Positions 1 to 64,000 of a DNA stretch of 64,000 nucleotides are shown one piece after another. The first letter of the stretch is position 1. The number at the start of each line of letters is the position of its first letter. Origin of the DNA: a virus; IMG/VR virus record IMGVR_UViG_3300023083_000001, positions 140,199-204,198 of that record; one strand, 5' to 3'. The position numbers and the translations under genes are program-made. The notes under the pieces are model-generated. The model saw only the letters and a program-made list of their open reading frames with translations. It did not search any database and was not told the origin of the DNA.

Positions 1-125
1 AGGTTGTTACGTGGCGTGAATCTGATAACGTGGGTCGTTACGCGACTTTGATAGAACTGACGTCGGGAGACGTGGGTCTGTGGGCTAGAACAGAAGCCAA
101 CATCTTTTTCAGGACCAAGCAATAA
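1..125 (+). CDS. Partial gene, C-terminal end of unknown protein
   Basis: The third forward frame is open from the window edge and ends with TAA at 123-125, giving about 40 residues (ending FFRTKQ). The other two forward frames stop early. It lies 26 bases upstream of the next gene on the same strand, so they are probably co-transcribed. The start and most of the protein lie outside the window, so no function can be given. Confidence 0.6.
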   Translation, partial: VVTWRESDNVGRYATLIELTSGDVGLWARTEANIFFRTKQ

Positions 126-151
126 CTTAAACCGATCGTAGAGGGTTCTCT

Positions 152-571
152 ATGAGCGCCATCAAGATACAGACTGCCACTCAGATGTCCGGCAGTCAGA
201 ACCAAGAAGCGCCCGTAAAGGTATTGCCCAGCAAGAGGTTAAGTATTAAACGAATGATCTTCGTTGCGTCTTTATACTTCAAGATGGTCGATATAAAAAA
301 TCCAACCCGAGACCACCTCACCGTGGTCAATCAAAAGTTCGGTCTCGCTTACGGTGGGAATGCGCTTCTTTTCCCAGCAGCCATCTCAGGAATGATTTGG
401 GATCATGTCACTCTGGCGGATATCTTTAAAAAGTATGCGTCGGGGCAGCAGTCGGCTGAAGCGTGCATTAACGAAGTGATCGAACAGGCACCAAGCTGGG
501 TTAAATACGATGCAGGAGATGCAATTCGACAGGATGTGAAAGCAGTCTTCGATTGCGTGCTTGCAGGATAA
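152..571 (+). CDS. Hypothetical protein, 139 aa
   Basis: The gene starts at ATG 152 with a weak purine-rich stretch (gagggt) upstream and stops just before a strong terminator hairpin. The N-terminus is polar and basic. Residues about 35-85 contain hydrophobic stretches (MIFVASLYF, ALLFPAAISGMIW) that could be a buried core rather than membrane helices. The C-terminal third is helical and acidic. I recognise no family. It is the last gene of a plus-strand group facing a minus-strand virion-type gene. Confidence 0.6.
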   Translation: MSAIKIQTATQMSGSQNQEAPVKVLPSKRLSIKRMIFVASLYFKMVDIKNPTRDHLTVVNQKFGLAYGGNALLFPAAISGMIWDHVTLADIFKKYASGQQSAEACINEVIEQAPSWVKYDAGDAIRQDVKAVFDCVLAG

Positions 572-576
572 AACAA

Positions 577-614
577 CATACATGGGAGGTGGACAAAGCC
601 ACCTCCCATGTATG
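577..614. terminator. Bidirectional hairpin terminator, 16-bp perfect stem
   Basis: CATACATGGGAGGTGG (577-592) pairs perfectly with 599-614 around a 6-base loop. It sits between two convergent genes and there is no T-tract. The stem ends in CATA/TATG, a feature shared by many hairpins in this window. Confidence 0.85.
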
Positions 615-622
615 CCCTGTCG

Positions 623-1480
623 TCACTTAATCTGTTCAGCCAAGCTGTCGGCTGTCAGACTCATTGCTTCAGTTTGCTGCTGCACTGCATCGCGCAATAC
701 GGCACCTGCGGTCAGTGTCACGCCGAGCTTGTAGAACAGTTCGGAGAGCTGAGCGGTTACGGTACCGGACAGTTGACGGTTCTCTTCACTTTCCAACACC
801 TCTTTGAGGTTGGCAGTGAGTTCAGTCAAGCGGTCCAGCTGCGACTGTACCTTCGTGAAGTCGATCGCACCCAGGCTGTTATTCAGCTTGTCGATCAGGG
901 TGTACGCATCGATCAGGTCAGCGTTACGGTCGACCACACTGCCCAACGGCGCCTGAGCTTTGGTACCTTTGCCGAAGAAAGACTGCATGCCCTGATAGTC
1001 ATCCTGGCTGACCATGGACAAGCTTCTTTCCAGATCGCGGATACCTGATTGAGCTTGCAGCCGGTCAGGTTCATTGATGATGGTAGCCAGCTTGGTGATC
1101 GCCACTTTCAAGGTGGCGTCGATGGTTTCCACTTTCGGCAGGATGGTGTTCGCCAGATACTTCAGGTACGGCAACCACTTACCTTCAAAGCCAGGTTGGA
1201 TGCTGACGTACAGGTTGCGGTTCTCTTGGTAAGAACGCGCAGTCACTGCCTTGAGCATGATCGTGGCTTTGATCTGACGGGGAGTGAAGTTACCCACCTT
1301 AAGACCATTGACGAAAAGACCCAGTCGAGCGACAAAGTCAGTGAACGAGGATTTGATGGAATCCACGAACGCAAGGCCCCTGGATTCGGTGGAGATCAGG
1401 CTGCCGCGAGCCACGAGGAACTCAAGGGTACTCGCCTCCTGTTCTGCGGCTTCATTGAGGATACTCGGACGTTGCGACAT
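623..1480 (-). CDS. Putative virion or accessory protein, 285 aa, helical
   Basis: The start chosen is the ATG at 1480 (MSQRPSIL), which has GGAG 8 bases upstream on the minus strand. A longer frame up to 1519 lacks such a site. The protein is almost entirely predicted helix with heptad-like stretches, especially the C-terminal half (LDRLTELTANLKEVL), and ends in a polar helix. It has no cysteines or catalytic motif that I can see. A convergent hairpin separates it from the upstream plus-strand gene, and it is divergent from the RecA-like gene. A structural or scaffold-like role is possible, but I do not recognise the family. Confidence 0.65.
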   Translation of the reverse strand: MSQRPSILNEAAEQEASTLEFLVARGSLISTESRGLAFVDSIKSSFTDFVARLGLFVNGLKVGNFTPRQIKATIMLKAVTARSYQENRNLYVSIQPGFEGKWLPYLKYLANTILPKVETIDATLKVAITKLATIINEPDRLQAQSGIRDLERSLSMVSQDDYQGMQSFFGKGTKAQAPLGSVVDRNADLIDAYTLIDKLNNSLGAIDFTKVQSQLDRLTELTANLKEVLESEENRQLSGTVTAQLSELFYKLGVTLTAGAVLRDAVQQQTEAMSLTADSLAEQIK

Positions 1481-1585
1481 ACTTAAGACTCCAACGATGT
1501 TAAGAATAGATAAACCCATAGCAGATGCTATTTAATTACCAGGTAGCTATATCCTGTGTAAACAATTTTCCCGGAGTACCGCCCA

Positions 1586-3061
1586 GTGAGTTACGCAGAT
1601 CTTTTCAAGAAGAAAGCTGACCCGTTTTACCCAATGCCTAACACGGGCACGATTCTCGACATCTCTGCCGGTAACTGGGTAGATGGTCACAAAGGACAGA
1701 AGATCCTGAACGGTGGCTTCGCACTCTTCTGGGCAATTGCTGCATTGCCAAACATGTTCAAGTCCACCATCGCTGCGTTCTGCTCTGGCGCGGTGTTGCG
1801 AGCGTTTCCTGATTCCACTCTGCATGTGCACGACACCGAAACCACGATGGTGATCGAGCGCGTCGAGCGTATGACTCGGATGGCCATGGGTGTACGCAGC
1901 GCGTACAACCGTGTACCTGAGAACCTGATGGATGCTGGCCGTATGTTCTTCACCCGTTCGGTGGATTATGACGGGACTGAGTTGATGGAGCTGATCAAAG
2001 GTTTCTCCAAGGAACGTAAGAAGTCCGAGAAGAAGATTGACCTGGAAATCCTCCACCCAGGCACCGGTGGGCTTTATGCCTATTACAATCCAGTGTTGGA
2101 ATTCTGGGATTCGTTCTCTGGCCTTAAAGCTGAAAACGCTGAGACCATGCTGACAGAAGGTAAGGTAGGCCACAAAGACCTGAACATGCTGGCCATGCGT
2201 GTCAACAGCGGCAAGAGCCAAATGGTTGAGCAAATCCCTGATCTGTGCGCTTCTTCTGCAATCTATCTGTTGGCCACCGCTCACGTCGGTCAGGCGTATC
2301 AGCTCGATCCGCACAAACCAAACGTCAAGACTTTGAAGTTCCTCAAAGGGGAAGTCAAACTCAAACGTGTACCTGAGAACTTCAGCTTCCAGACCGGCAA
2401 CTGTTACGTCGTGACCGGTATGTCGACGATGATCAACGGCACCGGTAAGGACGCCAAACCGCAATACCCATACACCCCAGGTGATGAAGACGGTCAGAAC
2501 GACTTGATGGAAATCAAGCTGACCAATATGCGGGGTAAGTTCGGTATCTCTAACGTCGCACTGCCGCTGGTGATTTCGCAGAAAGACGGCTTGCTGCCTT
2601 ACATGTCCAACTTCGAATACTTGAAAGCCGAAGCCGGTCGGTTTGGTATCGTGGGTAACGACCGTAACTATAGTTTGGCATTCACACCTGACGTCAAAAT
2701 GCAGCGTACAGACATCCGTCAGAAGTTCCGCGAGAACGAGAAGTGCGTCACGGCTGCTTACCATCTTGTGAACATGCACTGGATGTTCACGTACTGGAAC
2801 GAGTTCGATCAGGATCTGGTATGCGATCCCACCGAATTGTACGAAGAAATCAAACGGATGGGTTACGACTGGGATTTGCTCCTGGATACTCGTTATTGGT
2901 TCATGCCGGTCATTGCCGGTGAAGGCATTCCATTTATCAGTACAATGGATCTGCTGCGTATGCGTACGGGTAAGTATCACCCGTATTGGTATCCAAAATC
3001 ACGCAAAGAAATGGGCCTACCCGAGATCGAGTCTCAAGGGAGTATCCCCGTTAAGAAATAA
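1586..3061 (+). CDS. RecA/UvsX-like P-loop ATPase (putative recombinase or helicase core)
   Basis: 491 aa, start ATG/GTG near 1586 after GGAGTACCG. A hydrophobic strand (GGFALFWAIAALP, residues 43-55) leads into NMFKST (56-61), in the position of a Walker A loop. K59, S60 and T61 are kept, but the glycines of GxxGxGKT are lost, as in T4 UvsX, where the loop reads GPSKSFKSN. A second strand ends in HVHDTETT (80-87), like the acidic DSE/DTE motif of RecA-type proteins. The C-terminal part is long and unfamiliar, with many aromatic residues. Known phiKZ-like phages encode a UvsX/RecA-like protein acting on DNA inside the phage nucleus, so recombination or replication is the likely role. A DnaB-like ATPase is the alternative. 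It heads a plus-strand run of five genes with tight spacing. Confidence 0.6.
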   Translation: MSYADLFKKKADPFYPMPNTGTILDISAGNWVDGHKGQKILNGGFALFWAIAALPNMFKSTIAAFCSGAVLRAFPDSTLHVHDTETTMVIERVERMTRMAMGVRSAYNRVPENLMDAGRMFFTRSVDYDGTELMELIKGFSKERKKSEKKIDLEILHPGTGGLYAYYNPVLEFWDSFSGLKAENAETMLTEGKVGHKDLNMLAMRVNSGKSQMVEQIPDLCASSAIYLLATAHVGQAYQLDPHKPNVKTLKFLKGEVKLKRVPENFSFQTGNCYVVTGMSTMINGTGKDAKPQYPYTPGDEDGQNDLMEIKLTNMRGKFGISNVALPLVISQKDGLLPYMSNFEYLKAEAGRFGIVGNDRNYSLAFTPDVKMQRTDIRQKFRENEKCVTAAYHLVNMHWMFTYWNEFDQDLVCDPTELYEEIKRMGYDWDLLLDTRYWFMPVIAGEGIPFISTMDLLRMRTGKYHPYWYPKSRKEMGLPEIESQGSIPVKK

Positions 3062-3072
3062 GGAAACTGTTC

Positions 3073-3360
3073 ATGTCTACCACCTCCCTGACCGGTAAGG
3101 TCTACAACCTGCTTGAAGAGCGAAAGCCTGAGTTGGCCGAGAACTTCAAGCATGGCTTCAATGGCACTTCCTCGACTGACGAAGAAGAAGTCAAACTCCT
3201 CAACCGTTATTTTCGTGCAGTCCTCGCTACAGCGCCAGTTTCGACTGTCGATGAGCGTGGCTGCCTGATGGACAACTTGGCGCCTGATACTTGGCTCAAG
3301 TATTTCAAGTCTCACGCCCTGCCGACCCTTCTGCGGTTCGATCTGCCTGCTCAGGAGTAA
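3073..3360 (+). CDS. Hypothetical protein, 95 aa
   Basis: ATG 3073 with AGGA upstream, 11 bases after the RecA-like gene and 6 bases before the next, so clearly part of that operon. The protein is helical and acidic in the middle (DEEEVKLL) with a hydrophobic C-terminal helix. No family is recognised. Its tight coupling suggests a small partner of the ATPase or of the following proteins (inference). Confidence 0.7.
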   Translation: MSTTSLTGKVYNLLEERKPELAENFKHGFNGTSSTDEEEVKLLNRYFRAVLATAPVSTVDERGCLMDNLAPDTWLKYFKSHALPTLLRFDLPAQE

Positions 3361-3366
3361 TCCAAG

Positions 3367-4101
3367 ATGAACGCTAAACGTAAGCAAGTCACGGCATTCA
3401 TCTTGGAGAACATCGGCAAGATCGTACCGGAAGACAAAACTAACGTTGAGCTTCTGAAGAAGCAATTCGACGCAATGTCGGACGAAGAGTTTGAGGCACA
3501 AATCAGGAAGTTCGCTCCGGCGAAGACTCCTGAGGAAATCGCTCAGCGTGAGTGTCTTCCTTTCTACATGCCAAACCTGGGTAAACACAGGGTTTCTATT
3601 GCACGCAACTATGGCCTGGCTCGAGCTTTGGGGAGGAGTCTTGAGCACCGTCTAATCATGACGGACGGCGCCAGTGGTTTGCAGTACGTGACGCCTCACC
3701 CTTATCCGGTATACGACATGGCTGTACGTCGTCAAGCGCAGACGATCCCTAAGAAGCGCTCGATTCCTGAGCACAACCAACGGATCAACGATCTCACGGG
3801 TCAGCCTACCAATGATTCTAAAGGTAGCCGTATCTCTGCGCCTGAGCACGTGTCGCTTTCGTCTCGTCGGTTGGACAATACGTTGCTGGAGTTCCTTAAA
3901 GTACGCGGTGGCGATAACGCAGCGTATCGGGAGTTCAAACGCTTGCTGACTGAACAAGGTGAAGTGAATATGTCCGACCTCTTGGGGTTGGGTATCGCCA
4001 AGTCTGTCGAGACAGCTGCGGTGTTCTTCAACTGCATCCACATCGGCAATAACCTCGATCCGAGCACACCGGTACCAGATGATGCCAGAGCCACTAAGTA
4101 A
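3367..4101 (+). CDS. Hypothetical protein, 244 aa
   Basis: ATG 3367 follows the previous stop by 6 bases. The N-terminal 60 residues are charged and helical (MNAKRKQVTAFILENIGKIVPEDK). The middle has basic, proline-containing segments (PKKRSIPEHNQ). The last 60 residues return to helix. The gene overlaps the next one by 23 bases, so translation is probably coupled. I see no catalytic motif or membrane segment, and the function is unknown. Confidence 0.7.
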   Translation: MNAKRKQVTAFILENIGKIVPEDKTNVELLKKQFDAMSDEEFEAQIRKFAPAKTPEEIAQRECLPFYMPNLGKHRVSIARNYGLARALGRSLEHRLIMTDGASGLQYVTPHPYPVYDMAVRRQAQTIPKKRSIPEHNQRINDLTGQPTNDSKGSRISAPEHVSLSSRRLDNTLLEFLKVRGGDNAAYREFKRLLTEQGEVNMSDLLGLGIAKSVETAAVFFNCIHIGNNLDPSTPVPDDARATK

Positions 4102-4588
4102 CGTCGAGTTGATTCAACTCGCTGAAGATATCGCCATGCGTCAGGTGATCCACGCTGTACGTGGGGCGGCTATCTTGAAGCTTGGTATGGAAGCGCGGTT
4201 CTCCATTGTTTGGCGGACTACACTTCACTCCAATACTTCAGCTGCAAAAGTTTGGGCAAGACTTGAGTCCCAAGGGATTGAAATGGAAACACTGATGTCC
4301 ATGGTCGGTGAGTTCTGCTTACGTGCTGGACCGTTACCCGCCTCGTTCTACGAGAACATGGCAGCCAGTCTGTCGTGGGGTTCATCGTCAGCTTCATTAC
4401 CTGACGAGATCAGAACGTTCTCAGCCAAGAATACGGATTACAAGGAAGTGTTGACACTCAATCCATGGTTGGTCTTTCTCTACCTGTTGTCAATGTCTGA
4501 CATTGTGCAACGGTTGGATACGGTCCTACCAAAGAACATGCGTTCCGGCGCAAACCTTACGACTCCTCCTAAGGGTGAAGAAGCATGA
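4079..4588 (+). CDS. Hypothetical protein, 169 aa
   Basis: Two in-frame ATGs (4079 and 4082) lie inside the end of the preceding gene, and there is no clear ribosome site, which fits coupled translation. The sequence is mostly helical, with a Trp/Ser-rich stretch (ASLSWGSSSASL) and a hydrophobic helix near the C-terminus (NPWLVFLYLLSMSDIV). No family is recognised. It overlaps the next start by the ATGA arrangement (4585-4588). Confidence 0.65.
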   Translation: MMPEPLSNVELIQLAEDIAMRQVIHAVRGAAILKLGMEARFSIVWRTTLHSNTSAAKVWARLESQGIEMETLMSMVGEFCLRAGPLPASFYENMAASLSWGSSSASLPDEIRTFSAKNTDYKEVLTLNPWLVFLYLLSMSDIVQRLDTVLPKNMRSGANLTTPPKGEEA

Positions 4589-5328
4589 GGCAACGAGCAT
4601 TAGTCGATGTGGACTTACTGCTCGATACCAGATACGGCACAATCAAGCGTATCGACGAGACAATCGCCGATACGCTGGTTGGGTCTAATTTGTATCGACA
4701 ACGACATCACGATAATTTTGACCTCCTCACCAACGGTCTAATTGACCGTGCGGTGTACAAAGACCTGTATGCCAAACGTGACGAAGAAACGCTGTATCAC
4801 TCACGTATGACAGACTTCGTCTACCACCTGCGTCAGGACGTCTTACACGGCCTGGAGAACAAGGATCGAGGTGTATTGATCGAAGACCTTGAAGTCGACA
4901 TCAACCTCTACCCCTACGATCTCGCCGATGAATCTGCTGAAACGATTCGCCGAGCGGTTGCGCATTATTTACCGGCTCCGGTTAATGTCAACGTCGTCAG
5001 ACTTTCACCTGAAGCGCTGAACCCGACGTACGTCGATAACTCCTACGAGATGTTGGCTTACTACAATCACGAGGATTGGTTGATCCCTCATCAAGAGGCG
5101 TTGATCAAACATCCTTTACCGACCACTGTCATGATCACACCCATGATCTCAACCAGCGGTGTAGTACCTGCACCTACCCAGGAAATCCGAGATCCGTTTT
5201 TATGCCGCTCGGCTATCCTGGTAAAGTTTCTGGCACTGCAATATGTAGAAGCTGAGAAAGCCTGCTACAACCCGCTGGTGCGTGAGGAGATCATCCGGGC
5301 TCGTACTCAATCGTCTGAAGGGACGTAG
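4585..5328 (+). CDS. Hypothetical protein, 247 aa
   Basis: ATG 4585 overlaps the previous TGA, a classic coupled start. The N-terminal half is charged (many Asp and Arg: RIDETIADTL, RQRHHDNFDLL). The middle alternates strands and helices, and a Pro/Thr-rich segment (PLPTTVMITPMISTSG) lies near residue 190. It is the last gene of the five-gene operon and runs about 22 bases into a convergent gene on the other strand. In T4-like phages, proteins of this size and composition are often baseplate or neck parts, but I cannot assign it. Confidence 0.65.
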   Translation: MRQRALVDVDLLLDTRYGTIKRIDETIADTLVGSNLYRQRHHDNFDLLTNGLIDRAVYKDLYAKRDEETLYHSRMTDFVYHLRQDVLHGLENKDRGVLIEDLEVDINLYPYDLADESAETIRRAVAHYLPAPVNVNVVRLSPEALNPTYVDNSYEMLAYYNHEDWLIPHQEALIKHPLPTTVMITPMISTSGVVPAPTQEIRDPFLCRSAILVKFLALQYVEAEKACYNPLVREEIIRARTQSSEGT

Positions 5329-5753
5329 TGATGGATAGACAGAGGTTGCTCACCCTGAGCATCTTCGCCTTGCAGCAGGTCTACATGAGGCAGTCGGAAG
5401 TTATCGGGTTCGATGCGGTCTACCCGCTCAGCGATAGGTAGTGGTGCATCGTCGCTGACCATGAACGGATCACGGTTACCCAACATGTTCTGAATGGATT
5501 TAAATGCTTGCAACGCCAGTTTACCGTTGTTCGCATCCTTCTCTTCGATGTTGAGCTTACGGGTGGTCAATGCCGCGTTGTCCATGTCGCAGATCAGTTG
5601 ACGGACTTCAGCAAACTTGGCGGTCAGGTTAACGCCATTATCTGTGAGTTCGTCAAACATGCGAAAGCGCATGTGTTGGGTAAAGTTGACAACGTCACCC
5701 GGTTCTGTGGAATTAGGTTGTACAGTTCTGATATCTTCTCGATTACTTTCCAT
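5307..5753 (-). CDS. Hypothetical protein, 148 aa
   Basis: ATG 5753 on the minus strand is preceded by TAGGAG, so the start is well supported. The protein is acidic and hydrophilic, with a helical centre (LTAKFAEVRQLICDMDNAALTTRKL) and a Pro/Asp-rich tail. Its 3' end overlaps the convergent plus-strand gene by 22 bases. Its start is only 23 bases from the divergent gene at 5777. Function unknown. Confidence 0.7.
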   Translation of the reverse strand: MESNREDIRTVQPNSTEPGDVVNFTQHMRFRMFDELTDNGVNLTAKFAEVRQLICDMDNAALTTRKLNIEEKDANNGKLALQAFKSIQNMLGNRDPFMVSDDAPLPIAERVDRIEPDNFRLPHVDLLQGEDAQGEQPLSIHHYVPSDD

Positions 5754-5776
5754 TGCTATTCTCCTAAGGAGTGGGT
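5754..5776. promoter_or_regulatory. Palindromic shared ribosome-binding site between divergent genes
   Basis: The 23-base gap holds TCTCCTAAGGAG, a palindrome giving AAGGAG to the plus gene (ATG 5777) and TAGGAG to the minus gene (ATG 5753). There is no room for a full promoter for either gene, so each must be transcribed from inside the other gene or beyond it. Confidence 0.7.
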
Positions 5777-6289
5777 ATGTTTCTCAAACGATTGTTTCGG
5801 CGCTGGTTTCCAGAGGAAGTTACCGTCCCCTCTGAACCGGTCTGGCCGGAAGAAATCTGGGCACGAATGTACGCCATGGCAGACTATGCGCGCGGTTTAC
5901 AAATAGGTGAGTTGGGCATTCGTTACATGGACGTTGAAGTGGAAGTCACAACGTCAAGTATGCATCAGTTATTCAGACGCATTGAAACCATGCTCAGTTG
6001 CATAGATATTCAGGGCGATCCTCCCGAATGGTGGGGTGCGCGTAATCGTGACAAGAAGTTACTAAGTCTGGCTGAGTTCTACTTCGACAGGCGTAATGGC
6101 TATCGCTCGCCACAACAGGTGCACGATAAGTTAGTCGAAAAGGTCTCAGTCATACATCACCTAATTGAGTCTCAGGATATCAATGACCGTCACCTCTACT
6201 ATCACTACATGAAGCGTGAATTCTTTCAGGTGGTGAGTGATATTGTAGAAGTGTTAACGGCATCGATCGCTCTGAGTAAACCCGAGTAA
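5777..6289 (+). CDS. Hypothetical protein, 170 aa
   Basis: The start chosen is ATG 5777, 5 bases after AAGGAG; a GTG at 5771 overlaps the ribosome site. The N-terminus is basic and aromatic (MFLKRLFRRWFP). The rest is helical with many aromatic residues (DPPEWWGARNRDKKLL, RHLYYHYMKREFF). There is no membrane segment or known motif. It is divergent from a 148-aa unknown and separated by 70 bases from the next gene. Confidence 0.65.
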   Translation: MFLKRLFRRWFPEEVTVPSEPVWPEEIWARMYAMADYARGLQIGELGIRYMDVEVEVTTSSMHQLFRRIETMLSCIDIQGDPPEWWGARNRDKKLLSLAEFYFDRRNGYRSPQQVHDKLVEKVSVIHHLIESQDINDRHLYYHYMKREFFQVVSDIVEVLTASIALSKPE

Positions 6290-6359
6290 TAAACCCGTTT
6301 GTCCTAATTGCCGAACCGTCACCTATGTGTGTAAGTTCGGACACGCTAAAGGATACGTA

Positions 6360-6833
6360 ATGAACAACAAGTCGACCTTCCGAGAGTTATTGCTCGATCC
6401 TGAGAAGAAAAGGAGTGAAGCTGAAAATGAGTTAGCCTATCTGTTCCGAGATATCATGCTCGCCCATGGCGTGAATCCCAGTGAATGGGACCGTAGGCTC
6501 GATATGTACTATCGAAGGCTATACACCAACTCCAGAGGTGAGGTTGATCTGATCAAGGTCAATCAGGAAAAGAGTAACTTGGTTCGAGCTTTGGCCAAGG
6601 ACACGTTACCTTGGAAACGTTTCAACACATCCCTCCAGCTGATGGGTCCTGAGAGTTACACGATCATCATCGAGCTGACGTACAGGGATGGGCGAACACA
6701 TACGCACAAGGTTAAGATTCGTAATCGTCTCGCCGAGATGTTGGCTTTACAACAAGCTATCGAAGCGCACGATGAGGATGAAGAACTGGACCCAAATCAG
6801 CTGACATTGAACTTGGACGATGATGATGAGTGA
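6360..6833 (+). CDS. Hypothetical protein, 157 aa, acidic tail
   Basis: The start chosen is ATG 6360 (MNNKSTFREL), with AAAGGATA just upstream; an in-frame extension to 6327 looks non-coding. The first 100 residues are helical and basic. A short strand pair (SYTIIIELTYRDG) is followed by a helix and a strongly acidic tail (DEDEELDPNQ through DDDDE). Acidic tails like this occur in DNA-mimic or single-stranded-DNA-binding-type phage proteins, but no specific call is justified. It overlaps the next gene. Confidence 0.65.
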   Translation: MNNKSTFRELLLDPEKKRSEAENELAYLFRDIMLAHGVNPSEWDRRLDMYYRRLYTNSRGEVDLIKVNQEKSNLVRALAKDTLPWKRFNTSLQLMGPESYTIIIELTYRDGRTHTHKVKIRNRLAEMLALQQAIEAHDEDEELDPNQLTLNLDDDDE

Positions 6834-7308
6834 ACCTGTCAAAGTACTCAACCCGGAAGAAGATGGGATTACCCACATTAACACATACACCAAGGGTAAG
6901 ACTCGCCTAGGTCGCCTGCTGACTAACCTGGCAGATATCCCTGTAACGCATCCCAAGTACGGCATGTTCCGCTGCGCTGAAGGTTTGTGGTATTACATGC
7001 GAACCGGTTGCAAGTATGAGAACCTGCGTGCGTTGACTGGCTTTGATGCGAAGAAGCTCGGTGTAACATTGGAAGTCGTTTGGATGGATGACTTCGAAGA
7101 GCAATTCAAGATCGCGCTGCGTAACAAGATCCAATCACATCCAGAGTTACATGAGTTGTTCATCAACTCGACTTTGCCGTTTGAACATTACTACTTCTAC
7201 GGCAGTAACAAACCCGGTATTGCGCCCAAAGTGATTGAACCAAAGAACGTGAAATGGCTGACTGAGTTCTTCACAGAGTTGCGTGGAGAATGGCGGACTA
7301 AAGAGTAA
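6820..7308 (+). CDS. Possible NADAR-fold protein (YbiA/DUF1768-like), 162 aa
   Basis: Three consecutive ATGs (6820, 6823, 6826) lie at the end of the upstream gene, and the exact start is unclear. The layout resembles NADAR proteins: GRLLTNLADIPV (31-42) stands for the N-terminal LSNF block, FRCAEGLWYYMRTG (50-63) for the F.S.E...Y block with E54 and W57, then a helix with AKKLG (77-81), and IALRNKIQSHPELHELFINS (98-117) for the conserved KF...L...L..T helix. Known NADAR proteins act on ADP-ribose or glycosylamine bonds, and some remove ADP-ribose from guanine in DNA. If correct, this could counter a host ADP-ribosylation defence or process NAD-derived groups. The match is by eye. A T-tract terminator follows. 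Confidence 0.45.
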   Translation: MMMSEPVKVLNPEEDGITHINTYTKGKTRLGRLLTNLADIPVTHPKYGMFRCAEGLWYYMRTGCKYENLRALTGFDAKKLGVTLEVVWMDDFEEQFKIALRNKIQSHPELHELFINSTLPFEHYYFYGSNKPGIAPKVIEPKNVKWLTEFFTELRGEWRTKE

Positions 7309-7315
7309 TGTTCAA

Positions 7316-7355
7316 TCCGACGGGGAAACCCGTCGGAGCTACACTTCTTTTTTTT
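7316..7355 (+). terminator. Intrinsic terminator with T-tract
   Basis: TCCGACGGG (7316-7324) pairs with CCCGTCGGA (7329-7337) around a GAAA loop, followed by a run of eight T after TTC. It ends the 5.8-7.3 kb group. Confidence 0.85.
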
Positions 7356-7394
7356 GTTTATGATGTGTCTTAACAATCGAATTCTGAGGTAATC

Positions 7395-8390
7395 ATGGCA
7401 AGTCGTCTGGCTTCTACAGTGTTTCAAGGCAGCGCGAAAGATGCCATGGTGGTGGAGGACGCCTACAAAGTCTCCACAGCCGAAACTCGCAACAGTTTGT
7501 TTGACAGTGCCAAAGGTATCTACGGTGATGCAGTCAGTGGGTTGTACGCTAACAAAGGTTCTATCCGTGAACTGGCCGCCGTAGTCTTAGCAGCCAAAGC
7601 CGGGACCATCAGTAAGGCAGACATGCTGGAACGCTCCCTGAGCGCGTTAGGTTCGTCCCTGCCTAGTCTCTTAGGTCAACTGGGCGGAACGCTTAAGAAC
7701 ACCATTGCAGGCTTTCTGCCGGACGGTGTTGGCGACACGATGGGTGTCGTCTACAATAACGCTCAGCTGATCCTCAGCGTGGCTAACATTTCCAACGCTC
7801 AGGACTCTGCGGAGTTCTTGGCTGAGTTAACCGGTAACAGCGATCTACTGAAGGTCGTGAACATCGGTGCCGAGAGTGCGATCTTTGGGGGTATCCTTAA
7901 AGAGTTGATGTCGTTTGGTATTCCTGAACTGATGGATGATGTTATCGATCAGATCCAGAATGAGACGGTCAAGGCTAACGCACTCGCTTACTTGTCGACC
8001 TCAGCTGTCAATGGTTCTGACTTGGTCATGACCAACAAGATCATTGATGTGATTGGTCTGACCGCTTTCCTTGAACAGAACCCGGACGCAATCAACCGTA
8101 CACTGTCAAGCTTCTTCTTTGGTACGCTGGATACCGTTGATACCTATCCTGCCAAACGCATCGAACTGCTTGCGTTACTGACTCGCATTGATGCTCATTG
8201 GTCTGAGTCCTTGCGCAATGGTGCTTACATCAAGAACCTGGAACCGTTTACAGTCTGTAGTCCTGATGCAAAGACCTTGATGCTGATGGCAGCGCCTGAA
8301 CGCACGTTAACGTTGGCCGCTGCAAAGTATCCACGTAACAACATCAATTCAATCATCAAAGGTTTGTACCCAGACGCTTACATTCCCTGA
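7395..8390 (+). CDS. Putative virion protein, 331 aa
   Basis: ATG 7395 after GAGGTAATC. The protein is helix-rich and low in charge, with repeated Ala/Leu/Gly stretches (LSALGSSLPSLLGQLGGTLKNTIAGFLPDG) and no cysteine-rich or catalytic motif. It is flanked by a T-tract terminator upstream and a perfect bidirectional hairpin downstream, so it is a single-gene unit. It converges on the minus-strand tail-type gene and stands next to the tail lysozyme cluster, which suggests a virion component. No named family is recognised. Confidence 0.6.
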   Translation: MASRLASTVFQGSAKDAMVVEDAYKVSTAETRNSLFDSAKGIYGDAVSGLYANKGSIRELAAVVLAAKAGTISKADMLERSLSALGSSLPSLLGQLGGTLKNTIAGFLPDGVGDTMGVVYNNAQLILSVANISNAQDSAEFLAELTGNSDLLKVVNIGAESAIFGGILKELMSFGIPELMDDVIDQIQNETVKANALAYLSTSAVNGSDLVMTNKIIDVIGLTAFLEQNPDAINRTLSSFFFGTLDTVDTYPAKRIELLALLTRIDAHWSESLRNGAYIKNLEPFTVCSPDAKTLMLMAAPERTLTLAAAKYPRNNINSIIKGLYPDAYIP

Positions 8391-8393
8391 CAG

Positions 8394-8425
8394 CATACAG
8401 CCCCGGCCTTGGCCGGGGCTGTATG
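8394..8425. terminator. Bidirectional hairpin terminator, 15-bp stem, 2-base loop
   Basis: CATACAGCCCCGGCC (8394-8408) pairs with 8411-8425 around TT. It lies between convergent genes and has no T-tract. A near copy, including the flanking GACAG and TC, is at 43523-43556. Confidence 0.9.
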
Positions 8426-8429
8426 TCGT

Positions 8430-10382
8430 TTATGGCCGATCGGTAGGTAGGGACAACGCTTTAATCAAGTCCCCTGTCATACCGCTCATCAAACCAGACG
8501 CAACACGCGCTGCCGATTTCCATTGATTGAACTCAGCACGGCTACGCGCCATGTTAAGCTGCCATTTACGGGTGACGTTGATCTGAGTCTCCAAAGGAAT
8601 ACTCGCCAAGGTCGCCAGGTAGTCCGTATACTTGTTGTCCTCACTGTACGTCGAGGCTGCAAGTGCACTCACCACACTGTTGTTACCCAAGTTACCACCA
8701 CGCAGCGCTTGTTCTGCTAACGTGAACGCACCCTGTACGTTACTGAAGCCAGGGTTGATTGGCATGGACATGATGGTAGACAGATCCACAATCGTCACTG
8801 TCACATCGATACCCAAGCACTTACCACCCTTAGCCCAACCTACATCGCCCACCCCCCGTTCGATGGAAATGGATTCAACCATCCCTTCACGGATTTGAGT
8901 ACGACCTTGGTTGAACACTTCCAGCAAGAACGGACCATCGTAACTAGCCCGGCCTGTCGCACGAGGTAGACCCAGTGCCAAGATAGCGGACAATGGCAAG
9001 AAGATGTTTTTCATCCTCACCCAGTCATCAGCTGCCCACGCTCTGAGTGGAATCGTAAAGCTGGTCCGGTTAAGGTCAGCTGAAGAGGATTCGTACAGTT
9101 TCTGGATGTCAGCAAATGCACCACCTGCCACCGCCATGAAGCCTTCGACCTGAGCAGCTTGTAGAACGCCGTTCATGATGTCTGTGGCTGCACCTACGAT
9201 GGCTTGTACCGGTCCACCGATGTTACCATCGGCAAAGTTGAAACGTGCCATACGCGCCTTTGCAGACGCCCCGTTGATGGTGGACTGAATACTGGATTCA
9301 GTAGCGCTGTTATTGAAGCTTTCACTTTGCGTCCCCGTGTGGTTTACACGGAAGGTTACAAAGTCAGCACCCATCCTGGCTTCAGCTTTACCTTGCTGAA
9401 CCATCTCACTGACCCAGCTTTCTTCAGTGGTGTCTTCATCGGGTGTGCTTGGTTTCTTCGTGTCGTATTTACCTGAAAGTGCCAGGTAGGCTTTCTCGTA
9501 TTCCTTGAGACTTGCCCCTGGATCTTTCAAGTCCTGGATACCGGCATCAATACCGTCGTACATGATCTTGGCAAACTCTTCAGCGCGCTTGGCTGGATCG
9601 TTTGTCAACCCTGCAAGTTTAGCGTCGAGCATCTCACGATACTTGTTAGCCAGACGTTGCGGTTTAGTGCTGATGCGGAACACATCGATACCACCGTCTT
9701 CCATCACGATGTTACCGAGGATTCGGTGCATCTGCGCACCGTCGGCTTTATCAGGTACAGCCAATGGATCGAAGTAACGCTTCTGCTCATCGTTGACGTA
9801 GTGAGGACTCATCCCCATGTTAACGAACAGTGCATTGACCATGTTACTGACCGCGTACCAATAGAGGTACATGGTGGGTTTGAGGTAGTAGTACTTGGAG
9901 CGAGGCATACCGGTGAAGAAGTTGATCATCGATCCTGCCAGAATAAACGGCTGGAACGGAAGAGTTCCGATAACACCTGCTACTTGACCGACTTCAAACC
10001 AGATACTCGGTGCACGACCAGTCCTTGCTACAGAGCCTGCATAGACGTTGTAGAAGTTCCCGAAGAAGGTTGTCATCGAGTTGAATTTAGGGACACCCGC
10101 ACGAATGTGGATCAGTTGCGAGTTATCGTCCAGTACTTCACTCCACCAACGGCCGACTCCATCGGAGCCACTGTAGATGGATTTGTGTTTCAGGTCACAG
10201 TTAGCTGTAAACTGTGAAAGGGGGTTCATTGCAAAATGGCCACCCATGGAGGTGTCGGTAAACTTCCGCGTGGCTGTCGTGTGGTAGCGTCGACGATTGT
10301 TCACCGCATCGGACAATGCACTTGGAGGTGCAAGGAATGCATGTCCCGCCCATGTGCGGTCTAGCAAATACTTACGTGCCAT
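8430..10382 (-). CDS. Putative tail or baseplate virion protein, about 650 aa
   Basis: Start uncertain: ATG 10382 (MARKYLLDRTW) or ATG 10394; the first is preferred because GGATGG lies upstream at a plausible distance. Residues about 130-220 carry hydrophobic and aromatic segments (QVAGVIGTLPFQPFILAG, YLKPTMYLYWYAVSNMVNALFVNMG) that could be membrane-active. The middle is charged and helical. The C-terminal half has mixed strands and the segment FNQGRTQIREGMVESISIERGVG. It lies directly downstream of the giant tail lysozyme gene, with only a hairpin between them, so it is probably a late tail protein made with it. Confidence 0.6.
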   Translation of the reverse strand: MARKYLLDRTWAGHAFLAPPSALSDAVNNRRRYHTTATRKFTDTSMGGHFAMNPLSQFTANCDLKHKSIYSGSDGVGRWWSEVLDDNSQLIHIRAGVPKFNSMTTFFGNFYNVYAGSVARTGRAPSIWFEVGQVAGVIGTLPFQPFILAGSMINFFTGMPRSKYYYLKPTMYLYWYAVSNMVNALFVNMGMSPHYVNDEQKRYFDPLAVPDKADGAQMHRILGNIVMEDGGIDVFRISTKPQRLANKYREMLDAKLAGLTNDPAKRAEEFAKIMYDGIDAGIQDLKDPGASLKEYEKAYLALSGKYDTKKPSTPDEDTTEESWVSEMVQQGKAEARMGADFVTFRVNHTGTQSESFNNSATESSIQSTINGASAKARMARFNFADGNIGGPVQAIVGAATDIMNGVLQAAQVEGFMAVAGGAFADIQKLYESSSADLNRTSFTIPLRAWAADDWVRMKNIFLPLSAILALGLPRATGRASYDGPFLLEVFNQGRTQIREGMVESISIERGVGDVGWAKGGKCLGIDVTVTIVDLSTIMSMPINPGFSNVQGAFTLAEQALRGGNLGNNSVVSALAASTYSEDNKYTDYLATLASIPLETQINVTRKWQLNMARSRAEFNQWKSAARVASGLMSGMTGDLIKALSLPTDRP

Positions 10383-10410
10383 ATGGACGTCCATCCCAAA
10401 GAGAAAGAAA

Positions 10411-10432
10411 CGGGTGGGAGTTACCCCACCCG
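10411..10432 (-). terminator. GC hairpin between two minus-strand tail genes
   Basis: CGGGTGGG (10411-10418) pairs with CCCACCCG (10425-10432) around a 6-base loop, in the gap between the giant tail gene and the 650-aa gene. On the minus strand it is followed by a pyrimidine-rich TTTCTTTCTCTTT run, so it may end or reduce transcription. Confidence 0.6.
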
Positions 10433-10441
10433 ATCTGTGGT

Positions 10442-13400
10442 TTACGTTACAGCATTTGTCCGACGAGTATCCATCGGTTGACGTTGCATTGGCTCTGGAG
10501 TATTAGCAGCCACCAACGGTTTAGCCGCTGGACTGTTCTGCAACGCTTGCAGCTGGTTACGGAGCATCTGACGCAATGTTTCATCCATGGACATTGAGAC
10601 TTCCAGATGTTTCTGCAAGATCGGCGTGATGGTGTCAAAGGTGTTAGCCTGTTGAGCCACTTGCGTGTTCTGTGCAACCGTTGCCATGTTTCGGGTAGGA
10701 CTAGGCGCTGGTACAGCGGCGCCTGCGATGCTGGTAGGGATGACAGGTTCATTGCCAGTTGTCGTTGTTTCACTGACTGGCATTGTAGCACCCACTGAAG
10801 GCGGCGCTCCTGTTGGCGTACCCGATGCACCGCCGTTAGCTGCCGCGGCAACTTCCATTGGTGTAGGTGGTGTCTGAGCAACGGCTTGACTCACGGTAAC
10901 TGGACCGCTGCCGTCGTCGACAACTTGCGCACCACCTTCAGGTGTTTCCAGAGCGCCTCCCGGCGTAGGGTTAGCTGGAGCCGTATCGGTAGGCGTTGGA
11001 CCTGCTGGCACATCGGTAGCAGCAACGGTAGCAGCAACTGGGGACAGAGGACCGCCTACAGTTTTGCGCACGTCGTTCATCCGACGATCCATTTCACCCA
11101 ACACTTCACCAACGCTACGAGGTCCAGTTTTACCAATGAACACCGAGGCGTTATTCTTCACCACATCGTTAGCCATCCCGGCTTGACCGTTACCTACCAC
11201 AGTGTGAGCTGGAACATTCTTCGGCGCTGACAAGAATCGTTTCGCACCACCCAGTCCCAAGAAGTGAGCCATGTACAAGTCAAGGTCGGAAACGCTGCCA
11301 CCTAGAGTTTTGGACAGACCCTCGTAGTTCTCCTTCAGGTAGCACGCACCGAGAATGGCGTTAGCACGTGGATCTGTAGGAGGTGTATTTGGGTCGATGC
11401 CGTAGGTCGCTCCATATTTCTTTATCATCGACCTCCAAGTACTGCCGATGAATTGGAACAAACCGTTAGCAATACCACTCGAGGCTTTAGGGTCCCAGCG
11501 TGATTCAATACCAGCCACGTTACCAGCGATCACCGGATCGAAACCGACCATCTTCGCTGCCGCCTGAATCAACGGACCCATGGCACCCCAACCCTTACCG
11601 CTCGCATCCGGTAACGAGTTAATGTCACCACCCGTACCGCCGCCAGGATGTTCCACCTTGGTGCCTTTAGGACCTACCATCAGCAGGGACCCATCAGCTA
11701 CACCTTTGGAGGTTTCACCTGGAGCACCGCCTGCTACTTGCTTACCACTGTAGATCTTCCCGTAGTTTGCAAGCGTAGGACCTGTCTGACCCACACCTGG
11801 ACTGACCGACGATGAACGCTGGTTACCCAGCGCCGTGTTGGTCAACGTAGTGCCGTAACTGGCTTCAGCCCCGGCGATACGTTTAGCAGTTGCCAACCCT
11901 TGGACATTCATGACCTTGTTTTCGTCTTGCTGATCCAATACGTCTAGATAAGCTTTGACCGATCCTGGAAGTGTCTCCAGTTCGAAACCAGGCCAAGGGG
12001 AGTTGGTGATCGTCCACACGCTGGTTTGACCCATCATGGTGTCAGCCATTGTCCGTGTTACTTCATCGAGCACTTCATGCATCAAAGTACCGGTGAGGTT
12101 ACGCGCACCGTCCCGTGCATCGCCATTGTAACGGCGGCGTACCGAGATAGCGTATTGCAACATGACTGGAATGAAACGATAGTTCAACCAACGCAGCATG
12201 TCAGCTTTCTGATTCTCATCGGCCGGCCGGAAGATGTCGGATACTTTCTGTTCCAGAGCAACCGAGTCACCACCCATGACGGCTTTAGAAGTACCGCTGT
12301 ACTGGATAGTACCCCAATACACTTCTTCAACCTTCTGGAGCTGTTGACATTTGCTCAGGTTCATTTCCTTCAAACCGTACGTCTTGTAACGTACCGCTGT
12401 CGGGATATCCAAAGACTTCAGCTGAGACACCGCTGGAGCCACACCACCGTACACTGCTCCTGGAATCGAACTCGCTGCTGCCGCGGCAACTTCCAGACCT
12501 TTAGCAATTTCAGCTGCGCTACCTGTTCCATCTCGTGAAACACCTACAGTAGCGTTACGTGCAGCAACTTCGACACTACCTGCTGCTACCGCACCTGCAA
12601 CGTTGGCAATCTCATCTGTCTGTTTGTCTTCACGGCGACTACGAACCATCTTGACCGCATCAGCTACATCGTCAGCATCTGTGTCCAGTGAGGAGTCGAA
12701 TGGCGACGTGCTGGTGTCGTTGTAGATGTCCTGCATGTTACCCAGGTCAACCACGTTCAAGAATGAATCCAGATCCCCGTTACCAATCCCTTGGTCAGCA
12801 GATGATAGTTCGGCCGTCTGACGGATACGTTGCATCGCGGTACAGTGAGCCAGGAACACAGGACGGAATCGGCTAGACATCCACCGGAACATACTTTCCT
12901 GCTGATCAGGGTCACTGATACTGAACACTTTCAATACTGCTTGGATGTCGATCTTCGAAGGATCCAACTGAGCCGTCCCGTCTCGGCCAATATCAACACC
13001 AGAGCGACAGAGGGATTCCAGTTGAATAATCTTCTCGACGCGTTCCTGATTGGTAGGTGCTACACCGTACTGCGTCATCCGCAGATAGAGCAGAGGGAAT
13101 TTCTTCGCTTGAGAGGACTTGTAATACCGATAACCGAGGTAACCGATACCCGCCACCGCCGCTGCACCCAAGATCAATGGAAGACCCAGCGCACTGACGA
13201 CCGCTGTACCAGCAGTTGCCAAGCCCGAACCAATCGCCGCAGCACCTGACCATAGTGCACCACCTACAAGAGGCGCTGCATAACCGATACCACGACCTAT
13301 CGCACCCACACCTGGAATCTTACCGAGCTTCTTACCAATCCAGCTACCCGCACGTGCCAAGCGGCCTTTTGGTTTGATACCTGGCTTACGACCTTTACGA

Positions 13401-16400
13401 CCACGCTTCTCACCACGAATCTCCGAGAGGTCAGCTGCATCTTCCAGCAGGCTAGATTCCCCAGCTTCTTCAGTGGCTTCGACTAAGTCGTCCAGTTTGT
13501 GATCGAGATTCTTGTTCAGTTTCTCGATGGCTTCGATGATGTCGGCATTGTCACTGGCTGCTGCGCTGTCTTTACCCTCAGCCGCTTCTTTACGACGTTT
13601 GAGGATATCTTGCCATGACCAATCGCGAGAACCATCCCCGTCCACGTCACCATGGACCCCTTCCTTATCCCACTTGTTTCTCAGGAAGCTCAGGATCGAT
13701 TGCTGGGTTTTCAACTGCTCGCCTTGAATCTCTACGGCAGCGATTGCCAGTTCATCATCCAGCATTCCAACAGCTGCACCTCGGCCACGACCTTTATTGA
13801 AGAGGCTGCCGATACCACTGCCGATTGCTTTCGCACCTTTCCACAGCCCTTTATAGAAACCGAGAGCAAGCTTCCCGTAAGCCTTAGCACCTTTGAGGGC
13901 AAGCTTACCAATACCAACACCAAGGTTGATGCCAGCACGGCCCACCGTGAAGAGCACAGAACCGTTACGGGTGTAGAAGGACTTGTACTTATCAATCTCT
14001 TCCTGACTGACAATCTCACGAAGCTCTTTGTCACCCGGTTCCATCATGTAGACTGGACCTTTGATGTCTTTGAGGGACATGATCGGCGCGCCGTCTTTAT
14101 CCCGGTACACGCCTTTCTTCATCAAGACAGAACGGATACGTGGTTCTTCATCACCAGGTAGATACGCATCGAACTGAGCAAATTGGTCAACGAGTGTTTG
14201 TGCGCCCCATTTAGCAGCTTTCCACATCAACCCGTAAGTACCACCAACGTAAGCCTTTACACCACGAGCAGCCAGGCCGGTCAGCGCAGCACCTTTACGC
14301 AGACCCCATCCAGCCAGAGATTCACCCTTGCCGTTATAGAGACCTTTGTCGAAGTCTTCCTGCGTCAGTACGAGTTCGTCAGAATCGACGTTCTGCACCG
14401 GACCGGTAATATCCTTGATCGATTCGATGACCTTCTTGCTGTTGACGTCAAAGTACTTACCCTTGCGGATATCTCTGGCTGTCATGACAGGTTCTGGATC
14501 ACCCAACAGATGGACATCTGAAACGCCCAAGCCGTTGATGCTACCGAATGGAAGCTTGGCTGCACCTAATGCTGCACGTGTTCCCAGACCCAGGCCTTTG
14601 CCGATCATGCCGTAAGTAAAGCCGAAGTATTTACCCAGCCCGCGAGCAGTGCCAGTGATTGCCCCACCGATAACCTTCCTTGCAGAAGGACGACGTTGCC
14701 ACCAGCGCTTACCACCGGCTTCAGCAGGCGCTTCGTCAGGTGTGGATGGACTCGCATCAGGTGTAGCTGCCGCGGCAGCCTCAGGACCATCCAGAGACGC
14801 TTCGAGGATGTACTCAAGCCACTGATTGGATTGCTGACTGAGCGACAGCATGTTATCCAACCGAAGATGTGTCTCAACATCAGACGTCATCAGCAGATCA
14901 GGCCATTCCACAGAGGCTTGTACTTGCACCGACTGAGGGACGACTGGCGCTGTGCCGATTGGGCTCGGTCTAGGTTTTATTGGACGGTTGTCAACAACTG
15001 GAACACCCTGCTGTGGTTTGCCGGTGGCTTGTTGTTCACGTTCTTTCTGTAAACGTTTGCGCTCGTACTCAGCTTTCTGCTTGACGCGTTCCTGAATGCT
15101 GCCTGTGTAAACAGGTTTGTCTTCAGGTTTGTTGGTGAGGTCTTTCTCTTCACCTTCATTAACGATCAAGTCGTTAAGCGCGTCCATGTCGATGACGTCG
15201 TTGTAATCGCCGTTGTGTCTGGACAAGCCCAGTTCACGCCAGCTGCGACGACCCACCACGTTTTGCAGAACATCCATCCGACCACCAAAGTCAGGCAGAC
15301 GTTCGGACAACTCAAGAAACTTACTGCGTGTCGATGCGGTAAGGTCTTGGGTCTTCTGAGAATTGTCGATCTGATTACCACCTGGATCCAGACCAAACGT
15401 ATCGGCGAAGAAGTCAATCAACTCCTCAGCAATTTCCTCAGGTACGGTGTTCCAGGTGTTGACCTTGACGTAACGCTCCGGTTTGAAGTCGTTAGCCGCA
15501 GTCATGTCTTTCATCAACTGACGACGCAAAGCACGTTTAGCTTCAACCGACAGATCGTTAGCGTTCATCTCACGCAGGATGCTATCGACCTCGGAACGAA
15601 TCCCTTGACCGTTGTTATCCTTGAGCGCTAGGCGCACGTGTGACTTGTTCAGCTCGCTACGATTGACCAAGCTGTTACTGTAGTGGCTGTAGGCTTGTTC
15701 TTCTTGGTCCTCACCCGTTGCCAGGATACCCAGCTTCCTGTCCATGCTTGCCAAGAAGCTTGGAATGACATCCGTAACGGCACGGTGAAACATGTTGTCA
15801 AAGATAGCTGGCTGATCCAGCGAGTCAAGTTTCGCACCCTGGACGCTGGACGTAGGGGAGTGGCGGTCGAGCAATGCCTTGATCGCTTCTTCGCCAAGAC
15901 CCAACAGACCTTCACGAGTAGTGTCGCTTTTGGCGTACTCGTTCAGACGTTGTGGGATACCGGTGAGGTTCTTACGCAGCCAGTTGCCCCCGGCCTGCAC
16001 ACCTGGGATCTGTTCGATGTACGGAGCCGCTTTATCAGCCAACGTACCGCCAAGCAGTTCAAGACCACTGGAAGCTGCATCACCAATTAGCCCACCTGCC
16101 ATGGTACCAAACATCTGGGCACGGGTTTGGCCGAACTGTTCACCTTGACCCAGTTGTTGATGGACTTCTATTGCGCCGCTGAGCAGATCCCCTGCATTCT
16201 TCTTGATGCCGTTGAAGTAGTTGGAGGTGAAGTTACCCGCCGAACGCATCGCACCCGCAGCCAGTCGCTGTTGCAACTGTTGCTTGAGCACTTCAGTGGA
16301 GCGCATCTTGACGAAGTCAGGAAGCCCGGTGTTCTTCTGAATACCATCCAGATACGTCTTGGACAGGGAGAAGAACTCCTGCTGCGCTTTGAGCGTACGG

Positions 16401-17074
16401 ATCGAGACGTCGAGGTGACGGTACTTCAGCTCCAGCGATTTACGCTGGTAGTTGATAGTGACAGAATCCTGATACCCGACCAGACGGCCAATACCACGAC
16501 CCATGGTGGTGAGTACATCCATCTCGCTGGCGAAACGTTTGTTTTCACGGGTATCTTTGACGGCGTCACGGAATTCGCTTTTGACTTTGTCGTTAGCTTG
16601 TTGGGCAAACAACTTGTCCAAGCCAGCAATGTTGCTGGTCAGTTCGTCAGGCTGGCTATCACCTGACCCGGTGCTGTGATCATTCTCAGCCGCTTCTAAT
16701 GCATCGCGTACACTTTTAGGAAGAGCACGCTTTACCGCTGGACTCATCTGCGCGAACTTGACGTTCATGGAACGCAGGTATGGCTGAAGATCGGTAGCCT
16801 TATCTTTCAGGATATCGCCAGCGGCATTGTCCAGCGCATCGTATGCGTTGAAAGCCTGGCTGTAGCCTTTAGGCAATGCCATTGCAAGCATACGGCGCAA
16901 TAGGCCCTTATCCAGCATACGGTCTTTAACCGTACTGATCGCACTTTTCGCAGCCGCTTCTATCGGCGACCGATTGTCGCTACTGGGTGCAAAGGGATCA
17001 CTAAAGTCGAGATCGTCGAAGTTCAGATCGTCAAGATCATCCGTCCCAAGATCGACATTATCCTTATTAGCCAT
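10442..17074 (-). CDS. Giant tail protein with C-terminal lytic transglycosylase (phiKZ gp181-like)
   Basis: 2210 aa from ATG 17074 (MANKDNVDLG), with AGAGA upstream; a GTG at 17101 is less likely. The length matches the phiKZ gp181 class of about 2240 aa. The N-terminus is acidic, followed by about 550 helical residues. Residues about 850-1130 contain a Gly/Ala-rich region with a tandem duplication, and about 1261-1315 a long hydrophobic segment (GLPLILGAAAVAGIGYLGYRYY). A second duplication follows (about 1330-1645). Near 1840-1960 is an SLT-type lysozyme domain: E1857 in GIESRWDP, then ANGLFQFIGSTW and the DPRANAILG helix. The tail is Pro/Thr/Ala-rich. The likely role is to cut peptidoglycan during genome entry, at or in the tail. 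It diverges from the virion RNA polymerase gene 54 bases away, as in the phiKZ gp180/gp181 neighbourhood. Confidence 0.85.
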   Translation of the reverse strand: MANKDNVDLGTDDLDDLNFDDLDFSDPFAPSSDNRSPIEAAAKSAISTVKDRMLDKGLLRRMLAMALPKGYSQAFNAYDALDNAAGDILKDKATDLQPYLRSMNVKFAQMSPAVKRALPKSVRDALEAAENDHSTGSGDSQPDELTSNIAGLDKLFAQQANDKVKSEFRDAVKDTRENKRFASEMDVLTTMGRGIGRLVGYQDSVTINYQRKSLELKYRHLDVSIRTLKAQQEFFSLSKTYLDGIQKNTGLPDFVKMRSTEVLKQQLQQRLAAGAMRSAGNFTSNYFNGIKKNAGDLLSGAIEVHQQLGQGEQFGQTRAQMFGTMAGGLIGDAASSGLELLGGTLADKAAPYIEQIPGVQAGGNWLRKNLTGIPQRLNEYAKSDTTREGLLGLGEEAIKALLDRHSPTSSVQGAKLDSLDQPAIFDNMFHRAVTDVIPSFLASMDRKLGILATGEDQEEQAYSHYSNSLVNRSELNKSHVRLALKDNNGQGIRSEVDSILREMNANDLSVEAKRALRRQLMKDMTAANDFKPERYVKVNTWNTVPEEIAEELIDFFADTFGLDPGGNQIDNSQKTQDLTASTRSKFLELSERLPDFGGRMDVLQNVVGRRSWRELGLSRHNGDYNDVIDMDALNDLIVNEGEEKDLTNKPEDKPVYTGSIQERVKQKAEYERKRLQKEREQQATGKPQQGVPVVDNRPIKPRPSPIGTAPVVPQSVQVQASVEWPDLLMTSDVETHLRLDNMLSLSQQSNQWLEYILEASLDGPEAAAAATPDASPSTPDEAPAEAGGKRWWQRRPSARKVIGGAITGTARGLGKYFGFTYGMIGKGLGLGTRAALGAAKLPFGSINGLGVSDVHLLGDPEPVMTARDIRKGKYFDVNSKKVIESIKDITGPVQNVDSDELVLTQEDFDKGLYNGKGESLAGWGLRKGAALTGLAARGVKAYVGGTYGLMWKAAKWGAQTLVDQFAQFDAYLPGDEEPRIRSVLMKKGVYRDKDGAPIMSLKDIKGPVYMMEPGDKELREIVSQEEIDKYKSFYTRNGSVLFTVGRAGINLGVGIGKLALKGAKAYGKLALGFYKGLWKGAKAIGSGIGSLFNKGRGRGAAVGMLDDELAIAAVEIQGEQLKTQQSILSFLRNKWDKEGVHGDVDGDGSRDWSWQDILKRRKEAAEGKDSAAASDNADIIEAIEKLNKNLDHKLDDLVEATEEAGESSLLEDAADLSEIRGEKRGRKGRKPGIKPKGRLARAGSWIGKKLGKIPGVGAIGRGIGYAAPLVGGALWSGAAAIGSGLATAGTAVVSALGLPLILGAAAVAGIGYLGYRYYKSSQAKKFPLLYLRMTQYGVAPTNQERVEKIIQLESLCRSGVDIGRDGTAQLDPSKIDIQAVLKVFSISDPDQQESMFRWMSSRFRPVFLAHCTAMQRIRQTAELSSADQGIGNGDLDSFLNVVDLGNMQDIYNDTSTSPFDSSLDTDADDVADAVKMVRSRREDKQTDEIANVAGAVAAGSVEVAARNATVGVSRDGTGSAAEIAKGLEVAAAAASSIPGAVYGGVAPAVSQLKSLDIPTAVRYKTYGLKEMNLSKCQQLQKVEEVYWGTIQYSGTSKAVMGGDSVALEQKVSDIFRPADENQKADMLRWLNYRFIPVMLQYAISVRRRYNGDARDGARNLTGTLMHEVLDEVTRTMADTMMGQTSVWTITNSPWPGFELETLPGSVKAYLDVLDQQDENKVMNVQGLATAKRIAGAEASYGTTLTNTALGNQRSSSVSPGVGQTGPTLANYGKIYSGKQVAGGAPGETSKGVADGSLLMVGPKGTKVEHPGGGTGGDINSLPDASGKGWGAMGPLIQAAAKMVGFDPVIAGNVAGIESRWDPKASSGIANGLFQFIGSTWRSMIKKYGATYGIDPNTPPTDPRANAILGACYLKENYEGLSKTLGGSVSDLDLYMAHFLGLGGAKRFLSAPKNVPAHTVVGNGQAGMANDVVKNNASVFIGKTGPRSVGEVLGEMDRRMNDVRKTVGGPLSPVAATVAATDVPAGPTPTDTAPANPTPGGALETPEGGAQVVDDGSGPVTVSQAVAQTPPTPMEVAAAANGGASGTPTGAPPSVGATMPVSETTTTGNEPVIPTSIAGAAVPAPSPTRNMATVAQNTQVAQQANTFDTITPILQKHLEVSMSMDETLRQMLRNQLQALQNSPAAKPLVAANTPEPMQRQPMDTRRTNAVT

Positions 17075-17128
17075 AATGCGTCTCTCTTTATGGGGTGACA
17101 CTGTTCATACAACTTGGAGGGAAGCGTC

Positions 17129-18808
17129 TTGAAAACTGACATGCTGCCTGCTATACTTTGGATTCTGCATGCGAGTGACGATGACCTTAAACACATCGCA
17201 ACCATTACTCGCCTCGATATCTTCGAAGGTGCGACGACTGACTTTCACGATGACGGTTTGTTCTCGACTCGAATCTTTGGCGTCATTGGCTCTGATAGCC
17301 GTGATCAGGTATACGGTAAGATCAATCTGGGTGTCGAGATTCTCCATCCAAAGATCTACCGCGACCTGACGTCTTTGCGTGAGCTGTACAAACACATTCT
17401 CGACGGTACCGCCATGGCCAAGTTTGATTCGGCCATTGGTGACTTCTACCCTAGTACCGATGAAGATGCGCAGACTGGTTATTCGTTCTTCATGACCAAC
17501 CTGCCAAAGCTTGTGCTTAAACGCAACAAGTCTCCAGCACGTAATGAACGTATCAACTTCATCGAGCGGTGGCGTCACCGCATGACCATGAAGAATGCGA
17601 TCGTGATGCCAGCCGGTTTGCGTGACATCGAAGTCGATGATACTGGACGTCCTACGAAGAACGAGATCAACGATCTCTACTTCAAGCTGTTGGCTATCAG
17701 TAAGAACGTTGTTGTGTCCAAAGACATGAACTCACCGGCTTACGATCAGATCCGTCGTTCTCTGACGGCGACGATGTACGAGATCTACAAGTACATCGAA
17801 CGGATCATTGGCGGTAAGGACGGCTTCCTGAAAGACAACTGGGCTAGCCGCCGGGTGCGTGAAGGTACACGTAACGTACTGACCTCGATGAACACCTCCG
17901 GTAGTAACCTGGATGCGCCTAACGTACCTGGTTTTGATTGCACCACCTTGGGTGTGTATCAGGCAGCGACGTCATTGGCGCCATTGGTTATCCACTGGCT
18001 GCGGCGCGGCTTCCTTGAGAAGATCATGACAGCGGGTGAAGGTGACATCCCTCTGGTCAACACCAAGACCTTGAAACCTCACTGGGTTAGCCTAACACCT
18101 TACGAGCGAGATCGCTGGTCGACTGAGGATGGTCTGCGAGATGTGATCAATACCTTGGTGGATGTGGAAGCACGTCATCGACCTGTGATCATCGGCGGTT
18201 GCTACCTGGCGTTGGTGTATAACGGTAAAGGTACATTCCGGGTCTTTGATGACATCGAGGATCTGCCAAGCAACCTGAGCGCTACCGACGTTCATCCGTT
18301 GACGCTGATGGAGCTGATCTACCTGTGTGGCTACTCGAAGTGGAGCAAGTACTTCACTGACGTTGTGCGGTATCCGATCACGGGCGATGACTCCACCTAC
18401 CCTTCTCGCATTTACGTCAAGTCGACTTCGGTCGGTGAGATCCGGCGTGAGTTGGACAGCAACTGGCTGGAACTGCCTGGCGATGAGTTCCTCGTTACCG
18501 AATACCCGAAACAAGGTCTGACCACCTACCATGAGTCCGAGTCTCCTCACCCGTCTCGCTTGAACGGTCTGGGTGCTGACTTTGACGGTGACACCGGTAG
18601 TGCTACATCGATCATGGTCAATGATTCTCTGCGTGAAACTGAAGCGTACCTGAAGACTCGTGTGGCCTGGATCACTCCTTCTGGCCGGATGCGCGCAAGC
18701 GTTGTCTACGATACTTCTGAATTAGTTGTTCGTAACTTGACTGGGCGATTCAATCACGTCGTCCAGGCGAAGGACATCATGAAACAAGTTGGCGTTACTC
18801 AGGCGTAA
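17129..18808 (+). CDS. Virion RNA polymerase beta'-like subunit with catalytic DFDGD (phiKZ gp180-like)
   Basis: About 559 aa from TTG 17129, 7 bases after GGAGGG; ATG 17141 is the alternative. The active-site motif is DFDGD at residues 484-488 within LGADFDGDTGSA, the counterpart of NADFDGD in bacterial beta', whose three aspartates hold the catalytic Mg ions. The protein ends about 70 residues later, so it carries only the N-terminal part of a beta' chain. The rest must be a separate gene, as known for the split polymerases of phiKZ. Its position between the gp181-like and gp178-like genes identifies it as the packaged (virion) enzyme that reads early promoters after injection, rather than the non-virion enzyme. 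Confidence 0.88.
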   Translation: MKTDMLPAILWILHASDDDLKHIATITRLDIFEGATTDFHDDGLFSTRIFGVIGSDSRDQVYGKINLGVEILHPKIYRDLTSLRELYKHILDGTAMAKFDSAIGDFYPSTDEDAQTGYSFFMTNLPKLVLKRNKSPARNERINFIERWRHRMTMKNAIVMPAGLRDIEVDDTGRPTKNEINDLYFKLLAISKNVVVSKDMNSPAYDQIRRSLTATMYEIYKYIERIIGGKDGFLKDNWASRRVREGTRNVLTSMNTSGSNLDAPNVPGFDCTTLGVYQAATSLAPLVIHWLRRGFLEKIMTAGEGDIPLVNTKTLKPHWVSLTPYERDRWSTEDGLRDVINTLVDVEARHRPVIIGGCYLALVYNGKGTFRVFDDIEDLPSNLSATDVHPLTLMELIYLCGYSKWSKYFTDVVRYPITGDDSTYPSRIYVKSTSVGEIRRELDSNWLELPGDEFLVTEYPKQGLTTYHESESPHPSRLNGLGADFDGDTGSATSIMVNDSLRETEAYLKTRVAWITPSGRMRASVVYDTSELVVRNLTGRFNHVVQAKDIMKQVGVTQA

Positions 18809-18835
18809 GTCTGAGTAGACGTCAGGAGCAAGCAC

Positions 18836-21800
18836 ATGGCCGAATTGTTACCCATTGAGAGTTATAATCGGCGCTTCAGTCTGTTTAAAACCAGCCAACT
18901 GGATGCGCCGGTGGTTTATCCGATTGCACGGATCAGCCTGCCCAAACTCTCTGCTCTGCATTTCGTGACATTGGATGGCGTGACTGTAGGTCCTCAGTCC
19001 TCTGATCCTCTGATGCGATCGATCCCTGGTGTGGTGTACGTCGACCACTTGACAACGTACCACTCACCGATCGGTAACCCGATCAAAGCTTTCACCAGTC
19101 CAGATGCATTGATCAACAACTATCGTCGTGTCAACCGTGCCTTCAGACCTCTGCGTAACTTGGATCGTCTGGAAACTGACACACGGTCGTTGGTGATCTT
19201 CAACTACTCGATCCTGGCGCATGTTGTTAAATACGCCTTGAGCTTTCGGGCCAGTTACTTTGCCTGGTACAACGTTTATAAGGAAGTGGTCACCAACGTC
19301 AATCGGATTGCTGAAATCAGCAACCGTAATCAGTTTATCGAGATCAACCTGCCTGACCGCATTCCTTCGCTCAGTGATCTGCGCGAATACGCGGTGCGGC
19401 AAACCAGCGACACGTTGGGCAAGTTCCGTTCTCCTGAGTTGAAGACGTTTGCTGATCTGTTCATGTGGGCAGGTAAAACACGCAACGCCAGTCTGCTGGG
19501 TAAGATCGATCCTAAACACTACAGCAAGGTCAACTTGCTGGTTCGTCGTTTGAATGGTTGGGTCGTGATCAATCTGGGTTGGCTGGATCAGTTCCGCAAA
19601 GGTGATGAAGTCAGTCTGGAGTCCAAGCTTGAGTCTGCGGTCGATATCACTAAGTCCCTGGAAACCCTGGGTTTTGAATCGGTCGACTATTCGGTTGAAG
19701 CGGTTAACATGGCGCCACAGTTGTTTCAGCTGCGTATGCTGAAAATGCTGACGGTCATTCATCAGGCCACCAGTCCAATTGCGACACAGACTGCGGCTAA
19801 CGTCATTGACGAACCTCTGGTTGAGAACAACCTGGATGATGACGAGAAGATCGACGCACTAGATCTCTCATTCCAAGATGAACCTTACGTTCCTGAAAGT
19901 GATGAGTTGGGGGATGATGAACTCAGCTTGGCGGCTCTTGAGAAAGAGTTGGAAGAACTGGACCACATCAAGGAACTGAGTCAGGGCGTTGAATCAATTG
20001 ACGATGACGATAACGTAGTCGATGCCAAGTCTGTCGACGTGGACATGTTCAGCCAGAATGGTGGGATTGTTGCGAAGGAAGGCGAAGCACTGATCCGTAA
20101 GGCTGATGAGCTGGCTGCCCAAGGATTGTTGACGCCGGCTGAATGGCGGCGTCTGATGCGTGTGTCGGAAGTCTTTGAGAACCTCCCTAACCCTTACGGC
20201 GGTGGTGAGACAATCAAGGAAGGCATGGTTACCAGTCAAGAGGATATCCTGATCAAACCTGAGGTCTTAACGACCGATGCGGTGGTGACGGACAAGTCTC
20301 TGGCCAGTAGCCGTGTTGACATCATGGAACGTCAGTACATCGACAAGGTCCTCAAGAAAGACATCCTGCGCTGCGTGACGTCCATGCAGAAAGCGGCGGT
20401 GGCGATCACGGGTTACTCGATTGACCGTTTCACGGATTTGACCAACGACAAAGAAACCCACACTGTCCGGTTCACTCCGGTGGTCGGTGTCCCATCTACC
20501 ATCAAGTTCGACATTCCGGTTCTAAAGCCTGACGGTACGTTCCTGTACAACGGCACCAACTACCGCATGCGTAAGCAACGGTCGGACTTGCCAATCCGTA
20601 AGGTCTCTCCAACACGGGTTGCTTTGTCAAGCTACTACTCGAAGGTCTTTGTCGAAAGGTCTGAGCGTAAGACATTCAACTATGGCAAATGGCTGATCGA
20701 TCGTTTGATCATCAAATGCCAGGACCGTGAAGATCCGTACGTCTCTGACGCTGTGGTTCGTCGCGCGGTCGATCGCAAGGCCGATGTCCCGTTGATGTAC
20801 TCGACCATCGCTGAGCGGATTGCATCCTTTAAGGTTGGTGGTTTGCAGCTGTGGTTTGATTACCGTCAGCGTGTCGAGAAGTTTGATTACACCAAAGAAG
20901 AACGTGCGTTCGAGAAGAAGGGTTGGGTACTGTGTGGTCGTGAGACTTCAGGTCAAGCGCTGATCATGGACCCAAGCGGTATGATCTATCGGATCATCCC
21001 TGACGCTCAAGGTGGTACGGCTCACGAACTCGATACGATTGAATCGCTGACCGGCTTGGATACAGCGGACACACCAACCTACATGGCGGAGATGAAGATC
21101 TACTCCAAAGCTATTCCGGTGGGTGTGGGTCTGGCTTACCTGTTGGGCTTGAGCGGCTTGATAGAATTGGTGGGTGTGCAGCCACGTCGTGTTCCTGTGG
21201 GTGAACGTCTGAACACTCAGGCGGATGAGTTTGCAATACGCTTTAAGAACGAATCGTTGTTGTTCAAACGCAGTGACATGAAAGCCATGATGTTGTTCAG
21301 TGGCTTTAACCTGTACCACGCTCTGGTCCGTACCTACGACGTCGATCTGTTTGATCAGAAAGATGTTTACAGTGCAATCTTTGACCGGGCAGGTGTGGGT
21401 AGTCGTTACCTGCGTGAGATCGACTCGCTCAACACGTTGTTCGTCGACCCTATCACGGAAGATCTATTGAAGTGGATGAAGGAACCTACCACTTACGTCG
21501 GCCTGTTGGTTCGTTCTGTGGAAATGCTGGTCAACGATACGGTCAAGGCCCGTCGGGTAGATCGTGATGGTCTGGTAGAAAGTCTGGAACGTGTACGTGG
21601 TTACGAACGTGTTGCTGGTGTGGTGTATGAAACGTTGTCTAAGGCTGTGCGTTTGTATAACGCTCGGGCCAGTACCGGTAAGTCTTCGGTGCAGGTCAAT
21701 CCAAACGACACGATGAACACCATCATCCAGGATCCAACCACTTCACCTGTCAACAACATCAACCCTATCCACGCCTTGCGTGAACGGGAAGTGATCACCT

Positions 21801-23179
21801 TCGGTGGTCGTGGTGGTCGTAGTCGTCGGGCGATGGTTGCATCGACGCGTTTGTTTACCGATGAAGACATGGGCTTTATCTCCGAAGGTACGGTTGACTC
21901 TGGTGACGTGGCTATTATCACTTACCTGTCTCCGAACTCGAACGTGACGTCAGTACGCGGTACGGTGCGGATGTATGACGCCAAACGTGACGGTGCTTCG
22001 TCGATCATGTCCACTGCGGCTCTGCTGAGTTTTGGTGCAGACGGCGATGATCCGAAACGTGTGAACTTTATCACAGTGCAACACGGCCACGGGATTCAAT
22101 CGGCTGGTGGTGAAGTGCAGGGCGCTCGGACGGGTATGGAGCGAGTCATTGCTTCCAGGATGACGCCTGAGTTTGCCACGACTGCTAAAGGTCCTGGTGA
22201 AATCACAGAGCTGTCAGAGAACCACTTGGTAGTAACGTACAAGGACGGTGTCATCGATCGTTTCCCATTGGGTCTGCTACACACGAGCGCTGAGGGTTCT
22301 ACTTACCCGAACACGATCAAGACCGGTTTGAAGTTGGGTGACAAGGTTGAGCAGTATGACGTCATGACTTACAACGCCGGGTTCTTCAAACCAAGTTCTA
22401 TCGATAAACGTCGTGTGGACTACATGAACGGTTGCGTAGGTCGGGTAGCACTTCGTGAAGCAACGTACACCGTAGAAGACAGTAGTTCTTTGGCGGTAGC
22501 GTTCGCTCAACGGATGACTACGTTGGTGTCCAAGCCTAAAACGATCATCGTTGATTTCCGTGAAGGTGTGGAAGGGTTGGTTAAAGTCGGCGATAAGGTT
22601 GACCTTGATACAATTCTATGCACCATCCAGGGCGCTGTTTCGTCTGATGCTGGCCTCTATGACGATGCGACTCGCGAGACTCTGGCACGTTGGGCTGCGA
22701 TGGCTCCAAGAGCCAAAGCTGTCGGGGTGGTTGCCAAGATCGATGTCATGTACAACGGTGACATTGACGACATGTCGGAAACCTTGCAGGTCATCGCATC
22801 GGAATCTGAACGTGAACGCAAACGTTCCGCCAGGCGCTTGGGTGAGGAATATCGCACCGGTCAAGTACCACGTCAAGTCAGGATCGATGGGCATAATCTG
22901 GAACGTGACCAGGCTATCATCATGGTTTACATCACCACTCCTGTTGCCATGGGTATCGGCGATAAGCTGGTGATTGCTAATCAGATGAAGAGTACCGTCG
23001 GTGAGATCCTCTTTGGAGACAACCGAACAGTAGAAGGTGAGACGATCGATCTGATCTTCGGAGCCAAGTCTTGCGTCGACCGGATTGTTACCAGTCCTTT
23101 CACGATCGGTACAACCAACACTGTCCTGCGGTTCATCGGGGAAGAAGCCTTCAAGATGTATTTTGAAGGTAAAGAGTAA
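18836..23179 (+). CDS. Virion RNA polymerase beta-like subunit (phiKZ gp178-like)
   Basis: 1447 aa, ATG 18836 with GGAG upstream. An acidic linker (DELGDDELSLAALEKELEELD) lies near residues 355-380, dividing an N-terminal virion-specific part from the beta-like part. Near the C-terminus, residues about 1340-1400 read QVPRQVRIDG, then YITTPVAMGIGDKLVIANQMKSTVG, with GDK at 1375-1377. This corresponds to the conserved GDK...GNKG block of bacterial beta, but RHGNKG is replaced. The gene is 27 bases downstream of the beta'-like gene, so the two large subunits are made together. A perfect hairpin follows. It is packaged in the capsid in relatives. Confidence 0.85.
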   Translation: MAELLPIESYNRRFSLFKTSQLDAPVVYPIARISLPKLSALHFVTLDGVTVGPQSSDPLMRSIPGVVYVDHLTTYHSPIGNPIKAFTSPDALINNYRRVNRAFRPLRNLDRLETDTRSLVIFNYSILAHVVKYALSFRASYFAWYNVYKEVVTNVNRIAEISNRNQFIEINLPDRIPSLSDLREYAVRQTSDTLGKFRSPELKTFADLFMWAGKTRNASLLGKIDPKHYSKVNLLVRRLNGWVVINLGWLDQFRKGDEVSLESKLESAVDITKSLETLGFESVDYSVEAVNMAPQLFQLRMLKMLTVIHQATSPIATQTAANVIDEPLVENNLDDDEKIDALDLSFQDEPYVPESDELGDDELSLAALEKELEELDHIKELSQGVESIDDDDNVVDAKSVDVDMFSQNGGIVAKEGEALIRKADELAAQGLLTPAEWRRLMRVSEVFENLPNPYGGGETIKEGMVTSQEDILIKPEVLTTDAVVTDKSLASSRVDIMERQYIDKVLKKDILRCVTSMQKAAVAITGYSIDRFTDLTNDKETHTVRFTPVVGVPSTIKFDIPVLKPDGTFLYNGTNYRMRKQRSDLPIRKVSPTRVALSSYYSKVFVERSERKTFNYGKWLIDRLIIKCQDREDPYVSDAVVRRAVDRKADVPLMYSTIAERIASFKVGGLQLWFDYRQRVEKFDYTKEERAFEKKGWVLCGRETSGQALIMDPSGMIYRIIPDAQGGTAHELDTIESLTGLDTADTPTYMAEMKIYSKAIPVGVGLAYLLGLSGLIELVGVQPRRVPVGERLNTQADEFAIRFKNESLLFKRSDMKAMMLFSGFNLYHALVRTYDVDLFDQKDVYSAIFDRAGVGSRYLREIDSLNTLFVDPITEDLLKWMKEPTTYVGLLVRSVEMLVNDTVKARRVDRDGLVESLERVRGYERVAGVVYETLSKAVRLYNARASTGKSSVQVNPNDTMNTIIQDPTTSPVNNINPIHALREREVITFGGRGGRSRRAMVASTRLFTDEDMGFISEGTVDSGDVAIITYLSPNSNVTSVRGTVRMYDAKRDGASSIMSTAALLSFGADGDDPKRVNFITVQHGHGIQSAGGEVQGARTGMERVIASRMTPEFATTAKGPGEITELSENHLVVTYKDGVIDRFPLGLLHTSAEGSTYPNTIKTGLKLGDKVEQYDVMTYNAGFFKPSSIDKRRVDYMNGCVGRVALREATYTVEDSSSLAVAFAQRMTTLVSKPKTIIVDFREGVEGLVKVGDKVDLDTILCTIQGAVSSDAGLYDDATRETLARWAAMAPRAKAVGVVAKIDVMYNGDIDDMSETLQVIASESERERKRSARRLGEEYRTGQVPRQVRIDGHNLERDQAIIMVYITTPVAMGIGDKLVIANQMKSTVGEILFGDNRTVEGETIDLIFGAKSCVDRIVTSPFTIGTTNTVLRFIGEEAFKMYFEGKE

Positions 23180-23184
23180 TCGCA

Positions 23185-23219
23185 CCACTCCCGGCTCGAA
23201 AGCCGGGAGTGGCTGTATG
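23185..23219 (+). terminator. GC hairpin followed by CTGTATG
   Basis: CCACTCCCGGCT (23185-23196) pairs with 23201-23212 around CGAA. It is followed by CTGTATG rather than a T-tract. Confidence 0.8.
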
Positions 23220-23240
23220 TACACACATGAGGTAACAGTA

Positions 23241-23432
23241 ATGTCTCCAACGGAATTGAATAACCTGCCTATCGTTGGCACCGCTATCCAGCTTATCAGC
23301 GAGATCGCTCTGGAGGTCGTTGGTAACGACGTGGCGTCTGAAGTAGGCGGTCAGAAGATCACTCAATCGTCTGTCAAGATCCTGGCAGCCGCTTCCCTGA
23401 ACAAAGTACTGAGCGAGAAACTTTATGCTTGA
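23241..23432 (+). CDS. Small hypothetical protein, 63 aa
   Basis: ATG 23241 (MSPTELNNLPIVG) after GAGGTAAC. The upstream extension in the same frame overlaps the polymerase gene and is rejected. The protein is helical and amphipathic (IQLISEIALEVVG, SSVKILAAASLNKVLSEKL). It overlaps the next gene by 8 bases, so translation is coupled. It has no known family and may be a small head component like its neighbours. Confidence 0.7.
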   Translation: MSPTELNNLPIVGTAIQLISEIALEVVGNDVASEVGGQKITQSSVKILAAASLNKVLSEKLYA

Positions 23433-24819
23433 TCCAAACGCTCTCAGCGCCGCGATCGCCGTGGTGCAGGACCAAGGTAGCCGTGGAGTGATGCTTGGTA
23501 CTGTCGCTGACACTCCACTCTCTCTTCTGGTACGCGATACACCAATCATCGGTATCGATGCGCAAGCCTCGAACTACGATTCGGTTATCGCGACCATGGT
23601 CGACATCAGCCGCGATCCGGCTCACGCCGCTACCATGCAAGACGTCGTACAGCTGGCCGCAGGCGGCGTACGTCGTTCGTTGGACTTCACCCGTAATACG
23701 GTCATGCCGCATTTGCGCAACTTGATCGAACAATACGGCGTCAGCATCCAAGCCATGGGCGCTGCTCCCCTGCCGTACGACATGGACATCGTTTACCAGC
23801 CTGAGGTTTACAAGACCTCCGTCGCTGCTGCATTCCTGGAACGTTGGGAAGCTGTCCCTGCCATGAGTGCACCTGCACCCGTGTCGTTGGGTCTGTACAC
23901 GCCTGAAGAAATCTTTGCACTGGCCAAGCTGACTGATGATGGTGGTTTCAACACCTCTCTCGAGAAGCTGCTCAACGCCAATGAAGGTCGTGGTGTCCAG
24001 GCTATCATCAATGTCATTAAAGGCATTGATTCGGTCACCTCGATCGATGACAACTACGCCTTACCTTTGGCGTTGGTGCTTGCCAACATGGACACGCCGA
24101 AAGAAGGCGTGCAGATGACGTACAGCAACTACAACAGCACACGTGCCTTACTGGCCATGTTGGCTGGTAAGAAAGCGCTGAATGTGATTGCACGTCTGAA
24201 TCACGCACTCAATGTAAACGGTATCTACATGCCGGGTATGTTGGTAGCGGGTAAGATCAACCTGTGTGGTGAAGTCTACAAAACCATGCTGGACAAAGGT
24301 CTGACCGCTGAAGCGTTGATCGGTAACGAACTGCTCAATCGCAAGTATCGTTCGCTGCAACTGACTGACCCTGCGGTGATTGCTGAACTGACCGAAGTCT
24401 ACAACCGTGATCGCGGTGTGCGTGAGCAGGCTTATCTGCTGACCAAGCGTCAACGTGCTCGTACTGTTCTGATGAACGTGCTGCGTGAAGACCAGAAGCG
24501 CATTGCTGCATCTGGCGAGTTCACCGTTGAAGGCGACACTGCTGAGAAGTCCTGGGGGCGTTTGAAAGATTTCCTCGACAAGCTCATGACTACGCTGTGG
24601 GCAGATTCCGAGCCTACCACGTTGATCGCTGCGGCAACCTGCGCTGTCTGGTACGCACACACCGATGCTTCGAAGATCATCGACATCATGTTCGACATCG
24701 AGAAGTCCAATCCTGGTCTGCCTTCCAAAGAAGTCGCGACCCTGGCTACCTTGCGTTACATCAGCGAATGGGTTGCCAGTCAGATCGTAGTTGGTGGTAA
24801 TCCTGCTGAAGGCGTCTGA
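23425..24819 (+). CDS. Putative virion structural protein, 464 aa (phiKZ gp177 position)
   Basis: ATG 23425 overlaps the end of the 63-aa gene. The protein has a regular mixed composition with long helices (LEKLLNANEGRGVQAIINVI; LLAMLAGKKALNVIARLNHAL), no signal peptide and no catalytic motif. It lies between the virion RNA polymerase and the prohead protease, the place of gp177 in phiKZ, so it is most likely a virion (head) protein. Codons are moderately biased towards C-ending, suggesting good expression. The assignment rests on gene order. Confidence 0.65.
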   Translation: MLDPNALSAAIAVVQDQGSRGVMLGTVADTPLSLLVRDTPIIGIDAQASNYDSVIATMVDISRDPAHAATMQDVVQLAAGGVRRSLDFTRNTVMPHLRNLIEQYGVSIQAMGAAPLPYDMDIVYQPEVYKTSVAAAFLERWEAVPAMSAPAPVSLGLYTPEEIFALAKLTDDGGFNTSLEKLLNANEGRGVQAIINVIKGIDSVTSIDDNYALPLALVLANMDTPKEGVQMTYSNYNSTRALLAMLAGKKALNVIARLNHALNVNGIYMPGMLVAGKINLCGEVYKTMLDKGLTAEALIGNELLNRKYRSLQLTDPAVIAELTEVYNRDRGVREQAYLLTKRQRARTVLMNVLREDQKRIAASGEFTVEGDTAEKSWGRLKDFLDKLMTTLWADSEPTTLIAAATCAVWYAHTDASKIIDIMFDIEKSNPGLPSKEVATLATLRYISEWVASQIVVGGNPAEGV

Positions 24820-24829
24820 GGGCTGAGTC

Positions 24830-25552
24830 ATGCGAGCATCTGACTACAAGCGCTCGAAGACCCGTGTGGATGCCTGCTTGAAACGAGTAGGCGATTCCCT
24901 CATTGCTCTGGAACCTTTGCGGATTCACATCCCTGAACGTTTTGCTGAGCGTGATCTAGCTGTGATTGAGGACGTCTCATGCGTCCTCGGTTTCCTGGCG
25001 ATCATCACTGAGGACAACTATTACGCAGCGTCCACGGTTACGGGGATGTTCTACACTGACCCAGATCGGGTTGGACGCTGCGTGGTGGATGACAAGGGTT
25101 ACATCGAGCTAAGTTACGATAAAGGTTCACGGGTTATCTCCAACACCAACATCGTAATGATCGACAACATGATCCATCGGGTTTATACCGAGATGTACGG
25201 TAAGGGTAACATTCCGTGGTATTACAGCTACGAAGACCTACCGCGCATGTTTTACGAGACAGGTAAGTACAACGGCGTGAAGCTGGGTGCCGATCTGTCG
25301 ATCCTGGAGTACGCCGCAGCGCAGTTGTGCCGTGATCCAGACGATCCTACCAAATACTACCGTCAACGTCCTAACGCCAAGGCTGAGAGCGTCACAAACC
25401 CACCTTACTTCGTAGGGTTGCGGAACGTGGCCTTTGGTGCAACTAACCTTGCATCCAAACTTCCTGGTTCTTATTTCGATGATGGCATGACTAGCGTGTT
25501 GACGCGTCCATCCGATCGCAGTGAGCGACTGGAGACGATGCTTCGGCAATAA
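24830..25552 (+). CDS. Conserved virion-block protein, 240 aa (phiKZ gp176 position)
   Basis: ATG 24830, 10 bases after the previous stop and 11 before the protease gene. The N-terminal 60 residues form a basic helix and a strand (PLRIHIPERFAERDLAVIEDVSCVLGFLAII). The middle is rich in Tyr and Asp with short strands, and the C-terminus is polar (RPSDRSERLETMLRQ). No motif is recognised. Its place between the gp177-like and protease genes suggests a late head gene conserved in phiKZ-like phages. Confidence 0.65.
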   Translation: MRASDYKRSKTRVDACLKRVGDSLIALEPLRIHIPERFAERDLAVIEDVSCVLGFLAIITEDNYYAASTVTGMFYTDPDRVGRCVVDDKGYIELSYDKGSRVISNTNIVMIDNMIHRVYTEMYGKGNIPWYYSYEDLPRMFYETGKYNGVKLGADLSILEYAAAQLCRDPDDPTKYYRQRPNAKAESVTNPPYFVGLRNVAFGATNLASKLPGSYFDDGMTSVLTRPSDRSERLETMLRQ

Positions 25553-25563
25553 AGGAATTCATC

Positions 25564-26358
25564 ATGGCCAACGTTGCAATGCTTCAACAGAGTGGCCCGG
25601 TTACGTCTTACAGCAACATTGCTTTGGCAGGCAGTTGTAAGCAGGGCATCCTCAAAAAACTCGACAATGGTTACTGCGAAATTATCCTCGGTGCGTTTGC
25701 AGCGTTTGGTAATGGTGGCTGGTTGTACGATGCGCGCACCGCCATGCGCTACATCGAGCAGGATCGAGACTTCCTGGCGTTGCTTCAGTCAGGTCGTCTG
25801 CGCAGTGAGTGGGGTCACCCGCGCCGTCTACCGGGTATGACTGACCAAGACTGGTTCATCCGTATCTGCGAGATCATGGAGAACAACGTTTCTTCTCACA
25901 TCCGCAAGATCAGTGTTTCGATGAACACTGTGCGTGATGAGCGTGGTCGTATGGTTGTGGCTGTGATCGGTGAGGTTCGTCCATCGGGTCCTCATGAAGG
26001 CAGCTTCCAGCGCATGCTGGATAACCCGGATGAAGATGTCAACTATTCCATCCGCTGTTTTGCCAACAAAAACTTCAAGATGATGACCAAGCACATCAAC
26101 CGGATCATCACTTGGGACAGCGTGTTCGACCCTGGTATCAAGGTCGCCACCAAGTACAAAACGCCAAGCCTGGAATCGCGTGCGGTTACTCAGGTGTTGG
26201 ACGATGTCGAGTTCAACCTCGACCAGTTGCGCCAAGGTCTTCTTGATCCTGCCAACGCAGCCAGCTTTGAGAACATGTCACCGTTCGTCAAGGTACTCGA
26301 TGGTCTTTACGAAGACACTCGCGTCAGTATCGCAATGCCAACCACTTTGAAATGGTAA
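25564..26358 (+). CDS. Prohead protease (phiKZ gp175 / T4 gp21 family, S80-type)
   Basis: 264 aa, ATG 25564 after AAAGGAATTC. The family signature is visible: EWGHPRR with H85, in the place of GE.xHP, and NYSIRCF with S162, in the place of the nucleophile S in the YSIRG-like block. The spacing of about 77 residues is reasonable for this family. The region around 112-140 holds two strands (SVSMNTVRDERG; MVVAVIGEVRPSG). The enzyme cleaves capsid and inner-body proteins after acidic-residue motifs during head maturation. In phiKZ, gp175 lies in the same order next to gp176-gp178. Its substrates may include the 469-aa protein encoded next. Confidence 0.8.
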   Translation: MANVAMLQQSGPVTSYSNIALAGSCKQGILKKLDNGYCEIILGAFAAFGNGGWLYDARTAMRYIEQDRDFLALLQSGRLRSEWGHPRRLPGMTDQDWFIRICEIMENNVSSHIRKISVSMNTVRDERGRMVVAVIGEVRPSGPHEGSFQRMLDNPDEDVNYSIRCFANKNFKMMTKHINRIITWDSVFDPGIKVATKYKTPSLESRAVTQVLDDVEFNLDQLRQGLLDPANAASFENMSPFVKVLDGLYEDTRVSIAMPTTLKW

Positions 26359-26388
26359 GCTACTTTACCCACAACTGGAATTAAGTTA

Positions 26389-27798
26389 ATGGACCTGAGC
26401 CAACTGATGCGAGACTACGCCGTTGAAAGCGGCGAGATGATCGTAGAACAAGTACCTGAGAATACTCAGGAGATGTTGAACGATCTGTTGATTCAAGAAA
26501 CCATCGCCGCTGGCGAGCCGACTGTTACTGCTCAGCTGGATCAGGCTGAAACCAGCGAAGACATCGCTGATCAGTTGGACGACCTGGCTGATCGCGCTGA
26601 CGCAGTCATCGCTACCCAGGCTGATCCTGAAACCGCAGTATCCGCCGATGTGCTCAACGTCTCGATCGAATCGCTGCACCGCGAGTTCAACGTCGTCATG
26701 CGTGCTCACAAACTGCAAGAGGTCTTCAAGGCTTCCAGCTTTGAATCCGCTGGCAGCGACAGTGATCGCCTGACCGGTTTGGCAGCTGATGCTCGCCGCA
26801 CCGCTGTGGTTACCCGCGGTCACGCTAAAGCACTGAAGGATCTCAGTGCTGAAGCAGGCGACATCCTGCGCTTCCTGCGTCAGGACAAAGCACGTTTGCA
26901 GAAAGCCAACGCGACTTTGGGCGCAGCCGTGGGTAAGTTGAACGGTCAATTGGCTGATCTGAAAGATGATCCGAAGATCATCAACCACGAAGGCATTGGT
27001 CGTTGGTTGACCGTGGAAGGCAAGCCGATCAAGAGCTTGAAAGACGCGGTTGAAGACGAAGCCAAATGGCTGGGTAAAGCGCACGACGCGGTTGATAAAC
27101 TGGTGACCGAGTTGAAAGTCGCCGCGACCAAGCTCAAGGGCGACCCAACCCTCAGCGTCGATACGTTGCTGCCTGCCTCGATGTTCACGGCTGTCAACGG
27201 CCTGAGCACTGGTACCGGTGCGCTGATGGGTAACATCACCATCACGGGCGTAAGCACTGGCGAGAAAGTTTTCAAATACAAACGCGAGAACGAGTTCGTC
27301 GTCAGCAAAGGTAAAATTGCCAAAGCTGTCGGCTGGGGCATATTGGCAACTATCGGTTGGGGATTGGTCGGTGGTCTCGGCATCGCTATCGGTGGCGTCT
27401 TGACTGGCGGTCTTATTTCAGGATTGGCTGGGACCTCGGTTGGGGTGGCGGCCACTAACCTGGCTGTTCGGACGGCTGGTGCGGTTTCTGCCGCCAAGTC
27501 TTACGATGAAGATGTCAATAAATCTGAAGCTCAATCGGTGGCTAACCCTTCCGATCTGAAATCGGCATTGACCACGATCTTGGGTTACACCAAGTTCACC
27601 AACTTCCACATGGATGTGGATGGTACTGGCGAACTTGTACAGATGTTGGATGCTATTGACGAGTTCAAAGGGGCTCGCGTCGCCTCTGGCGCCATCTTCG
27701 ATGCACTGAGTCGCTGCATGGAGATCTCTGAGATCATCTACGATCAAGCTATCTACACTACCACCAGCGCCGCTACACTGGCTTCTAAAGCAGTCTAA
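26389..27798 (+). CDS. Putative internal head protein with Gly-rich hydrophobic region, 469 aa
   Basis: ATG 26389, 30 bases after the protease gene. Residues 1-110 are acidic and helical, with several S/A-x-E sites that could suit the protease (for example near 45-60). Residues 120-260 are long charged helices, probably coiled coil. Residues about 310-365 form a Gly/Ala-rich hydrophobic stretch (GWGILATIGWGLVGGLGIAIGG) typical of glycine-zipper segments. The last 100 residues are helical. phiKZ-like heads contain several abundant processed inner-body proteins encoded as accessory genes, and the size, acidity and position fit that class. A terminator hairpin follows. No homologue can be named from sequence alone. 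Confidence 0.6.
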   Translation: MDLSQLMRDYAVESGEMIVEQVPENTQEMLNDLLIQETIAAGEPTVTAQLDQAETSEDIADQLDDLADRADAVIATQADPETAVSADVLNVSIESLHREFNVVMRAHKLQEVFKASSFESAGSDSDRLTGLAADARRTAVVTRGHAKALKDLSAEAGDILRFLRQDKARLQKANATLGAAVGKLNGQLADLKDDPKIINHEGIGRWLTVEGKPIKSLKDAVEDEAKWLGKAHDAVDKLVTELKVAATKLKGDPTLSVDTLLPASMFTAVNGLSTGTGALMGNITITGVSTGEKVFKYKRENEFVVSKGKIAKAVGWGILATIGWGLVGGLGIAIGGVLTGGLISGLAGTSVGVAATNLAVRTAGAVSAAKSYDEDVNKSEAQSVANPSDLKSALTTILGYTKFTNFHMDVDGTGELVQMLDAIDEFKGARVASGAIFDALSRCMEISEIIYDQAIYTTTSAATLASKAV

Positions 27799-27808
27799 GC
27801 GACATAGT

Positions 27809-27847
27809 CCCCTCCTACTGGCGTGAACCAGTAGGAGGGGCTTTATG
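27809..27847 (+). terminator. GC hairpin followed by CTTTATG
   Basis: A 13-bp stem (27809-27821 with 27828-27840) with loop CGTGAA, followed by CTTTATG. It closes the head-gene operon. Confidence 0.85.
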
Positions 27848-27878
27848 CTGCATTATAATCGTAGTTAAAAAATCTATG

Positions 27879-27900
27879 GTCACACATTGTAGTATTAGAC
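27879..27900 (+). promoter_or_regulatory. Early-promoter-like motif
   Basis: GTCACACATTGTAGTATTAG is a variant of the recurrent element (A/T)CACACATTAC..(TT)GA. It lies 27 bases before the GIY-YIG gene and is preceded by an A/T-rich stretch. Confidence 0.5.
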
Positions 27901-27926
27901 ACAGGCAACAATCAGAGGAAATTGGC

Positions 27927-28463
27927 ATGTTCCCCAGAGAGCCAGCAACTTACATCATGACACATCGCCCATCTGGCGTGTATTACATTGGTTCTACAGG
28001 TAATCTTAATTTAAGAGTAGCTCAACACAAATACAAAATCATTAACGGGGAACATAACTCAACGCAGTTCAAAGCACTCTCATCGCGTTGGGAAGATATT
28101 TCTATCGAGTATGAACTTGCGGTTGATTACCACAACGCTGAGAGTCTAGAAATAGCTCTACTGAAAACAAACATCAAAGACCCATTGTGTTCTAACGCAA
28201 TGACCACTGTCCAAGAATGGGCTAAGGCTACCACGCACTTTGACGAAGCTCGTCGTAAATCAGCTGACACGCGGAGGGGTAAACCCAGAGATGAGTTGAC
28301 TCGTTCTAAAATAAGCGCGGCTAAGAGTCGCCGTATAGTTGGCGACGGAGTCGAATACGCATCAGCGTTGGAAGCTTCTCAGAAATTAGGAATACCGTAC
28401 AGAACTGTTCGATCTAGATTGGGCAGTAATAATGGCTTAGGTAAGCTCTGGTACTACTTGTAA
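27927..28463 (+). CDS. GIY-YIG homing endonuclease (free-standing)
   Basis: 178 aa, ATG 27927 with AGAGGAA upstream. The GIY-YIG core is TYIMTHRPSGVYYIGSTGNL near residues 8-27, with YYIGST as the YIG half, followed by RVAQHK, the arginine and histidine-lysine region. A basic segment RRGKPRDELTRSKISAAKSR (about 112-132) resembles the NUMOD3 DNA-binding repeat, and EYASALEASQKLGIPYRT (about 140-158) a NUMOD1-type helix-turn-helix. The gene is visibly more A/T-rich and uses rarer codons than its neighbours, a sign of separate origin. It sits at the junction of the head block and the early block, and there is no intron evidence. It would nick phage DNA and spread the gene between phages. Confidence 0.85.
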   Translation: MFPREPATYIMTHRPSGVYYIGSTGNLNLRVAQHKYKIINGEHNSTQFKALSSRWEDISIEYELAVDYHNAESLEIALLKTNIKDPLCSNAMTTVQEWAKATTHFDEARRKSADTRRGKPRDELTRSKISAAKSRRIVGDGVEYASALEASQKLGIPYRTVRSRLGSNNGLGKLWYYL

Positions 28464-28526
28464 CCCAACCCCAAATAGAAACAATAATGTCTCTATCAAC
28501 TCGAAATTCCCGTGGAGGGAACTATC

Positions 28527-28952
28527 ATGAAAACTACACACGAACTGTTCATCGAAACTTTCAACAACATCACCGTCAAAGTTCCATTCAATCCTGAGTG
28601 GAACAATGGCACTGGTTACTTCAACGGTCTGGCAGAAGCGAACCTGGGTCTGCCCGTCGGTACTCGTTTCACCACCGTCACCGAAGGTGAGAACGATCGC
28701 AAGATCGTCGGCATCGTTACAGGTGCGGGTAACGTGGTCTTCTTCGAACGTTACACTGCTGGCAAGAACGGCGTTATCACGCTGAACCTGCCACGCGCAT
28801 TGACCGGTCTGTACGACACTGGCGTACAGTCTCCGATGATCTTCGAACTGGCTGTCGGTGGTACTGGCGGTTGGAACGCTAACATCGGTAAGGTGCTGGA
28901 CCGCTACGTTGAGGCTGGTTTGAAAGAAGCCAAACTGGTTGAGGTTGAATAA
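28527..28952 (+). CDS. Abundant-type early protein of unknown function, 141 aa
   Basis: ATG 28527 (MKTTHELFIETF) with a strong GGAGGG 7 bases upstream. Codon use is strongly biased to C-ending and preferred codons, as in highly expressed genes. The sequence is strand-rich with Gly-containing turns (NEWNNG-like stretches, LAVGGTGGWNANIGKVLDRY). An alternating hydrophobic pattern suggests a beta-sandwich of the coat or binding-protein type. An A/T-rich degenerate copy of the early motif lies upstream (around 28478-28507). Function unknown. Confidence 0.7.
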   Translation: MKTTHELFIETFNNITVKVPFNPEWNNGTGYFNGLAEANLGLPVGTRFTTVTEGENDRKIVGIVTGAGNVVFFERYTAGKNGVITLNLPRALTGLYDTGVQSPMIFELAVGGTGGWNANIGKVLDRYVEAGLKEAKLVEVE

Positions 28953-28973
28953 TCTCAATCTAAAGAAATACAG

Positions 28974-28995
28974 TAACACATCACCACCTTGAATC
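28974..28995 (+). promoter_or_regulatory. Early-promoter-like motif
   Basis: TAACACATCACCACCTTGAA keeps ACA..C and CTTGAA of the recurrent element. It lies about 45 bases before the 87-aa membrane-protein gene. Confidence 0.5.
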
Positions 28996-29039
28996 AAATC
29001 CCTAATTGTTCGCAATACCACCATTTGGAGTAATACCGC

Positions 29040-29303
29040 ATGTCCACTGAAATCATGAACGTTACCGCTGAAGTTGTTCGCAATGCAAACTTCGTTACCA
29101 AGCTCAAAGGCCTGGCTACCGCTCACCCGATCGGCGCTCTGGTTGTTGGTACCGGCACCGTTGCTCTCGCCAGCTACGGCGCGTACAAGATCACCCGTTC
29201 CATCTTCGGCCGTAAGTCTGCACCTGTGCAGATCAAAGCTCAAGTCGCACCAGCACCTGCCCCAGTCGTCACCCCAGCGCCGGCTGCAACTGAAGCTGCG
29301 TAA
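29040..29303 (+). CDS. Small single-pass membrane protein, 87 aa
   Basis: ATG 29040 after TTGGAGTAAT. Residues about 30-51 form one transmembrane segment (IGALVVGTGTVALASYGAYK), followed by a basic flank (ITRSIFGRKS) and an Ala/Pro-rich tail. By the positive-inside rule, the C-terminal Arg/Lys would face the cytoplasm. Codon bias is strong, so it is probably abundant. With an early-type promoter and a T-tract terminator it forms a single-gene unit. It may modify the host inner membrane early in infection, for example at the injection vesicle, but this is inference. Confidence 0.7.
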   Translation: MSTEIMNVTAEVVRNANFVTKLKGLATAHPIGALVVGTGTVALASYGAYKITRSIFGRKSAPVQIKAQVAPAPAPVVTPAPAATEAA

Positions 29304-29310
29304 ACCAGAG

Positions 29311-29355
29311 ACACTCAGGAGCCGAAAGGTTCCTGAGTGTTCTTTCTTTTTTTTT
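29311..29355 (+). terminator. Intrinsic terminator with T-tract
   Basis: ACACTCAGGA (29311-29320) pairs with TCCTGAGTGT (29331-29340), followed by TCTTTC and nine T. Confidence 0.85.
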
Positions 29356-29374
29356 GTAAGTAAACCAAACATAA

Positions 29375-29395
29375 TCACACATTACCAGATTAGAC
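29375..29395 (+). promoter_or_regulatory. Early-promoter-like motif
   Basis: TCACACATTACCAGATTAGA has the full CACACATTAC core. It lies 25 bases before ATG 29421. Confidence 0.65.
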
Positions 29396-29420
29396 AATAC
29401 TCATCGATGGAGCAGTACGC

Positions 29421-29870
29421 ATGACACAGCCTCGCCGTAGTACAATAAACAAGTCGATTGATCTTCAAGCTTCTCTGGCTATTGTCAGTCTGCTTGAGTT
29501 ACATCTCGCCAAAGAAGAAAGCTACGGCTATCATATTGAAGTCGAGATCTACAACCACACAATCACGTTGGCTCAAGGAAACCCTGATAGTAAGGACTCA
29601 CCAGGCACTGAACGTGTGGCTGCGATCACATTCCCTTACCGGGTGTCCAGTGAGATTATTATCGAGTTCGGTTTGGCTACCAGTTTCGAAACGATGGAAG
29701 AGCTGGACACCGATCCAAGACCTATGGCGTTGTATGACACCAAACGTCTTTGCGAATCATCCATCGATTCCATGGAAGTCAAGTCGGTGAGTTTCAATCA
29801 CAACGACTTCGACGGCGCTGTTAACTTTCTGTACAAATGGCTGTTCCCAGAAATCCCTGCATCTGCGTAA
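29421..29870 (+). CDS. Hypothetical early protein, 149 aa
   Basis: ATG 29421 with GGAG 7-10 bases upstream (atggagcagtacgc). It is an acidic alpha/beta protein: a first helix (IDLQASLAIVSLLELHLAKEE), then strands (HIEVEIYNHTITLAQ; VAAITFPYRVSSEIIIEFG). The end is aromatic (FLYKWLFPEI). There is no known family. It begins a run of small plus-strand genes up to 32.7 kb with an early-type promoter in front. Confidence 0.65.
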   Translation: MTQPRRSTINKSIDLQASLAIVSLLELHLAKEESYGYHIEVEIYNHTITLAQGNPDSKDSPGTERVAAITFPYRVSSEIIIEFGLATSFETMEELDTDPRPMALYDTKRLCESSIDSMEVKSVSFNHNDFDGAVNFLYKWLFPEIPASA

Positions 29871-29965
29871 TAAGTTACAAACGTTGTAAGTCCTGTGTTC
29901 AGAGGTAACCCGCCTCGACACGAATACCTAACCCGTGTAAACCCGTAAAGTAAGGAAGTGTTCCA

Positions 29966-30427
29966 ATGACTGCTAAACTCCCAGCTGATAACATCCGCGC
30001 CATTGCTGATGCCCTGAAGCCTGCAATCGAAATCGATCCAACCACCGGCGTCGCCAAAGCCGACACCGCTGAAGATATCTTTGCTCAGTTCCTGCCGGCC
30101 ACCATCACCCTCGACACCGTCAAAGACGTCCAGGGCGCGATGCTCGACTTCTCCGCTGCCCAGACCCTGGCGCACGGCGAGTTGCAGATCAACCACATGC
30201 ACAAACACCCTGAGCTGAAATCCGGTTCGCTGTCGACCAAGATCGGCTACAGCAGCTTCGAATCCAGCATCAAGCGCGAAACCTCCGGCGTCGCCATGGG
30301 CAAAGCCTGGAAGAAACAAGGCGTTGCTGTTACTGACGTCGTGCTCGGCACCGGCCGCAAGAAGTCTGACTACAACACCGCTGTCGCCTATCTGGGCGAG
30401 CACGCAGAATCGGTCTTCGCTAACTAA
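29966..30427 (+). CDS. Abundant-type early protein, 153 aa, strong codon bias
   Basis: ATG 29966 with AAGGAAG upstream. Nearly every codon is the preferred C- or G-ending form, more than in the flanking genes, so very high expression is likely. The protein is helical at the N-terminus (NIRAIADALKPAIEID), then mixed, with a basic C-terminal half (KAWKKQG; GTGRKKSDYNTAVAYLGEHA). It has no cysteine, no membrane segment and no known family. It has its own terminator and a 95-base leader. Possible roles are a nucleic-acid-binding or host-takeover protein; the sequence does not decide. Confidence 0.7.
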   Translation: MTAKLPADNIRAIADALKPAIEIDPTTGVAKADTAEDIFAQFLPATITLDTVKDVQGAMLDFSAAQTLAHGELQINHMHKHPELKSGSLSTKIGYSSFESSIKRETSGVAMGKAWKKQGVAVTDVVLGTGRKKSDYNTAVAYLGEHAESVFAN

Positions 30428-30484
30428 GCGAAACTGGTATGTTAGCAACCCTGGAAGGGCCAACCTCTGGGGAAGCTGACACGT

Positions 30485-30534
30485 CATACATCGGGGGAGC
30501 AATCCCCCGATGTATGCTCCATCTTTATTTTTTG
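30485..30534 (+). terminator. Hairpin terminator with CATA/TATG stem ends and T-rich tail
   Basis: CATACATCGGGGGA (30485-30498) pairs with 30503-30516 around GCAA. A T-rich tail (CTTTATTTTTT) follows, combining both terminator styles seen in the window. Confidence 0.85.
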
Positions 30535-30562
30535 TTGATGATCGTTTATTTAGGAGAATGTC

Positions 30563-30835
30563 GTGAGTCGTAATATCGCCGCCGCCAAGAACTACTTCCA
30601 ATCCCCTGCGTTGTTCTACGTGTTCGTTCTGCAATACACGGACGGCACTGTAAGACAACGGCTGTTGGGGATTACTGAACGCCATTACCAATCCCTACAG
30701 CTCGCTCAGGTGTGGAACAATAACATCAGTCAAGAGCTTACCGCAGTGGAACGCATTGTCGGTACGGACTCAGCGACAGATGCACGTGAAGTGTTGTTGC
30801 GTCTATATGAAGGAATGACCAAAAACGGGAAGTGA
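30563..30835 (+). CDS. Hypothetical protein, 90 aa
   Basis: GTG start at 30563, 6 bases after TAGGAG; the nearby ATG 30558 is closed by a stop. The order of elements (FYVFVLQY, then RLLGITER, then a helix with REVLLRLYEG) faintly recalls a GIY-YIG fold, but the catalytic residues are absent. The function is therefore left open. It is the first of six closely packed small genes. Confidence 0.6.
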   Translation: MSRNIAAAKNYFQSPALFYVFVLQYTDGTVRQRLLGITERHYQSLQLAQVWNNNISQELTAVERIVGTDSATDAREVLLRLYEGMTKNGK

Positions 30836-30837
30836 TC

Positions 30838-31113
30838 ATGTTCAAGTTTTCTCAATACAACTTTGGCTTGTCCCGCAATGACTTGATTGAGTTTGAGTTC
30901 AAGGACAAGGAAGAGTTATTTGCTCATTACCTGTTTGCCAATTACGCCAAGCGTACCATCTTCCACCGCTTCTCTCTTAAGGACACACCTAACTACGGTG
31001 TGGTTATCCTGGGGGAGTATTACGGTGGTACTGAGTGGCACAAGCTTGGCCGTATCGAAGGTGACGTGAGTCAGCTCGATATTCCTTTTAACGAAACCAG
31101 TTGGATGGTCTGA
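30838..31113 (+). CDS. Hypothetical protein, 91 aa
   Basis: ATG 30838; a GTG at 30832 overlaps the previous stop region. The protein is rich in Phe, Tyr and acidic residues, with alternating strands (YGVVILGEYYGGTEWHKLG), suggesting a small beta-rich domain. The stop is directly followed by the next ATG (31114), so translation is coupled. No family recognised. Confidence 0.6.
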   Translation: MFKFSQYNFGLSRNDLIEFEFKDKEELFAHYLFANYAKRTIFHRFSLKDTPNYGVVILGEYYGGTEWHKLGRIEGDVSQLDIPFNETSWMV

Positions 31114-31605
31114 ATGAAACCTCGTTACGTAGAACTCGCACAATTGCTCGAAGCGATATCCCAAGCTGAAGCAAAAGCCCAGGGTGCCTTTACTCCGGTG
31201 CATGAAATTCAATACCTGCCCATGGGCGGCGAAGATCAGCGCACCACCAACAGCCACTGGGTTGGTTATCATTTCTTCAAAGAAATCCCTGAGGAGAAAG
31301 CTCGGGTTGTCACAGTTGGTTATGTCACTGGACCGAGGACCTGGGAAGTCTGTGTCGGTCGAGCAGGGGCGTTTAAGGCAGCAGATGGGAGAGCGTCATG
31401 GCCTCGCACCATCCGTAAGGATTCGGTAAGCGATCAGGAACAGATCAGTCAGCCAGACGGCGTTACTAAATCGCTCACCAACTCTGACGGCGAAGATACC
31501 AGCTTGCGGTTCATATTCAGCCTGAAGGAAACAGAGTCAGTTGCCAAACTGGTGACGGCCTTTCTGATCCACTTGGAAATCCCATCAACTCTAAACTACC
31601 TGTAA
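31114..31605 (+). CDS. Hypothetical protein, 163 aa
   Basis: ATG 31114 directly follows the previous TGA. The N-terminal helix is acidic (LAQLLEAISQAEAKAQG). Then come strands (SHWVGYHFFKEI; ARVVTVGYVTGPRTWEVCVG), a polar Ser/Asp-rich linker, and a C-terminal strand-helix (LRFIFSLKETESVAKLVTAFLIHLEI). No family recognised. Confidence 0.6.
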   Translation: MKPRYVELAQLLEAISQAEAKAQGAFTPVHEIQYLPMGGEDQRTTNSHWVGYHFFKEIPEEKARVVTVGYVTGPRTWEVCVGRAGAFKAADGRASWPRTIRKDSVSDQEQISQPDGVTKSLTNSDGEDTSLRFIFSLKETESVAKLVTAFLIHLEIPSTLNYL

Positions 31606-31615
31606 GGGTTAGCCA

Positions 31616-31939
31616 ATGAAATTGGTATTTGAAGATCTTCGTAGTTACAGTGAGATTGAAAAAGCAATCTTCCGTCAGGAGAAACTTCGTATTGTCTTTC
31701 GTACAGATCAAAACGACAAACCTCGCATGGACGGTGTGACCGAACTCGATATTGAGATCACTGACACGATGACTGTGGCAGAAGCAATCTTCGCCATCCG
31801 AGGGGCATTTGTTCGCCGCCCGCCTTTCGCTACACTTATTGGACGTACCGGGATTGTTCCCCATGGGCAAGCGCTGATTAAAGATCTGCGTTTCCGTGAA
31901 CCCTTAATGACCCGACTGAAGGAGCAAGGAGATGTTTGA
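31616..31939 (+). CDS. Small paralogue A of a phage-specific family, 107 aa
   Basis: ATG 31616 after AAGGGTTAG. It resembles the protein encoded at 32360-32665: both have IEKAIFRQEKLRIVFRTDQN versus LESALIRQVGIRVIFRSDRN, an acidic strand block, and near the end a GIVPHGQALIKDLRF versus GVIPAGHTLIKSIQF motif. The pair probably arose by duplication around the gene between them. No function is known. Confidence 0.65.
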   Translation: MKLVFEDLRSYSEIEKAIFRQEKLRIVFRTDQNDKPRMDGVTELDIEITDTMTVAEAIFAIRGAFVRRPPFATLIGRTGIVPHGQALIKDLRFREPLMTRLKEQGDV

Positions 31940-32342
31940 GCTAAAACAACATTGCGCATTGATTCTTTCAGATAGTCCTGAGACGGATGAACTGATTATC
32001 AAGTCGTATGGGTTTACCGGTACGAAGCGGATCGAAGTTCCTGTGGGTTTTCAATGGCAGAAAGCTTTCCGTAATGAAGAAAGTCACGACATTTACATCG
32101 TCCGGCTTGATGAACAGGACCTGGATTGGCTGAGTCGTTTTGGCTTCTCTGGTACTAGAGAAGGTATCTGGACGGCCACCGGTGAAATCTACAAACGTTA
32201 CTTCATTCCAGAGGATGGTAGACGACCTGAGACAATGGATGTCTGGTTCGACATCGTAGCCGTCGGCACTCCTAACGTACTGGTCCTCAAGAAGCGGCGT
32301 GGCACGGACGTTACTCCAGATTGGTTTATCACCCGTCCCTGA
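31932..32342 (+). CDS. Hypothetical protein, 136 aa
   Basis: ATG 31932 overlaps the previous gene by 8 bases and has AGGAG upstream. It shares the compact alpha/beta feel of its neighbours: strands (CALILSDS; ELIIKSYGF; DIYIVRLDE), a Trp-rich middle (LDWLSRFGFSGTREGIWTATGE) and a basic strand pair (VLVLKKRRGTD). It may be a distant relative of the flanking paralogue pair, but the match is too weak to state. No function known. Confidence 0.6.
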   Translation: MFELKQHCALILSDSPETDELIIKSYGFTGTKRIEVPVGFQWQKAFRNEESHDIYIVRLDEQDLDWLSRFGFSGTREGIWTATGEIYKRYFIPEDGRRPETMDVWFDIVAVGTPNVLVLKKRRGTDVTPDWFITRP

Positions 32343-32359
32343 TTCAGAGGAGAATGAAA

Positions 32360-32665
32360 ATGTCTGACCTCAATCTCACCGTTGAGAACTGCATGACGCT
32401 GGATGCACTTGAATCTGCCTTGATCCGTCAAGTAGGCATTCGTGTGATCTTCCGCTCTGATCGCAACACAATTATCCACGATCCTAAGTACGCTTCGGAA
32501 TGTCTGAACTACGAGTTAGACCTTGAAGGGGCGACAGTAGGAAGCTGGCGTGAATGGATTACTCGAGCTACGGGTAGTACACCGGTGTTCGTTTCTCCAC
32601 GGGGTGTGATTCCCGCTGGACACACTCTGATCAAGAGTATCCAGTTCCCACCGATCGGTGACTGA
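32360..32665 (+). CDS. Small paralogue B of a phage-specific family, 101 aa
   Basis: ATG 32360 (MSDLNLTVEN), 7 bases after AGAGGAG; ATG 32354 is too close to that site. It pairs with the 31616 protein (see that entry) over almost its full length, with the strongest match in the C-terminal G(I/V)(I/V)P.G..LIK motif. A T-tract terminator follows. Function unknown. Confidence 0.65.
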   Translation: MSDLNLTVENCMTLDALESALIRQVGIRVIFRSDRNTIIHDPKYASECLNYELDLEGATVGSWREWITRATGSTPVFVSPRGVIPAGHTLIKSIQFPPIGD

Positions 32666-32671
32666 TGCAAA

Positions 32672-32709
32672 CACCAGGGCTTCGGCCCTGGTGATACACT
32701 TCTTTTTTT
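32672..32709 (+). terminator. Intrinsic terminator with T-tract
   Basis: CACCAGGGC (32672-32680) pairs with GCCCTGGTG (32685-32693) around TTCG, followed by a tract of seven T. It ends the 29.4-32.7 kb early-type run. Confidence 0.85.
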
Positions 32710-32821
32710 GTTTTGTTATGACCTACTGAGAGCTTCTCTAAGCCTCTTCTTTACATTACAGCCATACTGATCGGTTGTTTAGTTTATAATGCCTTAGGAT
32801 TGATTGCAGAAGGCCATAGGG

Positions 32822-32852
32822 CATAAAGCCCGGCACTAGGCCGGGCAGTATG
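32822..32852 (-). terminator. Hairpin terminator for the tail operon
   Basis: GCCCGGC (32828-32834) pairs with GCCGGGC (32840-32846). Read on the minus strand it is followed by TTTATG, the same form as other virion-gene terminators. Confidence 0.75.
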
Positions 32853-32862
32853 TTGAGTCGTG

Positions 32863-33729
32863 TTACGGTGTAACCAGTTGACGCTTGAGGTTGACGATCT
32901 GCTCGCTGTAACCAACGTTGCTGATCGCCGTGACATTGCTGTCCACCGCAGAGATGAAGTTCGGCTGGTACTGAGGATCGATACCGGTAACACGAACAGC
33001 GTCCATGAACGATTGAGCCAGCTTGTCCACCGCGTAACCCACTTTCTGCCAGCCAGTCCAGGTCAGGTTGTAGGTGACGGTTTCGCCGTCTGCCTGCATT
33101 TGACGCGAACCAGTGTTCTCACCGATGTCGCCAGTGATCCAGAAGTTGGTGATCAGCCAAGCGCGCTGAACTTTACGGAAGGTCTTGTCTGGCTCGTAAG
33201 CCAAGATAGTACCGCCGTACATGTCGGCCAGCTGGTCGGTGAATGCGTCGGTTACGCCAGAAAGCAGCGCATGGCCAACGTCAGGGTCACCAATCAGGTA
33301 ACGCGTCATGTCTTCCAGGAAGCGGATGACCGGCATGTTGTCTTTCTCAACAACGGTGCTGGTGATCTGCGAACGTGCACGGGATACACGGGACGGAGTC
33401 TGGAAGACCTCGCCTGCTTGACCCAGCTGCGTTTCCTGGTTAGCAACGTTCAACGTCTTGTTGAAGCCAGTCCAAGACTGCATCATGTTTTCGATGAGGT
33501 TCTTGTACGCCGCGATGTACTCGGTGGCGTTTGGCATCAACGTCAGGCCAACCGGCGCCTGCAAGACCTTGATGATCATCGGCTTACGGATGTAGTCCGT
33601 GGCCGACGGGTAATACGCCAGGTCCGTGATGTAACCATTCTGACCCTGGACACCCAGGTTAGTGATCGGCATCTGGGCGTTTTTGGCGTACGCTTTGTTC
33701 GCGATCTGCGTATCCTTATAGCGTGCCAT
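32863..33729 (-). CDS. Tail tube protein (phiKZ gp30-like)
   Basis: 288 aa, ATG 33729, overlapping the sheath stop by one base (TAATG), so the two are translated together. The protein is beta-rich with many Thr, Asn and Gln (NLTWTGWQKVGYAVDKLAQSF; NGYITDLAYYPSATDY), typical of contractile-tail tube proteins. The size matches the phiKZ tube (about 285 aa), and it is immediately downstream of the sheath, as in phiKZ gp29-gp30. Codons are strongly biased, as expected for a major virion protein. The call rests on size, composition and order rather than a specific motif. Confidence 0.75.
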   Translation of the reverse strand: MARYKDTQIANKAYAKNAQMPITNLGVQGQNGYITDLAYYPSATDYIRKPMIIKVLQAPVGLTLMPNATEYIAAYKNLIENMMQSWTGFNKTLNVANQETQLGQAGEVFQTPSRVSRARSQITSTVVEKDNMPVIRFLEDMTRYLIGDPDVGHALLSGVTDAFTDQLADMYGGTILAYEPDKTFRKVQRAWLITNFWITGDIGENTGSRQMQADGETVTYNLTWTGWQKVGYAVDKLAQSFMDAVRVTGIDPQYQPNFISAVDSNVTAISNVGYSEQIVNLKRQLVTP

Positions 33730-35807
33730 TATGCAGCCTCCTCAGTCCGGCGACGTTGAGCAATGATCGCCAGATTTTCAACTGTGCGGATGTTCTCGCC
33801 AGCCATTGCGATATCCAGGTGCCATGGGAAGCCCAACGCTTCGTCCAACGCGGTGTAGTAGGCATTCGGGGTAACATCAACCCGATTGTCATACTTACCG
33901 GTGGTCTTGACGGTGACCTTGTCGTTGACCATGTCCAGGAACTGGTCATCGGTCAGTTGCGAATCGCCTGACATTTCACGCCACACGATGTTGCCGATGC
34001 GGGTGAGGTTGCACGCGATCTGCACGTTGAGGTACGAATGCAACACCGAAGTGTGGTCTTCGTAGATCGACTGCATGCCAGCCCAGAACAGACGGGACAT
34101 GTCGTAGAACTCAGCGTAGTTCAGGCCGTTAGCCCAATCGGTGTTACGCACGCTGTCGTCGCGAGTGGTCGCGTTGTGGTTGCGATAACGCGTGACGATG
34201 TTTTGCTCACCACGACCGAAGGCGTAGGTGTTGTTCATCTCGCCGTTCTCAGCGCCCATGTAACGAGCACCCAGGATGAGAATGAATTCCAGGAACGGAA
34301 CCAGGCCATCGTAGTTGTCGTTGATCAGGTAGCCGGCGTTCGAGAACATCGCAACGCGGCACGCCTTGGTGCCGAACTCAGCCGATTCCGAGATTGCACG
34401 GAAGTGCGAGCGCAGCGTAACGGCGATCGACGCATCTTGCGATGGCGTGTTGATCGCTTTGCTCACGTCCTGTGTGCAAACGTGTGGATACACGTCTGGA
34501 CGCAGCGCCAGGAAGTTCGCAAACTTCTTCTTGGTGTCCACAGGGAAACCCGAGTCCCAGATCGAATCGTACGGCATGCGCGCGATGTTCTTGAACGGGA
34601 TTTCAGACGTAGCAACGCCGTCGAGCATTTCGTCGAACACGGTGTTGAAGTTAGCTGCGGAGACGTCACCGTCAGCACCGCCCACCATGTAGTGGTTGCT
34701 CATCTCGCCGAACAACAGACCGCCTTGCGCAGGACCTTCAACAACGAAGGTAGCGTAAGGGTTGCCGTTGATGTCAACGCCGGTCAGGAAGTTGAACAGG
34801 TTGACGTCAGCAAACTCTTCACCGGTGTGCGCAGCTTCGAGAGCAGCGAACTTGGTGAGCATTTCTGCGATTTCGTCGTTGTAGACGTGGATCTTTTCGA
34901 ACGGACCGAAACCGGTGAAGTTAGCTTCATCAGTCGATTCGTACGAAGGGATGATCTTCTTGTCCACGTAGAACTCGACTTCGGTATCGAGGTCGATAGT
35001 CCCTTTCTTGAACGAGAAGTCCACGAAGCCATCGCCACCCAGGGTACGAGTAACCTGTGCAGTCGATTTGGCCGAAGCGCGGCTAACCACTTGCATGCGA
35101 TACAAGAACGCACCCAGGGTTTCTTGCAGCTCTTCGTCAGCAGCATCGACGCTGTTGATGGTCGGTGCGATCAGACGGAAACCGAGGTTGTCGCCCTTAC
35201 CGCCAACGAAGCGAGCCAGCACGTCGGACACCGGCGTCTGTACAGACAGGCTACCGTCTGCGGCAACCATCGTGCCTTCAGTGGTGTTAGCCGAACCAAA
35301 GCTCGAGGTTGGGTCTTCAGCAGAAACCGGACCGATGGCCACTTTACGCCACTGAGCACGGATACCCGGAATGGTTTCGCCGGTAGGGATCTTCTCACCC
35401 TGTGCGTTCAGCTTCAGGCTGTTATCGCCGTTACGCTCGTACAGTGGAACCACGTCTTCAACGTAGTCCAACACAAGACGAGCACCCGACTGCTTAGCAC
35501 CCGGTGCGCGCAGACCCACGAACAGACATTTGCCGCCGGCAGTAAAGTGCGAGCGGATGAACTGCGATTGGTGGGTGAAGAAGGGAGACTTCGGATTGAG
35601 GATCTCGCCACCGTACAGCAGAGTGAGCGAAGAAGCATCCACGTAGCGAGCACGGTTGGTTTCACCCCAAGGAGCGAAACTTGCAAACAAAGGAAGACGA
35701 ATCGGTAGAGACTCGGACGGCATGGCGATGTTAACCGCCCCCTCGTCCTTAATGCCTCGGAACTCAGTCCTTGGCAAAGAGCTGTAAGCACTTACATTGG
35801 TGGACAT
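33729..35807 (-). CDS. Contractile tail sheath protein (phiKZ gp29-like)
   Basis: 692 aa, against about 695 in phiKZ gp29, from ATG 35807 with AGGAGTTACTCC-type ribosome site upstream. The N-terminal region (LPRTEFRGIKDEGAVNIAMPSESL) and the conserved C-terminal third (HDNATTRDDSVRNTDWANGLNYAEFYDMSRLF region, then VNDKVTVKTTGKYDNRVDVTPNAYY) fit the sheath layout of an outer variable part with a conserved subdomain that links neighbouring subunits. Strong codon bias agrees with hundreds of copies per virion. The tube gene follows with a TAATG overlap. It assembles around the tube and contracts at injection. Confidence 0.8.
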   Translation of the reverse strand: MSTNVSAYSSLPRTEFRGIKDEGAVNIAMPSESLPIRLPLFASFAPWGETNRARYVDASSLTLLYGGEILNPKSPFFTHQSQFIRSHFTAGGKCLFVGLRAPGAKQSGARLVLDYVEDVVPLYERNGDNSLKLNAQGEKIPTGETIPGIRAQWRKVAIGPVSAEDPTSSFGSANTTEGTMVAADGSLSVQTPVSDVLARFVGGKGDNLGFRLIAPTINSVDAADEELQETLGAFLYRMQVVSRASAKSTAQVTRTLGGDGFVDFSFKKGTIDLDTEVEFYVDKKIIPSYESTDEANFTGFGPFEKIHVYNDEIAEMLTKFAALEAAHTGEEFADVNLFNFLTGVDINGNPYATFVVEGPAQGGLLFGEMSNHYMVGGADGDVSAANFNTVFDEMLDGVATSEIPFKNIARMPYDSIWDSGFPVDTKKKFANFLALRPDVYPHVCTQDVSKAINTPSQDASIAVTLRSHFRAISESAEFGTKACRVAMFSNAGYLINDNYDGLVPFLEFILILGARYMGAENGEMNNTYAFGRGEQNIVTRYRNHNATTRDDSVRNTDWANGLNYAEFYDMSRLFWAGMQSIYEDHTSVLHSYLNVQIACNLTRIGNIVWREMSGDSQLTDDQFLDMVNDKVTVKTTGKYDNRVDVTPNAYYTALDEALGFPWHLDIAMAGENIRTVENLAIIAQRRRTEEAA

Positions 35808-35826
35808 CAGGAGTTACTCCCAAACA

Positions 35827-35842
35827 TGTTCTGCGCAGAACA
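35827..35842. promoter_or_regulatory. 16-bp perfect palindrome upstream of the sheath gene
   Basis: TGTTCTGCGCAGAACA is a gapless inverted repeat 20 bases upstream of the sheath start, between the divergent tail operons. It could be an operator or a transcript hairpin. No matching copies were noticed elsewhere. Confidence 0.45.
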
Positions 35843-35980
35843 GTGAAATCGAGGAATGTTATGGCCAGCAAACTCCAGCCAGGCGTATAGCCTAACATGT
35901 GGAGTCAGCATAGTATTTTTTGTTTCTGTTTACAGCAGCAATTGTAACTTTTTAACTTACATAGGTAGGAGACAAGAACA

Positions 35981-36883
35981 ATGTTCGAGACCCCATATCA
36001 GACCACACCTTGCAAGCGTTTTTCTTTGGAGAAAGCTGCCACTGGGGTCCGTAAACTGGAAATCAACGATGAGCTGTTGCAACCGCCTGGTGCACATACC
36101 GGTGTGAAGATCATTCCACCTGGTCTGGGTGACTTCCCGCCGTTTCAGCAACCCATCACAAAATCTGAAATCCCAACCCTTGAAGCATCCGTGGTTCTCG
36201 ATGGCCGTCAGCTATTAAGAGCCGATGGTCGGGCAGTAAAAGAAGACGTACTCAACCACGCTGTCCTTTCTGCCAACCTGACCTCCATGTGGATCGATGG
36301 CGGCGCAGCCATGCGTAAGGACATGCTCAACCTCGGTGAGTTTCCAGCCAAGGTGTTTGGTTCATGGTTGGGTCAGGCGTTGGCATTGCGTTTGAGTCTC
36401 GACCTTGGTCAGTCCGCAATGTTGCGTGCCGTGACTTCTATTTATTACATCCAGCTGTTTGATCCGCTGCCGGAGAATGCCACTGACGATGACCGCGACA
36501 AGATCTTGATCCGCGCTGTCAGGTCAACGCCTGGTGTGGATTATGACACCTTGCTGGGTATCCTCGGAACAATCCCGGTGTTGAGCGATATCAACGATTA
36601 CGTCGCGTATGTGAAGAAAGTCATCGACTCTCCACGCACCGAACAATTGAACATTTCGCTCATCTACACAGCACTGGGACACAGCTGGGGTCCACAGTAT
36701 CGGGAAGCCGTCGCTGTGGCATTGGAATACCCACCTATTTTTCTGTCTCTGGTCTACACCACCTGCAAGCAACGCAGCTACACCAAGACAGGTCTGGGTA
36801 AGATTATTGAACGCGTGGTCTATCGCGACAATGACCGTGAGTTCGTCAAGAACGTCAATCACCTAACGGGTACTGTGGGGTAA
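35981..36883 (+). CDS. Virion protein, 300 aa (phiKZ gp28 position)
   Basis: ATG 35981 with TAGGAG upstream. It has mixed alpha/beta composition, a Pro-rich N-terminal part (IIPPGLGDFPPFQQP) and helical domains after residue 70, and no catalytic motif. It is divergent from the tail sheath and the first of four plus-strand genes ending in terminase, matching the phiKZ order gp28-gp27-gp26-gp25. Probably a tail or head completion protein. The call rests on order only. Confidence 0.65.
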   Translation: MFETPYQTTPCKRFSLEKAATGVRKLEINDELLQPPGAHTGVKIIPPGLGDFPPFQQPITKSEIPTLEASVVLDGRQLLRADGRAVKEDVLNHAVLSANLTSMWIDGGAAMRKDMLNLGEFPAKVFGSWLGQALALRLSLDLGQSAMLRAVTSIYYIQLFDPLPENATDDDRDKILIRAVRSTPGVDYDTLLGILGTIPVLSDINDYVAYVKKVIDSPRTEQLNISLIYTALGHSWGPQYREAVAVALEYPPIFLSLVYTTCKQRSYTKTGLGKIIERVVYRDNDREFVKNVNHLTGTVG

Positions 36884-36886
36884 CAC

Positions 36887-39514
36887 ATGGTCAGTTCAAC
36901 CGACTTTCTGGTCGATCATGCGTACCGAAATGTCTGGTGTTCGCCCAGTCAGGATCGGCAGCATATCGTGGCTCCGAAACGAGTCACCAAGCGTAATGGT
37001 GCGATAGCAAACGTTTCGATCGGGATGCGGGTGTGGAACTTACCTTCTCCTACCGACTGGTACCACGTCTTTGCCATCGGAGACCTCCCACCTGAATTGG
37101 TGGGGATGGAACAGATCAAGGATAAGTGGGTATCGGCACGGGGTCATTCGATTGCAACTTCGTTGTTGATTGACACGTACCTGAATAACGGCTTGCGCAT
37201 TCCTACGATGCACGTCTACTTCCTGTACACCTACGGCGGCTCAATGATGGTGGCTATTAAAGACACCAAGCAAGTAGCTGACCTGGGTATCGTGCAGCCG
37301 TTCATTCGCTGGCGCAGTAGTTCGTACTTTGATGACCCTACCAGCTCCATCCCGAAGAACAGTGGGATTGAGATCGAAGGGATTACGCCGGCTACACAAG
37401 CGGCGTTCAGCCTCTTTCAAGCGAAGTGGCGTGCTGCCAAGTTAAAACCCGGTTATGCCATGGCGTACGTCAATGGTCGTCGGGTCAAGGACCTGAACGC
37501 TACCACTGTCAAGTTGGGCGACCACATCGAGTATGTCCGTGACGCTTCTGTGAAAGAAGTCATGGAGATCAAACTCAAGGCGCTGAAATCATTCGACAGT
37601 ATCCGGGACAACAAAGGGAAGTACCTGATCCCTCGTCCTGGTCTGGGTGTCGAGATCGACTACGCTGATGATGTCGATGTGTTCCTGTTAAACTACAAGT
37701 TGGCTGCGGCGTATAACGGCCTGTACTACAACCAGAACCAAGTCGACGCAGTACGGATGGTGACTCACCGCGATTATTCGCTGCCGAGCACGTACGTAAA
37801 CAGTCTGGTCAACATGACGGCTGACTGGATCTGGAATGACGACCTGCGCGCTGAAGTGATCGTTCGCCACAGCGGATGGAAACGTAAGTTGGTGGATGAG
37901 GCTCACCGGATCAAGGAGTTGTTCAAACTCCCCGAAGCTAAACGTCTGGATGCAATGATCGGTACACAATCGGTCAGCGTCTGGAAAGCTGCGGAACTGG
38001 AAAACAGCCCTTATGTCAAACTCATGGGCGCTGCTGACGGTACGATCACTCGCGGTATGGTCGAACAGGCGTATGGTTACAATGCCATCTCTCGCCTGAT
38101 TGGCGACACTCCGTTTAAGATCCCTGCTCCAAATAACGGTTGGGTACAACTACCTCGTGGTCTGTGGGAACTGTCCACGGTCTTCGAATACGACACTGCG
38201 GGTAAGTTGATCAACTGGTACGTCCACGACAACTCGTTGCAGTACCCGATCCGTAACCCATTGACCTGCCGTTACATCGAAGCTTACTCAGGTCGGGGCG
38301 GGATTGGTTTGACCACGGTCTACGACAAGAAGGTCGTGCCACTGACTACGGGTGTTGACTACCGCTATTACCAGGCGGACATCAACAACGGTGTACCCAA
38401 GAACAACTGGAAAGATGTCACAGGCGATACCAAGTACGTCACAGTTGCTAATGGCGTAGCTACGTGGAATGTGGACCTGACTAAGAACAACGTGGCTGTG
38501 AAGAACTCGCAGAACTTCCTGGCGTACACGGTTGATCTGAACTACCAAGACGACCTGTTGGCGTTTAGCGTCAATGCAACGGAAATCAAGGTAGGGTTGG
38601 TTCCTGGTGGTGGTGTCTTGGACATTCCTCCAGGGCAGATGGATATCTTCCTCAATGGACATGGTCTGGTCTACAATGTGGACTACTACATCGAGTGGCC
38701 GATGGTCTGCATCGTTAACAAATCGTACCTGATCGACGGTCCGGTGCAGAAGGTTACCGTTCGTGGTCGTGGGTTCTGTAACACGGACTTGACGTTGGAA
38801 CATGTCAAGGATTCAGGTTGGGTCAAATACGGTCAGATCAGTCACAACGCAGCCTTCAACGTGCGTGATGACAAAGTCACCGTGGTTGAGATCGCCGGCG
38901 CGATCTACGACCGCTCGGAAGTGAAGTTCAGTGAAGACGGTTTGCAAGTGATGACGACAGTCCTCAATGGATCGCCGTATCAGATCAAGCAGCCGATCAT
39001 TCCGATGATGGGTTACACGGATACCGACACGTACACATTGCGTGCTCAAGCTGAAGCGATTGATGCTGAAGTGGAAGGGTATCTGTCCATCGGTTTGCCT
39101 GAACCTAAACCTACCGGTCCTAATCCGATCCCGGCCTGGTACGCAGTCTTCAGTCCATTCACCACGAAGTTGATCTGGGACATGCTCAACGGCATCTTGC
39201 CGATGGATGAGTTCAAGGGCGAGTACAGTCTGGACTTCCTCAAGGAAAGGCTGATTGGGTATGAGTGGATCTTGCAGTTTGATCCCGCTCTTAAAGGTGT
39301 CGATGAGAATTACATCGTCATCGATCCACACCCTGAATCTGTTCCGATTGAGCTGAACATCTACCAGTACCGGCTGCTGGATCGTGCTCTCCAGGTTTTC
39401 CTCAACAATAACGTGACTCTGAACCGCCATACCGTCATCGTTGAAGAAGGCTTTGAACACGAGACTGATGACCACCCACATCCGCACCGCACGTGGGAAG
39501 AAGTCGGAGCATAA
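36887..39514 (+). CDS. Large virion protein, 875 aa (phiKZ gp27 position)
   Basis: ATG 36887, 3 bases after the previous stop. The protein is strand-rich and aromatic in the first 200 residues, with a helical insert around 300-400 and Gly-containing beta regions (GVLDIPPGQMDIFLNGHGLVYNVDYY-type segments) towards 600. The C-terminus is His-rich (EHETDDHPHPHRTWEE). The repeated short beta motif GLVYNVDYYIEW / GVDYRYYQADI suggests tandem domains of a fibre or baseplate type. Its size and place fit the gp27 class of phiKZ virion proteins. No enzymatic motif seen. Confidence 0.65.
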   Translation: MVSSTDFLVDHAYRNVWCSPSQDRQHIVAPKRVTKRNGAIANVSIGMRVWNLPSPTDWYHVFAIGDLPPELVGMEQIKDKWVSARGHSIATSLLIDTYLNNGLRIPTMHVYFLYTYGGSMMVAIKDTKQVADLGIVQPFIRWRSSSYFDDPTSSIPKNSGIEIEGITPATQAAFSLFQAKWRAAKLKPGYAMAYVNGRRVKDLNATTVKLGDHIEYVRDASVKEVMEIKLKALKSFDSIRDNKGKYLIPRPGLGVEIDYADDVDVFLLNYKLAAAYNGLYYNQNQVDAVRMVTHRDYSLPSTYVNSLVNMTADWIWNDDLRAEVIVRHSGWKRKLVDEAHRIKELFKLPEAKRLDAMIGTQSVSVWKAAELENSPYVKLMGAADGTITRGMVEQAYGYNAISRLIGDTPFKIPAPNNGWVQLPRGLWELSTVFEYDTAGKLINWYVHDNSLQYPIRNPLTCRYIEAYSGRGGIGLTTVYDKKVVPLTTGVDYRYYQADINNGVPKNNWKDVTGDTKYVTVANGVATWNVDLTKNNVAVKNSQNFLAYTVDLNYQDDLLAFSVNATEIKVGLVPGGGVLDIPPGQMDIFLNGHGLVYNVDYYIEWPMVCIVNKSYLIDGPVQKVTVRGRGFCNTDLTLEHVKDSGWVKYGQISHNAAFNVRDDKVTVVEIAGAIYDRSEVKFSEDGLQVMTTVLNGSPYQIKQPIIPMMGYTDTDTYTLRAQAEAIDAEVEGYLSIGLPEPKPTGPNPIPAWYAVFSPFTTKLIWDMLNGILPMDEFKGEYSLDFLKERLIGYEWILQFDPALKGVDENYIVIDPHPESVPIELNIYQYRLLDRALQVFLNNNVTLNRHTVIVEEGFEHETDDHPHPHRTWEEVGA

Positions 39515-39520
39515 ACCCAA

Positions 39521-39540
39521 GGAGCAGGTAATCCTGCTCC
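39521..39540 (+). terminator. Short hairpin between virion genes
   Basis: GGAGCAGG (39521-39528) pairs with CCTGCTCC (39533-39540). There is no T-tract, so it may reduce rather than end transcription into the next gene. Confidence 0.5.
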
Positions 39541-39559
39541 TCACATCGAGTTAGAGATT

Positions 39560-41281
39560 ATGGCCGAGGTTGAGAAAAAGTTATCGAACGGTGACACCGT
39601 CATCTACTTTGAAGGTAAGCGCCGTAAGATCGAATTCAATTTGGACGACATCTACAAATACCGTCTGGTTGATGACGGTAGCGCCATTGTTCGTGGTAAA
39701 GGCACTTACGTCCCCATGGAAGGTGATCGGGTCTGGGATTGGCAACTGGGTTTCTTCCGCGTTGCGCGGGTAGACCTGACTGACTATCACGTCGACTTGA
39801 CTTTCTGGGAAGCACCGCAGGCCGGTAGCGATATCGACCTGGAAGACAAGCTGTTGGGTGTTGGTCCTGGTTACACGTCTGAGTCGTACCGTGTTTACAT
39901 CGACAGCACGGTGTTCCCACACCGTCTGGACATGAACAGTCGCCTGCGCGCGTACGGCAGTGGCGCCAAGGAAGTACGGATCTTCATGGGTGTGAACGTT
40001 ACCGACACCGGTGAAGTCATCTCCCAGTACTACAATGCCAACACCATGGATTACGTCGGTGATGCAATCCCGTTGGAAGTGGTTCGTACCGATGATCCAA
40101 ACAACCTGGCGATCAAGTCTCCACGGTCAGCTTGGACTACCAAGGATGTAGCCGACGGTGAGTTGGTCACGGCTGTGGTTTACAATGACCAAGGCAGTGT
40201 GACTGACATGTTCAAACTGTTGGTGCAAAACACCAACGTTGTTCGTCACCCGGAAGACGCGGATAAACGTGTCCGTGCTATCGAGTTGATCAGTCCATAC
40301 TTGTCGAGCAGCGAGCCTAACACGTTGCTGGTACCTCTAAACGTCACTGTCGCTACATTGGCAATGCGGGCGAAGGTCACCTACATTGATGGCAGCACCG
40401 CCACCCTGGACGTCACTGATGAAACCGCTAATGGAAAGTTCATTCTCGGCGGTTTGAAGTACTGGTCACCATCGGTGTCTGGCCAGGAACAGGAATTGAC
40501 CTTGTTCTATCAGCTGTCGGATGGGGAAGAGTACTCCTATCTGCAAGGTGAGACTGCCAATGGCAAAGTCAAGCAGACGTACAAGATCCGCGCCAAAGAT
40601 GTGGACTACGCATACAGCCTCAAGCTTTATGCATTCCCGGCTTGGATCAGCGGCGTTCAAGGCTACGGTCTGGAATACTGGCTGTACGATCTGACTCGCA
40701 AGGTGGCCCGTAAAGTGCCGAAAGCGGCTATCAGCCTGGGTACCGATGGTGCTCCATTCGACGGTCTGGATTACACCTCGACTCAACACGTGAAGTTTGG
40801 CGTGGACTTGTCGGTAGTCGATGTCGCTTACGGCGACGCTACACACGCACAGTCGATGCAGATTGCATTGCTGCGTGATGGTGGTGTGAACCTGAGCAAC
40901 TGGAAAGTGAAGTTTGCTGGCAACCAAACCGACTGGTTCGGCGATGGCCTCGTGGCTAAAGTCAAAGCAGGCAGCAATGGTTTGAGCACCGTCAACTTCG
41001 GCCTGGGTCTTACTGACCAAGCCGCGTGGCTTGAGAAAGTGTATTACAGCGCTTCGCCGTTGTACGACATCCAGACCGAACCCCGTGCACCTGCTCCAAC
41101 GCACTTCATCGTAGTTACGAAAACGCGTACTGTCGAAGTGCTGATCAGTCAGTGGAAAAACGACATCACGTTCATCAACGATCTGACCGAAGGCCAGACG
41201 ATTTACCTGAAGTGGATCAAACGCCTCGCAGGCGGCGATCTACAGCTAGGTGTCTCGGGCTTCCCGGTTCATCAGGTGTAA
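39560..41281 (+). CDS. Virion protein, 573 aa (phiKZ gp26 position)
   Basis: ATG 39560 with GAG upstream. Mostly beta structure: alternating hydrophobic residues, many Thr/Val/Tyr, and short repeats such as (V)DLTDYHVDLTFWEA. The N-terminal 60 residues are charged (VEKKLSNGDTVIYFEGKRRKIEFNLDD). Two similar stretches (TANGKFILGGLKYW and TANGKVKQTYKIRA) hint at an internal repeat. It lies immediately before terminase, as gp26 does in phiKZ. Probably a tail or neck component; no specific function can be read. Confidence 0.65.
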   Translation: MAEVEKKLSNGDTVIYFEGKRRKIEFNLDDIYKYRLVDDGSAIVRGKGTYVPMEGDRVWDWQLGFFRVARVDLTDYHVDLTFWEAPQAGSDIDLEDKLLGVGPGYTSESYRVYIDSTVFPHRLDMNSRLRAYGSGAKEVRIFMGVNVTDTGEVISQYYNANTMDYVGDAIPLEVVRTDDPNNLAIKSPRSAWTTKDVADGELVTAVVYNDQGSVTDMFKLLVQNTNVVRHPEDADKRVRAIELISPYLSSSEPNTLLVPLNVTVATLAMRAKVTYIDGSTATLDVTDETANGKFILGGLKYWSPSVSGQEQELTLFYQLSDGEEYSYLQGETANGKVKQTYKIRAKDVDYAYSLKLYAFPAWISGVQGYGLEYWLYDLTRKVARKVPKAAISLGTDGAPFDGLDYTSTQHVKFGVDLSVVDVAYGDATHAQSMQIALLRDGGVNLSNWKVKFAGNQTDWFGDGLVAKVKAGSNGLSTVNFGLGLTDQAAWLEKVYYSASPLYDIQTEPRAPAPTHFIVVTKTRTVEVLISQWKNDITFINDLTEGQTIYLKWIKRLAGGDLQLGVSGFPVHQV

Positions 41282-41290
41282 GTCGATACT

Positions 41291-41321
41291 CTGGGGGAGG
41301 GAACTCCCCCAGGTGTCTATG
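41291..41321 (+). terminator. GC hairpin followed by TATG
   Basis: CTGGGGGAG (41291-41299) pairs with CTCCCCCAG (41304-41312) around GGAA, followed by GTGTCTATG. It lies 18 bases before the terminase gene. Confidence 0.75.
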
Positions 41322-41338
41322 CCGCTAGGAAAATAACC

Positions 41339-43519
41339 ATGGCGATCCTTTACGAATCGGATTGGGCAAAGTACCCCACCGCGATTGTTGACCTTGACAG
41401 TACCAATGAAAGTTGGGTCAAACAGTGCGCCAAATACAAACAAATGGGAGTGAAACATTGGTACTTCCCTTTGGCTCTTTATACGCCTTCGCTGGCAGGG
41501 ATCGATCCTCATCGTAAGGATCTGACTGAAGCGCAGATGGTTGCCATTCTGAACGAATGCGCCTGGAACCCGTGGTACGTGATCCGTGAAGTCATCCGGG
41601 TCCCTGCAACGTCCGGTGGTGGTTCCAACCCACTGGGTGCTAACCGCGGTAACATCGCCATGTTCTGGTGCGTGCTGAACTCCTTCATTACTTACGTTCA
41701 GCAAATCCGTCAGACCGGTAAGTCTTTGAACACTCGTGTACTGGTGTTGTTGTTCCACCTCTTCATGGCGAGAGGTTCTCAGCACATTCTCTTTACCAAG
41801 GGTGACTTGCGTAAGGATGAGATCAAGTACTACAAGTTGATGCGGACGTTGATCCCAAACTGGATGTGGGAACTCACCAAGGAAGACACCGATAACCAAC
41901 ACGAGTTCACCACCGCCGCTAACGGGAACAAGACCAAGTCCTACGTTCCACAAGGTGACCCTGAAACAGCGAACAGTGTTGGTCGTGGTACCACGCCTAC
42001 ATTTGTTAACGTCGACGAACCACCGTTCTTGCCGTACGCTGAGATTTCGATCCCATCCCTGATCGCAGCCACCACGGCCTCTTTCGACGAAGCACGTCGT
42101 AAAGGTAAGATGCACGCCATTCTTTACACCACAACTGCTGGTGACTTGTCCACTGACTCAGGTCGTTATGTTTACGACATGATCAAGAAGAAAGCGATGT
42201 TCTTCACCGAACTGTTGTTTGACTGCAAGAACCGTGCTGATGCCGTGAAGATGATTCTGGCTAACAGTCGCTCTGATGTACCACACGTGGACATTTCGTT
42301 TAACCACTTGCAGTTGGGTTACAGTGACCAATGGTTGCGTGAAAAGATTGCGGCTGTACCTGCTAAACGCGATCAGATCAAACGAGACTACTTGGGACAA
42401 TGGACATTCGGTAGTACCTCGAACCCGATCCCTGAAAAGATCATGAACAAGATTCGGGACAATACCAACGAATGGCCCATCGTTACCAAGGATGAAACGC
42501 AAGGTTACACGATGCGTTTTCACGTACCGATTGACGAATGTAAACGTCGCCGTTCAGTGATGGGTATGGATACCTCGAACGCGGTAGGTCGAGATGCCAT
42601 TACCGGTGTCTTTGTGGATGTGGAGACCGGTGAGACGTTGTGTGCGTTCATGGTGAGTGAAGCAACCCTTCACAGATTCACTGAGTGGCTCGCACAGATG
42701 TTTGTCGACTTCCCTTACATGACGATGATCCCTGAAGCCAAGTCCTCCTGGCACGGCATCATGGACCACCTGCTGGCACTGTTGCCAATGAAGGGTATTG
42801 ACCCAGGTCGTCGTATCTACAGTCGGATTGTGCACAACGCAAACGGCAGTGAATCGGAACGTCGTGATTACCGTGACTTCTCAACTGGCGTACCTACTGA
42901 GCGTAAGTACTTCCCTTTCCGTAATGACTTCGGTTTCCCAACCAACGGTCCATTGCGCGAAACGTTGTACGTAACGATCCTTCGGGAAGCCACTCGTGAT
43001 AGCGCCACGTTAATTCGTGACTCGATCATTATCGATGAGCTGTCCAGTCTGGTAGAACGTAACAACCGTATCGACCACAAAGCCTCAGGACACGATGACC
43101 ACGTCATTTCCTGGCTCATGGCTAACTGGTTACTGCGCAACAGCTACAACCTCAGCCACTACGGTATCGATCCTGCGAAAGTGTTGTCCAGGGTTAAAGT
43201 CACCGCAGCGGGAGATAATCCAAAAGAGCAGGCGAAGTTGATCAAGGAAGAACGACTGAAACTTGAGATCATGGCGTTGGAGGAAAGGTACGAGAACGCT
43301 CAAGGGATCATGGAGCAGAAGTACCTGGCCGCCAAGATTGCATCCTTGAAGACAGACCAACGGACTGTGGACGATGATGCCGGCGGCGGTAGTATCGATA
43401 AGACGTCGCATAACGCCAAGGTCACCAAGCAGAACGAACGAGCGCTCAATGCTCCTCGTAACCGTGAAGGTGTCTTTAGCGGCAGTGGTGGTCTTCGGTT
43501 TAACATGAGACCACGTTGA
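41339..43519 (+). CDS. terL: Terminase large subunit (phiKZ gp25-like), ATPase plus nuclease
   Basis: 726 aa, ATG 41339. Walker A of the terminase type is RQTGKS (124-129, K128), and Walker B is TFVNVDE (221-227, D226 and E227). TTTAGD (264-269) is the coupling motif. The nuclease (RuvC/RNase H fold) has D411 in MGMDTSN, E466 in IPEAKSS, and D586/D587 in SGHDDHV, the three metal-binding positions. The C-terminal 100 residues are charged and helical. The protein packages the genome into the prohead and cuts it. A terminator with near-identical copy elsewhere follows. No small subunit is visible next to it, as is usual for phiKZ-like phages. Confidence 0.93.
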   Translation: MAILYESDWAKYPTAIVDLDSTNESWVKQCAKYKQMGVKHWYFPLALYTPSLAGIDPHRKDLTEAQMVAILNECAWNPWYVIREVIRVPATSGGGSNPLGANRGNIAMFWCVLNSFITYVQQIRQTGKSLNTRVLVLLFHLFMARGSQHILFTKGDLRKDEIKYYKLMRTLIPNWMWELTKEDTDNQHEFTTAANGNKTKSYVPQGDPETANSVGRGTTPTFVNVDEPPFLPYAEISIPSLIAATTASFDEARRKGKMHAILYTTTAGDLSTDSGRYVYDMIKKKAMFFTELLFDCKNRADAVKMILANSRSDVPHVDISFNHLQLGYSDQWLREKIAAVPAKRDQIKRDYLGQWTFGSTSNPIPEKIMNKIRDNTNEWPIVTKDETQGYTMRFHVPIDECKRRRSVMGMDTSNAVGRDAITGVFVDVETGETLCAFMVSEATLHRFTEWLAQMFVDFPYMTMIPEAKSSWHGIMDHLLALLPMKGIDPGRRIYSRIVHNANGSESERRDYRDFSTGVPTERKYFPFRNDFGFPTNGPLRETLYVTILREATRDSATLIRDSIIIDELSSLVERNNRIDHKASGHDDHVISWLMANWLLRNSYNLSHYGIDPAKVLSRVKVTAAGDNPKEQAKLIKEERLKLEIMALEERYENAQGIMEQKYLAAKIASLKTDQRTVDDDAGGGSIDKTSHNAKVTKQNERALNAPRNREGVFSGSGGLRFNMRPR

Positions 43520-43522
43520 CAG

Positions 43523-43556
43523 CATACAGCCCCGGCCGTGAAGCCGGGGCTGTATG
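43523..43556. terminator. Bidirectional hairpin terminator, near copy of that at 8394
   Basis: CATACAGCCCCGGC (43523-43536) pairs with 43543-43556 around CGTGAA, between the convergent terminase and 406-aa genes. The arms and flanks match the hairpin at 8394-8425 almost exactly. Confidence 0.9.
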
Positions 43557-43560
43557 TCGC

Positions 43561-44781
43561 TTATCGACGCTGCGAGTTCATCGTGAATGTGCGCAACAGA
43601 ATGTATAATAACACTGCGTTACGTACTGATGCGATCAAGACCTTGTTCTTCGACTTGGTGGCAACCACCGAAATCTGTTCCGTCAGGTCACGTAACTCCA
43701 GGATCATCGGGTTAGTTGTGCGACTGGCCTGGTAGAGTGAGCGCATCTTCTTGAGCAGGCCTGGAATGTCACTGCTCGATGCCATGGTACCTGGATTCTT
43801 GGTCAGGTAGTCAAAGGCGTGTTGTAGTGTCAATTCACAGATCCGCTGAACGCGTGGGTCGGCTTTGGGTGATGCGTTGTTTGCCATGTAGGTCAACACT
43901 TGCACCAAGTTGGACTTAGGCATTGTGGGGACTGTCTTGACAATGACACCGACCAGTTCAGGGATGATGAAGTTGTTCTTGTCGTGGATCAACTCCAACA
44001 GGTACCGCATGTACTGACTGATCAACCTGGTCTTATCCCTGACCTTGAGTTCCCCATCCAGTTCCAGCGTACTGCTGGTGTTTCGGATCTGGAGTTCAGG
44101 GGAGTTCTTCACAGCCGTGAACACGTCCATGATGTTCTTGATGATGTCTTTGATACGACCCTGGATATCGTTGACGATCTTGTCGATGTCTTGATCAAAG
44201 GTCACCAACTTGCTGTACCAGAGGCCGCCTTTACGCACGATATCGTCAGAACGGTTCTTCAGCAGTTCGTACCAACTCCCGTAGACCTTGATGCCAAATC
44301 GTTTGGTCAGTTGGGAATACGTGGCCTGCGCCACGATTGGATCTGCATCGAAACGGAAGAAGTGCGCAAGGATCGAGGTAATGAACTTGTATTGCAAAAT
44401 CAATGCGGTCGCCAGCGCACCTTCGTACTTGTCATCGTCGTTCAGCTTGTCTGAGGTCAGGAACTTGTGGATTACCCAGAGACAGGAGAGGTTCATGACA
44501 TCGGAAGATACATGTCTATGAGTGACCACTTCCGGTAATGCGTAGAGATCATCTTCCAACGCTTGTTCATCAACGTCGAGGATCTCATCAAACCAACGGT
44601 TGCGGTCTTCATCTTTGAAACGAACCGGGTTTACGCCGAGCAGGTTACCGCCGAAGAATGCAATGTGGGTATCGTTTTTGGTAACGAAACGCCGTTCATA
44701 ATTCTGGATTTTATACAGCAGCTTCTGATCGAAGACCAGATGGGAGCAGTGATGCTCGAATACTTCTTTAATATTCTTCAT
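43561..44781 (-). CDS. Hypothetical protein, about 406 aa, helical
   Basis: The start is uncertain between ATG 44781 (MKNIKEVFEH) and ATG 44799; the first has GGGCGAGA upstream. Helices dominate, with a clear coiled-coil-like middle (DQDIDKIVNDIQGRIKDIIKNIMDVF) and long amphipathic C-terminal helices. There are few cysteines and no catalytic motif. It is convergent with terminase and divergent from an early-type gene, alone in its operon. It resembles late virion-associated proteins in style. The family is not recognised. Confidence 0.65.
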   Translation of the reverse strand: MKNIKEVFEHHCSHLVFDQKLLYKIQNYERRFVTKNDTHIAFFGGNLLGVNPVRFKDEDRNRWFDEILDVDEQALEDDLYALPEVVTHRHVSSDVMNLSCLWVIHKFLTSDKLNDDDKYEGALATALILQYKFITSILAHFFRFDADPIVAQATYSQLTKRFGIKVYGSWYELLKNRSDDIVRKGGLWYSKLVTFDQDIDKIVNDIQGRIKDIIKNIMDVFTAVKNSPELQIRNTSSTLELDGELKVRDKTRLISQYMRYLLELIHDKNNFIIPELVGVIVKTVPTMPKSNLVQVLTYMANNASPKADPRVQRICELTLQHAFDYLTKNPGTMASSSDIPGLLKKMRSLYQASRTTNPMILELRDLTEQISVVATKSKNKVLIASVRNAVLLYILLRTFTMNSQRR

Positions 44782-44841
44782 GTAAAAGGTCTCGCCCATC
44801 TGGGGATGTTAATCACAGGATTAGAGTTAAAATAGTTACAG

Positions 44842-44863
44842 TCATACATTCTCTACTTGAATT
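44842..44863 (+). promoter_or_regulatory. Early-promoter-like motif
   Basis: TCATACATTCTCTACTTGAA has both halves of the recurrent element. It lies 28 bases before the small zinc-site gene at 44891, downstream of an A/T-rich stretch. Confidence 0.65.
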
Positions 44864-44890
44864 CCAACACAATCGTCCCTGGAGGCGTAT

Positions 44891-45070
44891 ATGAAAAGCA
44901 ATGAAGTAGGTCATGTGCAACCCCTCACTCGCAGTGACGATTGTGATTGCGACGAATGTAACGCATCGGCAACGCTGCGTCTGACTGTAGCTGTTCCGAA
45001 TGGGGTGTCTTATAAAGACTTCTGCTCGAGCTGTTACCGTGACCACACTTACGAACAAAAATCCGCTTAA
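44891..45070 (+). CDS. Small four-plus-cysteine (zinc-site) protein, 59 aa
   Basis: ATG 44891 with a GGAGG site (44881-44885) 5 bases upstream. The protein carries CDCDEC and CSSC, with His in RDHTY, a plausible treble-clef or zinc-ribbon site of two cysteine pairs about 20 residues apart. It is acidic and polar. It is the first gene after an early-type promoter, so it is probably made early. Short Cys-pair proteins of this kind often bind host transcription or translation factors, but here that is inference. Confidence 0.7.
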   Translation: MKSNEVGHVQPLTRSDDCDCDECNASATLRLTVAVPNGVSYKDFCSSCYRDHTYEQKSA

Positions 45071-45096
45071 ACACTAAGTAGTAGAGGAAGATGAAA

Positions 45097-45981
45097 ATGC
45101 TGTTAGCAGATAACACTTCAAACCAACCTTACGTGGCAACCGCTTTCCAGATCGTGCAACAACAGTACCTGAGTGAAAAGCCCATGAACAGTAAAGCGGT
45201 CACGGACTTTAACGAGGATGAACTCGAACGCCTGCTGGCGGAACTACATCTCGAAGATCAAGGTATCTCCACTATGATCAGTGAACACGAAGTCACGGTG
45301 CGTCACAACCAACTGGCTGTTCAACGCAATGTCGAACAGAACTCGATTTCCGATACAGGTCAATCTCGTCATCAGGTCATTCGAGCGCAGGTTGAAGCTG
45401 ACCTGGATCGGATCTACGGTAAGGATGTGGTTGAAGTACAGGAAGTCGTTACCGGTCTGCCTGAGACAAACAACTGCGTCTCTGAAGTGCGCGTGCTGCG
45501 CAATGGTGATGTCGGCCACACCAACATGGCTGTGATCGTCAACGACTGGTCAGAAGGCGTCTGGGAAGCTCCTAAGCGCATGATTGGCGTTGAGGTCTAT
45601 CGTCAATTACCGGAAGACCTGAAAGATGCGTTGATCGCGAACTCAAGCTACATCCACGAGTTCACTCAACACCAGGCCGATGCTGGTATCAGTCGTCCCG
45701 CGATCAAAATCGTCGACAAGTCGTTGATCGAATGGCTGGCTATCGTTGATCGCGAAACGCCTGACTTCGCCAAGCTGGAAATCGAATCGCGTAACGGTCG
45801 TGAATCGATGGAAGCGGTACGACGTTATCTGTTCGAAGACGAACGTCACACCCCTGGTGGCCTGAACACCGTCGTGGCCGAAGAATTTGAAAGCCTGGGA
45901 TACACAGTAGCATACAACCGTCTCGACGGCGTGCTGCTCTTTGCAATGAAATCAGGGTCTGTTCGCTGGACCGCAGTCTGA
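45097..45981 (+). CDS. Hypothetical early-type protein, 294 aa
   Basis: The start chosen is ATG 45097 (MLLADNTSNQPY), 8 bases after AGAGGA; ATG 45091 is too close to it. The N-terminal 70 residues are polar. Next is a charged helical region (VIRAQVEADLDRIYGKDVVEVQEV), then an alpha/beta part (MAVIVNDWSEGVWEAPKRMIGVEVYR; AIKIVDKSLIEWLAIVDRETPDF) and a final strand pair (YTVAYNRLDGVLLFAMKSG). No motif recognised. It shares the early promoter of the zinc-site gene and ends at a hairpin terminator. Confidence 0.7.
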   Translation: MLLADNTSNQPYVATAFQIVQQQYLSEKPMNSKAVTDFNEDELERLLAELHLEDQGISTMISEHEVTVRHNQLAVQRNVEQNSISDTGQSRHQVIRAQVEADLDRIYGKDVVEVQEVVTGLPETNNCVSEVRVLRNGDVGHTNMAVIVNDWSEGVWEAPKRMIGVEVYRQLPEDLKDALIANSSYIHEFTQHQADAGISRPAIKIVDKSLIEWLAIVDRETPDFAKLEIESRNGRESMEAVRRYLFEDERHTPGGLNTVVAEEFESLGYTVAYNRLDGVLLFAMKSGSVRWTAV

Positions 45982-45987
45982 TCAATC

Positions 45988-46026
45988 AGCCCGGTGGAAA
46001 CACCGGGCTTTATGTTCCTTTTTTAT
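45988..46026 (+). terminator. Hairpin terminator with TTATG and T-rich tail
   Basis: AGCCCGGTG (45988-45996) pairs with CACCGGGCT (46001-46009) around GAAA, then TTATGTTCCTTTTTT. Confidence 0.85.
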
Positions 46027-46041
46027 TGTAAAGGGTTGTAG

Positions 46042-46062
46042 TCACACATTACCCAACTGAAC
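46042..46062 (+). promoter_or_regulatory. Early-promoter-like motif
   Basis: TCACACATTACCCAACTGAA is the best match in the window to the recurrent element. It lies 30 bases before ATG 46093. Confidence 0.7.
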
Positions 46063-46092
46063 ACAAACCCACATCCCTGAAAGGATATTGCA

Positions 46093-46395
46093 ATGCCTCG
46101 TCAAATTGTCTTCACTGATTCTATCGAACTGCTCGCACACGTGGACCGTATCGAGCATCGTTTCATCCCTCTGGATAATGATGAACTGGCGGTCAAGACT
46201 ACCTTGGTCTTTGCCGAGCACGAGTTCCACGTCACCACCAAGTCCCACGCACCACACACCAAGAACCATACGGCCATGGCCAGCAACATCAACGAAGCTC
46301 TCGACCAGGTCGAGATTGCTGTCCGTGAAGGGAAGATCGTCAACCTCGGTCGTACAGACATCTCCTTCGCTGAGAAAGAAGTCGAAGAAGACTAA
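46093..46395 (+). CDS. Hypothetical early protein, 100 aa
   Basis: ATG 46093 with AAGGA upstream and good codon bias. It is an alpha/beta protein: strands (QIVFTDS; ELAVKTTLVFAEHEFHVTT), a helix (HTAMASNINEALDQVEIAVREG), a strand (KIVNLGR) and an acidic end (EVEED). The C-terminal AVREGKIVNLG is loosely like ARQGRIVKF in the 46743 protein, but kinship is unproven. Function unknown. Confidence 0.7.
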   Translation: MPRQIVFTDSIELLAHVDRIEHRFIPLDNDELAVKTTLVFAEHEFHVTTKSHAPHTKNHTAMASNINEALDQVEIAVREGKIVNLGRTDISFAEKEVEED

Positions 46396-46413
46396 TCGCA
46401 TCTGACTACTCAG

Positions 46414-46449
46414 CGCACAGTTTTCTGTGCGTTGGGCTCTCTTTCTTTT
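46414..46449 (+). terminator. Intrinsic terminator with T-rich tail
   Basis: CGCACAG (46414-46420) pairs with CTGTGCG (46425-46431) around TTTT, then CTCTCTTTCTTTTT. Confidence 0.75.
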
Positions 46450-46470
46450 TGTTAACAGGAGTTCTTTATA

Positions 46471-46743
46471 ATGCGCAAGTCCAAGGTTTACTTCGGTCGT
46501 AACAAACGTGTCACTCAGTTTGGTAAAGTAGCCAACACTCAGGTCTGGGGTGTTCCAGTGATGCTTCGGCATTACTTCACCGTTCAGATGAAGCGCTACT
46601 TCGACATACAGCAAATGAAGCTGAACATCAACGGCAGTTACGGCTCGACGGTGCAACGTCCTGCGGTCGATCCGGGGAAGATGGAGCAGCTCCTGAATGA
46701 ACGCCGTCAACTTAAACAGAAATTCATGTCAGGTAACTTCTAA
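46471..46743 (+). CDS. Small basic protein, 90 aa
   Basis: ATG 46471 with AGGAG upstream. Highly basic (MRKSKVYFGRNKRVTQFGK, LLNERRQLKQKFMSG), so nucleic-acid or ribosome binding is possible. It ends in the TAATG overlap with the next gene. The family is not recognised. Confidence 0.65.
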   Translation: MRKSKVYFGRNKRVTQFGKVANTQVWGVPVMLRHYFTVQMKRYFDIQQMKLNINGSYGSTVQRPAVDPGKMEQLLNERRQLKQKFMSGNF

Positions 46744-47339
46744 TGAGTTCTAACATTGCAGACTTCGGTAAGGCCCGGCGCACCAGGACCGCCAACAGCA
46801 TTGACGAAACGCTGAAGAGATTCAGCCCGTTACTACCTGTGTTGGTAGAGAAGGGTGATGAAGTGGCTGAATATTTCAATTTGTTCGTCGTGAACGGAAT
46901 GGAACTCGGCGGGGCGGAACTACGTCGCTGGTGTAATTTTGGCTGGGAACTTCCTGCCGGCGGTCCGGTGTTTGTGCAGTTCTCAGTCACCTGTAAAGTC
47001 CAAGGTAAGGAAGGTGCCTTCTTCAAAGTAGATCTGGTTCATAAACCAACTGACGTACCAGATCTCGATGCGCAGGGGAGTCATGCGGTAGCTTTTGGGA
47101 AGGCAGTCTTGGCACGGCTGAAAGATACCCACGACCGATGGAGTGCGCTCACATTTCACGTGTTGGGTGAGATTGTGAACAAGGTAATGTTGTCAGCCAG
47201 ACAAGGACGTATCGTCAAGTTTGAAGACAACGAAGGATACCACTTGCTGATACGTGACTTAACCAACAAAGATCTTTACCTGAAGATCTACCTGGGTGGT
47301 TGTTTCATCCACGGCGGCGTTGTTGAGGAGACTAAATAA
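46743..47339 (+). CDS. Hypothetical protein, 198 aa
   Basis: ATG 46743 overlaps the previous TAA, and its own TAA overlaps the next ATG (TAATG on both ends). It has a helical N-terminal third, then a beta-containing part (AEYFNLFVVNGMELGGAELRRW; PVFVQFSVTCKVQGKEGAFF) and a C-terminal strand set (RIVKFEDNEGYHLLIRDL). No motif recognised. It is co-translated with its neighbours. Confidence 0.65.
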   Translation: MSSNIADFGKARRTRTANSIDETLKRFSPLLPVLVEKGDEVAEYFNLFVVNGMELGGAELRRWCNFGWELPAGGPVFVQFSVTCKVQGKEGAFFKVDLVHKPTDVPDLDAQGSHAVAFGKAVLARLKDTHDRWSALTFHVLGEIVNKVMLSARQGRIVKFEDNEGYHLLIRDLTNKDLYLKIYLGGCFIHGGVVEETK

Positions 47340-48019
47340 TGAGCCGTGAAGTACGTCGCGTTAAAGCAGATTGGAAACATCCGTCCACGGGATTCTACCA
47401 CAACGGCGAAATCAACTACGTTCCTCTTTACGATGGATCCAAGTACCAACGTGAAGTTGATCGGTGGGATGAGGAAAACGCCAAATGGGAAAATAAGGAA
47501 TATCCCAGCTGGGCGGACGAAGACGACAAAAAACTGACCTTCACTGAGTGGGATGGTGAACGTCCTGACGCTAAGGACTACATGCCGGTTTGGACAGATG
47601 AAGAGAAAACTCACTTCATGCTCTACGAGACTACCACTGAAGGTTCTCCGAAAAGCCCGGCGTTCGAAACGATTGAAGAACTGGCGCGTTGGTTGACTGA
47701 TAACCAAGCAACTACGTTTGGGCGGATGACCACCACGTACGACAGGTGGTTGGAGTTCTGCAAAGCGGGATGTGAGTCGGGCGGTTTCACGATGAGTTCA
47801 CGTGAGGTTGTTTCTGGCGTTGACGAAGTGGCGATAGCAAACGTAAATGCCAGGCGGGTCACCTCCATCAGTGCCGACTTCGATGGGGATACGCCGTACT
47901 ACCCAGCGCCGGTCAATACCACTGAATGGTCAATTTCTCGTCGTGACTTCAACAACCTTTCTCTGACTGCGAAGAATAAATTTCGTAAGGTGCGCAGACT
48001 TTTACGTAAGGGGAAGTAA
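47339..48019 (+). CDS. Hypothetical protein, 226 aa, Trp-rich
   Basis: ATG 47339 in a TAATG overlap. The N-terminal 90 residues are rich in Trp, Tyr, Asp and Glu (DRWDEENAKWENKEYPSW; FTEWDGERPDAKDYMPVW). A middle block has YETTTEGSPKSPAFETIEEL, a sequence style I have seen in hypothetical proteins of large phages. The C-terminus is basic (KFRKVRRLLRKGK). No function can be given. Confidence 0.65.
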   Translation: MSREVRRVKADWKHPSTGFYHNGEINYVPLYDGSKYQREVDRWDEENAKWENKEYPSWADEDDKKLTFTEWDGERPDAKDYMPVWTDEEKTHFMLYETTTEGSPKSPAFETIEELARWLTDNQATTFGRMTTTYDRWLEFCKAGCESGGFTMSSREVVSGVDEVAIANVNARRVTSISADFDGDTPYYPAPVNTTEWSISRRDFNNLSLTAKNKFRKVRRLLRKGK

Positions 48020-48020
48020 C

Positions 48021-48158
48021 ATGCAATGGGAACTTGACTGGATAGATCGTAACGTACACCGTTACGATTCACCGATGCACGCAGAAGCGGTCAAGCGTAA
48101 CATTGAAAAACGCTACTACATTCTGGAACTTGAACGACTGTTGAAGGAGAAGAAATAA
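48021..48158 (+). CDS. Small charged helical protein, 45 aa
   Basis: This short frame (ATG 48021, GGGGAAGTAAC upstream) encodes MQWELDWIDRNVHRY, then a charged helix ending LLKEKK. Its TAA overlaps the next ATG (TAATG at 48156-48160), matching the coupled style of the operon. It is probably real despite its length. Function unknown. Confidence 0.6.
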   Translation: MQWELDWIDRNVHRYDSPMHAEAVKRNIEKRYYILELERLLKEKK

Positions 48159-48577
48159 TGGCCGGTATGGCAGCTGTAGAGAACATCGTTCGTAGCCATC
48201 CTGAGGTGAGGATTTATATCCACATCGCTGACGGCGAAGTCTTGGCAATGTTGCTACCCAAAGACGTTGACGTTGAACGCATTGCCATGCTGCTCGACAC
48301 CGCTCGAGAAGAAGACCAAGGTGCGTACTCCGATTACTTCTCGTCCAAGTGGTTCCCGCTAGCGCAATCCGATTCCATGGAACATGCGCTGGAACTGCTG
48401 AACCACAAAGTTAACGCGGTCAGTCCAGATCGTTCCGACGATTACGTCATGACCGTCACTAGCCACTGGGGTAACATTGAAGACAACTTCAAAGCTCATC
48501 TGTTTGATGACTTCGATGAAGCTACCAGTTACGAGAAACAATTGAAGGCCGCTATCAAGGCCAGAGCCGAAGGATAA
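48158..48577 (+). CDS. Hypothetical protein, 139 aa
   Basis: ATG 48158 in a TAATG overlap. Alpha/beta: strands (EVRIYIHIADGEVLAMLL), a helix (VERIAMLLDTAREEDQG), an aromatic polar region (SDYFSSKWFPL) and a C-terminal charged helix. No motif recognised. Confidence 0.65.
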   Translation: MAGMAAVENIVRSHPEVRIYIHIADGEVLAMLLPKDVDVERIAMLLDTAREEDQGAYSDYFSSKWFPLAQSDSMEHALELLNHKVNAVSPDRSDDYVMTVTSHWGNIEDNFKAHLFDDFDEATSYEKQLKAAIKARAEG

Positions 48578-48581
48578 CCGC

Positions 48582-49361
48582 ATGAAAATTGTAAAACATA
48601 CCCCTGGGTTTGCAGACGATCTACGGGTACCACGTGAGATCGTTGAATTCCAAACGCTGGCAGAATTGCTTGATATCGATTACGTGGTTAAGTCTACAAC
48701 ACTGGAAGGCTTCGTAAAGCTTTCCCGTGCTGAACTACACCTGGTCAATGTTCAAGAAGCGCACCGGCCTTTGGAAGACGAGTATTATTTCCATTTGATG
48801 GCTGAAGTGGACGAAGGGTACAGTTGGTGGGTACTCGGGATGGTTTACGGCACGATGCCTGAACTGGCGACACTTACCCTACCGAACTGGCAAGGTAAGT
48901 ACAAGGTGTTTGGACTCAAGCCTGAACCAGTAACCCGTGTCGTTCCTGAAATCAGTCTGGATAAGCTGGTTGATAGCGGGGCAGTCTCCTTCGTAACGCG
49001 TGCTGCTGAACTTCCTCAGTACCAACAGCCGGCAGAAGGAGACTGGATTGAGCGGTCAGAAGAAGCGAAGTTTGATCGTATCGCACTGATGGGGATGGGT
49101 AACGTACCTGCCCGTGATCTTCGCAGTAATAAAATTGCAGTTGATCACAAAGACGTACCGGTGGGCACGTTCACCGGTAAGAAAGCCGCTGATGCAGCGT
49201 ATCTCTTCATCAAGAGCCAGCAGTACACCCAGACTCAATTCGACGCGCTCTACATGGTCACACCGACCGATGAGTTCCAGCTTCGGATCGAAAATACCGA
49301 TAATGGGTATCGGTTGCAACTGACTGATACCAACATGGATATTCTTATCCAACCTGAGTAA
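48582..49361 (+). CDS. Hypothetical protein, 259 aa
   Basis: ATG 48582, 5 bases after the previous stop. The N-terminal half has strands (LEGFVKLSRAELHLVNVQE; EYYFHLMAEVDEGYSWWVLG). The C-terminal part has TGKKAADAAYLFIKSQQYTQTQFDALY, then DEFQLRIENTDNGYRLQLTDTNMDIL, a regular beta arrangement. No family recognised. It belongs to the same operon as the genes on both sides. Confidence 0.65.
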   Translation: MKIVKHTPGFADDLRVPREIVEFQTLAELLDIDYVVKSTTLEGFVKLSRAELHLVNVQEAHRPLEDEYYFHLMAEVDEGYSWWVLGMVYGTMPELATLTLPNWQGKYKVFGLKPEPVTRVVPEISLDKLVDSGAVSFVTRAAELPQYQQPAEGDWIERSEEAKFDRIALMGMGNVPARDLRSNKIAVDHKDVPVGTFTGKKAADAAYLFIKSQQYTQTQFDALYMVTPTDEFQLRIENTDNGYRLQLTDTNMDILIQPE

Positions 49362-49371
49362 GGAGTAAGTC

Positions 49372-49803
49372 ATGGGTCTGGGCAGCTGTGCTAGTCAAGA
49401 GCTAACGGTAGTTAAGTCCAAGAAATTCGAATACGCTGAAAAGTGTCACGAGCTGTCTCAGTACTTCAAGACTCAAGAAGGTCTGCCTCAAGCCGACGGT
49501 CTGGCTGACACTTTGGAGTTCACAGCCATTCATTGCGCTTTCGAGTTAGTTGAAAGTGTGGTCAAGCGCTACCCGACCGAGGTCCATGCAATTAAACTGC
49601 GGTACGACTCTGAAGAGGAAGTGGATATCTTGACTTTCCCTAACGGCCGGTTGGTTGCTCGAGGGGTAGACCTCGAAGCTTGCGTGGGTGCAATTGATAA
49701 GACCTACTACCGCGCTAATCCTCCCGACACTCTGCCACTGGTCGATGTGATCATGTCGGGTTTGCGTGACCTACACAACCAGGGTAAGGTCGAGTTTGAC
49801 TAA
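49372..49803 (+). CDS. Hypothetical protein, 143 aa
   Basis: ATG 49372 with AAGGAG upstream. A helix-rich first part has Cys at residues near 6 and 25 (GSCASQELT; EKCHELSQYF). A central strand pair (HAIKLRYDSEEEVDILTFPNG) and a C-terminal helix (DVIMSGLRDLHNQGK) follow. It is the last gene of the operon that starts at 46471 and ends before a T-tract terminator. Unknown function. Confidence 0.65.
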   Translation: MGLGSCASQELTVVKSKKFEYAEKCHELSQYFKTQEGLPQADGLADTLEFTAIHCAFELVESVVKRYPTEVHAIKLRYDSEEEVDILTFPNGRLVARGVDLEACVGAIDKTYYRANPPDTLPLVDVIMSGLRDLHNQGKVEFD

Positions 49804-49816
49804 CGGTAACTTTGCG

Positions 49817-49850
49817 GACACCCTTCGGGGTGTCTGTACTTTCTTTTTTT
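49817..49850 (+). terminator. Intrinsic terminator with T-tract
   Basis: GACACCC (49817-49823) pairs with GGGTGTC (49828-49834) around TTCG, followed by TGTACTTTC and seven T. Confidence 0.85.
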
Positions 49851-49889
49851 GTGATCAGATTAACTTTTGAATGGTTCGTGTATGTTATG

Positions 49890-50135
49890 TCCGACCAGTA
49901 ATTTTTCTTGAGAGAGGAAGAGGAGGGGTAGGATTTACGAAGTAAATCCGGGGTGGTGTTGGAGAGAGAAGGACTAGACCGAGGAGATGGAGCGTAGCGA
50001 TCATCGACGAAGGTATCTCTTAGGCGAGGCACGAGCCTATAGCGTAGTAATTTTTTACGTAACACTAAAATCCTATTCTACAAAATACCAAACAACAGAG
50101 AGGGGCTGTAAGACCCGCTCTGAGTAAACAATCTT
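49890..50135 (+). ncRNA. Possible structured non-coding RNA in a 407-base gene-free stretch
   Basis: No reading frame is convincing between 49804 and 50210. The stretch is purine-rich with several hairpins: GGATTTAC-GAA-GTAAATCC (49931-49949), AGGC-ACGA-GCCT (about 50027-50038), and a larger one at 50096-50122 (CAGAG, one mismatch, GGG with CCC and CTCTG) followed by CTTTTTATG, like a terminator. AGTAATTTTT occurs at 49897-49906 and again at 50046-50055, flanking the hairpin cluster. The end at 50122-50135 suggests a separate transcript stopping before the 50211 gene. The promoter is not defined. Confidence 0.4.
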
Positions 50136-50210
50136 TTTATGCTGTTTGCTCTTACTGAATTAGAATATGATGTATAAAACCCACTGCTATTGATTGAGGT
50201 GTTTTCCGTT

Positions 50211-50774
50211 ATGAATTCCTACGGTGTATTGATTGGATCCATGCTGTCTCAGGCCAGCATGGAGTCGTCTGACAAGTCTGAAGAAGAGCAAGAGAAAGAA
50301 CCCAACGGTGCTGCCGACAATGTCGAACTGAAATCCAATCCTGACTACAAACCGCAAGGTGCGGTCATGATCGAATTCACACAGACTCTGGAAGATAGCG
50401 AAGCGCTGCAAGACCTCAAGATGTCACTGGAATCCAAAGGCTGGGTCGTACTCACCCGCTTACCGGTTTACTCCACAGAGGACACCTCAAACGGCGACAG
50501 TACCGGACGGCCAGTACCTCAGGAACAAGAGACGATCGTCAACACGATCGTCAACGGTATTAACCAAGTCTACGATAGCGCAGGCGATATCTACAAAGTC
50601 GTGCAGCTCGTACGGCCTGAGGATACGGTCGTAGGTAGTCAGGCTGACATTATCTACCTGATGAATGACAATGGCGATGTTAAGGACTATCTGCGTAATG
50701 AAGGACATCTGGTGGAATCCGATACCGATGCCTTACACCTGATGTTGCTGACCGATAACGAGAAAGATCTCTGA
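50211..50774 (+). CDS. Hypothetical protein, 187 aa
   Basis: ATG 50211 with GAGGTG 9 bases upstream; a TTG at 50190 is rejected. Residues 10-50 are acidic and polar (SDKSEEEQEKEPNG), probably disordered. Then come strands and helices (AVMIEFTQTLEDSEALQDL; SKGWVVLTRLPVY; NTIVNGINQVYDSAG; ADIIYLMNDNGDV) and a charged C-terminus. The gene stands between the candidate RNA and a bidirectional hairpin. No family recognised. Confidence 0.65.
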   Translation: MNSYGVLIGSMLSQASMESSDKSEEEQEKEPNGAADNVELKSNPDYKPQGAVMIEFTQTLEDSEALQDLKMSLESKGWVVLTRLPVYSTEDTSNGDSTGRPVPQEQETIVNTIVNGINQVYDSAGDIYKVVQLVRPEDTVVGSQADIIYLMNDNGDVKDYLRNEGHLVESDTDALHLMLLTDNEKDL

Positions 50775-50786
50775 TGCAGCATAGAG

Positions 50787-50814
50787 GCCGACCACAGGAA
50801 ACCCCATGGTCGGC
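50787..50814. terminator. Bidirectional hairpin between convergent genes
   Basis: GCCGACCA (50787-50794) pairs with TGGTCGGC (50807-50814), with a 12-base loop and A/T-rich flanks. Confidence 0.6.
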
Positions 50815-50828
50815 TCAAAATGTTTACA

Positions 50829-50850
50829 ACCATACATTACACACTTGTAC
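50829..50850 (+). promoter_or_regulatory. Early-promoter-like motif pointing into an opposite-strand gene
   Basis: ACCATACATTACACACTTGT matches the recurrent element on the plus strand. The next plus-strand gene is phuZ, 940 bases away beyond a minus-strand gene, so transcription from it would be antisense to that gene. Confidence 0.45.
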
Positions 50851-50852
50851 GA

Positions 50853-51686
50853 TCACCACTTAGGCTTACTGCCGAGTGATAACTTCAAGACCTTACGGTA
50901 CTTTTCGGTATCGTTAAGTAATGCAATCTTGGTCCAGGTCGTAGAAAGGTAATCGTAGTACAGCTGGTTTGAATCAGCGTACTGGTCGGTGATCTCACGG
51001 ATACGACCCAGACTCATACCTGCGCGGATTTGACCTTCATCCATGTCTACCACCAGGGTGTTGTGAATATGCGCTTTGGCTGCATAGACGACAAGCTGAC
51101 TGAAGTTGTGGTAGTAGGCTGGTTTGATGTCGTTGAAGTTCGGTTCATGAGCCAACGTACAACGCAGGACCGCATCACCGATTATCTGGTTCATGTCGTT
51201 GACCAGGATCGTGTTAATCCCAACCAATTGAACGTAGGAAGACCCCACCGACTGAACACCTGATGTACTGCGGATAATCTGTCGAGCAATCGACAGCATG
51301 TTGTTGGTATTGGAAGGAGTAATCCCACCACCAGCCCATGATCCCGTTGTGTAGCCGTAGTTGAGTTCGTGAGCGGAGATAATCCGACGACCACCTGTGG
51401 CTTCTCGCGGGAAACGATAGACCATGTTCCAACCATCGACCATCTCAAGCTCAGCCATCATGAGAGGCAGGTACATTTCTGTACCACCAACCAGGTTGAC
51501 ATCGACTGCTACACGGCCTTCAATCACGTGTAGTCTGATCTGCTCATCGATTGAGGTGGTGGATACGTTGTCAAAGTAACGATCCCGCCGAGTCGGGTCG
51601 TAACGTTTGGGCATGAAGGCTTGATCCAGAAGGTCCCTCGGAACTTCAGCTTTAACCCGCATGATTGCAACTTGTACTGGATCCAT
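50853..51686 (-). CDS. Putative virion protein, 277 aa
   Basis: ATG 51686 with GGGGAGGAA upstream. The protein is strand-rich with aromatic residues (HELNYGYTTGSWAGGG; SSYVQLVGINTILVND), no cysteine motif, and helical ends. Late-style layout: minus strand, divergent from phuZ by about 80 bases, hairpin at the 3' side. A tail or neck component is plausible, but the family is not recognised. Its reverse strand is crossed by a predicted early promoter (see 50829). Confidence 0.6.
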   Translation of the reverse strand: MDPVQVAIMRVKAEVPRDLLDQAFMPKRYDPTRRDRYFDNVSTTSIDEQIRLHVIEGRVAVDVNLVGGTEMYLPLMMAELEMVDGWNMVYRFPREATGGRRIISAHELNYGYTTGSWAGGGITPSNTNNMLSIARQIIRSTSGVQSVGSSYVQLVGINTILVNDMNQIIGDAVLRCTLAHEPNFNDIKPAYYHNFSQLVVYAAKAHIHNTLVVDMDEGQIRAGMSLGRIREITDQYADSNQLYYDYLSTTWTKIALLNDTEKYRKVLKLSLGSKPKW

Positions 51687-51718
51687 AAACGATTCCTCCC
51701 CGCAGGGTATACCTTAAG

Positions 51719-51745
51719 TCATACCACCTGCATTAAATTCGTAAC
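51719..51745 (+). promoter_or_regulatory. Degenerate early-promoter-like element before phuZ
   Basis: GTCATAC, 8 bases, then TTAAATTC recalls GTCATAC...CTTGAATTC at 44841-44864. The ATTAC core is missing (CATTAAA). It lies 25 bases before the phuZ start. Weak match. Confidence 0.4.
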
Positions 51746-51769
51746 ACCCACATCTGTTAGGAGTAGTAA

Positions 51770-52762
51770 ATGTCTGATCTTATCGCTGCACGTACCCGTA
51801 CTCTTCGTTTCATCGCTTGCGGCGGCACCGCGATTAACTTGCTGCGTAACTATCGTGACAATAAGCCGAAAGATTCTGATGCGTTGTCAGAAGAGCACTA
51901 CAGCTATGTCGATACTTCGATCGCTAACCTCAAAGGTGTGTCGAACGACGAAGTGTATCTGCTGCAAGGCGTGGACGGTTCGGGTTCCGATCGTCCGAAG
52001 AACGCCAAGGCCATCAAGACTGCGTTGCCTGAAATCATGGTCAAGCACGGCGCCGCTGATTTCAACATCGTGATCTTCTCGGCAGCAGGCGGCACTGGTT
52101 CGGTTGCAGGTCCAATGATCTTGGAACACCTGCTGGGTGACAAGAAGAACGCCATCGCAATCGTGATCGGCAGTCACGACAGCCTCAAGCGCACTACCAA
52201 CACCATCGGCACGCTACAAGGTCTGGAAGCCGCCGTGGCCCGTCTGGGTCGTCCCATCGTAATGCACTACAAAGAAAACGAACTGGACAAACCACATGCG
52301 GTCAACAACCGTGGTCCTCAGTTCGTGATGCAGACCGTGTCCATGCTGACCTCCGGCAAGAACGATCACCTGGACAGTGCAGACGTCAACAACCTGTTCA
52401 ACTTCCACACGGTTACACACCATGCGCCATCCCTGGCGATGTTGAACGTTTACGCAAACGCAGAACAACTGACCGAGAAAGTCAAAGCACCCATCGCGTT
52501 CGCCGCTTTGGTGCGTGACAGCGAAGAAGTAGTCCCTCAGCTCGGCCCGGATTACGACACTGTCGGTTATCTGCCATCGTCCAAGACCGCATACGACAAC
52601 TCGTTCTACTTCGTGGTGACCACCGACGCATTGGCCGGCGTGTTCACTGAACTGAACAGTAAGCGTGAAAACGCAACCAAGCAGCAGAAAGTCCAGGCCA
52701 AGACCACCAGTCTGTTGGGTGGCGACACCAAGCATGACGAAGACACCGGCCTGGTGTTCTAA
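51770..52762 (+). CDS. phuZ: PhuZ-type phage tubulin (spindle protein)
   Basis: 330 aa, ATG 51770 with TTAGGAG upstream; PhuZ of relatives is about 315 aa. The tubulin/FtsZ signature loop reads AAGGTGSVAG, with GGTGSV at 107-112. The N-terminal nucleotide-binding strand is RFIACGGTAINLL (13-25). HLDSADVNNLFNF (200-212) has the acidic residues of the loop that completes the neighbouring subunit's GTP site. The C-terminus is acidic and flexible (GGDTKHDEDTGLVF), like the PhuZ tail that links subunits along the filament. PhuZ forms a bipolar spindle that centres and turns the phage nucleus and delivers capsids to it. Codons are strongly biased. The gene ends at its own hairpin. Confidence 0.9.
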   Translation: MSDLIAARTRTLRFIACGGTAINLLRNYRDNKPKDSDALSEEHYSYVDTSIANLKGVSNDEVYLLQGVDGSGSDRPKNAKAIKTALPEIMVKHGAADFNIVIFSAAGGTGSVAGPMILEHLLGDKKNAIAIVIGSHDSLKRTTNTIGTLQGLEAAVARLGRPIVMHYKENELDKPHAVNNRGPQFVMQTVSMLTSGKNDHLDSADVNNLFNFHTVTHHAPSLAMLNVYANAEQLTEKVKAPIAFAALVRDSEEVVPQLGPDYDTVGYLPSSKTAYDNSFYFVVTTDALAGVFTELNSKRENATKQQKVQAKTTSLLGGDTKHDEDTGLVF

Positions 52763-52785
52763 GCAGTAGAAGTAGCAACAGAATG

Positions 52786-52813
52786 TACATAGGGCGGAAA
52801 CGCCCTATGTATG
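52786..52813 (+). terminator. Hairpin terminator with TATG end
   Basis: TACATAGGGCG (52786-52796) pairs with CGCCCTATGTA (52801-52811) around GAAA, ending GTATG. Confidence 0.8.
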
Positions 52814-52841
52814 CCCTTCCACCAAGAAAGAGTATTGAATC

Positions 52842-53054
52842 ATGACTAACATGATGTTTGTTTGCGACACCTGTAACAACGTAGATAGTTTACGTGTGAG
52901 TAGTAGTAACCACGAAGGCTTCAAATGTTATCGCTGCCAACACGGTCACTGGCACGGGCTATTCCCGGAAGAAACCTACGACCCGTATCAGCACTTTGTT
53001 GAGAACCGGGTAAACCGAAACTTTAACGAGCATGGAGAACCGTCATTTGGTTAA
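52842..53054 (+). CDS. Zinc-ribbon protein, 70 aa
   Basis: ATG 52842 with AAAGAG upstream. CDTCNN (residues 8-13) and CYRCQHGHWH (29-38) give two CxxC pairs 21 residues apart, with extra His, the layout of a zinc ribbon. The rest is polar and aromatic. It is a single gene with its own terminator, directly after phuZ. Zinc ribbons of this size often act in transcription or bind host proteins; the partner is unknown. Confidence 0.75.
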   Translation: MTNMMFVCDTCNNVDSLRVSSSNHEGFKCYRCQHGHWHGLFPEETYDPYQHFVENRVNRNFNEHGEPSFG

Positions 53055-53073
53055 TACCTCGAAAGAAATTCGT

Positions 53074-53109
53074 AGGGAGTCTGTGACTCCCTGTAGTCGG
53101 ATTTTCTTT
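53074..53109 (+). terminator. Hairpin terminator with T-rich tail
   Basis: AGGGAGT (53074-53080) pairs with ACTCCCT (53086-53092), followed by a TTTTCTTTTG tail. Confidence 0.7.
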
Positions 53110-53226
53110 TGTAGCTTATAGATTCATCGTCGAAAGGACGAACGAGGCGTCTACATGCACTACAGGAGCTTACGACCGTATTTACTTACAAAATGGCCTA
53201 ATCATGTACAGAGGTTGAGGTCAACT

Positions 53227-53595
53227 ATGCAAGACACCCCATTCTACATCGTGGACATATCGGAGTTGATTAACCGAGTGTCCCGAGGTGACCGGTTCCC
53301 ACCGGCGATATACGAAACGTGGATAGCTAATAAGTACACTAAAAACTGGGGTGTTCCATGTGTCAGTACCACGTTACTGGACATGGACCCAACGAGCATA
53401 AGAACGTTCTCGGGTAACCGGGAGCAAATTGTAATGAACGCACAAGAGCAAGGCGTGAATCCGATAGACTTTCTACCGGCACCTGATCAATTGTGGCATG
53501 ATGAACGCGGCATATGGCTGCTTGTAAAAGATAGCTATCTGCTGATGGGAGACGGCCGTGCAATTAAGAAACTGTGGCGAAATCTGTATTCTTGA
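53227..53595 (+). CDS. Array protein 1 (diverged small family), about 122 aa
   Basis: First of ten overlapping small genes. The start could be ATG 53155 (GAGG upstream) or ATG 53227 (MQDTPFYIVDISEL, GAGGT upstream). The latter fits the family layout: a first strand ending in IVDIS, a polar middle with a Pro-rich bend, then a C-terminal strand pair (GIWLLVKDSYLLMGDG). It overlaps the next gene. Function unknown. Confidence 0.6.
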   Translation: MQDTPFYIVDISELINRVSRGDRFPPAIYETWIANKYTKNWGVPCVSTTLLDMDPTSIRTFSGNREQIVMNAQEQGVNPIDFLPAPDQLWHDERGIWLLVKDSYLLMGDGRAIKKLWRNLYS

Positions 53596-54010
53596 TACTA
53601 ATGAGATCGTTGCTTCAGCATTCAGGGATCTGAAGAAGCATAATGAACATCTGGACCGAGCGGACCGGGAACATCTGACAAACGTGATCGCCGATATCTT
53701 TGACGACCACATCACCGTCAACATGTACTGGACCAAGACAGGGACTCATCCAGATGCGGACCGTTATCTTGATAAGCTTGAAAAACTCATCAAGAAGCAT
53801 CCAAGGTCTTACGAACTGATTGAAGATATCCGCGACAAGATCGACGAGTTATTGATGAACGTGGTGAGGCTGCCGACTTGGCATGAAATACACGTCAGAA
53901 TCCGGGGGTCCAATATCCAGTTGGAGTTGGGTCAAGATTACCGAATTACCGACTGGATGAAAACCCATGCTAAGGAATACCGCATCGCCGCTGAAATTCG
54001 AGACTGGTAG
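53558..54010 (+). CDS. Array protein 2, 150 aa
   Basis: ATG 53558 lies inside the end of protein 1 (38-base overlap). Layout: strand ICILDTNEI, long charged helices (HNEHLDRADREHLTNVIADIFDDH; DRYLDKLEKLIKKHPRSYELIEDI), then a strand pair HEIHVRIRGSNIQLELGQ. This is the same order as its neighbours. It overlaps protein 3 by 44 bases. No match to a known domain. Confidence 0.6.
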   Translation: MQLRNCGEICILDTNEIVASAFRDLKKHNEHLDRADREHLTNVIADIFDDHITVNMYWTKTGTHPDADRYLDKLEKLIKKHPRSYELIEDIRDKIDELLMNVVRLPTWHEIHVRIRGSNIQLELGQDYRITDWMKTHAKEYRIAAEIRDW

Positions 54011-54506
54011 TACCTTGTTGTTGGACATCACCGAATTCCTGACGCGATTCCGAAAGCAGATGGAAGAAGATGAGTGGGATGAGTTCAAACTCATTTGGAG
54101 GTCCAGAGAGATACTGCTCGAGTTCGCCCGTAACCTGTACTCCAGAGAAGAATCGATCTACGGCACTGCCAAGAACATCGCGGGTAGTCGTAAGTGTTTT
54201 CTTAACTGGTTGTGTTTGGGGAGCGAGTTGGACTTTGCAGTGCGTGAACATCTGTTGGATAACGCACCGGAAGGTTCGGTCGTGACAGAGATTGATCTGG
54301 TCTTTGACAAACCCCACCTACTCATTAGACATCATGTCCCGAGAACTGAAGATGAACCAGGATTTGAAAGATATATTGAAAGATGCCGTCGGGAAGGGGA
54401 AACTATCCATCCAGAAGTCGACAAGCAATTGCGCTTCTTCCGATCTCTTGGATCGCCCGGAGCATTCGTACTTGATCGTCGACGTTACCGGTCTCCAATT
54501 GACTAA
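53967..54506 (+). CDS. Array protein 3, 179 aa
   Basis: ATG 53967 inside protein 2. Strand TLLLDITEFL, then acidic helices (RKQMEEDEWDEFKLIWRSREILLEFARNLYSREE), and a C-terminal strand pair (VVTEIDLVFDKPHLLIRHHV). After that a charged tail of about 60 residues overlaps the start of protein 4, which may mean the true stop of the domain is earlier. Function unknown. Confidence 0.55.
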   Translation: MLRNTASPLKFETGSTLLLDITEFLTRFRKQMEEDEWDEFKLIWRSREILLEFARNLYSREESIYGTAKNIAGSRKCFLNWLCLGSELDFAVREHLLDNAPEGSVVTEIDLVFDKPHLLIRHHVPRTEDEPGFERYIERCRREGETIHPEVDKQLRFFRSLGSPGAFVLDRRRYRSPID

Positions 54507-54792
54507 GGTCAGCGATGAAGTGTTGGTTGATCAGGGGGTTATTCTCAGAGCAGCCTTGTTGTACGAGTTTTACGATGTTGATACAGAGTGGAAGGCGTTG
54601 TGCGCCAAGACGCCTCCAGATTGTGATGAGATGTTCGATGTGGAAGAAACACTGAACACCTGGTTCTCCAATCAGATAGAAGGTATCAGTCTGCGGTTTG
54701 AGTTCATTACCGCGATGAGGCCTTACTATCCATCGGATGTTGTGGTGATGGGTGACTTTGTATTAATCGAAATGACTGAAGGCGAAGACTGA
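54334..54792 (+). CDS. Array protein 4, about 152 aa
   Basis: Start uncertain: ATG 54334, or ATG 54352 with a weak GAGA. The overlap with protein 3 is about 170 bases at most. Strand HSYLIVDVTGLQL, then a helix (LRAALLYEFYDVDTEWKALCA) and a strand pair (SLRFEFITAMRPYYPSDVVVMGDFVLIEM). The same strand-helix-strand layout is kept. The acidic end (TEGED) precedes a GAGGTG ribosome site for the next gene. Confidence 0.55.
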   Translation: MSRELKMNQDLKDILKDAVGKGKLSIQKSTSNCASSDLLDRPEHSYLIVDVTGLQLTKVSDEVLVDQGVILRAALLYEFYDVDTEWKALCAKTPPDCDEMFDVEETLNTWFSNQIEGISLRFEFITAMRPYYPSDVVVMGDFVLIEMTEGED

Positions 54793-54800
54793 GGTGTTTG

Positions 54801-55259
54801 ATGAGTCGTGATGACGATACTGTCGATTTATATACACCGGCTCATCCACGATTACCTTTACGGGTAGGCGGTCGAGAACCGGTGTTGATGAGGATCGATA
54901 CTGAGATAGCCGTTGCAGTGCAGAGTCTGACCGACTACTTCGATATATCGAAACACAACAACGTAATAGAAGGAACATTCAGTATCCTCCTGATAGCTTT
55001 GTTGCTTGAGCAAAGTGACGATGCGGTGGATGCGTTTGAAAGGATTATTACGCAGAATAGAGTCAAACCCAGGATGGACGCTGACAAACTCTGGGGTGAA
55101 TTCATGACCCTGATCTCGTTTTTCATCGATGTGTATGAAAACGATACGGTGTTGTTGGAAGAGCTGGAGATTTTATTACCCAGCGAAGTGCGTATTTTCC
55201 CTGAAGAAATATTTCAAGTCCGCTGGTCCAAAGGCGGCGACTACTTACTGATACAATAG
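54801..55259 (+). CDS. Array protein 5, about 152 aa
   Basis: ATG 54801 with GAGGTG upstream, 8 bases after protein 4. Strand PVLMRIDTEI, helices (TDYFDISKHNNVIEGTFSILLIALLLEQSDD; DKLWGEFMTLISFFIDVYENDTVLLEELE), then EVRIFPEEIFQVRWSKGGDYLLIQ. The GGDYLLI end is nearly GDFVLIE in protein 4. Function unknown. Confidence 0.6.
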   Translation: MSRDDDTVDLYTPAHPRLPLRVGGREPVLMRIDTEIAVAVQSLTDYFDISKHNNVIEGTFSILLIALLLEQSDDAVDAFERIITQNRVKPRMDADKLWGEFMTLISFFIDVYENDTVLLEELEILLPSEVRIFPEEIFQVRWSKGGDYLLIQ

Positions 55260-55267
55260 GAGGCGGT

Positions 55268-55681
55268 GTGAACAACCCACAGCTATTCATCGTCCCCATC
55301 GATAGACAGATGGTGGTGAGTCTTGGAACTGTCTGCAATCACCTACATTCTACTCACGACCTGTCGTTCGAATCTCTGGACAGTATCCAACATGCGTTCA
55401 TCGTAGCGTTGGCTGAATACTGGATCATGAGTGATTGGACAGGTCTGGAGTTCTTCCTTGAGTGTCTCAAGGAGTTGGAAGACGGGATGCTTAAAAGTCT
55501 GTGCGAAGTAATGATCAGACAGATGGCCGATGGCGATGTCCGGTACTACCCAAGGATGCGCGATGGGATCTACTCTCTGAAAGATGAGACCAAGTACATC
55601 ACTCGTGGTTTTTACATCCAGGAAGGTAAAGTGGATGCTAGATCTCGCGCGCTGGCAGTTACGATTAGTTATGCAAAGTAA
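55268..55681 (+). CDS. Array protein 6, 137 aa
   Basis: GTG 55268 after AGGAGG (8-base gap from protein 5). Strand QLFIVPIDRQMVV, two acidic helices (FESLDSIQHAFIVALAEYWIM; LEFFLECLKELEDGMLKSLCEVMIRQM), then a strand-rich end (GDVRYYPRMRDGIYSLKDET; GFYIQEGKVDA). The middle is the clearest example of the shared helical block. Function unknown. Confidence 0.6.
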   Translation: MNNPQLFIVPIDRQMVVSLGTVCNHLHSTHDLSFESLDSIQHAFIVALAEYWIMSDWTGLEFFLECLKELEDGMLKSLCEVMIRQMADGDVRYYPRMRDGIYSLKDETKYITRGFYIQEGKVDARSRALAVTISYAK

Positions 55682-55693
55682 TTCGAGGGCAAC

Positions 55694-56047
55694 ATGATTG
55701 AACATGAGCGCTATGTATTGTCGATCCAACCCTGCCATGGCGTTACTGATGACGCCATGGCGTCTATGCTGTCAAGCTGGGTAACGGGTACAGTTCACTC
55801 GCAACAATGGCTGACCCAAGATGCTATCCATGCGTTAATTACTAACCATCCGCTCAAAGGTTGTGATATCGAGAAGATGGCAGTGAGCGTACTGGATGCA
55901 TTGGACGGTTGCGGTCTTTACAGTCACCTGCTGATGAAAGTCGAGGATTTGGATCTGGTGACCTGTCAAGTCAAAGGTAACCTGGCGTACCTGGAACTGG
56001 AGTGGAAGAAGCGAAATGAATCTGCCTATAGTTACCCAACAGCGTAG
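55694..56047 (+). CDS. Array protein 7, 117 aa
   Basis: ATG 55694 with GAGGG upstream. Strand RYVLSIQPC, helices (DAMASMLSSWVTG; IHALITNHPLKGCDIEKMAVSVLDALDG), then LLMKVEDLDLVTCQVKGNLAYLELEWKK. The same family layout, with the shortest linker. It overlaps protein 8 by 32 bases. Function unknown. Confidence 0.6.
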   Translation: MIEHERYVLSIQPCHGVTDDAMASMLSSWVTGTVHSQQWLTQDAIHALITNHPLKGCDIEKMAVSVLDALDGCGLYSHLLMKVEDLDLVTCQVKGNLAYLELEWKKRNESAYSYPTA

Positions 56048-56390
56048 AAAGCCGATCATCTTTTCGTTAAGAGATGATAAGCTCAATCGGTTCATCTCAA
56101 CGATTGATCTGGATAACCATCTTCGAATCCTGGCGGGAATGTTAGAGGACTTCGTTCCACTGTTCCCGTTCTCCACCTTCATGCTGGATTGGCCGCCATC
56201 CAAGATGTACCTCAAAGGGGCGGCTAAGGATTCCCCACTCAAAACCCTGTACGATGTTTTACAGGGACACTTATCCGAGAGTGGCTACCCAGTCACTGTA
56301 CTCAGCACCATGGTGGTCCTGCATCATGAACCGTTCGACACCACCCTCATCGAAGCCTCGAGTACAGCTCGAGTCTGTTCTCTGCACTAA
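56016..56390 (+). CDS. Array protein 8, 124 aa
   Basis: ATG 56016 inside protein 7, with GGAAGAAG upstream. Strand KPIIFSLRDDKLNRF, helix (TIDLDNHLRILAGMLEDFVPLFPF), a second helix (LKTLYDVLQGHLSESG) and a strand VTVLSTMVVLHHEPFD. It overlaps protein 9 by about 65 bases. Function unknown. Confidence 0.55.
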   Translation: MNLPIVTQQRRKPIIFSLRDDKLNRFISTIDLDNHLRILAGMLEDFVPLFPFSTFMLDWPPSKMYLKGAAKDSPLKTLYDVLQGHLSESGYPVTVLSTMVVLHHEPFDTTLIEASSTARVCSLH

Positions 56391-56757
56391 CTCCGAATAC
56401 GTCGTTATTGAAATCACCCGTGAAGTCAGGCGTTTCATCGACGCGGTTGATGGTTACGTGGAAGACCTCAGCTACAACATCGAAGGGATCATCAAAGCCT
56501 ACAACCATTACCGCCACAGGAAGACCAACATCCGTGACCTAGATGACCTGGTTCCTGAGCTGCTGCATTCAAGCTTCGTCAAGAACGTAGAAGATGCAGA
56601 GAAGATTGCCAGCATAGCGCTTTACACATTCTACCCAGATATTGCAGCTGCGATTGTAGCCCATGGGTATTCCGCTGGACTTATCCATATGGTGAAAGTT
56701 CACACAACCCGTGATACACGTATGTCAAGTTGCGTATTGCTGCTGAAAGTTATCTAA
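56326..56757 (+). CDS. Array protein 9, about 143 aa
   Basis: The start chosen is ATG 56326; the frame extends to 56254 but without a ribosome site, and the true start may be further in. Strand EYVVIEITREVRRF matches the opening of the other members. Helical middle (AYNHYRHRKTNIRDLDDLVPELLHSSFVKNVED; IASIALYTFYPDIAAAIVAHG) and a strand pair (LIHMVKVHTTRDTRMSSCVLLLKVI). Function unknown. Confidence 0.55.
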   Translation: MNRSTPPSSKPRVQLESVLCTNSEYVVIEITREVRRFIDAVDGYVEDLSYNIEGIIKAYNHYRHRKTNIRDLDDLVPELLHSSFVKNVEDAEKIASIALYTFYPDIAAAIVAHGYSAGLIHMVKVHTTRDTRMSSCVLLLKVI

Positions 56758-56766
56758 CCGGAGAAG

Positions 56767-57105
56767 ATGATGTCAAAACCATGTATCGTGGGTTACTGCC
56801 CCGAACTCTACGATGCTCTCCAGACGGTGGCGCATCAAGTACTCCCTTACGAACCAATTGACGAGTGGCCACCCCACGCTCGCCAATACAATGAAGAAGA
56901 CCGGGACAAGCTGATCCGTCAGTTACTCCTAGGTCTTACAGATTCCGAAAAGTGTGACAGGGAACTGGAACACTACATCAACGTCCTCTTCGAGTCGATC
57001 AGCGATGATACCTTGAGGGGGTTGATCGAATTTGGCGCCATCGAGAAACTGATCATCAACGATCGCGGCTATTATTTGGCCGTTGAAGGGGTAAGCTTTT
57101 TATGA
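56767..57105 (+). CDS. Array protein 10, 112 aa
   Basis: ATG 56767 (or 56770) after GGAGAAG, 9 bases from protein 9. Strand KPCIVGYCPEL, helices (YNEEDRDKLIRQLLLGLTDSEKCDRELEHYINVLFESI), then a strand pair (AIEKLIINDRGYYLAVEGVSF). The stop overlaps the next ATG. The last member of the array. Function unknown. Confidence 0.6.
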   Translation: MMSKPCIVGYCPELYDALQTVAHQVLPYEPIDEWPPHARQYNEEDRDKLIRQLLLGLTDSEKCDRELEHYINVLFESISDDTLRGLIEFGAIEKLIINDRGYYLAVEGVSFL

Positions 57106-57494
57106 AACTCATTTCCACCAACATCGGCAAGACGATGACGTTCCAAACGTTTTCAGGTATCAAGTACAGCAACCAGAAATTGGTCGCTCTGCTTGACGCC
57201 ACGACGGTTGAAGCGTTAGGTCAGGATCCTATCGCAGGTCATATCCAAAACCTGCCGTACATGAAGGATCCAAAGCCGGGTGCCTACACCGATTACCTGT
57301 ACGCCAAGTTCACTGACGCTGACGGTACTCCTCTGTACCTCGGCATCCCGTGGACGGATGAAGATTCCATTGTTCAGAACACTACGCCCAACTACGTCAT
57401 CACGTTGGTCGGTCCTGAACAAGCGCAGGTTGACTCGTTGAAGTCCATGATGATCGCCAATGGCATCGAGAACTTCACGATCAAAGCCGTATGA
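57102..57494 (+). CDS. Hypothetical protein, 130 aa
   Basis: ATG 57102 overlaps the array's last stop (ATGA). Unlike the array it is strand-rich with turn residues (SGIKYSNQKLVALLDATT; NYVITLVGPEQAQVDSLKSMM), has no acidic helical block and uses preferred codons, so I treat it as separate. It ends at a terminator with a T-tract. Function unknown. Confidence 0.65.
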   Translation: MKLISTNIGKTMTFQTFSGIKYSNQKLVALLDATTVEALGQDPIAGHIQNLPYMKDPKPGAYTDYLYAKFTDADGTPLYLGIPWTDEDSIVQNTTPNYVITLVGPEQAQVDSLKSMMIANGIENFTIKAV

Positions 57495-57503
57495 CATACA
57501 GCT

Positions 57504-57560
57504 CACATCCCGCCTATTACAGGTCAGGGATGTGGGTCGTTATGCCCTACTGTTTTTTTT
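57504..57560 (+). terminator. Hairpin terminator with long loop and T-tract
   Basis: CACATCCC (57504-57511) pairs with GGGATGTG (57527-57534), then TTATGCCCTACTG and eight T. Confidence 0.75.
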
Positions 57561-57612
57561 GTTAACGATACGCCTACTGGTACATGAGACACATCCCTCG
57601 AGGAATCTGTAA

Positions 57613-59775
57613 ATGGCCGCATTGACTAACCCATTCCTTCTTCCGGTTGAGCAGTATCAACGGGACATCGATATCAAGAAAGGTTATCTCCAACAAGTTG
57701 CTAAGTATCTGTCCTGCGCGCTGAAGAAGCCGTACAAGCAATGTCTGGAGTTTGTACTCAACGAAGTGAAGGACCGCAACAGCGAGTTCCGCTTCCGTGA
57801 TCCAAAGATGTTGCAGTTGATCCGCAAAGGGGTTGGTGAGCGAGTTCAGGACGAAACTACCTTTCTGGATTACGTTGACGCTATTATCGACACCGGTCGT
57901 ATTGTTTCCCCCTCGCTTGTGGTCTACGAGCGTCCTGAGGTTGAGAAGTCTGTAACCGCTGAATGGCAAGATGAGAACATCAAAGCTCGTAAGCGTTCAA
58001 AGACTGCAATGTTTGAATTGAAACAACTCGGCGAATTGATGAAGTCGGCTTTGGCTGACTATGACCAGAACGCCCGTAAGATCCGTATCAACTCCGTGTC
58101 GGGTATGCGCGGCTTTGAAGGTAACCCACTGTTTCTGGCATCGGGTCACTCCAGCCTGACATCGATGTGTCGTGCTGCTGCTGGGTACGGTAACGGTACG
58201 GTTGAGCGTTTCCTGGCAGGCAGTCGTCATTATCACACGCCAGAGATTGCCAAAGCTAACATCATGGCCATGATCACCATCGAAGACAAAGCTCGTTTCC
58301 TGGCTGTGATCTCCCGCTACAACCTGGTGTATCCAACAGTTGAAGATGTGGTTTCGATGATCCGTCGGTCTACCGACCTGTACTGGGAAACTCCAGACGA
58401 GATGGATCTGATCGAAGAGATGGTCAAAGGCATGGATCAACTGGAACGGGCTATCGTCTGTTATTCAGGCGACATGTTCCACTTGGCTAAACTCAATCCA
58501 GAGATTGTGCGCGAGTTGTTTGGCGAGATGATTGCCATCAACATCGAAGACATGGATGACGTGGACACTGCGGCTATCCTCAAAGGTCTGGACAGTACAG
58601 AGAAAGCGTACATCAACGCCCTGTGTGCTAACGTGCTTAAAGGTACGACCCTCAAACAAGTCCAGGCAAACAATCCAGCGGGCTGGCAGACGATCGGCAA
58701 GACAGCCCAACGCTTTATATGGGCCTGTCAGAAGTATCATCAGCTAATCAATACACTGTTCGCTCCGATGCACTTGCCGCCCACTGTGGCGTCTTTGAGA
58801 AGCATCCAGCGCCGTGTCTGTCTGGCAGCTGATACTGACTCCTCTATCTTCACTACTGAGTATTGGGTGGAGTGGTACACCGGACATCTGAAACGCGGAG
58901 AAGTCGAAGACCGCATTTGGTATCTGGCGACTTACATGGTTTGTCAGTGCATTGCTCACTCACTCGCCATGTTGTCTGCTAACGTTGGTGTTGAGCGTTC
59001 ACAGATCTTCCGTCTGGCCATGAAGAACGAGTATGCGTTCCCGCAGTTCGCACTCACCAACTTGGCTAAGCACTACTATTCTACCATGTCGATGCGTGAA
59101 GGTAACGTATACGACGAGTTGGAGTTGGAGATCAAAGGTGTGGAGCTACGTGGGTCAACGGTACCTAAGCACATCTTGAAAGCTGCCGAAGACCTGATGC
59201 GCAATACTTTGCACGCTATTGACCGGGGTGAGAAACTCAACGCCGGCAAGGTATTGGCATTGGTAGCAAGTTATGAATTGGACACGGTGAAGTCGATCAA
59301 GCGCGGGGAATACACTTACCTGCGCAGTGCTCAGATCAAACCTGACAGTCCGAAGATGCCGTACCACGAACTGTGGCAGGATGTGTTTGGTCCTAAATAC
59401 GGCATGAGTATCAACCCACCGTACCCATGTGTGAAAGTCACTACTGAACTGGGCAACAAAACCCAACTCAAGGAATGGCTGGACAACATGGAAGATAAAG
59501 AGCTGGCTGGCCGTATGGCAGCATGGCTCATCAAGTACAACCGTAAGGACCTGCCAACTGTCTTCTTGCCAACCATGGCGATCAAAGGCAAAGGTCTTCC
59601 TCTGGAGATTCAAGATGCTGCGAATGTTCGTAAACTGGCCTACCAGATCAACTCCGGTTTCTATCGCATCCTCGAATCCATGGGTCTACACATCGTCGAC
59701 CGCAACAACTATCGACTGGTGTATGACTTTCTAAGACTCGACGATTCGGTCGATGCACCGGAGGTGGTTGTATGA
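57613..59775 (+). CDS. DNA polymerase, family-B-like, C-terminal (motif B/C) part
   Basis: 720 aa, ATG 57613 with GAGGAA upstream. Motif C is AADTDSSIFTTEYW, with D407-T-D409-S. Motif B is KIRINSVSG (156-164), like KxxxNSxYG. Further on, MKNEYAFPQFALTNLAKHYY stands in the place of the KxY/thumb region. No motif A (DxxSLYPS) and no 3'-5' exonuclease acids occur in the 155 residues before motif B, and motifs B and C are about 245 residues apart, far more than the usual 50-80. So this is probably one part of a split enzyme, the rest being encoded elsewhere. It replicates the genome inside the phage nucleus. It follows the small-gene array and ends in ATGA with the next gene. Confidence 0.75.
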   Translation: MAALTNPFLLPVEQYQRDIDIKKGYLQQVAKYLSCALKKPYKQCLEFVLNEVKDRNSEFRFRDPKMLQLIRKGVGERVQDETTFLDYVDAIIDTGRIVSPSLVVYERPEVEKSVTAEWQDENIKARKRSKTAMFELKQLGELMKSALADYDQNARKIRINSVSGMRGFEGNPLFLASGHSSLTSMCRAAAGYGNGTVERFLAGSRHYHTPEIAKANIMAMITIEDKARFLAVISRYNLVYPTVEDVVSMIRRSTDLYWETPDEMDLIEEMVKGMDQLERAIVCYSGDMFHLAKLNPEIVRELFGEMIAINIEDMDDVDTAAILKGLDSTEKAYINALCANVLKGTTLKQVQANNPAGWQTIGKTAQRFIWACQKYHQLINTLFAPMHLPPTVASLRSIQRRVCLAADTDSSIFTTEYWVEWYTGHLKRGEVEDRIWYLATYMVCQCIAHSLAMLSANVGVERSQIFRLAMKNEYAFPQFALTNLAKHYYSTMSMREGNVYDELELEIKGVELRGSTVPKHILKAAEDLMRNTLHAIDRGEKLNAGKVLALVASYELDTVKSIKRGEYTYLRSAQIKPDSPKMPYHELWQDVFGPKYGMSINPPYPCVKVTTELGNKTQLKEWLDNMEDKELAGRMAAWLIKYNRKDLPTVFLPTMAIKGKGLPLEIQDAANVRKLAYQINSGFYRILESMGLHIVDRNNYRLVYDFLRLDDSVDAPEVVV

Positions 59776-59996
59776 AAATGCCGACTCACCATGATAGAAC
59801 GTTCTGGCAGTGGTTGTTGCGTAAACCGGCAGTTCGTATTGAACGCCGACCTTTACCAGCCACTGCCCCACTTGGCCCAGCCCCTGCACCGGAGTGCTCC
59901 AATGTCAGAAGAACAAGTTGTACCTGCATCACAGTTTCGATTAATTGCCACGTTTGCACCGATCGACGGTGTAGTTCAGGCGATCTTCGAAGCTGA
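59772..59996 (+). CDS. Possible small Pro/Arg-rich protein, 74 aa
   Basis: ATG 59772 overlaps the polymerase stop (ATGA) and has a strong GGAGGTGG upstream, so initiation here is likely. The first 40 residues look coding (FWQWLLRKPAVRIERRPLPAT). The last third overlaps the next gene out of frame and is Cys/Arg-rich, so the product may be shorter in effect or only a leader for coupling. Function unknown. Confidence 0.4.
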   Translation: MKMPTHHDRTFWQWLLRKPAVRIERRPLPATAPLGPAPAPECSNVRRTSCTCITVSINCHVCTDRRCSSGDLRS

Positions 59997-60444
59997 CGAT
60001 AACGATCAGCGTAAGTTGCTGGACGCTGCGTATCGCTACATGACGTCCATGCCTGATCTGGTGTTGAACAAGATCTACATCACCAACCTTAACAACGATC
60101 GTACGTTCAACGATCGACATGAAGCATTGCGCCAAACCCTGAGCTTCTGGGGTAAAGACACCCATGCAGGAATCGAATTGGATCCTGTTGACCCTGATCC
60201 GCTAGGAACCGCGCAGCGCATTATGGGGGTTATGAAAGAGGGTATCGTTGTATCAGATCCGCTTGGCGCGTTGGCTGAAGCGATATCTGAGGGAGAACGC
60301 ACTCCACTCGATTATCCGATACTTCTCATGCGGGGTAACAAAATGGGCGCTCAAGAGATTGCCGAGCAGCGCTCAACCCGTCTTCGCGGTGCAGACACAG
60401 GAATCCCTCAGATCGACGAGGCTGGGTTCTTGCCAAAAGAGTAA
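59902..60444 (+). CDS. Hypothetical protein, 180 aa
   Basis: ATG 59902 (MSEEQVVPASQF), 7 bases after GGAG; longer starts upstream give a Cys/Pro-rich leader that looks out of frame. Alpha/beta, with acidic helices (DNDQRKLLDAAYRYMTS; TAQRIMGVMKEGIVV). The C-terminus is polar (GAQEIAEQRSTRLRGADTGIP), and the last residues are acidic. It follows the polymerase, so a replication-linked role is possible. A hairpin terminator separates it from a convergent gene. Confidence 0.65.
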   Translation: MSEEQVVPASQFRLIATFAPIDGVVQAIFEADDNDQRKLLDAAYRYMTSMPDLVLNKIYITNLNNDRTFNDRHEALRQTLSFWGKDTHAGIELDPVDPDPLGTAQRIMGVMKEGIVVSDPLGALAEAISEGERTPLDYPILLMRGNKMGAQEIAEQRSTRLRGADTGIPQIDEAGFLPKE

Positions 60445-60453
60445 ACGGCATAC

Positions 60454-60482
60454 AGGGCGGGTTTCCCCGCCCTGGCTTTATG
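60454..60482. terminator. Bidirectional GC hairpin ending CTTTATG
   Basis: AGGGCGGG (60454-60461) pairs with CCCGCCCT (60466-60473) around TTTC, then GGCTTTATG. It lies between convergent genes. Confidence 0.8.
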
Positions 60483-61560
60483 CTGGAAGTTGACCAATTA
60501 CCAGAATATCCAAACGTTCATTCAAGTACACCGCTTCGGCTGTTGTCAAGCCGTTACTCAGTGTCTTGTCTTCCTTAGACTGGATCAGGAAACGCTTGAT
60601 AGCCGTGATCTCTTGCAATAGACGATCGTAGCCTGCGCGTTTACCAAACTCCAGTACCACAGACGCCACTTCCATCTTCTGAGCAATCAGCGCCCAGATC
60701 ACTTGGAAGGTCGGAGTCATCGAAGGAAACCCCACCGCTTGCAAGTAATTCTCACCGTAGACCGCTGGGATGCTGGAGAGGATCTGATTAGCCGTCATGG
60801 CTTTACCAGAGATCTTACTCACAGCGTCTGCAACAATCTCATCGGCGTGATGGTTGTTATTGTTTTGCATGAAGGTCAAGTTCGTTCCTACAGGAGATGC
60901 GTACTTCAGACCCAACGCCACCTGCACCTTATTAAAGATCGCAACGTTCAAGTGACTCTTGAGTGCACCCACCAGAGGAACCGTAGTCAGGTATTCTTCC
61001 ATGAGTTTACCAGGGTTAGCTGACTGCCACATCTTCCACTGAGCTGCCAGCAGAGGGATGTCGATGTGAATGATCGCCAGACCTGGGTTCCTGATCACCA
61101 TCTCGTTCTTCACACCCAGCTCAACGATGGTAGTATCACTCAGAGAGTGCTGGATGATTTCGATGGGGGTTACTGACTTCCAGTCACGCCACAGATCCAT
61201 TGCAGTCCAGCGAGCACTCCTGGCGTAGACCACGATCTCTGGACACCCTGGATAGAAGTTACTGTCAGTAAAGATTCGACCTTTACTGAAGCTTGAGGTA
61301 ATATCTAACGAGGAGCAGATATTCTTTGCGTTAACCTCAACCTTGGACATGTAGCTGACAAGGTCGCCGTTGAACTCAACCGTGAGGGAGATCAGCAGCT
61401 TCATTAATAGGTGAGAACTGTCCAACCGTCCAGTCGATGTGGAACGCTGTTGGATCAGACGCTGGTAGTTCAGATCGACCTGTTCTCTTAGGTAACCCAT
61501 GCGGGCATACTGGAACGGCGAACGATCAGTAAAGTTGGAGGGGTTGAATAACTGATACAT
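60478..61560 (-). CDS. Putative virion protein, 360 aa
   Basis: ATG 61560 on the minus strand. The N-terminal 60 residues are polar and aromatic (FTDRSPFQYARMGYLREQVD). Mixed middle (CPEIVVYARSARWTAMDLWRDW; GLAIIHIDIPLLAAQWKMW), and a helical C-terminus (RLLQEITAIKRFLIQSKEDKTL). No motif recognised. It is convergent with the polymerase group and divergent from the shell-protein leader. A late tail or head component is plausible. Confidence 0.6.
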   Translation of the reverse strand: MYQLFNPSNFTDRSPFQYARMGYLREQVDLNYQRLIQQRSTSTGRLDSSHLLMKLLISLTVEFNGDLVSYMSKVEVNAKNICSSLDITSSFSKGRIFTDSNFYPGCPEIVVYARSARWTAMDLWRDWKSVTPIEIIQHSLSDTTIVELGVKNEMVIRNPGLAIIHIDIPLLAAQWKMWQSANPGKLMEEYLTTVPLVGALKSHLNVAIFNKVQVALGLKYASPVGTNLTFMQNNNNHHADEIVADAVSKISGKAMTANQILSSIPAVYGENYLQAVGFPSMTPTFQVIWALIAQKMEVASVVLEFGKRAGYDRLLQEITAIKRFLIQSKEDKTLSNGLTTAEAVYLNERLDILVIGQLPA

Positions 61561-61725
61561 GTCCGTCCCTATTCGATGGTTATGTATAAAATTACGGAGG
61601 TACTACTATCTTATGTAATTAAACTTACAGCCTGCCTTCCAGCAGGTTATGCCGTAGTCTATTACCCAATCTGGTTTATTCATGGTATTGGCAGCGTAAA
61701 GAAAGTGGATCTAAAAAATCTACAC

Positions 61726-61748
61726 TAATACATTACCTACTTGAATGA
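61726..61748 (+). promoter_or_regulatory. Early-promoter-like motif for the shell gene
   Basis: ATACATTACCTACTTGAATGA has both halves of the recurrent element, preceded by an A-rich stretch (AAAAAATC). It is about 180 bases before the shell-protein start. Confidence 0.7.
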
Positions 61749-61928
61749 ATACACTAGGTTGTTGAAGTTCGCCCGTTTAATACCCGGTGGTACGCCGGGG
61801 AGTCTAGGCCCGAGTGGCTCACGACGGTGGGTTATTCTTTACGGGAATCCCTGATGCGATAGGGGTAACTGTACATCGGACAAATCCGTCCAGCAATCGC
61901 GAACATATGTTCCATTAAGGAGTGCTTC
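61749..61928 (+). promoter_or_regulatory. Long structured leader of the shell gene
   Basis: Between the promoter motif and the start there are about 180 bases with four evident hairpins: CCCGGTG-GTA-CGCCGGG (61783-61799), ATCCCT with AGGGGT (61847-61866), CGGA-CAAA-TCCG (61877-61888) and the palindrome GAACATATGTTC (61901-61912). CCCGT (61772-61776) can also pair with ACGGG (61841-61845), enclosing the first hairpin. The ribosome site AAGGAG follows. The whole gene-free stretch is 61561-61928. Confidence 0.5.
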
Positions 61929-63908
61929 ATGAGCAATAACGACGATTTCCAAACACGTAGCGACAGCCAACCCGAGGGCCGTCAGCCACGCCAGGAATCC
62001 CAAAGCAACGACCGTGCACAAGCCCGCGACGAGCGCCCTCGTCAAAGCCAACGCAATGACGGTGAGCAAGTGACTCTGGCTGACCTCGGTCGTCTGAACG
62101 CACGTCCTGGTGTCGGTGGTCTGTCTGACGCAGCTCTGGTAGCAATGATCGAAGCTTTCGACGGCGCCAAAGCGTTCGACAAGCCAAACGTTCCTGAAGC
62201 AGTAAGCCGCAAGCGTTTCCGCGTGCTGCCACTGGATCAGAGCACTGGCCGTACGTCACTGTCCAGCCTCCTGGTCGTTCTGCCGACCGAAATCGCTGGC
62301 AAACTCTTCACCCTGGTTTACGTTCTGCTGATCGAACAGCCGGGCGGCCCAGGTCTGCGTACTCTGTCTGATCGTGGCGAGCAATTCGAAGCCCTGATCC
62401 TGCCAGAAGACGTGATGACCGATCGTTACATCACCGTCATCAAGAGCCAGGTTGCCAACCTGCAAGACAACTCGAACATTCTGATCGTCGGTAGCCAAGT
62501 GCTGTTGTACAGCACCGTAGCCACCATCACCGAGAAAGAAGGTCAAGCTGCAATCGCCGCCGTCTACGACAACGCGCTCGACGCCATCTCCGGCTTCCGC
62601 GAAAACATCGTCGACGCACTGAGCGACAAACGCAACGACGGCATGCGTATCAACCCTGGCATGATTGCCCGGACTGACCGCCTGGAAGTGTCTTTCGATT
62701 ACAGCGGCAAAACCATCTCCGACTCTTCGGGTCTGCCGGTGCGTTCTGACGTGACTTCTGCCCTGTACTACTCGGCAGCAGCCCCTGAAGAAGAAAACCT
62801 GTACTCCCGTACTCTGCTCGGCGAAGTCCGCGCTGGCCTGGACCTGTTCCTGACCGACGACGGCGTCGATCGTACCATCCCAAGCTTCGGTTCGCGCCGT
62901 CGCCGCGCTGGTGGTCGTGATGAAGTGGATCAGCCATTCTGGCAGCCAGTGTTCAACATCACTTCGATCAACTGCCCTGCTGGCATTCCGTTCTCGCTGG
63001 AACTGGCTCAGCTGTTGCTGGCCCAGGTAGCACTGCAATCCAACGACTATCGTTGGGCGAACGTGCTGCGTCCTCGTTCCACCATCGCCGGTGGTCTGAA
63101 GCCAGTCGCACAACTGTCGCACCTGCACCTGCTGAACCCGGACAAGGAAAAGGCCGCCGTCATCAACGACGTCAGCCAGAACATGTCCGATCCCGATCTG
63201 TACGACTTCCTCGACGTCACTGTCAAACCGGAAATCGTATTCGGCATGGCGATCCCTTCCAGCGGCGAGAAATCTTGGGTGCTCAGCATCTACGAGCGTA
63301 TCGCACTGGCAGATCCGCGTGACGCCGAGAAACTGATCGACACCTTGTTCGCATCGGCCGACGTTCTGACCGGTGGTCGTTTCACGAAACTGTACGACGA
63401 ACTCTCCAACGGCACCAACCCGTCGCCGGTTGCGGCATACGGCACTCGCGCCTTCACCGGCACCTGGACCGATACCGACGGCAACGTGCGTCCTCTGAGC
63501 GAATGGAACGTTCCGGCGGTCCTGACTTCGGTTGGCGTGAAGAACCCAGAGCTGGCTCAAGACTACCAGTACACCTTCGAAGACCGTCGTCACTCGGTCG
63601 ACTACAGCTTGGCACAACGCAACGGCATCCTGTCGCGCATTGTTCCAGGTCTGCACATCGTCGGTACCTGTGAGCAACTGAGCTTCCACCCTTGGTACAT
63701 CCAAGCGTTGTCTCTGGCCCTGGCTGATGCGAACATGGCATCGCTGCCAACCAGCGGTGATGGCCTGCAACAGTCGCGTCGTGTGGGTAGCACCGACTTC
63801 TCGGCGTTCGCTACTGCGGATATCGGCTCTTCGCGCCGTCGTCCAAACGACACTGCTGATCGTGGCCGTGGTCGCGATCGCTTCAATGGCGGTGGCAACT
63901 ACTACTGA
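61929..63908 (+). CDS. chmA: Probable phage nucleus shell protein (chimallin, ChmA)
   Basis: 659 aa, ATG 61929 with AAGGAG upstream. The first 60 residues are polar, charged and disorder-like (Gln/Arg-rich). The ordered body (about 60-590) is alpha/beta. The last 45 residues are Arg/Gly-rich (FATADIGSSRRRPNDTADRG, RDRFNGGGNYY). ChmA proteins of relatives are about 600-640 aa and use flexible N- and C-terminal segments to link tetramers into the shell. Codons are the most biased in the window with C-ending, and the early-type promoter and long leader fit the most abundant early protein. It is 10 kb from phuZ, as in phiKZ where gp54 and gp39 are close. I cannot recall a family motif, so an abundant virion protein is the alternative. 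A T-tract terminator follows. Confidence 0.6.
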   Translation: MSNNDDFQTRSDSQPEGRQPRQESQSNDRAQARDERPRQSQRNDGEQVTLADLGRLNARPGVGGLSDAALVAMIEAFDGAKAFDKPNVPEAVSRKRFRVLPLDQSTGRTSLSSLLVVLPTEIAGKLFTLVYVLLIEQPGGPGLRTLSDRGEQFEALILPEDVMTDRYITVIKSQVANLQDNSNILIVGSQVLLYSTVATITEKEGQAAIAAVYDNALDAISGFRENIVDALSDKRNDGMRINPGMIARTDRLEVSFDYSGKTISDSSGLPVRSDVTSALYYSAAAPEEENLYSRTLLGEVRAGLDLFLTDDGVDRTIPSFGSRRRRAGGRDEVDQPFWQPVFNITSINCPAGIPFSLELAQLLLAQVALQSNDYRWANVLRPRSTIAGGLKPVAQLSHLHLLNPDKEKAAVINDVSQNMSDPDLYDFLDVTVKPEIVFGMAIPSSGEKSWVLSIYERIALADPRDAEKLIDTLFASADVLTGGRFTKLYDELSNGTNPSPVAAYGTRAFTGTWTDTDGNVRPLSEWNVPAVLTSVGVKNPELAQDYQYTFEDRRHSVDYSLAQRNGILSRIVPGLHIVGTCEQLSFHPWYIQALSLALADANMASLPTSGDGLQQSRRVGSTDFSAFATADIGSSRRRPNDTADRGRGRDRFNGGGNYY

Positions 63909-63936
63909 GTCTGGTAGTAGTCGTTAGGGTATAGAT

Positions 63937-63974
63937 CAGGAGAGGGGTAATTCCCTCTCCTGCTTCTTTTTTTT
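63937..63974 (+). terminator. Intrinsic terminator with T-tract
   Basis: CAGGAGAGGG (63937-63946) pairs with CCCTCTCCTG (63953-63962), then CTTC and eight T. Confidence 0.85.
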
Positions 63975-63995
63975 CTTATCCCTAGGAGATCGTGT

Positions 63996-64000
63996 ATGGA
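63996..64000 (+). CDS. Start of a further gene, truncated by the window edge
   Basis: ATG 63996 with TAGGAG (63983-63988) 7 bases upstream. Only the first codons are visible. In phiKZ the gene after the shell gene is an RNA polymerase subunit (gp55), so that is the first thing to test. Confidence 0.5.

Follow-up and report, generated by a model that had tools for sequence, protein, structure and literature searches.

The window analysed here, a 64,000-nucleotide stretch of a virus record of 258,357 bases (G000), carries a row of ten small plus-strand open reading frames of 112–179 codons (positions 53155–57105), raising the questions of (i) whether these are ten separate genes or the members of one family and (ii) what a phage would use them for. 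The record has the markers of a nucleus-forming jumbo phage (Chimalliviridae), namely the tubulin gene phuZ, the ChmA shell protein and a phiKZ-type DNA polymerase, and the genes follow each other in the order phuZ, zinc ribbon, g1–g10, g11 and DNA polymerase (Table 1). An initial annotation, made from the sequence alone, had placed the ten-gene array between the zinc-ribbon gene that follows phuZ and the polymerase gene. The ten reading frames are present where it put them and have syntenic orthologs in relatives, and the upstream order holds, but an eleventh gene, g11, intervenes before the polymerase. That annotation probably set the 5′ ends of g1, g4, g5 and g9 too far upstream; their likely starts are 53227, 54352, 54801 and 56326.

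Table 1 Features of the array locus (positions in the window)
Feature	Position	Strand	Orthologs	Remarks
phuZ (phage tubulin), upstream landmark	51770–52762	+		phrog_4733, E 2e-83
Terminator-like hairpin after phuZ	52786–52811	+		11-bp stem, z −5.8; similar after phuZ in most relatives examined
Zinc-ribbon gene, outside the fold family	52842–53054	+	family in 49 loci	no profile relation to g1–g10
Terminator-like hairpin before the array	53060–53111	+		−24 kcal/mol for the stretch, z −3.9; strong, same place in about 2/3 of loci examined
g1	53155–53595, likely start 53227	+	15 (syntenic)	motif FYIVDISELI
g2, ortholog of phiKZ gp43	53558–54010	+	69	phrog_14023, E 3e-5; phiKZ gp43, E 4e-29
g3	53967–54506	+	15	in best profile pairs g1-g3 and g2-g3
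g4	54352–54792 (longest ORF from 54292)	+	37	AF2 model; start inferred from relatives
g5	54801–55259	+	16	near-full-length, in-register profile alignment with g6
g6	55268–55681	+	12	missing in the L002/L003/L005/L006 branch
g7	55694–56047	+	16
g8	56016–56390	+	18	weak C-terminal match to phiKZ gp47
g9	56326–56757 (longest ORF from 56254)	+	56	AF2 model
g10	56767–57105	+	19
g11, counterpart of phiKZ gp49	57102–57494	+	84	phrog_3235, E 4e-15
Terminator-like hairpin and T run after g11	57501–57560	+		z −3.0; between g11 and the polymerase gene in most loci examined
Family B DNA polymerase, downstream landmark	57613–59775	+		phrog_2927, E 1e-206

A megablast search of the phage collection found no close DNA relatives. 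Three contigs with polymerases 67–69% identical carry nine of the ten array genes in the same order. We extended the comparison to 79 loci in a wider scan, for which the polymerase query retrieved contigs and a phuZ query returned nothing. Iterative profile searches resolved ten separate families, with no reading frame falling into two of them. The families occupy 12–19 loci each, except for g4 (37), g9 (56) and g2 (69), compared with 84 for g11 and 85 for the polymerase; g2 is the most widely conserved member, and its alignment has a C-terminal GxDYRIxDW motif. In close pairs, dN/dS of the array genes lies between 0.03 and 0.41 in every comparison and that of the polymerase between 0.05 and 0.11, ratios that are approximate because the reading frames overlap. 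We rejected chance reading frames on the grounds of syntenic orthologs and purifying selection: g1–g10 are conserved genes, with a single ortholog apiece per relative in constant order, under purifying selection that is mostly weaker than that on the polymerase. Searches of Pfam and PHROG assigned none of the ten to a family whose function is known, and profile searches of the same genome yielded no significant further copy, the best candidate (E 0.009) being for g7.

A row of small hypothetical genes occupies this locus in all named chimalliviruses whose phuZ–polymerase stretch was read, and its place beside the polymerase is kept in phages of Pseudomonas, Erwinia, Klebsiella, Serratia, Proteus and E. 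coli. The layout at the array locus is family-wide and not particular to the phage analysed here. It is linked to the polymerase and not to phuZ, since the arrays of phiKZ and PhiPA3 adjoin the polymerase and do not have phuZ as direct neighbour. A simple count of reading frames over 61 loci gave 4–16 genes (median 8), a rough measure that drops overlapping frames, so that the window itself scores 8. Close relatives have 9, 10 or 11 genes, where the lower number reflects single losses of g6 (in the L002/L003/L005/L006 branch) or g3 (in L037) and the higher number an additional gene between g4 and g5 in L033 and L034. The start of this gene shows the same N-terminal pattern as the array members; we considered it as a duplicate of g4, which is its best match, but the match is insignificant (E 1.7). 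The proposal that the array grew by duplication gains support, with the qualification that the duplications are old, because orthology holds position by position throughout the close clade. Recent tandem duplication was rejected, as nearly every close relative has a separate ortholog for each gene and the families share no reading frame.

We generated AF2 models for two of the ten members, g4 and g9, which have deep alignments. The g9 model (pLDDT 83, pTM 0.73) consists of E24-29 H31-42 H52-57 H59-62 H70-81 H88-112 E118-127 E134-142, where DSSP splits the second helix in two, and the core of the g4 model (pLDDT 81, pTM 0.75) of E38-44 H50-57 H61-74 H78-84 H97-122 E125-133 E136-143. Both are confident in the core and have an identical seven-element topology of one strand, four helices, the last of 25–26 residues, and a two-strand β hairpin, which agrees with the layout given in the initial annotation. 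No sequence or profile similarity is detectable between g4 and g9. Folds that differ from member to member, named in the initial annotation as the outcome that would speak against one layout shared by all ten, are not what these two of ten models show; in the remaining eight members the same order is indicated only by the N-terminal motif and crude propensity profiles. Judging from the models, at least two of the ten genes (g4 and g9), and probably most, encode the same compact shape.

Foldseek searches of predicted viral proteins with the g4 and g9 models returned mainly small uncharacterised chimallivirus proteins, often several per genome, with 20 matches common to the two top-50 lists. The top matches are modest (E 1e-3 to 1e-1, TM-scores mostly 0.3–0.6). 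All four matches in PhiEaH1 (123, 132, 138 and 142 aa) and all four in Eowyn (116, 118, 131 and 153 aa) equal array coding sequences in length, a placement based on equal length and not on accession identity. A structural neighbour of both models, PhiPA3 gp044 (170 aa), is encoded three genes before the polymerase and belongs to the array by number and length. Two matches fall elsewhere: a 133-aa protein of FBKp24 has no array coding sequence of equal length, and for a 114-aa match in Ea35-70 the two coding sequences of that size are distant from the array, of which one (gp025) shows the N-terminal pattern of the array members. The structural search of the PDB with the g4 model gave no match (best E 0.26, probability 0.06), and the g4 and g9 profiles found nothing credible among PDB sequences.

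In Ea35-70, the genes gp025–gp028 (L102:32804-34402) form a group of four small genes distant from the array. Two of their products, gp025 (114 aa) and gp028 (136 aa), agree in length with structural matches from Agricanvirus phages, and the group may be a second cluster of the same fold.

Very low identity among the members, as initially described, is borne out by profile–profile comparison, where no single pair among g1–g10 is significant and the best probability is 16%. Taken as a set, the 45 pairs outscore reversed profiles (p 2e-6), block-shuffled profiles (p 7e-8) and profiles of four families without relation to the array, taken from the same loci (p 1e-4), p values that are indicative since the pairs are non-independent and the unrelated control comprises four families only. 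The set is thereby related above chance against all three controls (p ~1e-4 to 1e-8), the opposite of the null result that the initial annotation had held to be incompatible with its proposal. Alignments are in register in 19 of 43 cases and in 6 of 40 controls; the best pairs are g1-g3, g2-g3, g5-g6 and g4-g6, and g5-g6 aligns over nearly the full length. One family after another has, at the mature N-terminus, a hydrophobic strand that closes on an acidic residue and is followed by a helix. Position-specific scoring matrices built with one family left out locate this strand in 33 of 67 proteins; position alone would give a few percent, and the anchors for this test were chosen manually. Array reading frames of distant phages that belong to none of the families outscore control frames for the motif within the first 45 positions (p 3e-9), although their best match does not lie closer to the N-terminus than that of the controls (p 0.33).

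For the analysis of gene overlaps, we chose starts by support from relatives and by ribosome-binding sequence. The statement that most members overlap the next by 8 to more than 100 bases applies to five of the nine adjacent pairs, by 38, 44, 155, 32 and 65 nt from the best-supported starts, and fails for the other four, which are spaced by 8–12 nt. The 38-nt overlap of g1 and g2 and the 65-nt overlap of g8 and g9 are each kept in five of seven genomes. At g3/g4, 155 nt encode both the end of g3 and the start of g4 (54352–54506), and about 110–170 nt do so in most other relatives checked. Such overlaps are compatible with coupled translation. In the window, strong terminator-like hairpins lie downstream of phuZ, of the zinc-ribbon gene and of g11, although a simple hairpin scanner reports only the first of the three. 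Most relatives examined have hairpins at one or more of the three sites. From this arrangement, g1–g11 look like one transcription unit, whose genes would be co-transcribed.

A short sequence, TATGCC, stands directly 3′ of the hairpin after phuZ (together 52786–52820). It has the same place in L002, L009, L024, L037 and L039, and in L012 the pair follows the zinc ribbon. This combination in several phages may represent a terminator with an attached signal, either promoter-like or for processing.

The last gene of the putative unit, g11, is the counterpart of phiKZ gp49, which is reported to be an SH3-fold interactor of the DNA polymerase (PMC7824862; PMC12571901). It groups with phiKZ gp49, differs in fold from g1–g10 and is unrelated to them: the ten genes have no sequence match to the gp49 SH3-fold family and no profile relation to g11. 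Multi-gene paralog sets are also found in SPN3US, a related giant phage, whose paralog families A and B comprise virion head proteins and, in the case of family B, are largely tandem (PMC5694885). Family B genes differ from the array in length (mostly ~275–500 aa compared with 112–179 aa) and in lying at another genome place and not beside the polymerase, and the array proteins have no Pfam match to pfam12699 (family A).

The hypothetical proteins phiKZ gp43–gp48 and PhiPA3 gp38–gp45 are encoded at the same place before gp49-like and polymerase genes. Our g2 is orthologous to phiKZ gp43 and PhiPA3 gp39, and PhiPA3 gp044, the neighbour of both models, is annotated as similar to phiKZ gp47. These sets differ from the one in the window in having fewer genes and longer g2 counterparts (357 and 337 aa). 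We found no paper that treats them as one family, nor any describing the present array. The phiKZ protein gp47, a likely member of the array family, is presumably Imp2, an accessory import factor of this phage. Two more accessory factors of import into the phage nucleus, Imp4 and Imp5, are named in PMC13282480. The contribution of Imp2, Imp4 and Imp5 is described as depending on the cargo, as would fit a family of diversified adaptors; their gene numbers were not found in our literature search.

How can these observations be combined? If the ten were small genes of separate origin whose simple layout agrees by chance or convergence, the lack of any individually significant profile pair would be expected. 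The identical topology of the g4 and g9 models, the concentration of overlapping structural neighbours in chimalliviruses and at the array locus, and the set-wise profile signal all argue against this, and we consider it very unlikely. The initial annotation had guessed at a counter-defence or host-interaction family under host pressure. In such a counter-defence or host-takeover array, each small protein would bind and block a host factor of its own and diverge in an arms race. Small proteins of very low identity across phages are what such a race would leave, and gene number does vary between 9 and 11 in the close clade, with g6 lost in the L002 branch and g3 in L037. The low dN/dS in every comparison, a location next to the polymerase that stays constant across phages of diverse hosts and the lack of a match to any known-function family run counter to it, making this proposal an unlikely one.

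Assembly of the ten paralogs into one heteromeric complex, perhaps on the polymerase together with the gp49-like protein as part of a replisome or a nucleus-associated particle, with the overlaps fixing stoichiometry, would account for the tight gene overlaps, for the linkage to the polymerase rather than phuZ in phiKZ and PhiPA3, and for the apparent transcription unit shared with the gp49-like polymerase partner (PMC12571901). Loss of single members is tolerated, however, and the hit table of an antisense oligonucleotide (ASO) screen contains phiKZ 049 and 050 and none of 043–048, from a tested subset that the text does not specify (PMC12571901); we regard such a complex as rather improbable.

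We favour an internal role in the phage over counter-defence. Our best overall explanation, to which we assign a probability of roughly 55%, is that the genes are ancient paralogs of the same fold with an adaptor or accessory role. Its descriptive part, one fold and ancient paralogs, is highly probable, and we infer common ancestry of all ten genes. The partner-specific adaptor or accessory role is a tentative assignment, to which we give somewhat less than even odds. According to this explanation, the ten genes would be ancient tandem paralogs, all or mostly of one compact fold, and the set seems characteristic of nucleus-forming phages, fixed upstream of the gp49-like and polymerase genes. 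They would share a transcription unit with the gp49-like gene, and their translation would be coupled. Their products would be small non-catalytic binding proteins, each specialised for a partner of its own, as suggested by the lack of a known-family signature, the small size and the divergence. The fixed core synteny, the purifying selection and the unit shared with the polymerase partner favour a role in the programme of the phage itself, and the proteins might serve its nucleus and replication as cargo-specific import adaptors or replisome accessories.

More speculatively, the array could be a hidden core module beside the polymerase, made of paralogous adaptors whose fold has no counterpart in the PDB. 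It would confer on each phage an individual specificity for nuclear cargo or replication partners, and sequence-based core-genome analyses would miss it because its members diverge fast; we hold this to be doubtful.

Most chimallivirus genes are unassigned, and lists of the core genome depend on sequence search. A module of about eight genes at one fixed location, conserved in shape and divergent in sequence, would be a structural core component of nucleus-forming phages, phiKZ gp43–gp48 and their counterparts would receive their first fold assignment, and the way in which these phages tell their own proteins from others would become directly testable.

Individual genes of the phiKZ and PhiPA3 arrays show further peculiarities. 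Both phiKZ gp43 (L019:6342-7415) and PhiPA3 gp39 (L104:3019-4032) combine a g2-like domain at the N-terminus with a long extension at the C-terminus, which may be a second, diverged copy; checked as a two-domain fusion, phiKZ gp43 gave a single detected g2 domain. The 88-codon array gene PhiPA3 gp041 (L104:4550-4816) is annotated as 2-amino-3-ketobutyrate coenzyme A ligase, for which it is far too short, and the label is probably a misannotation.
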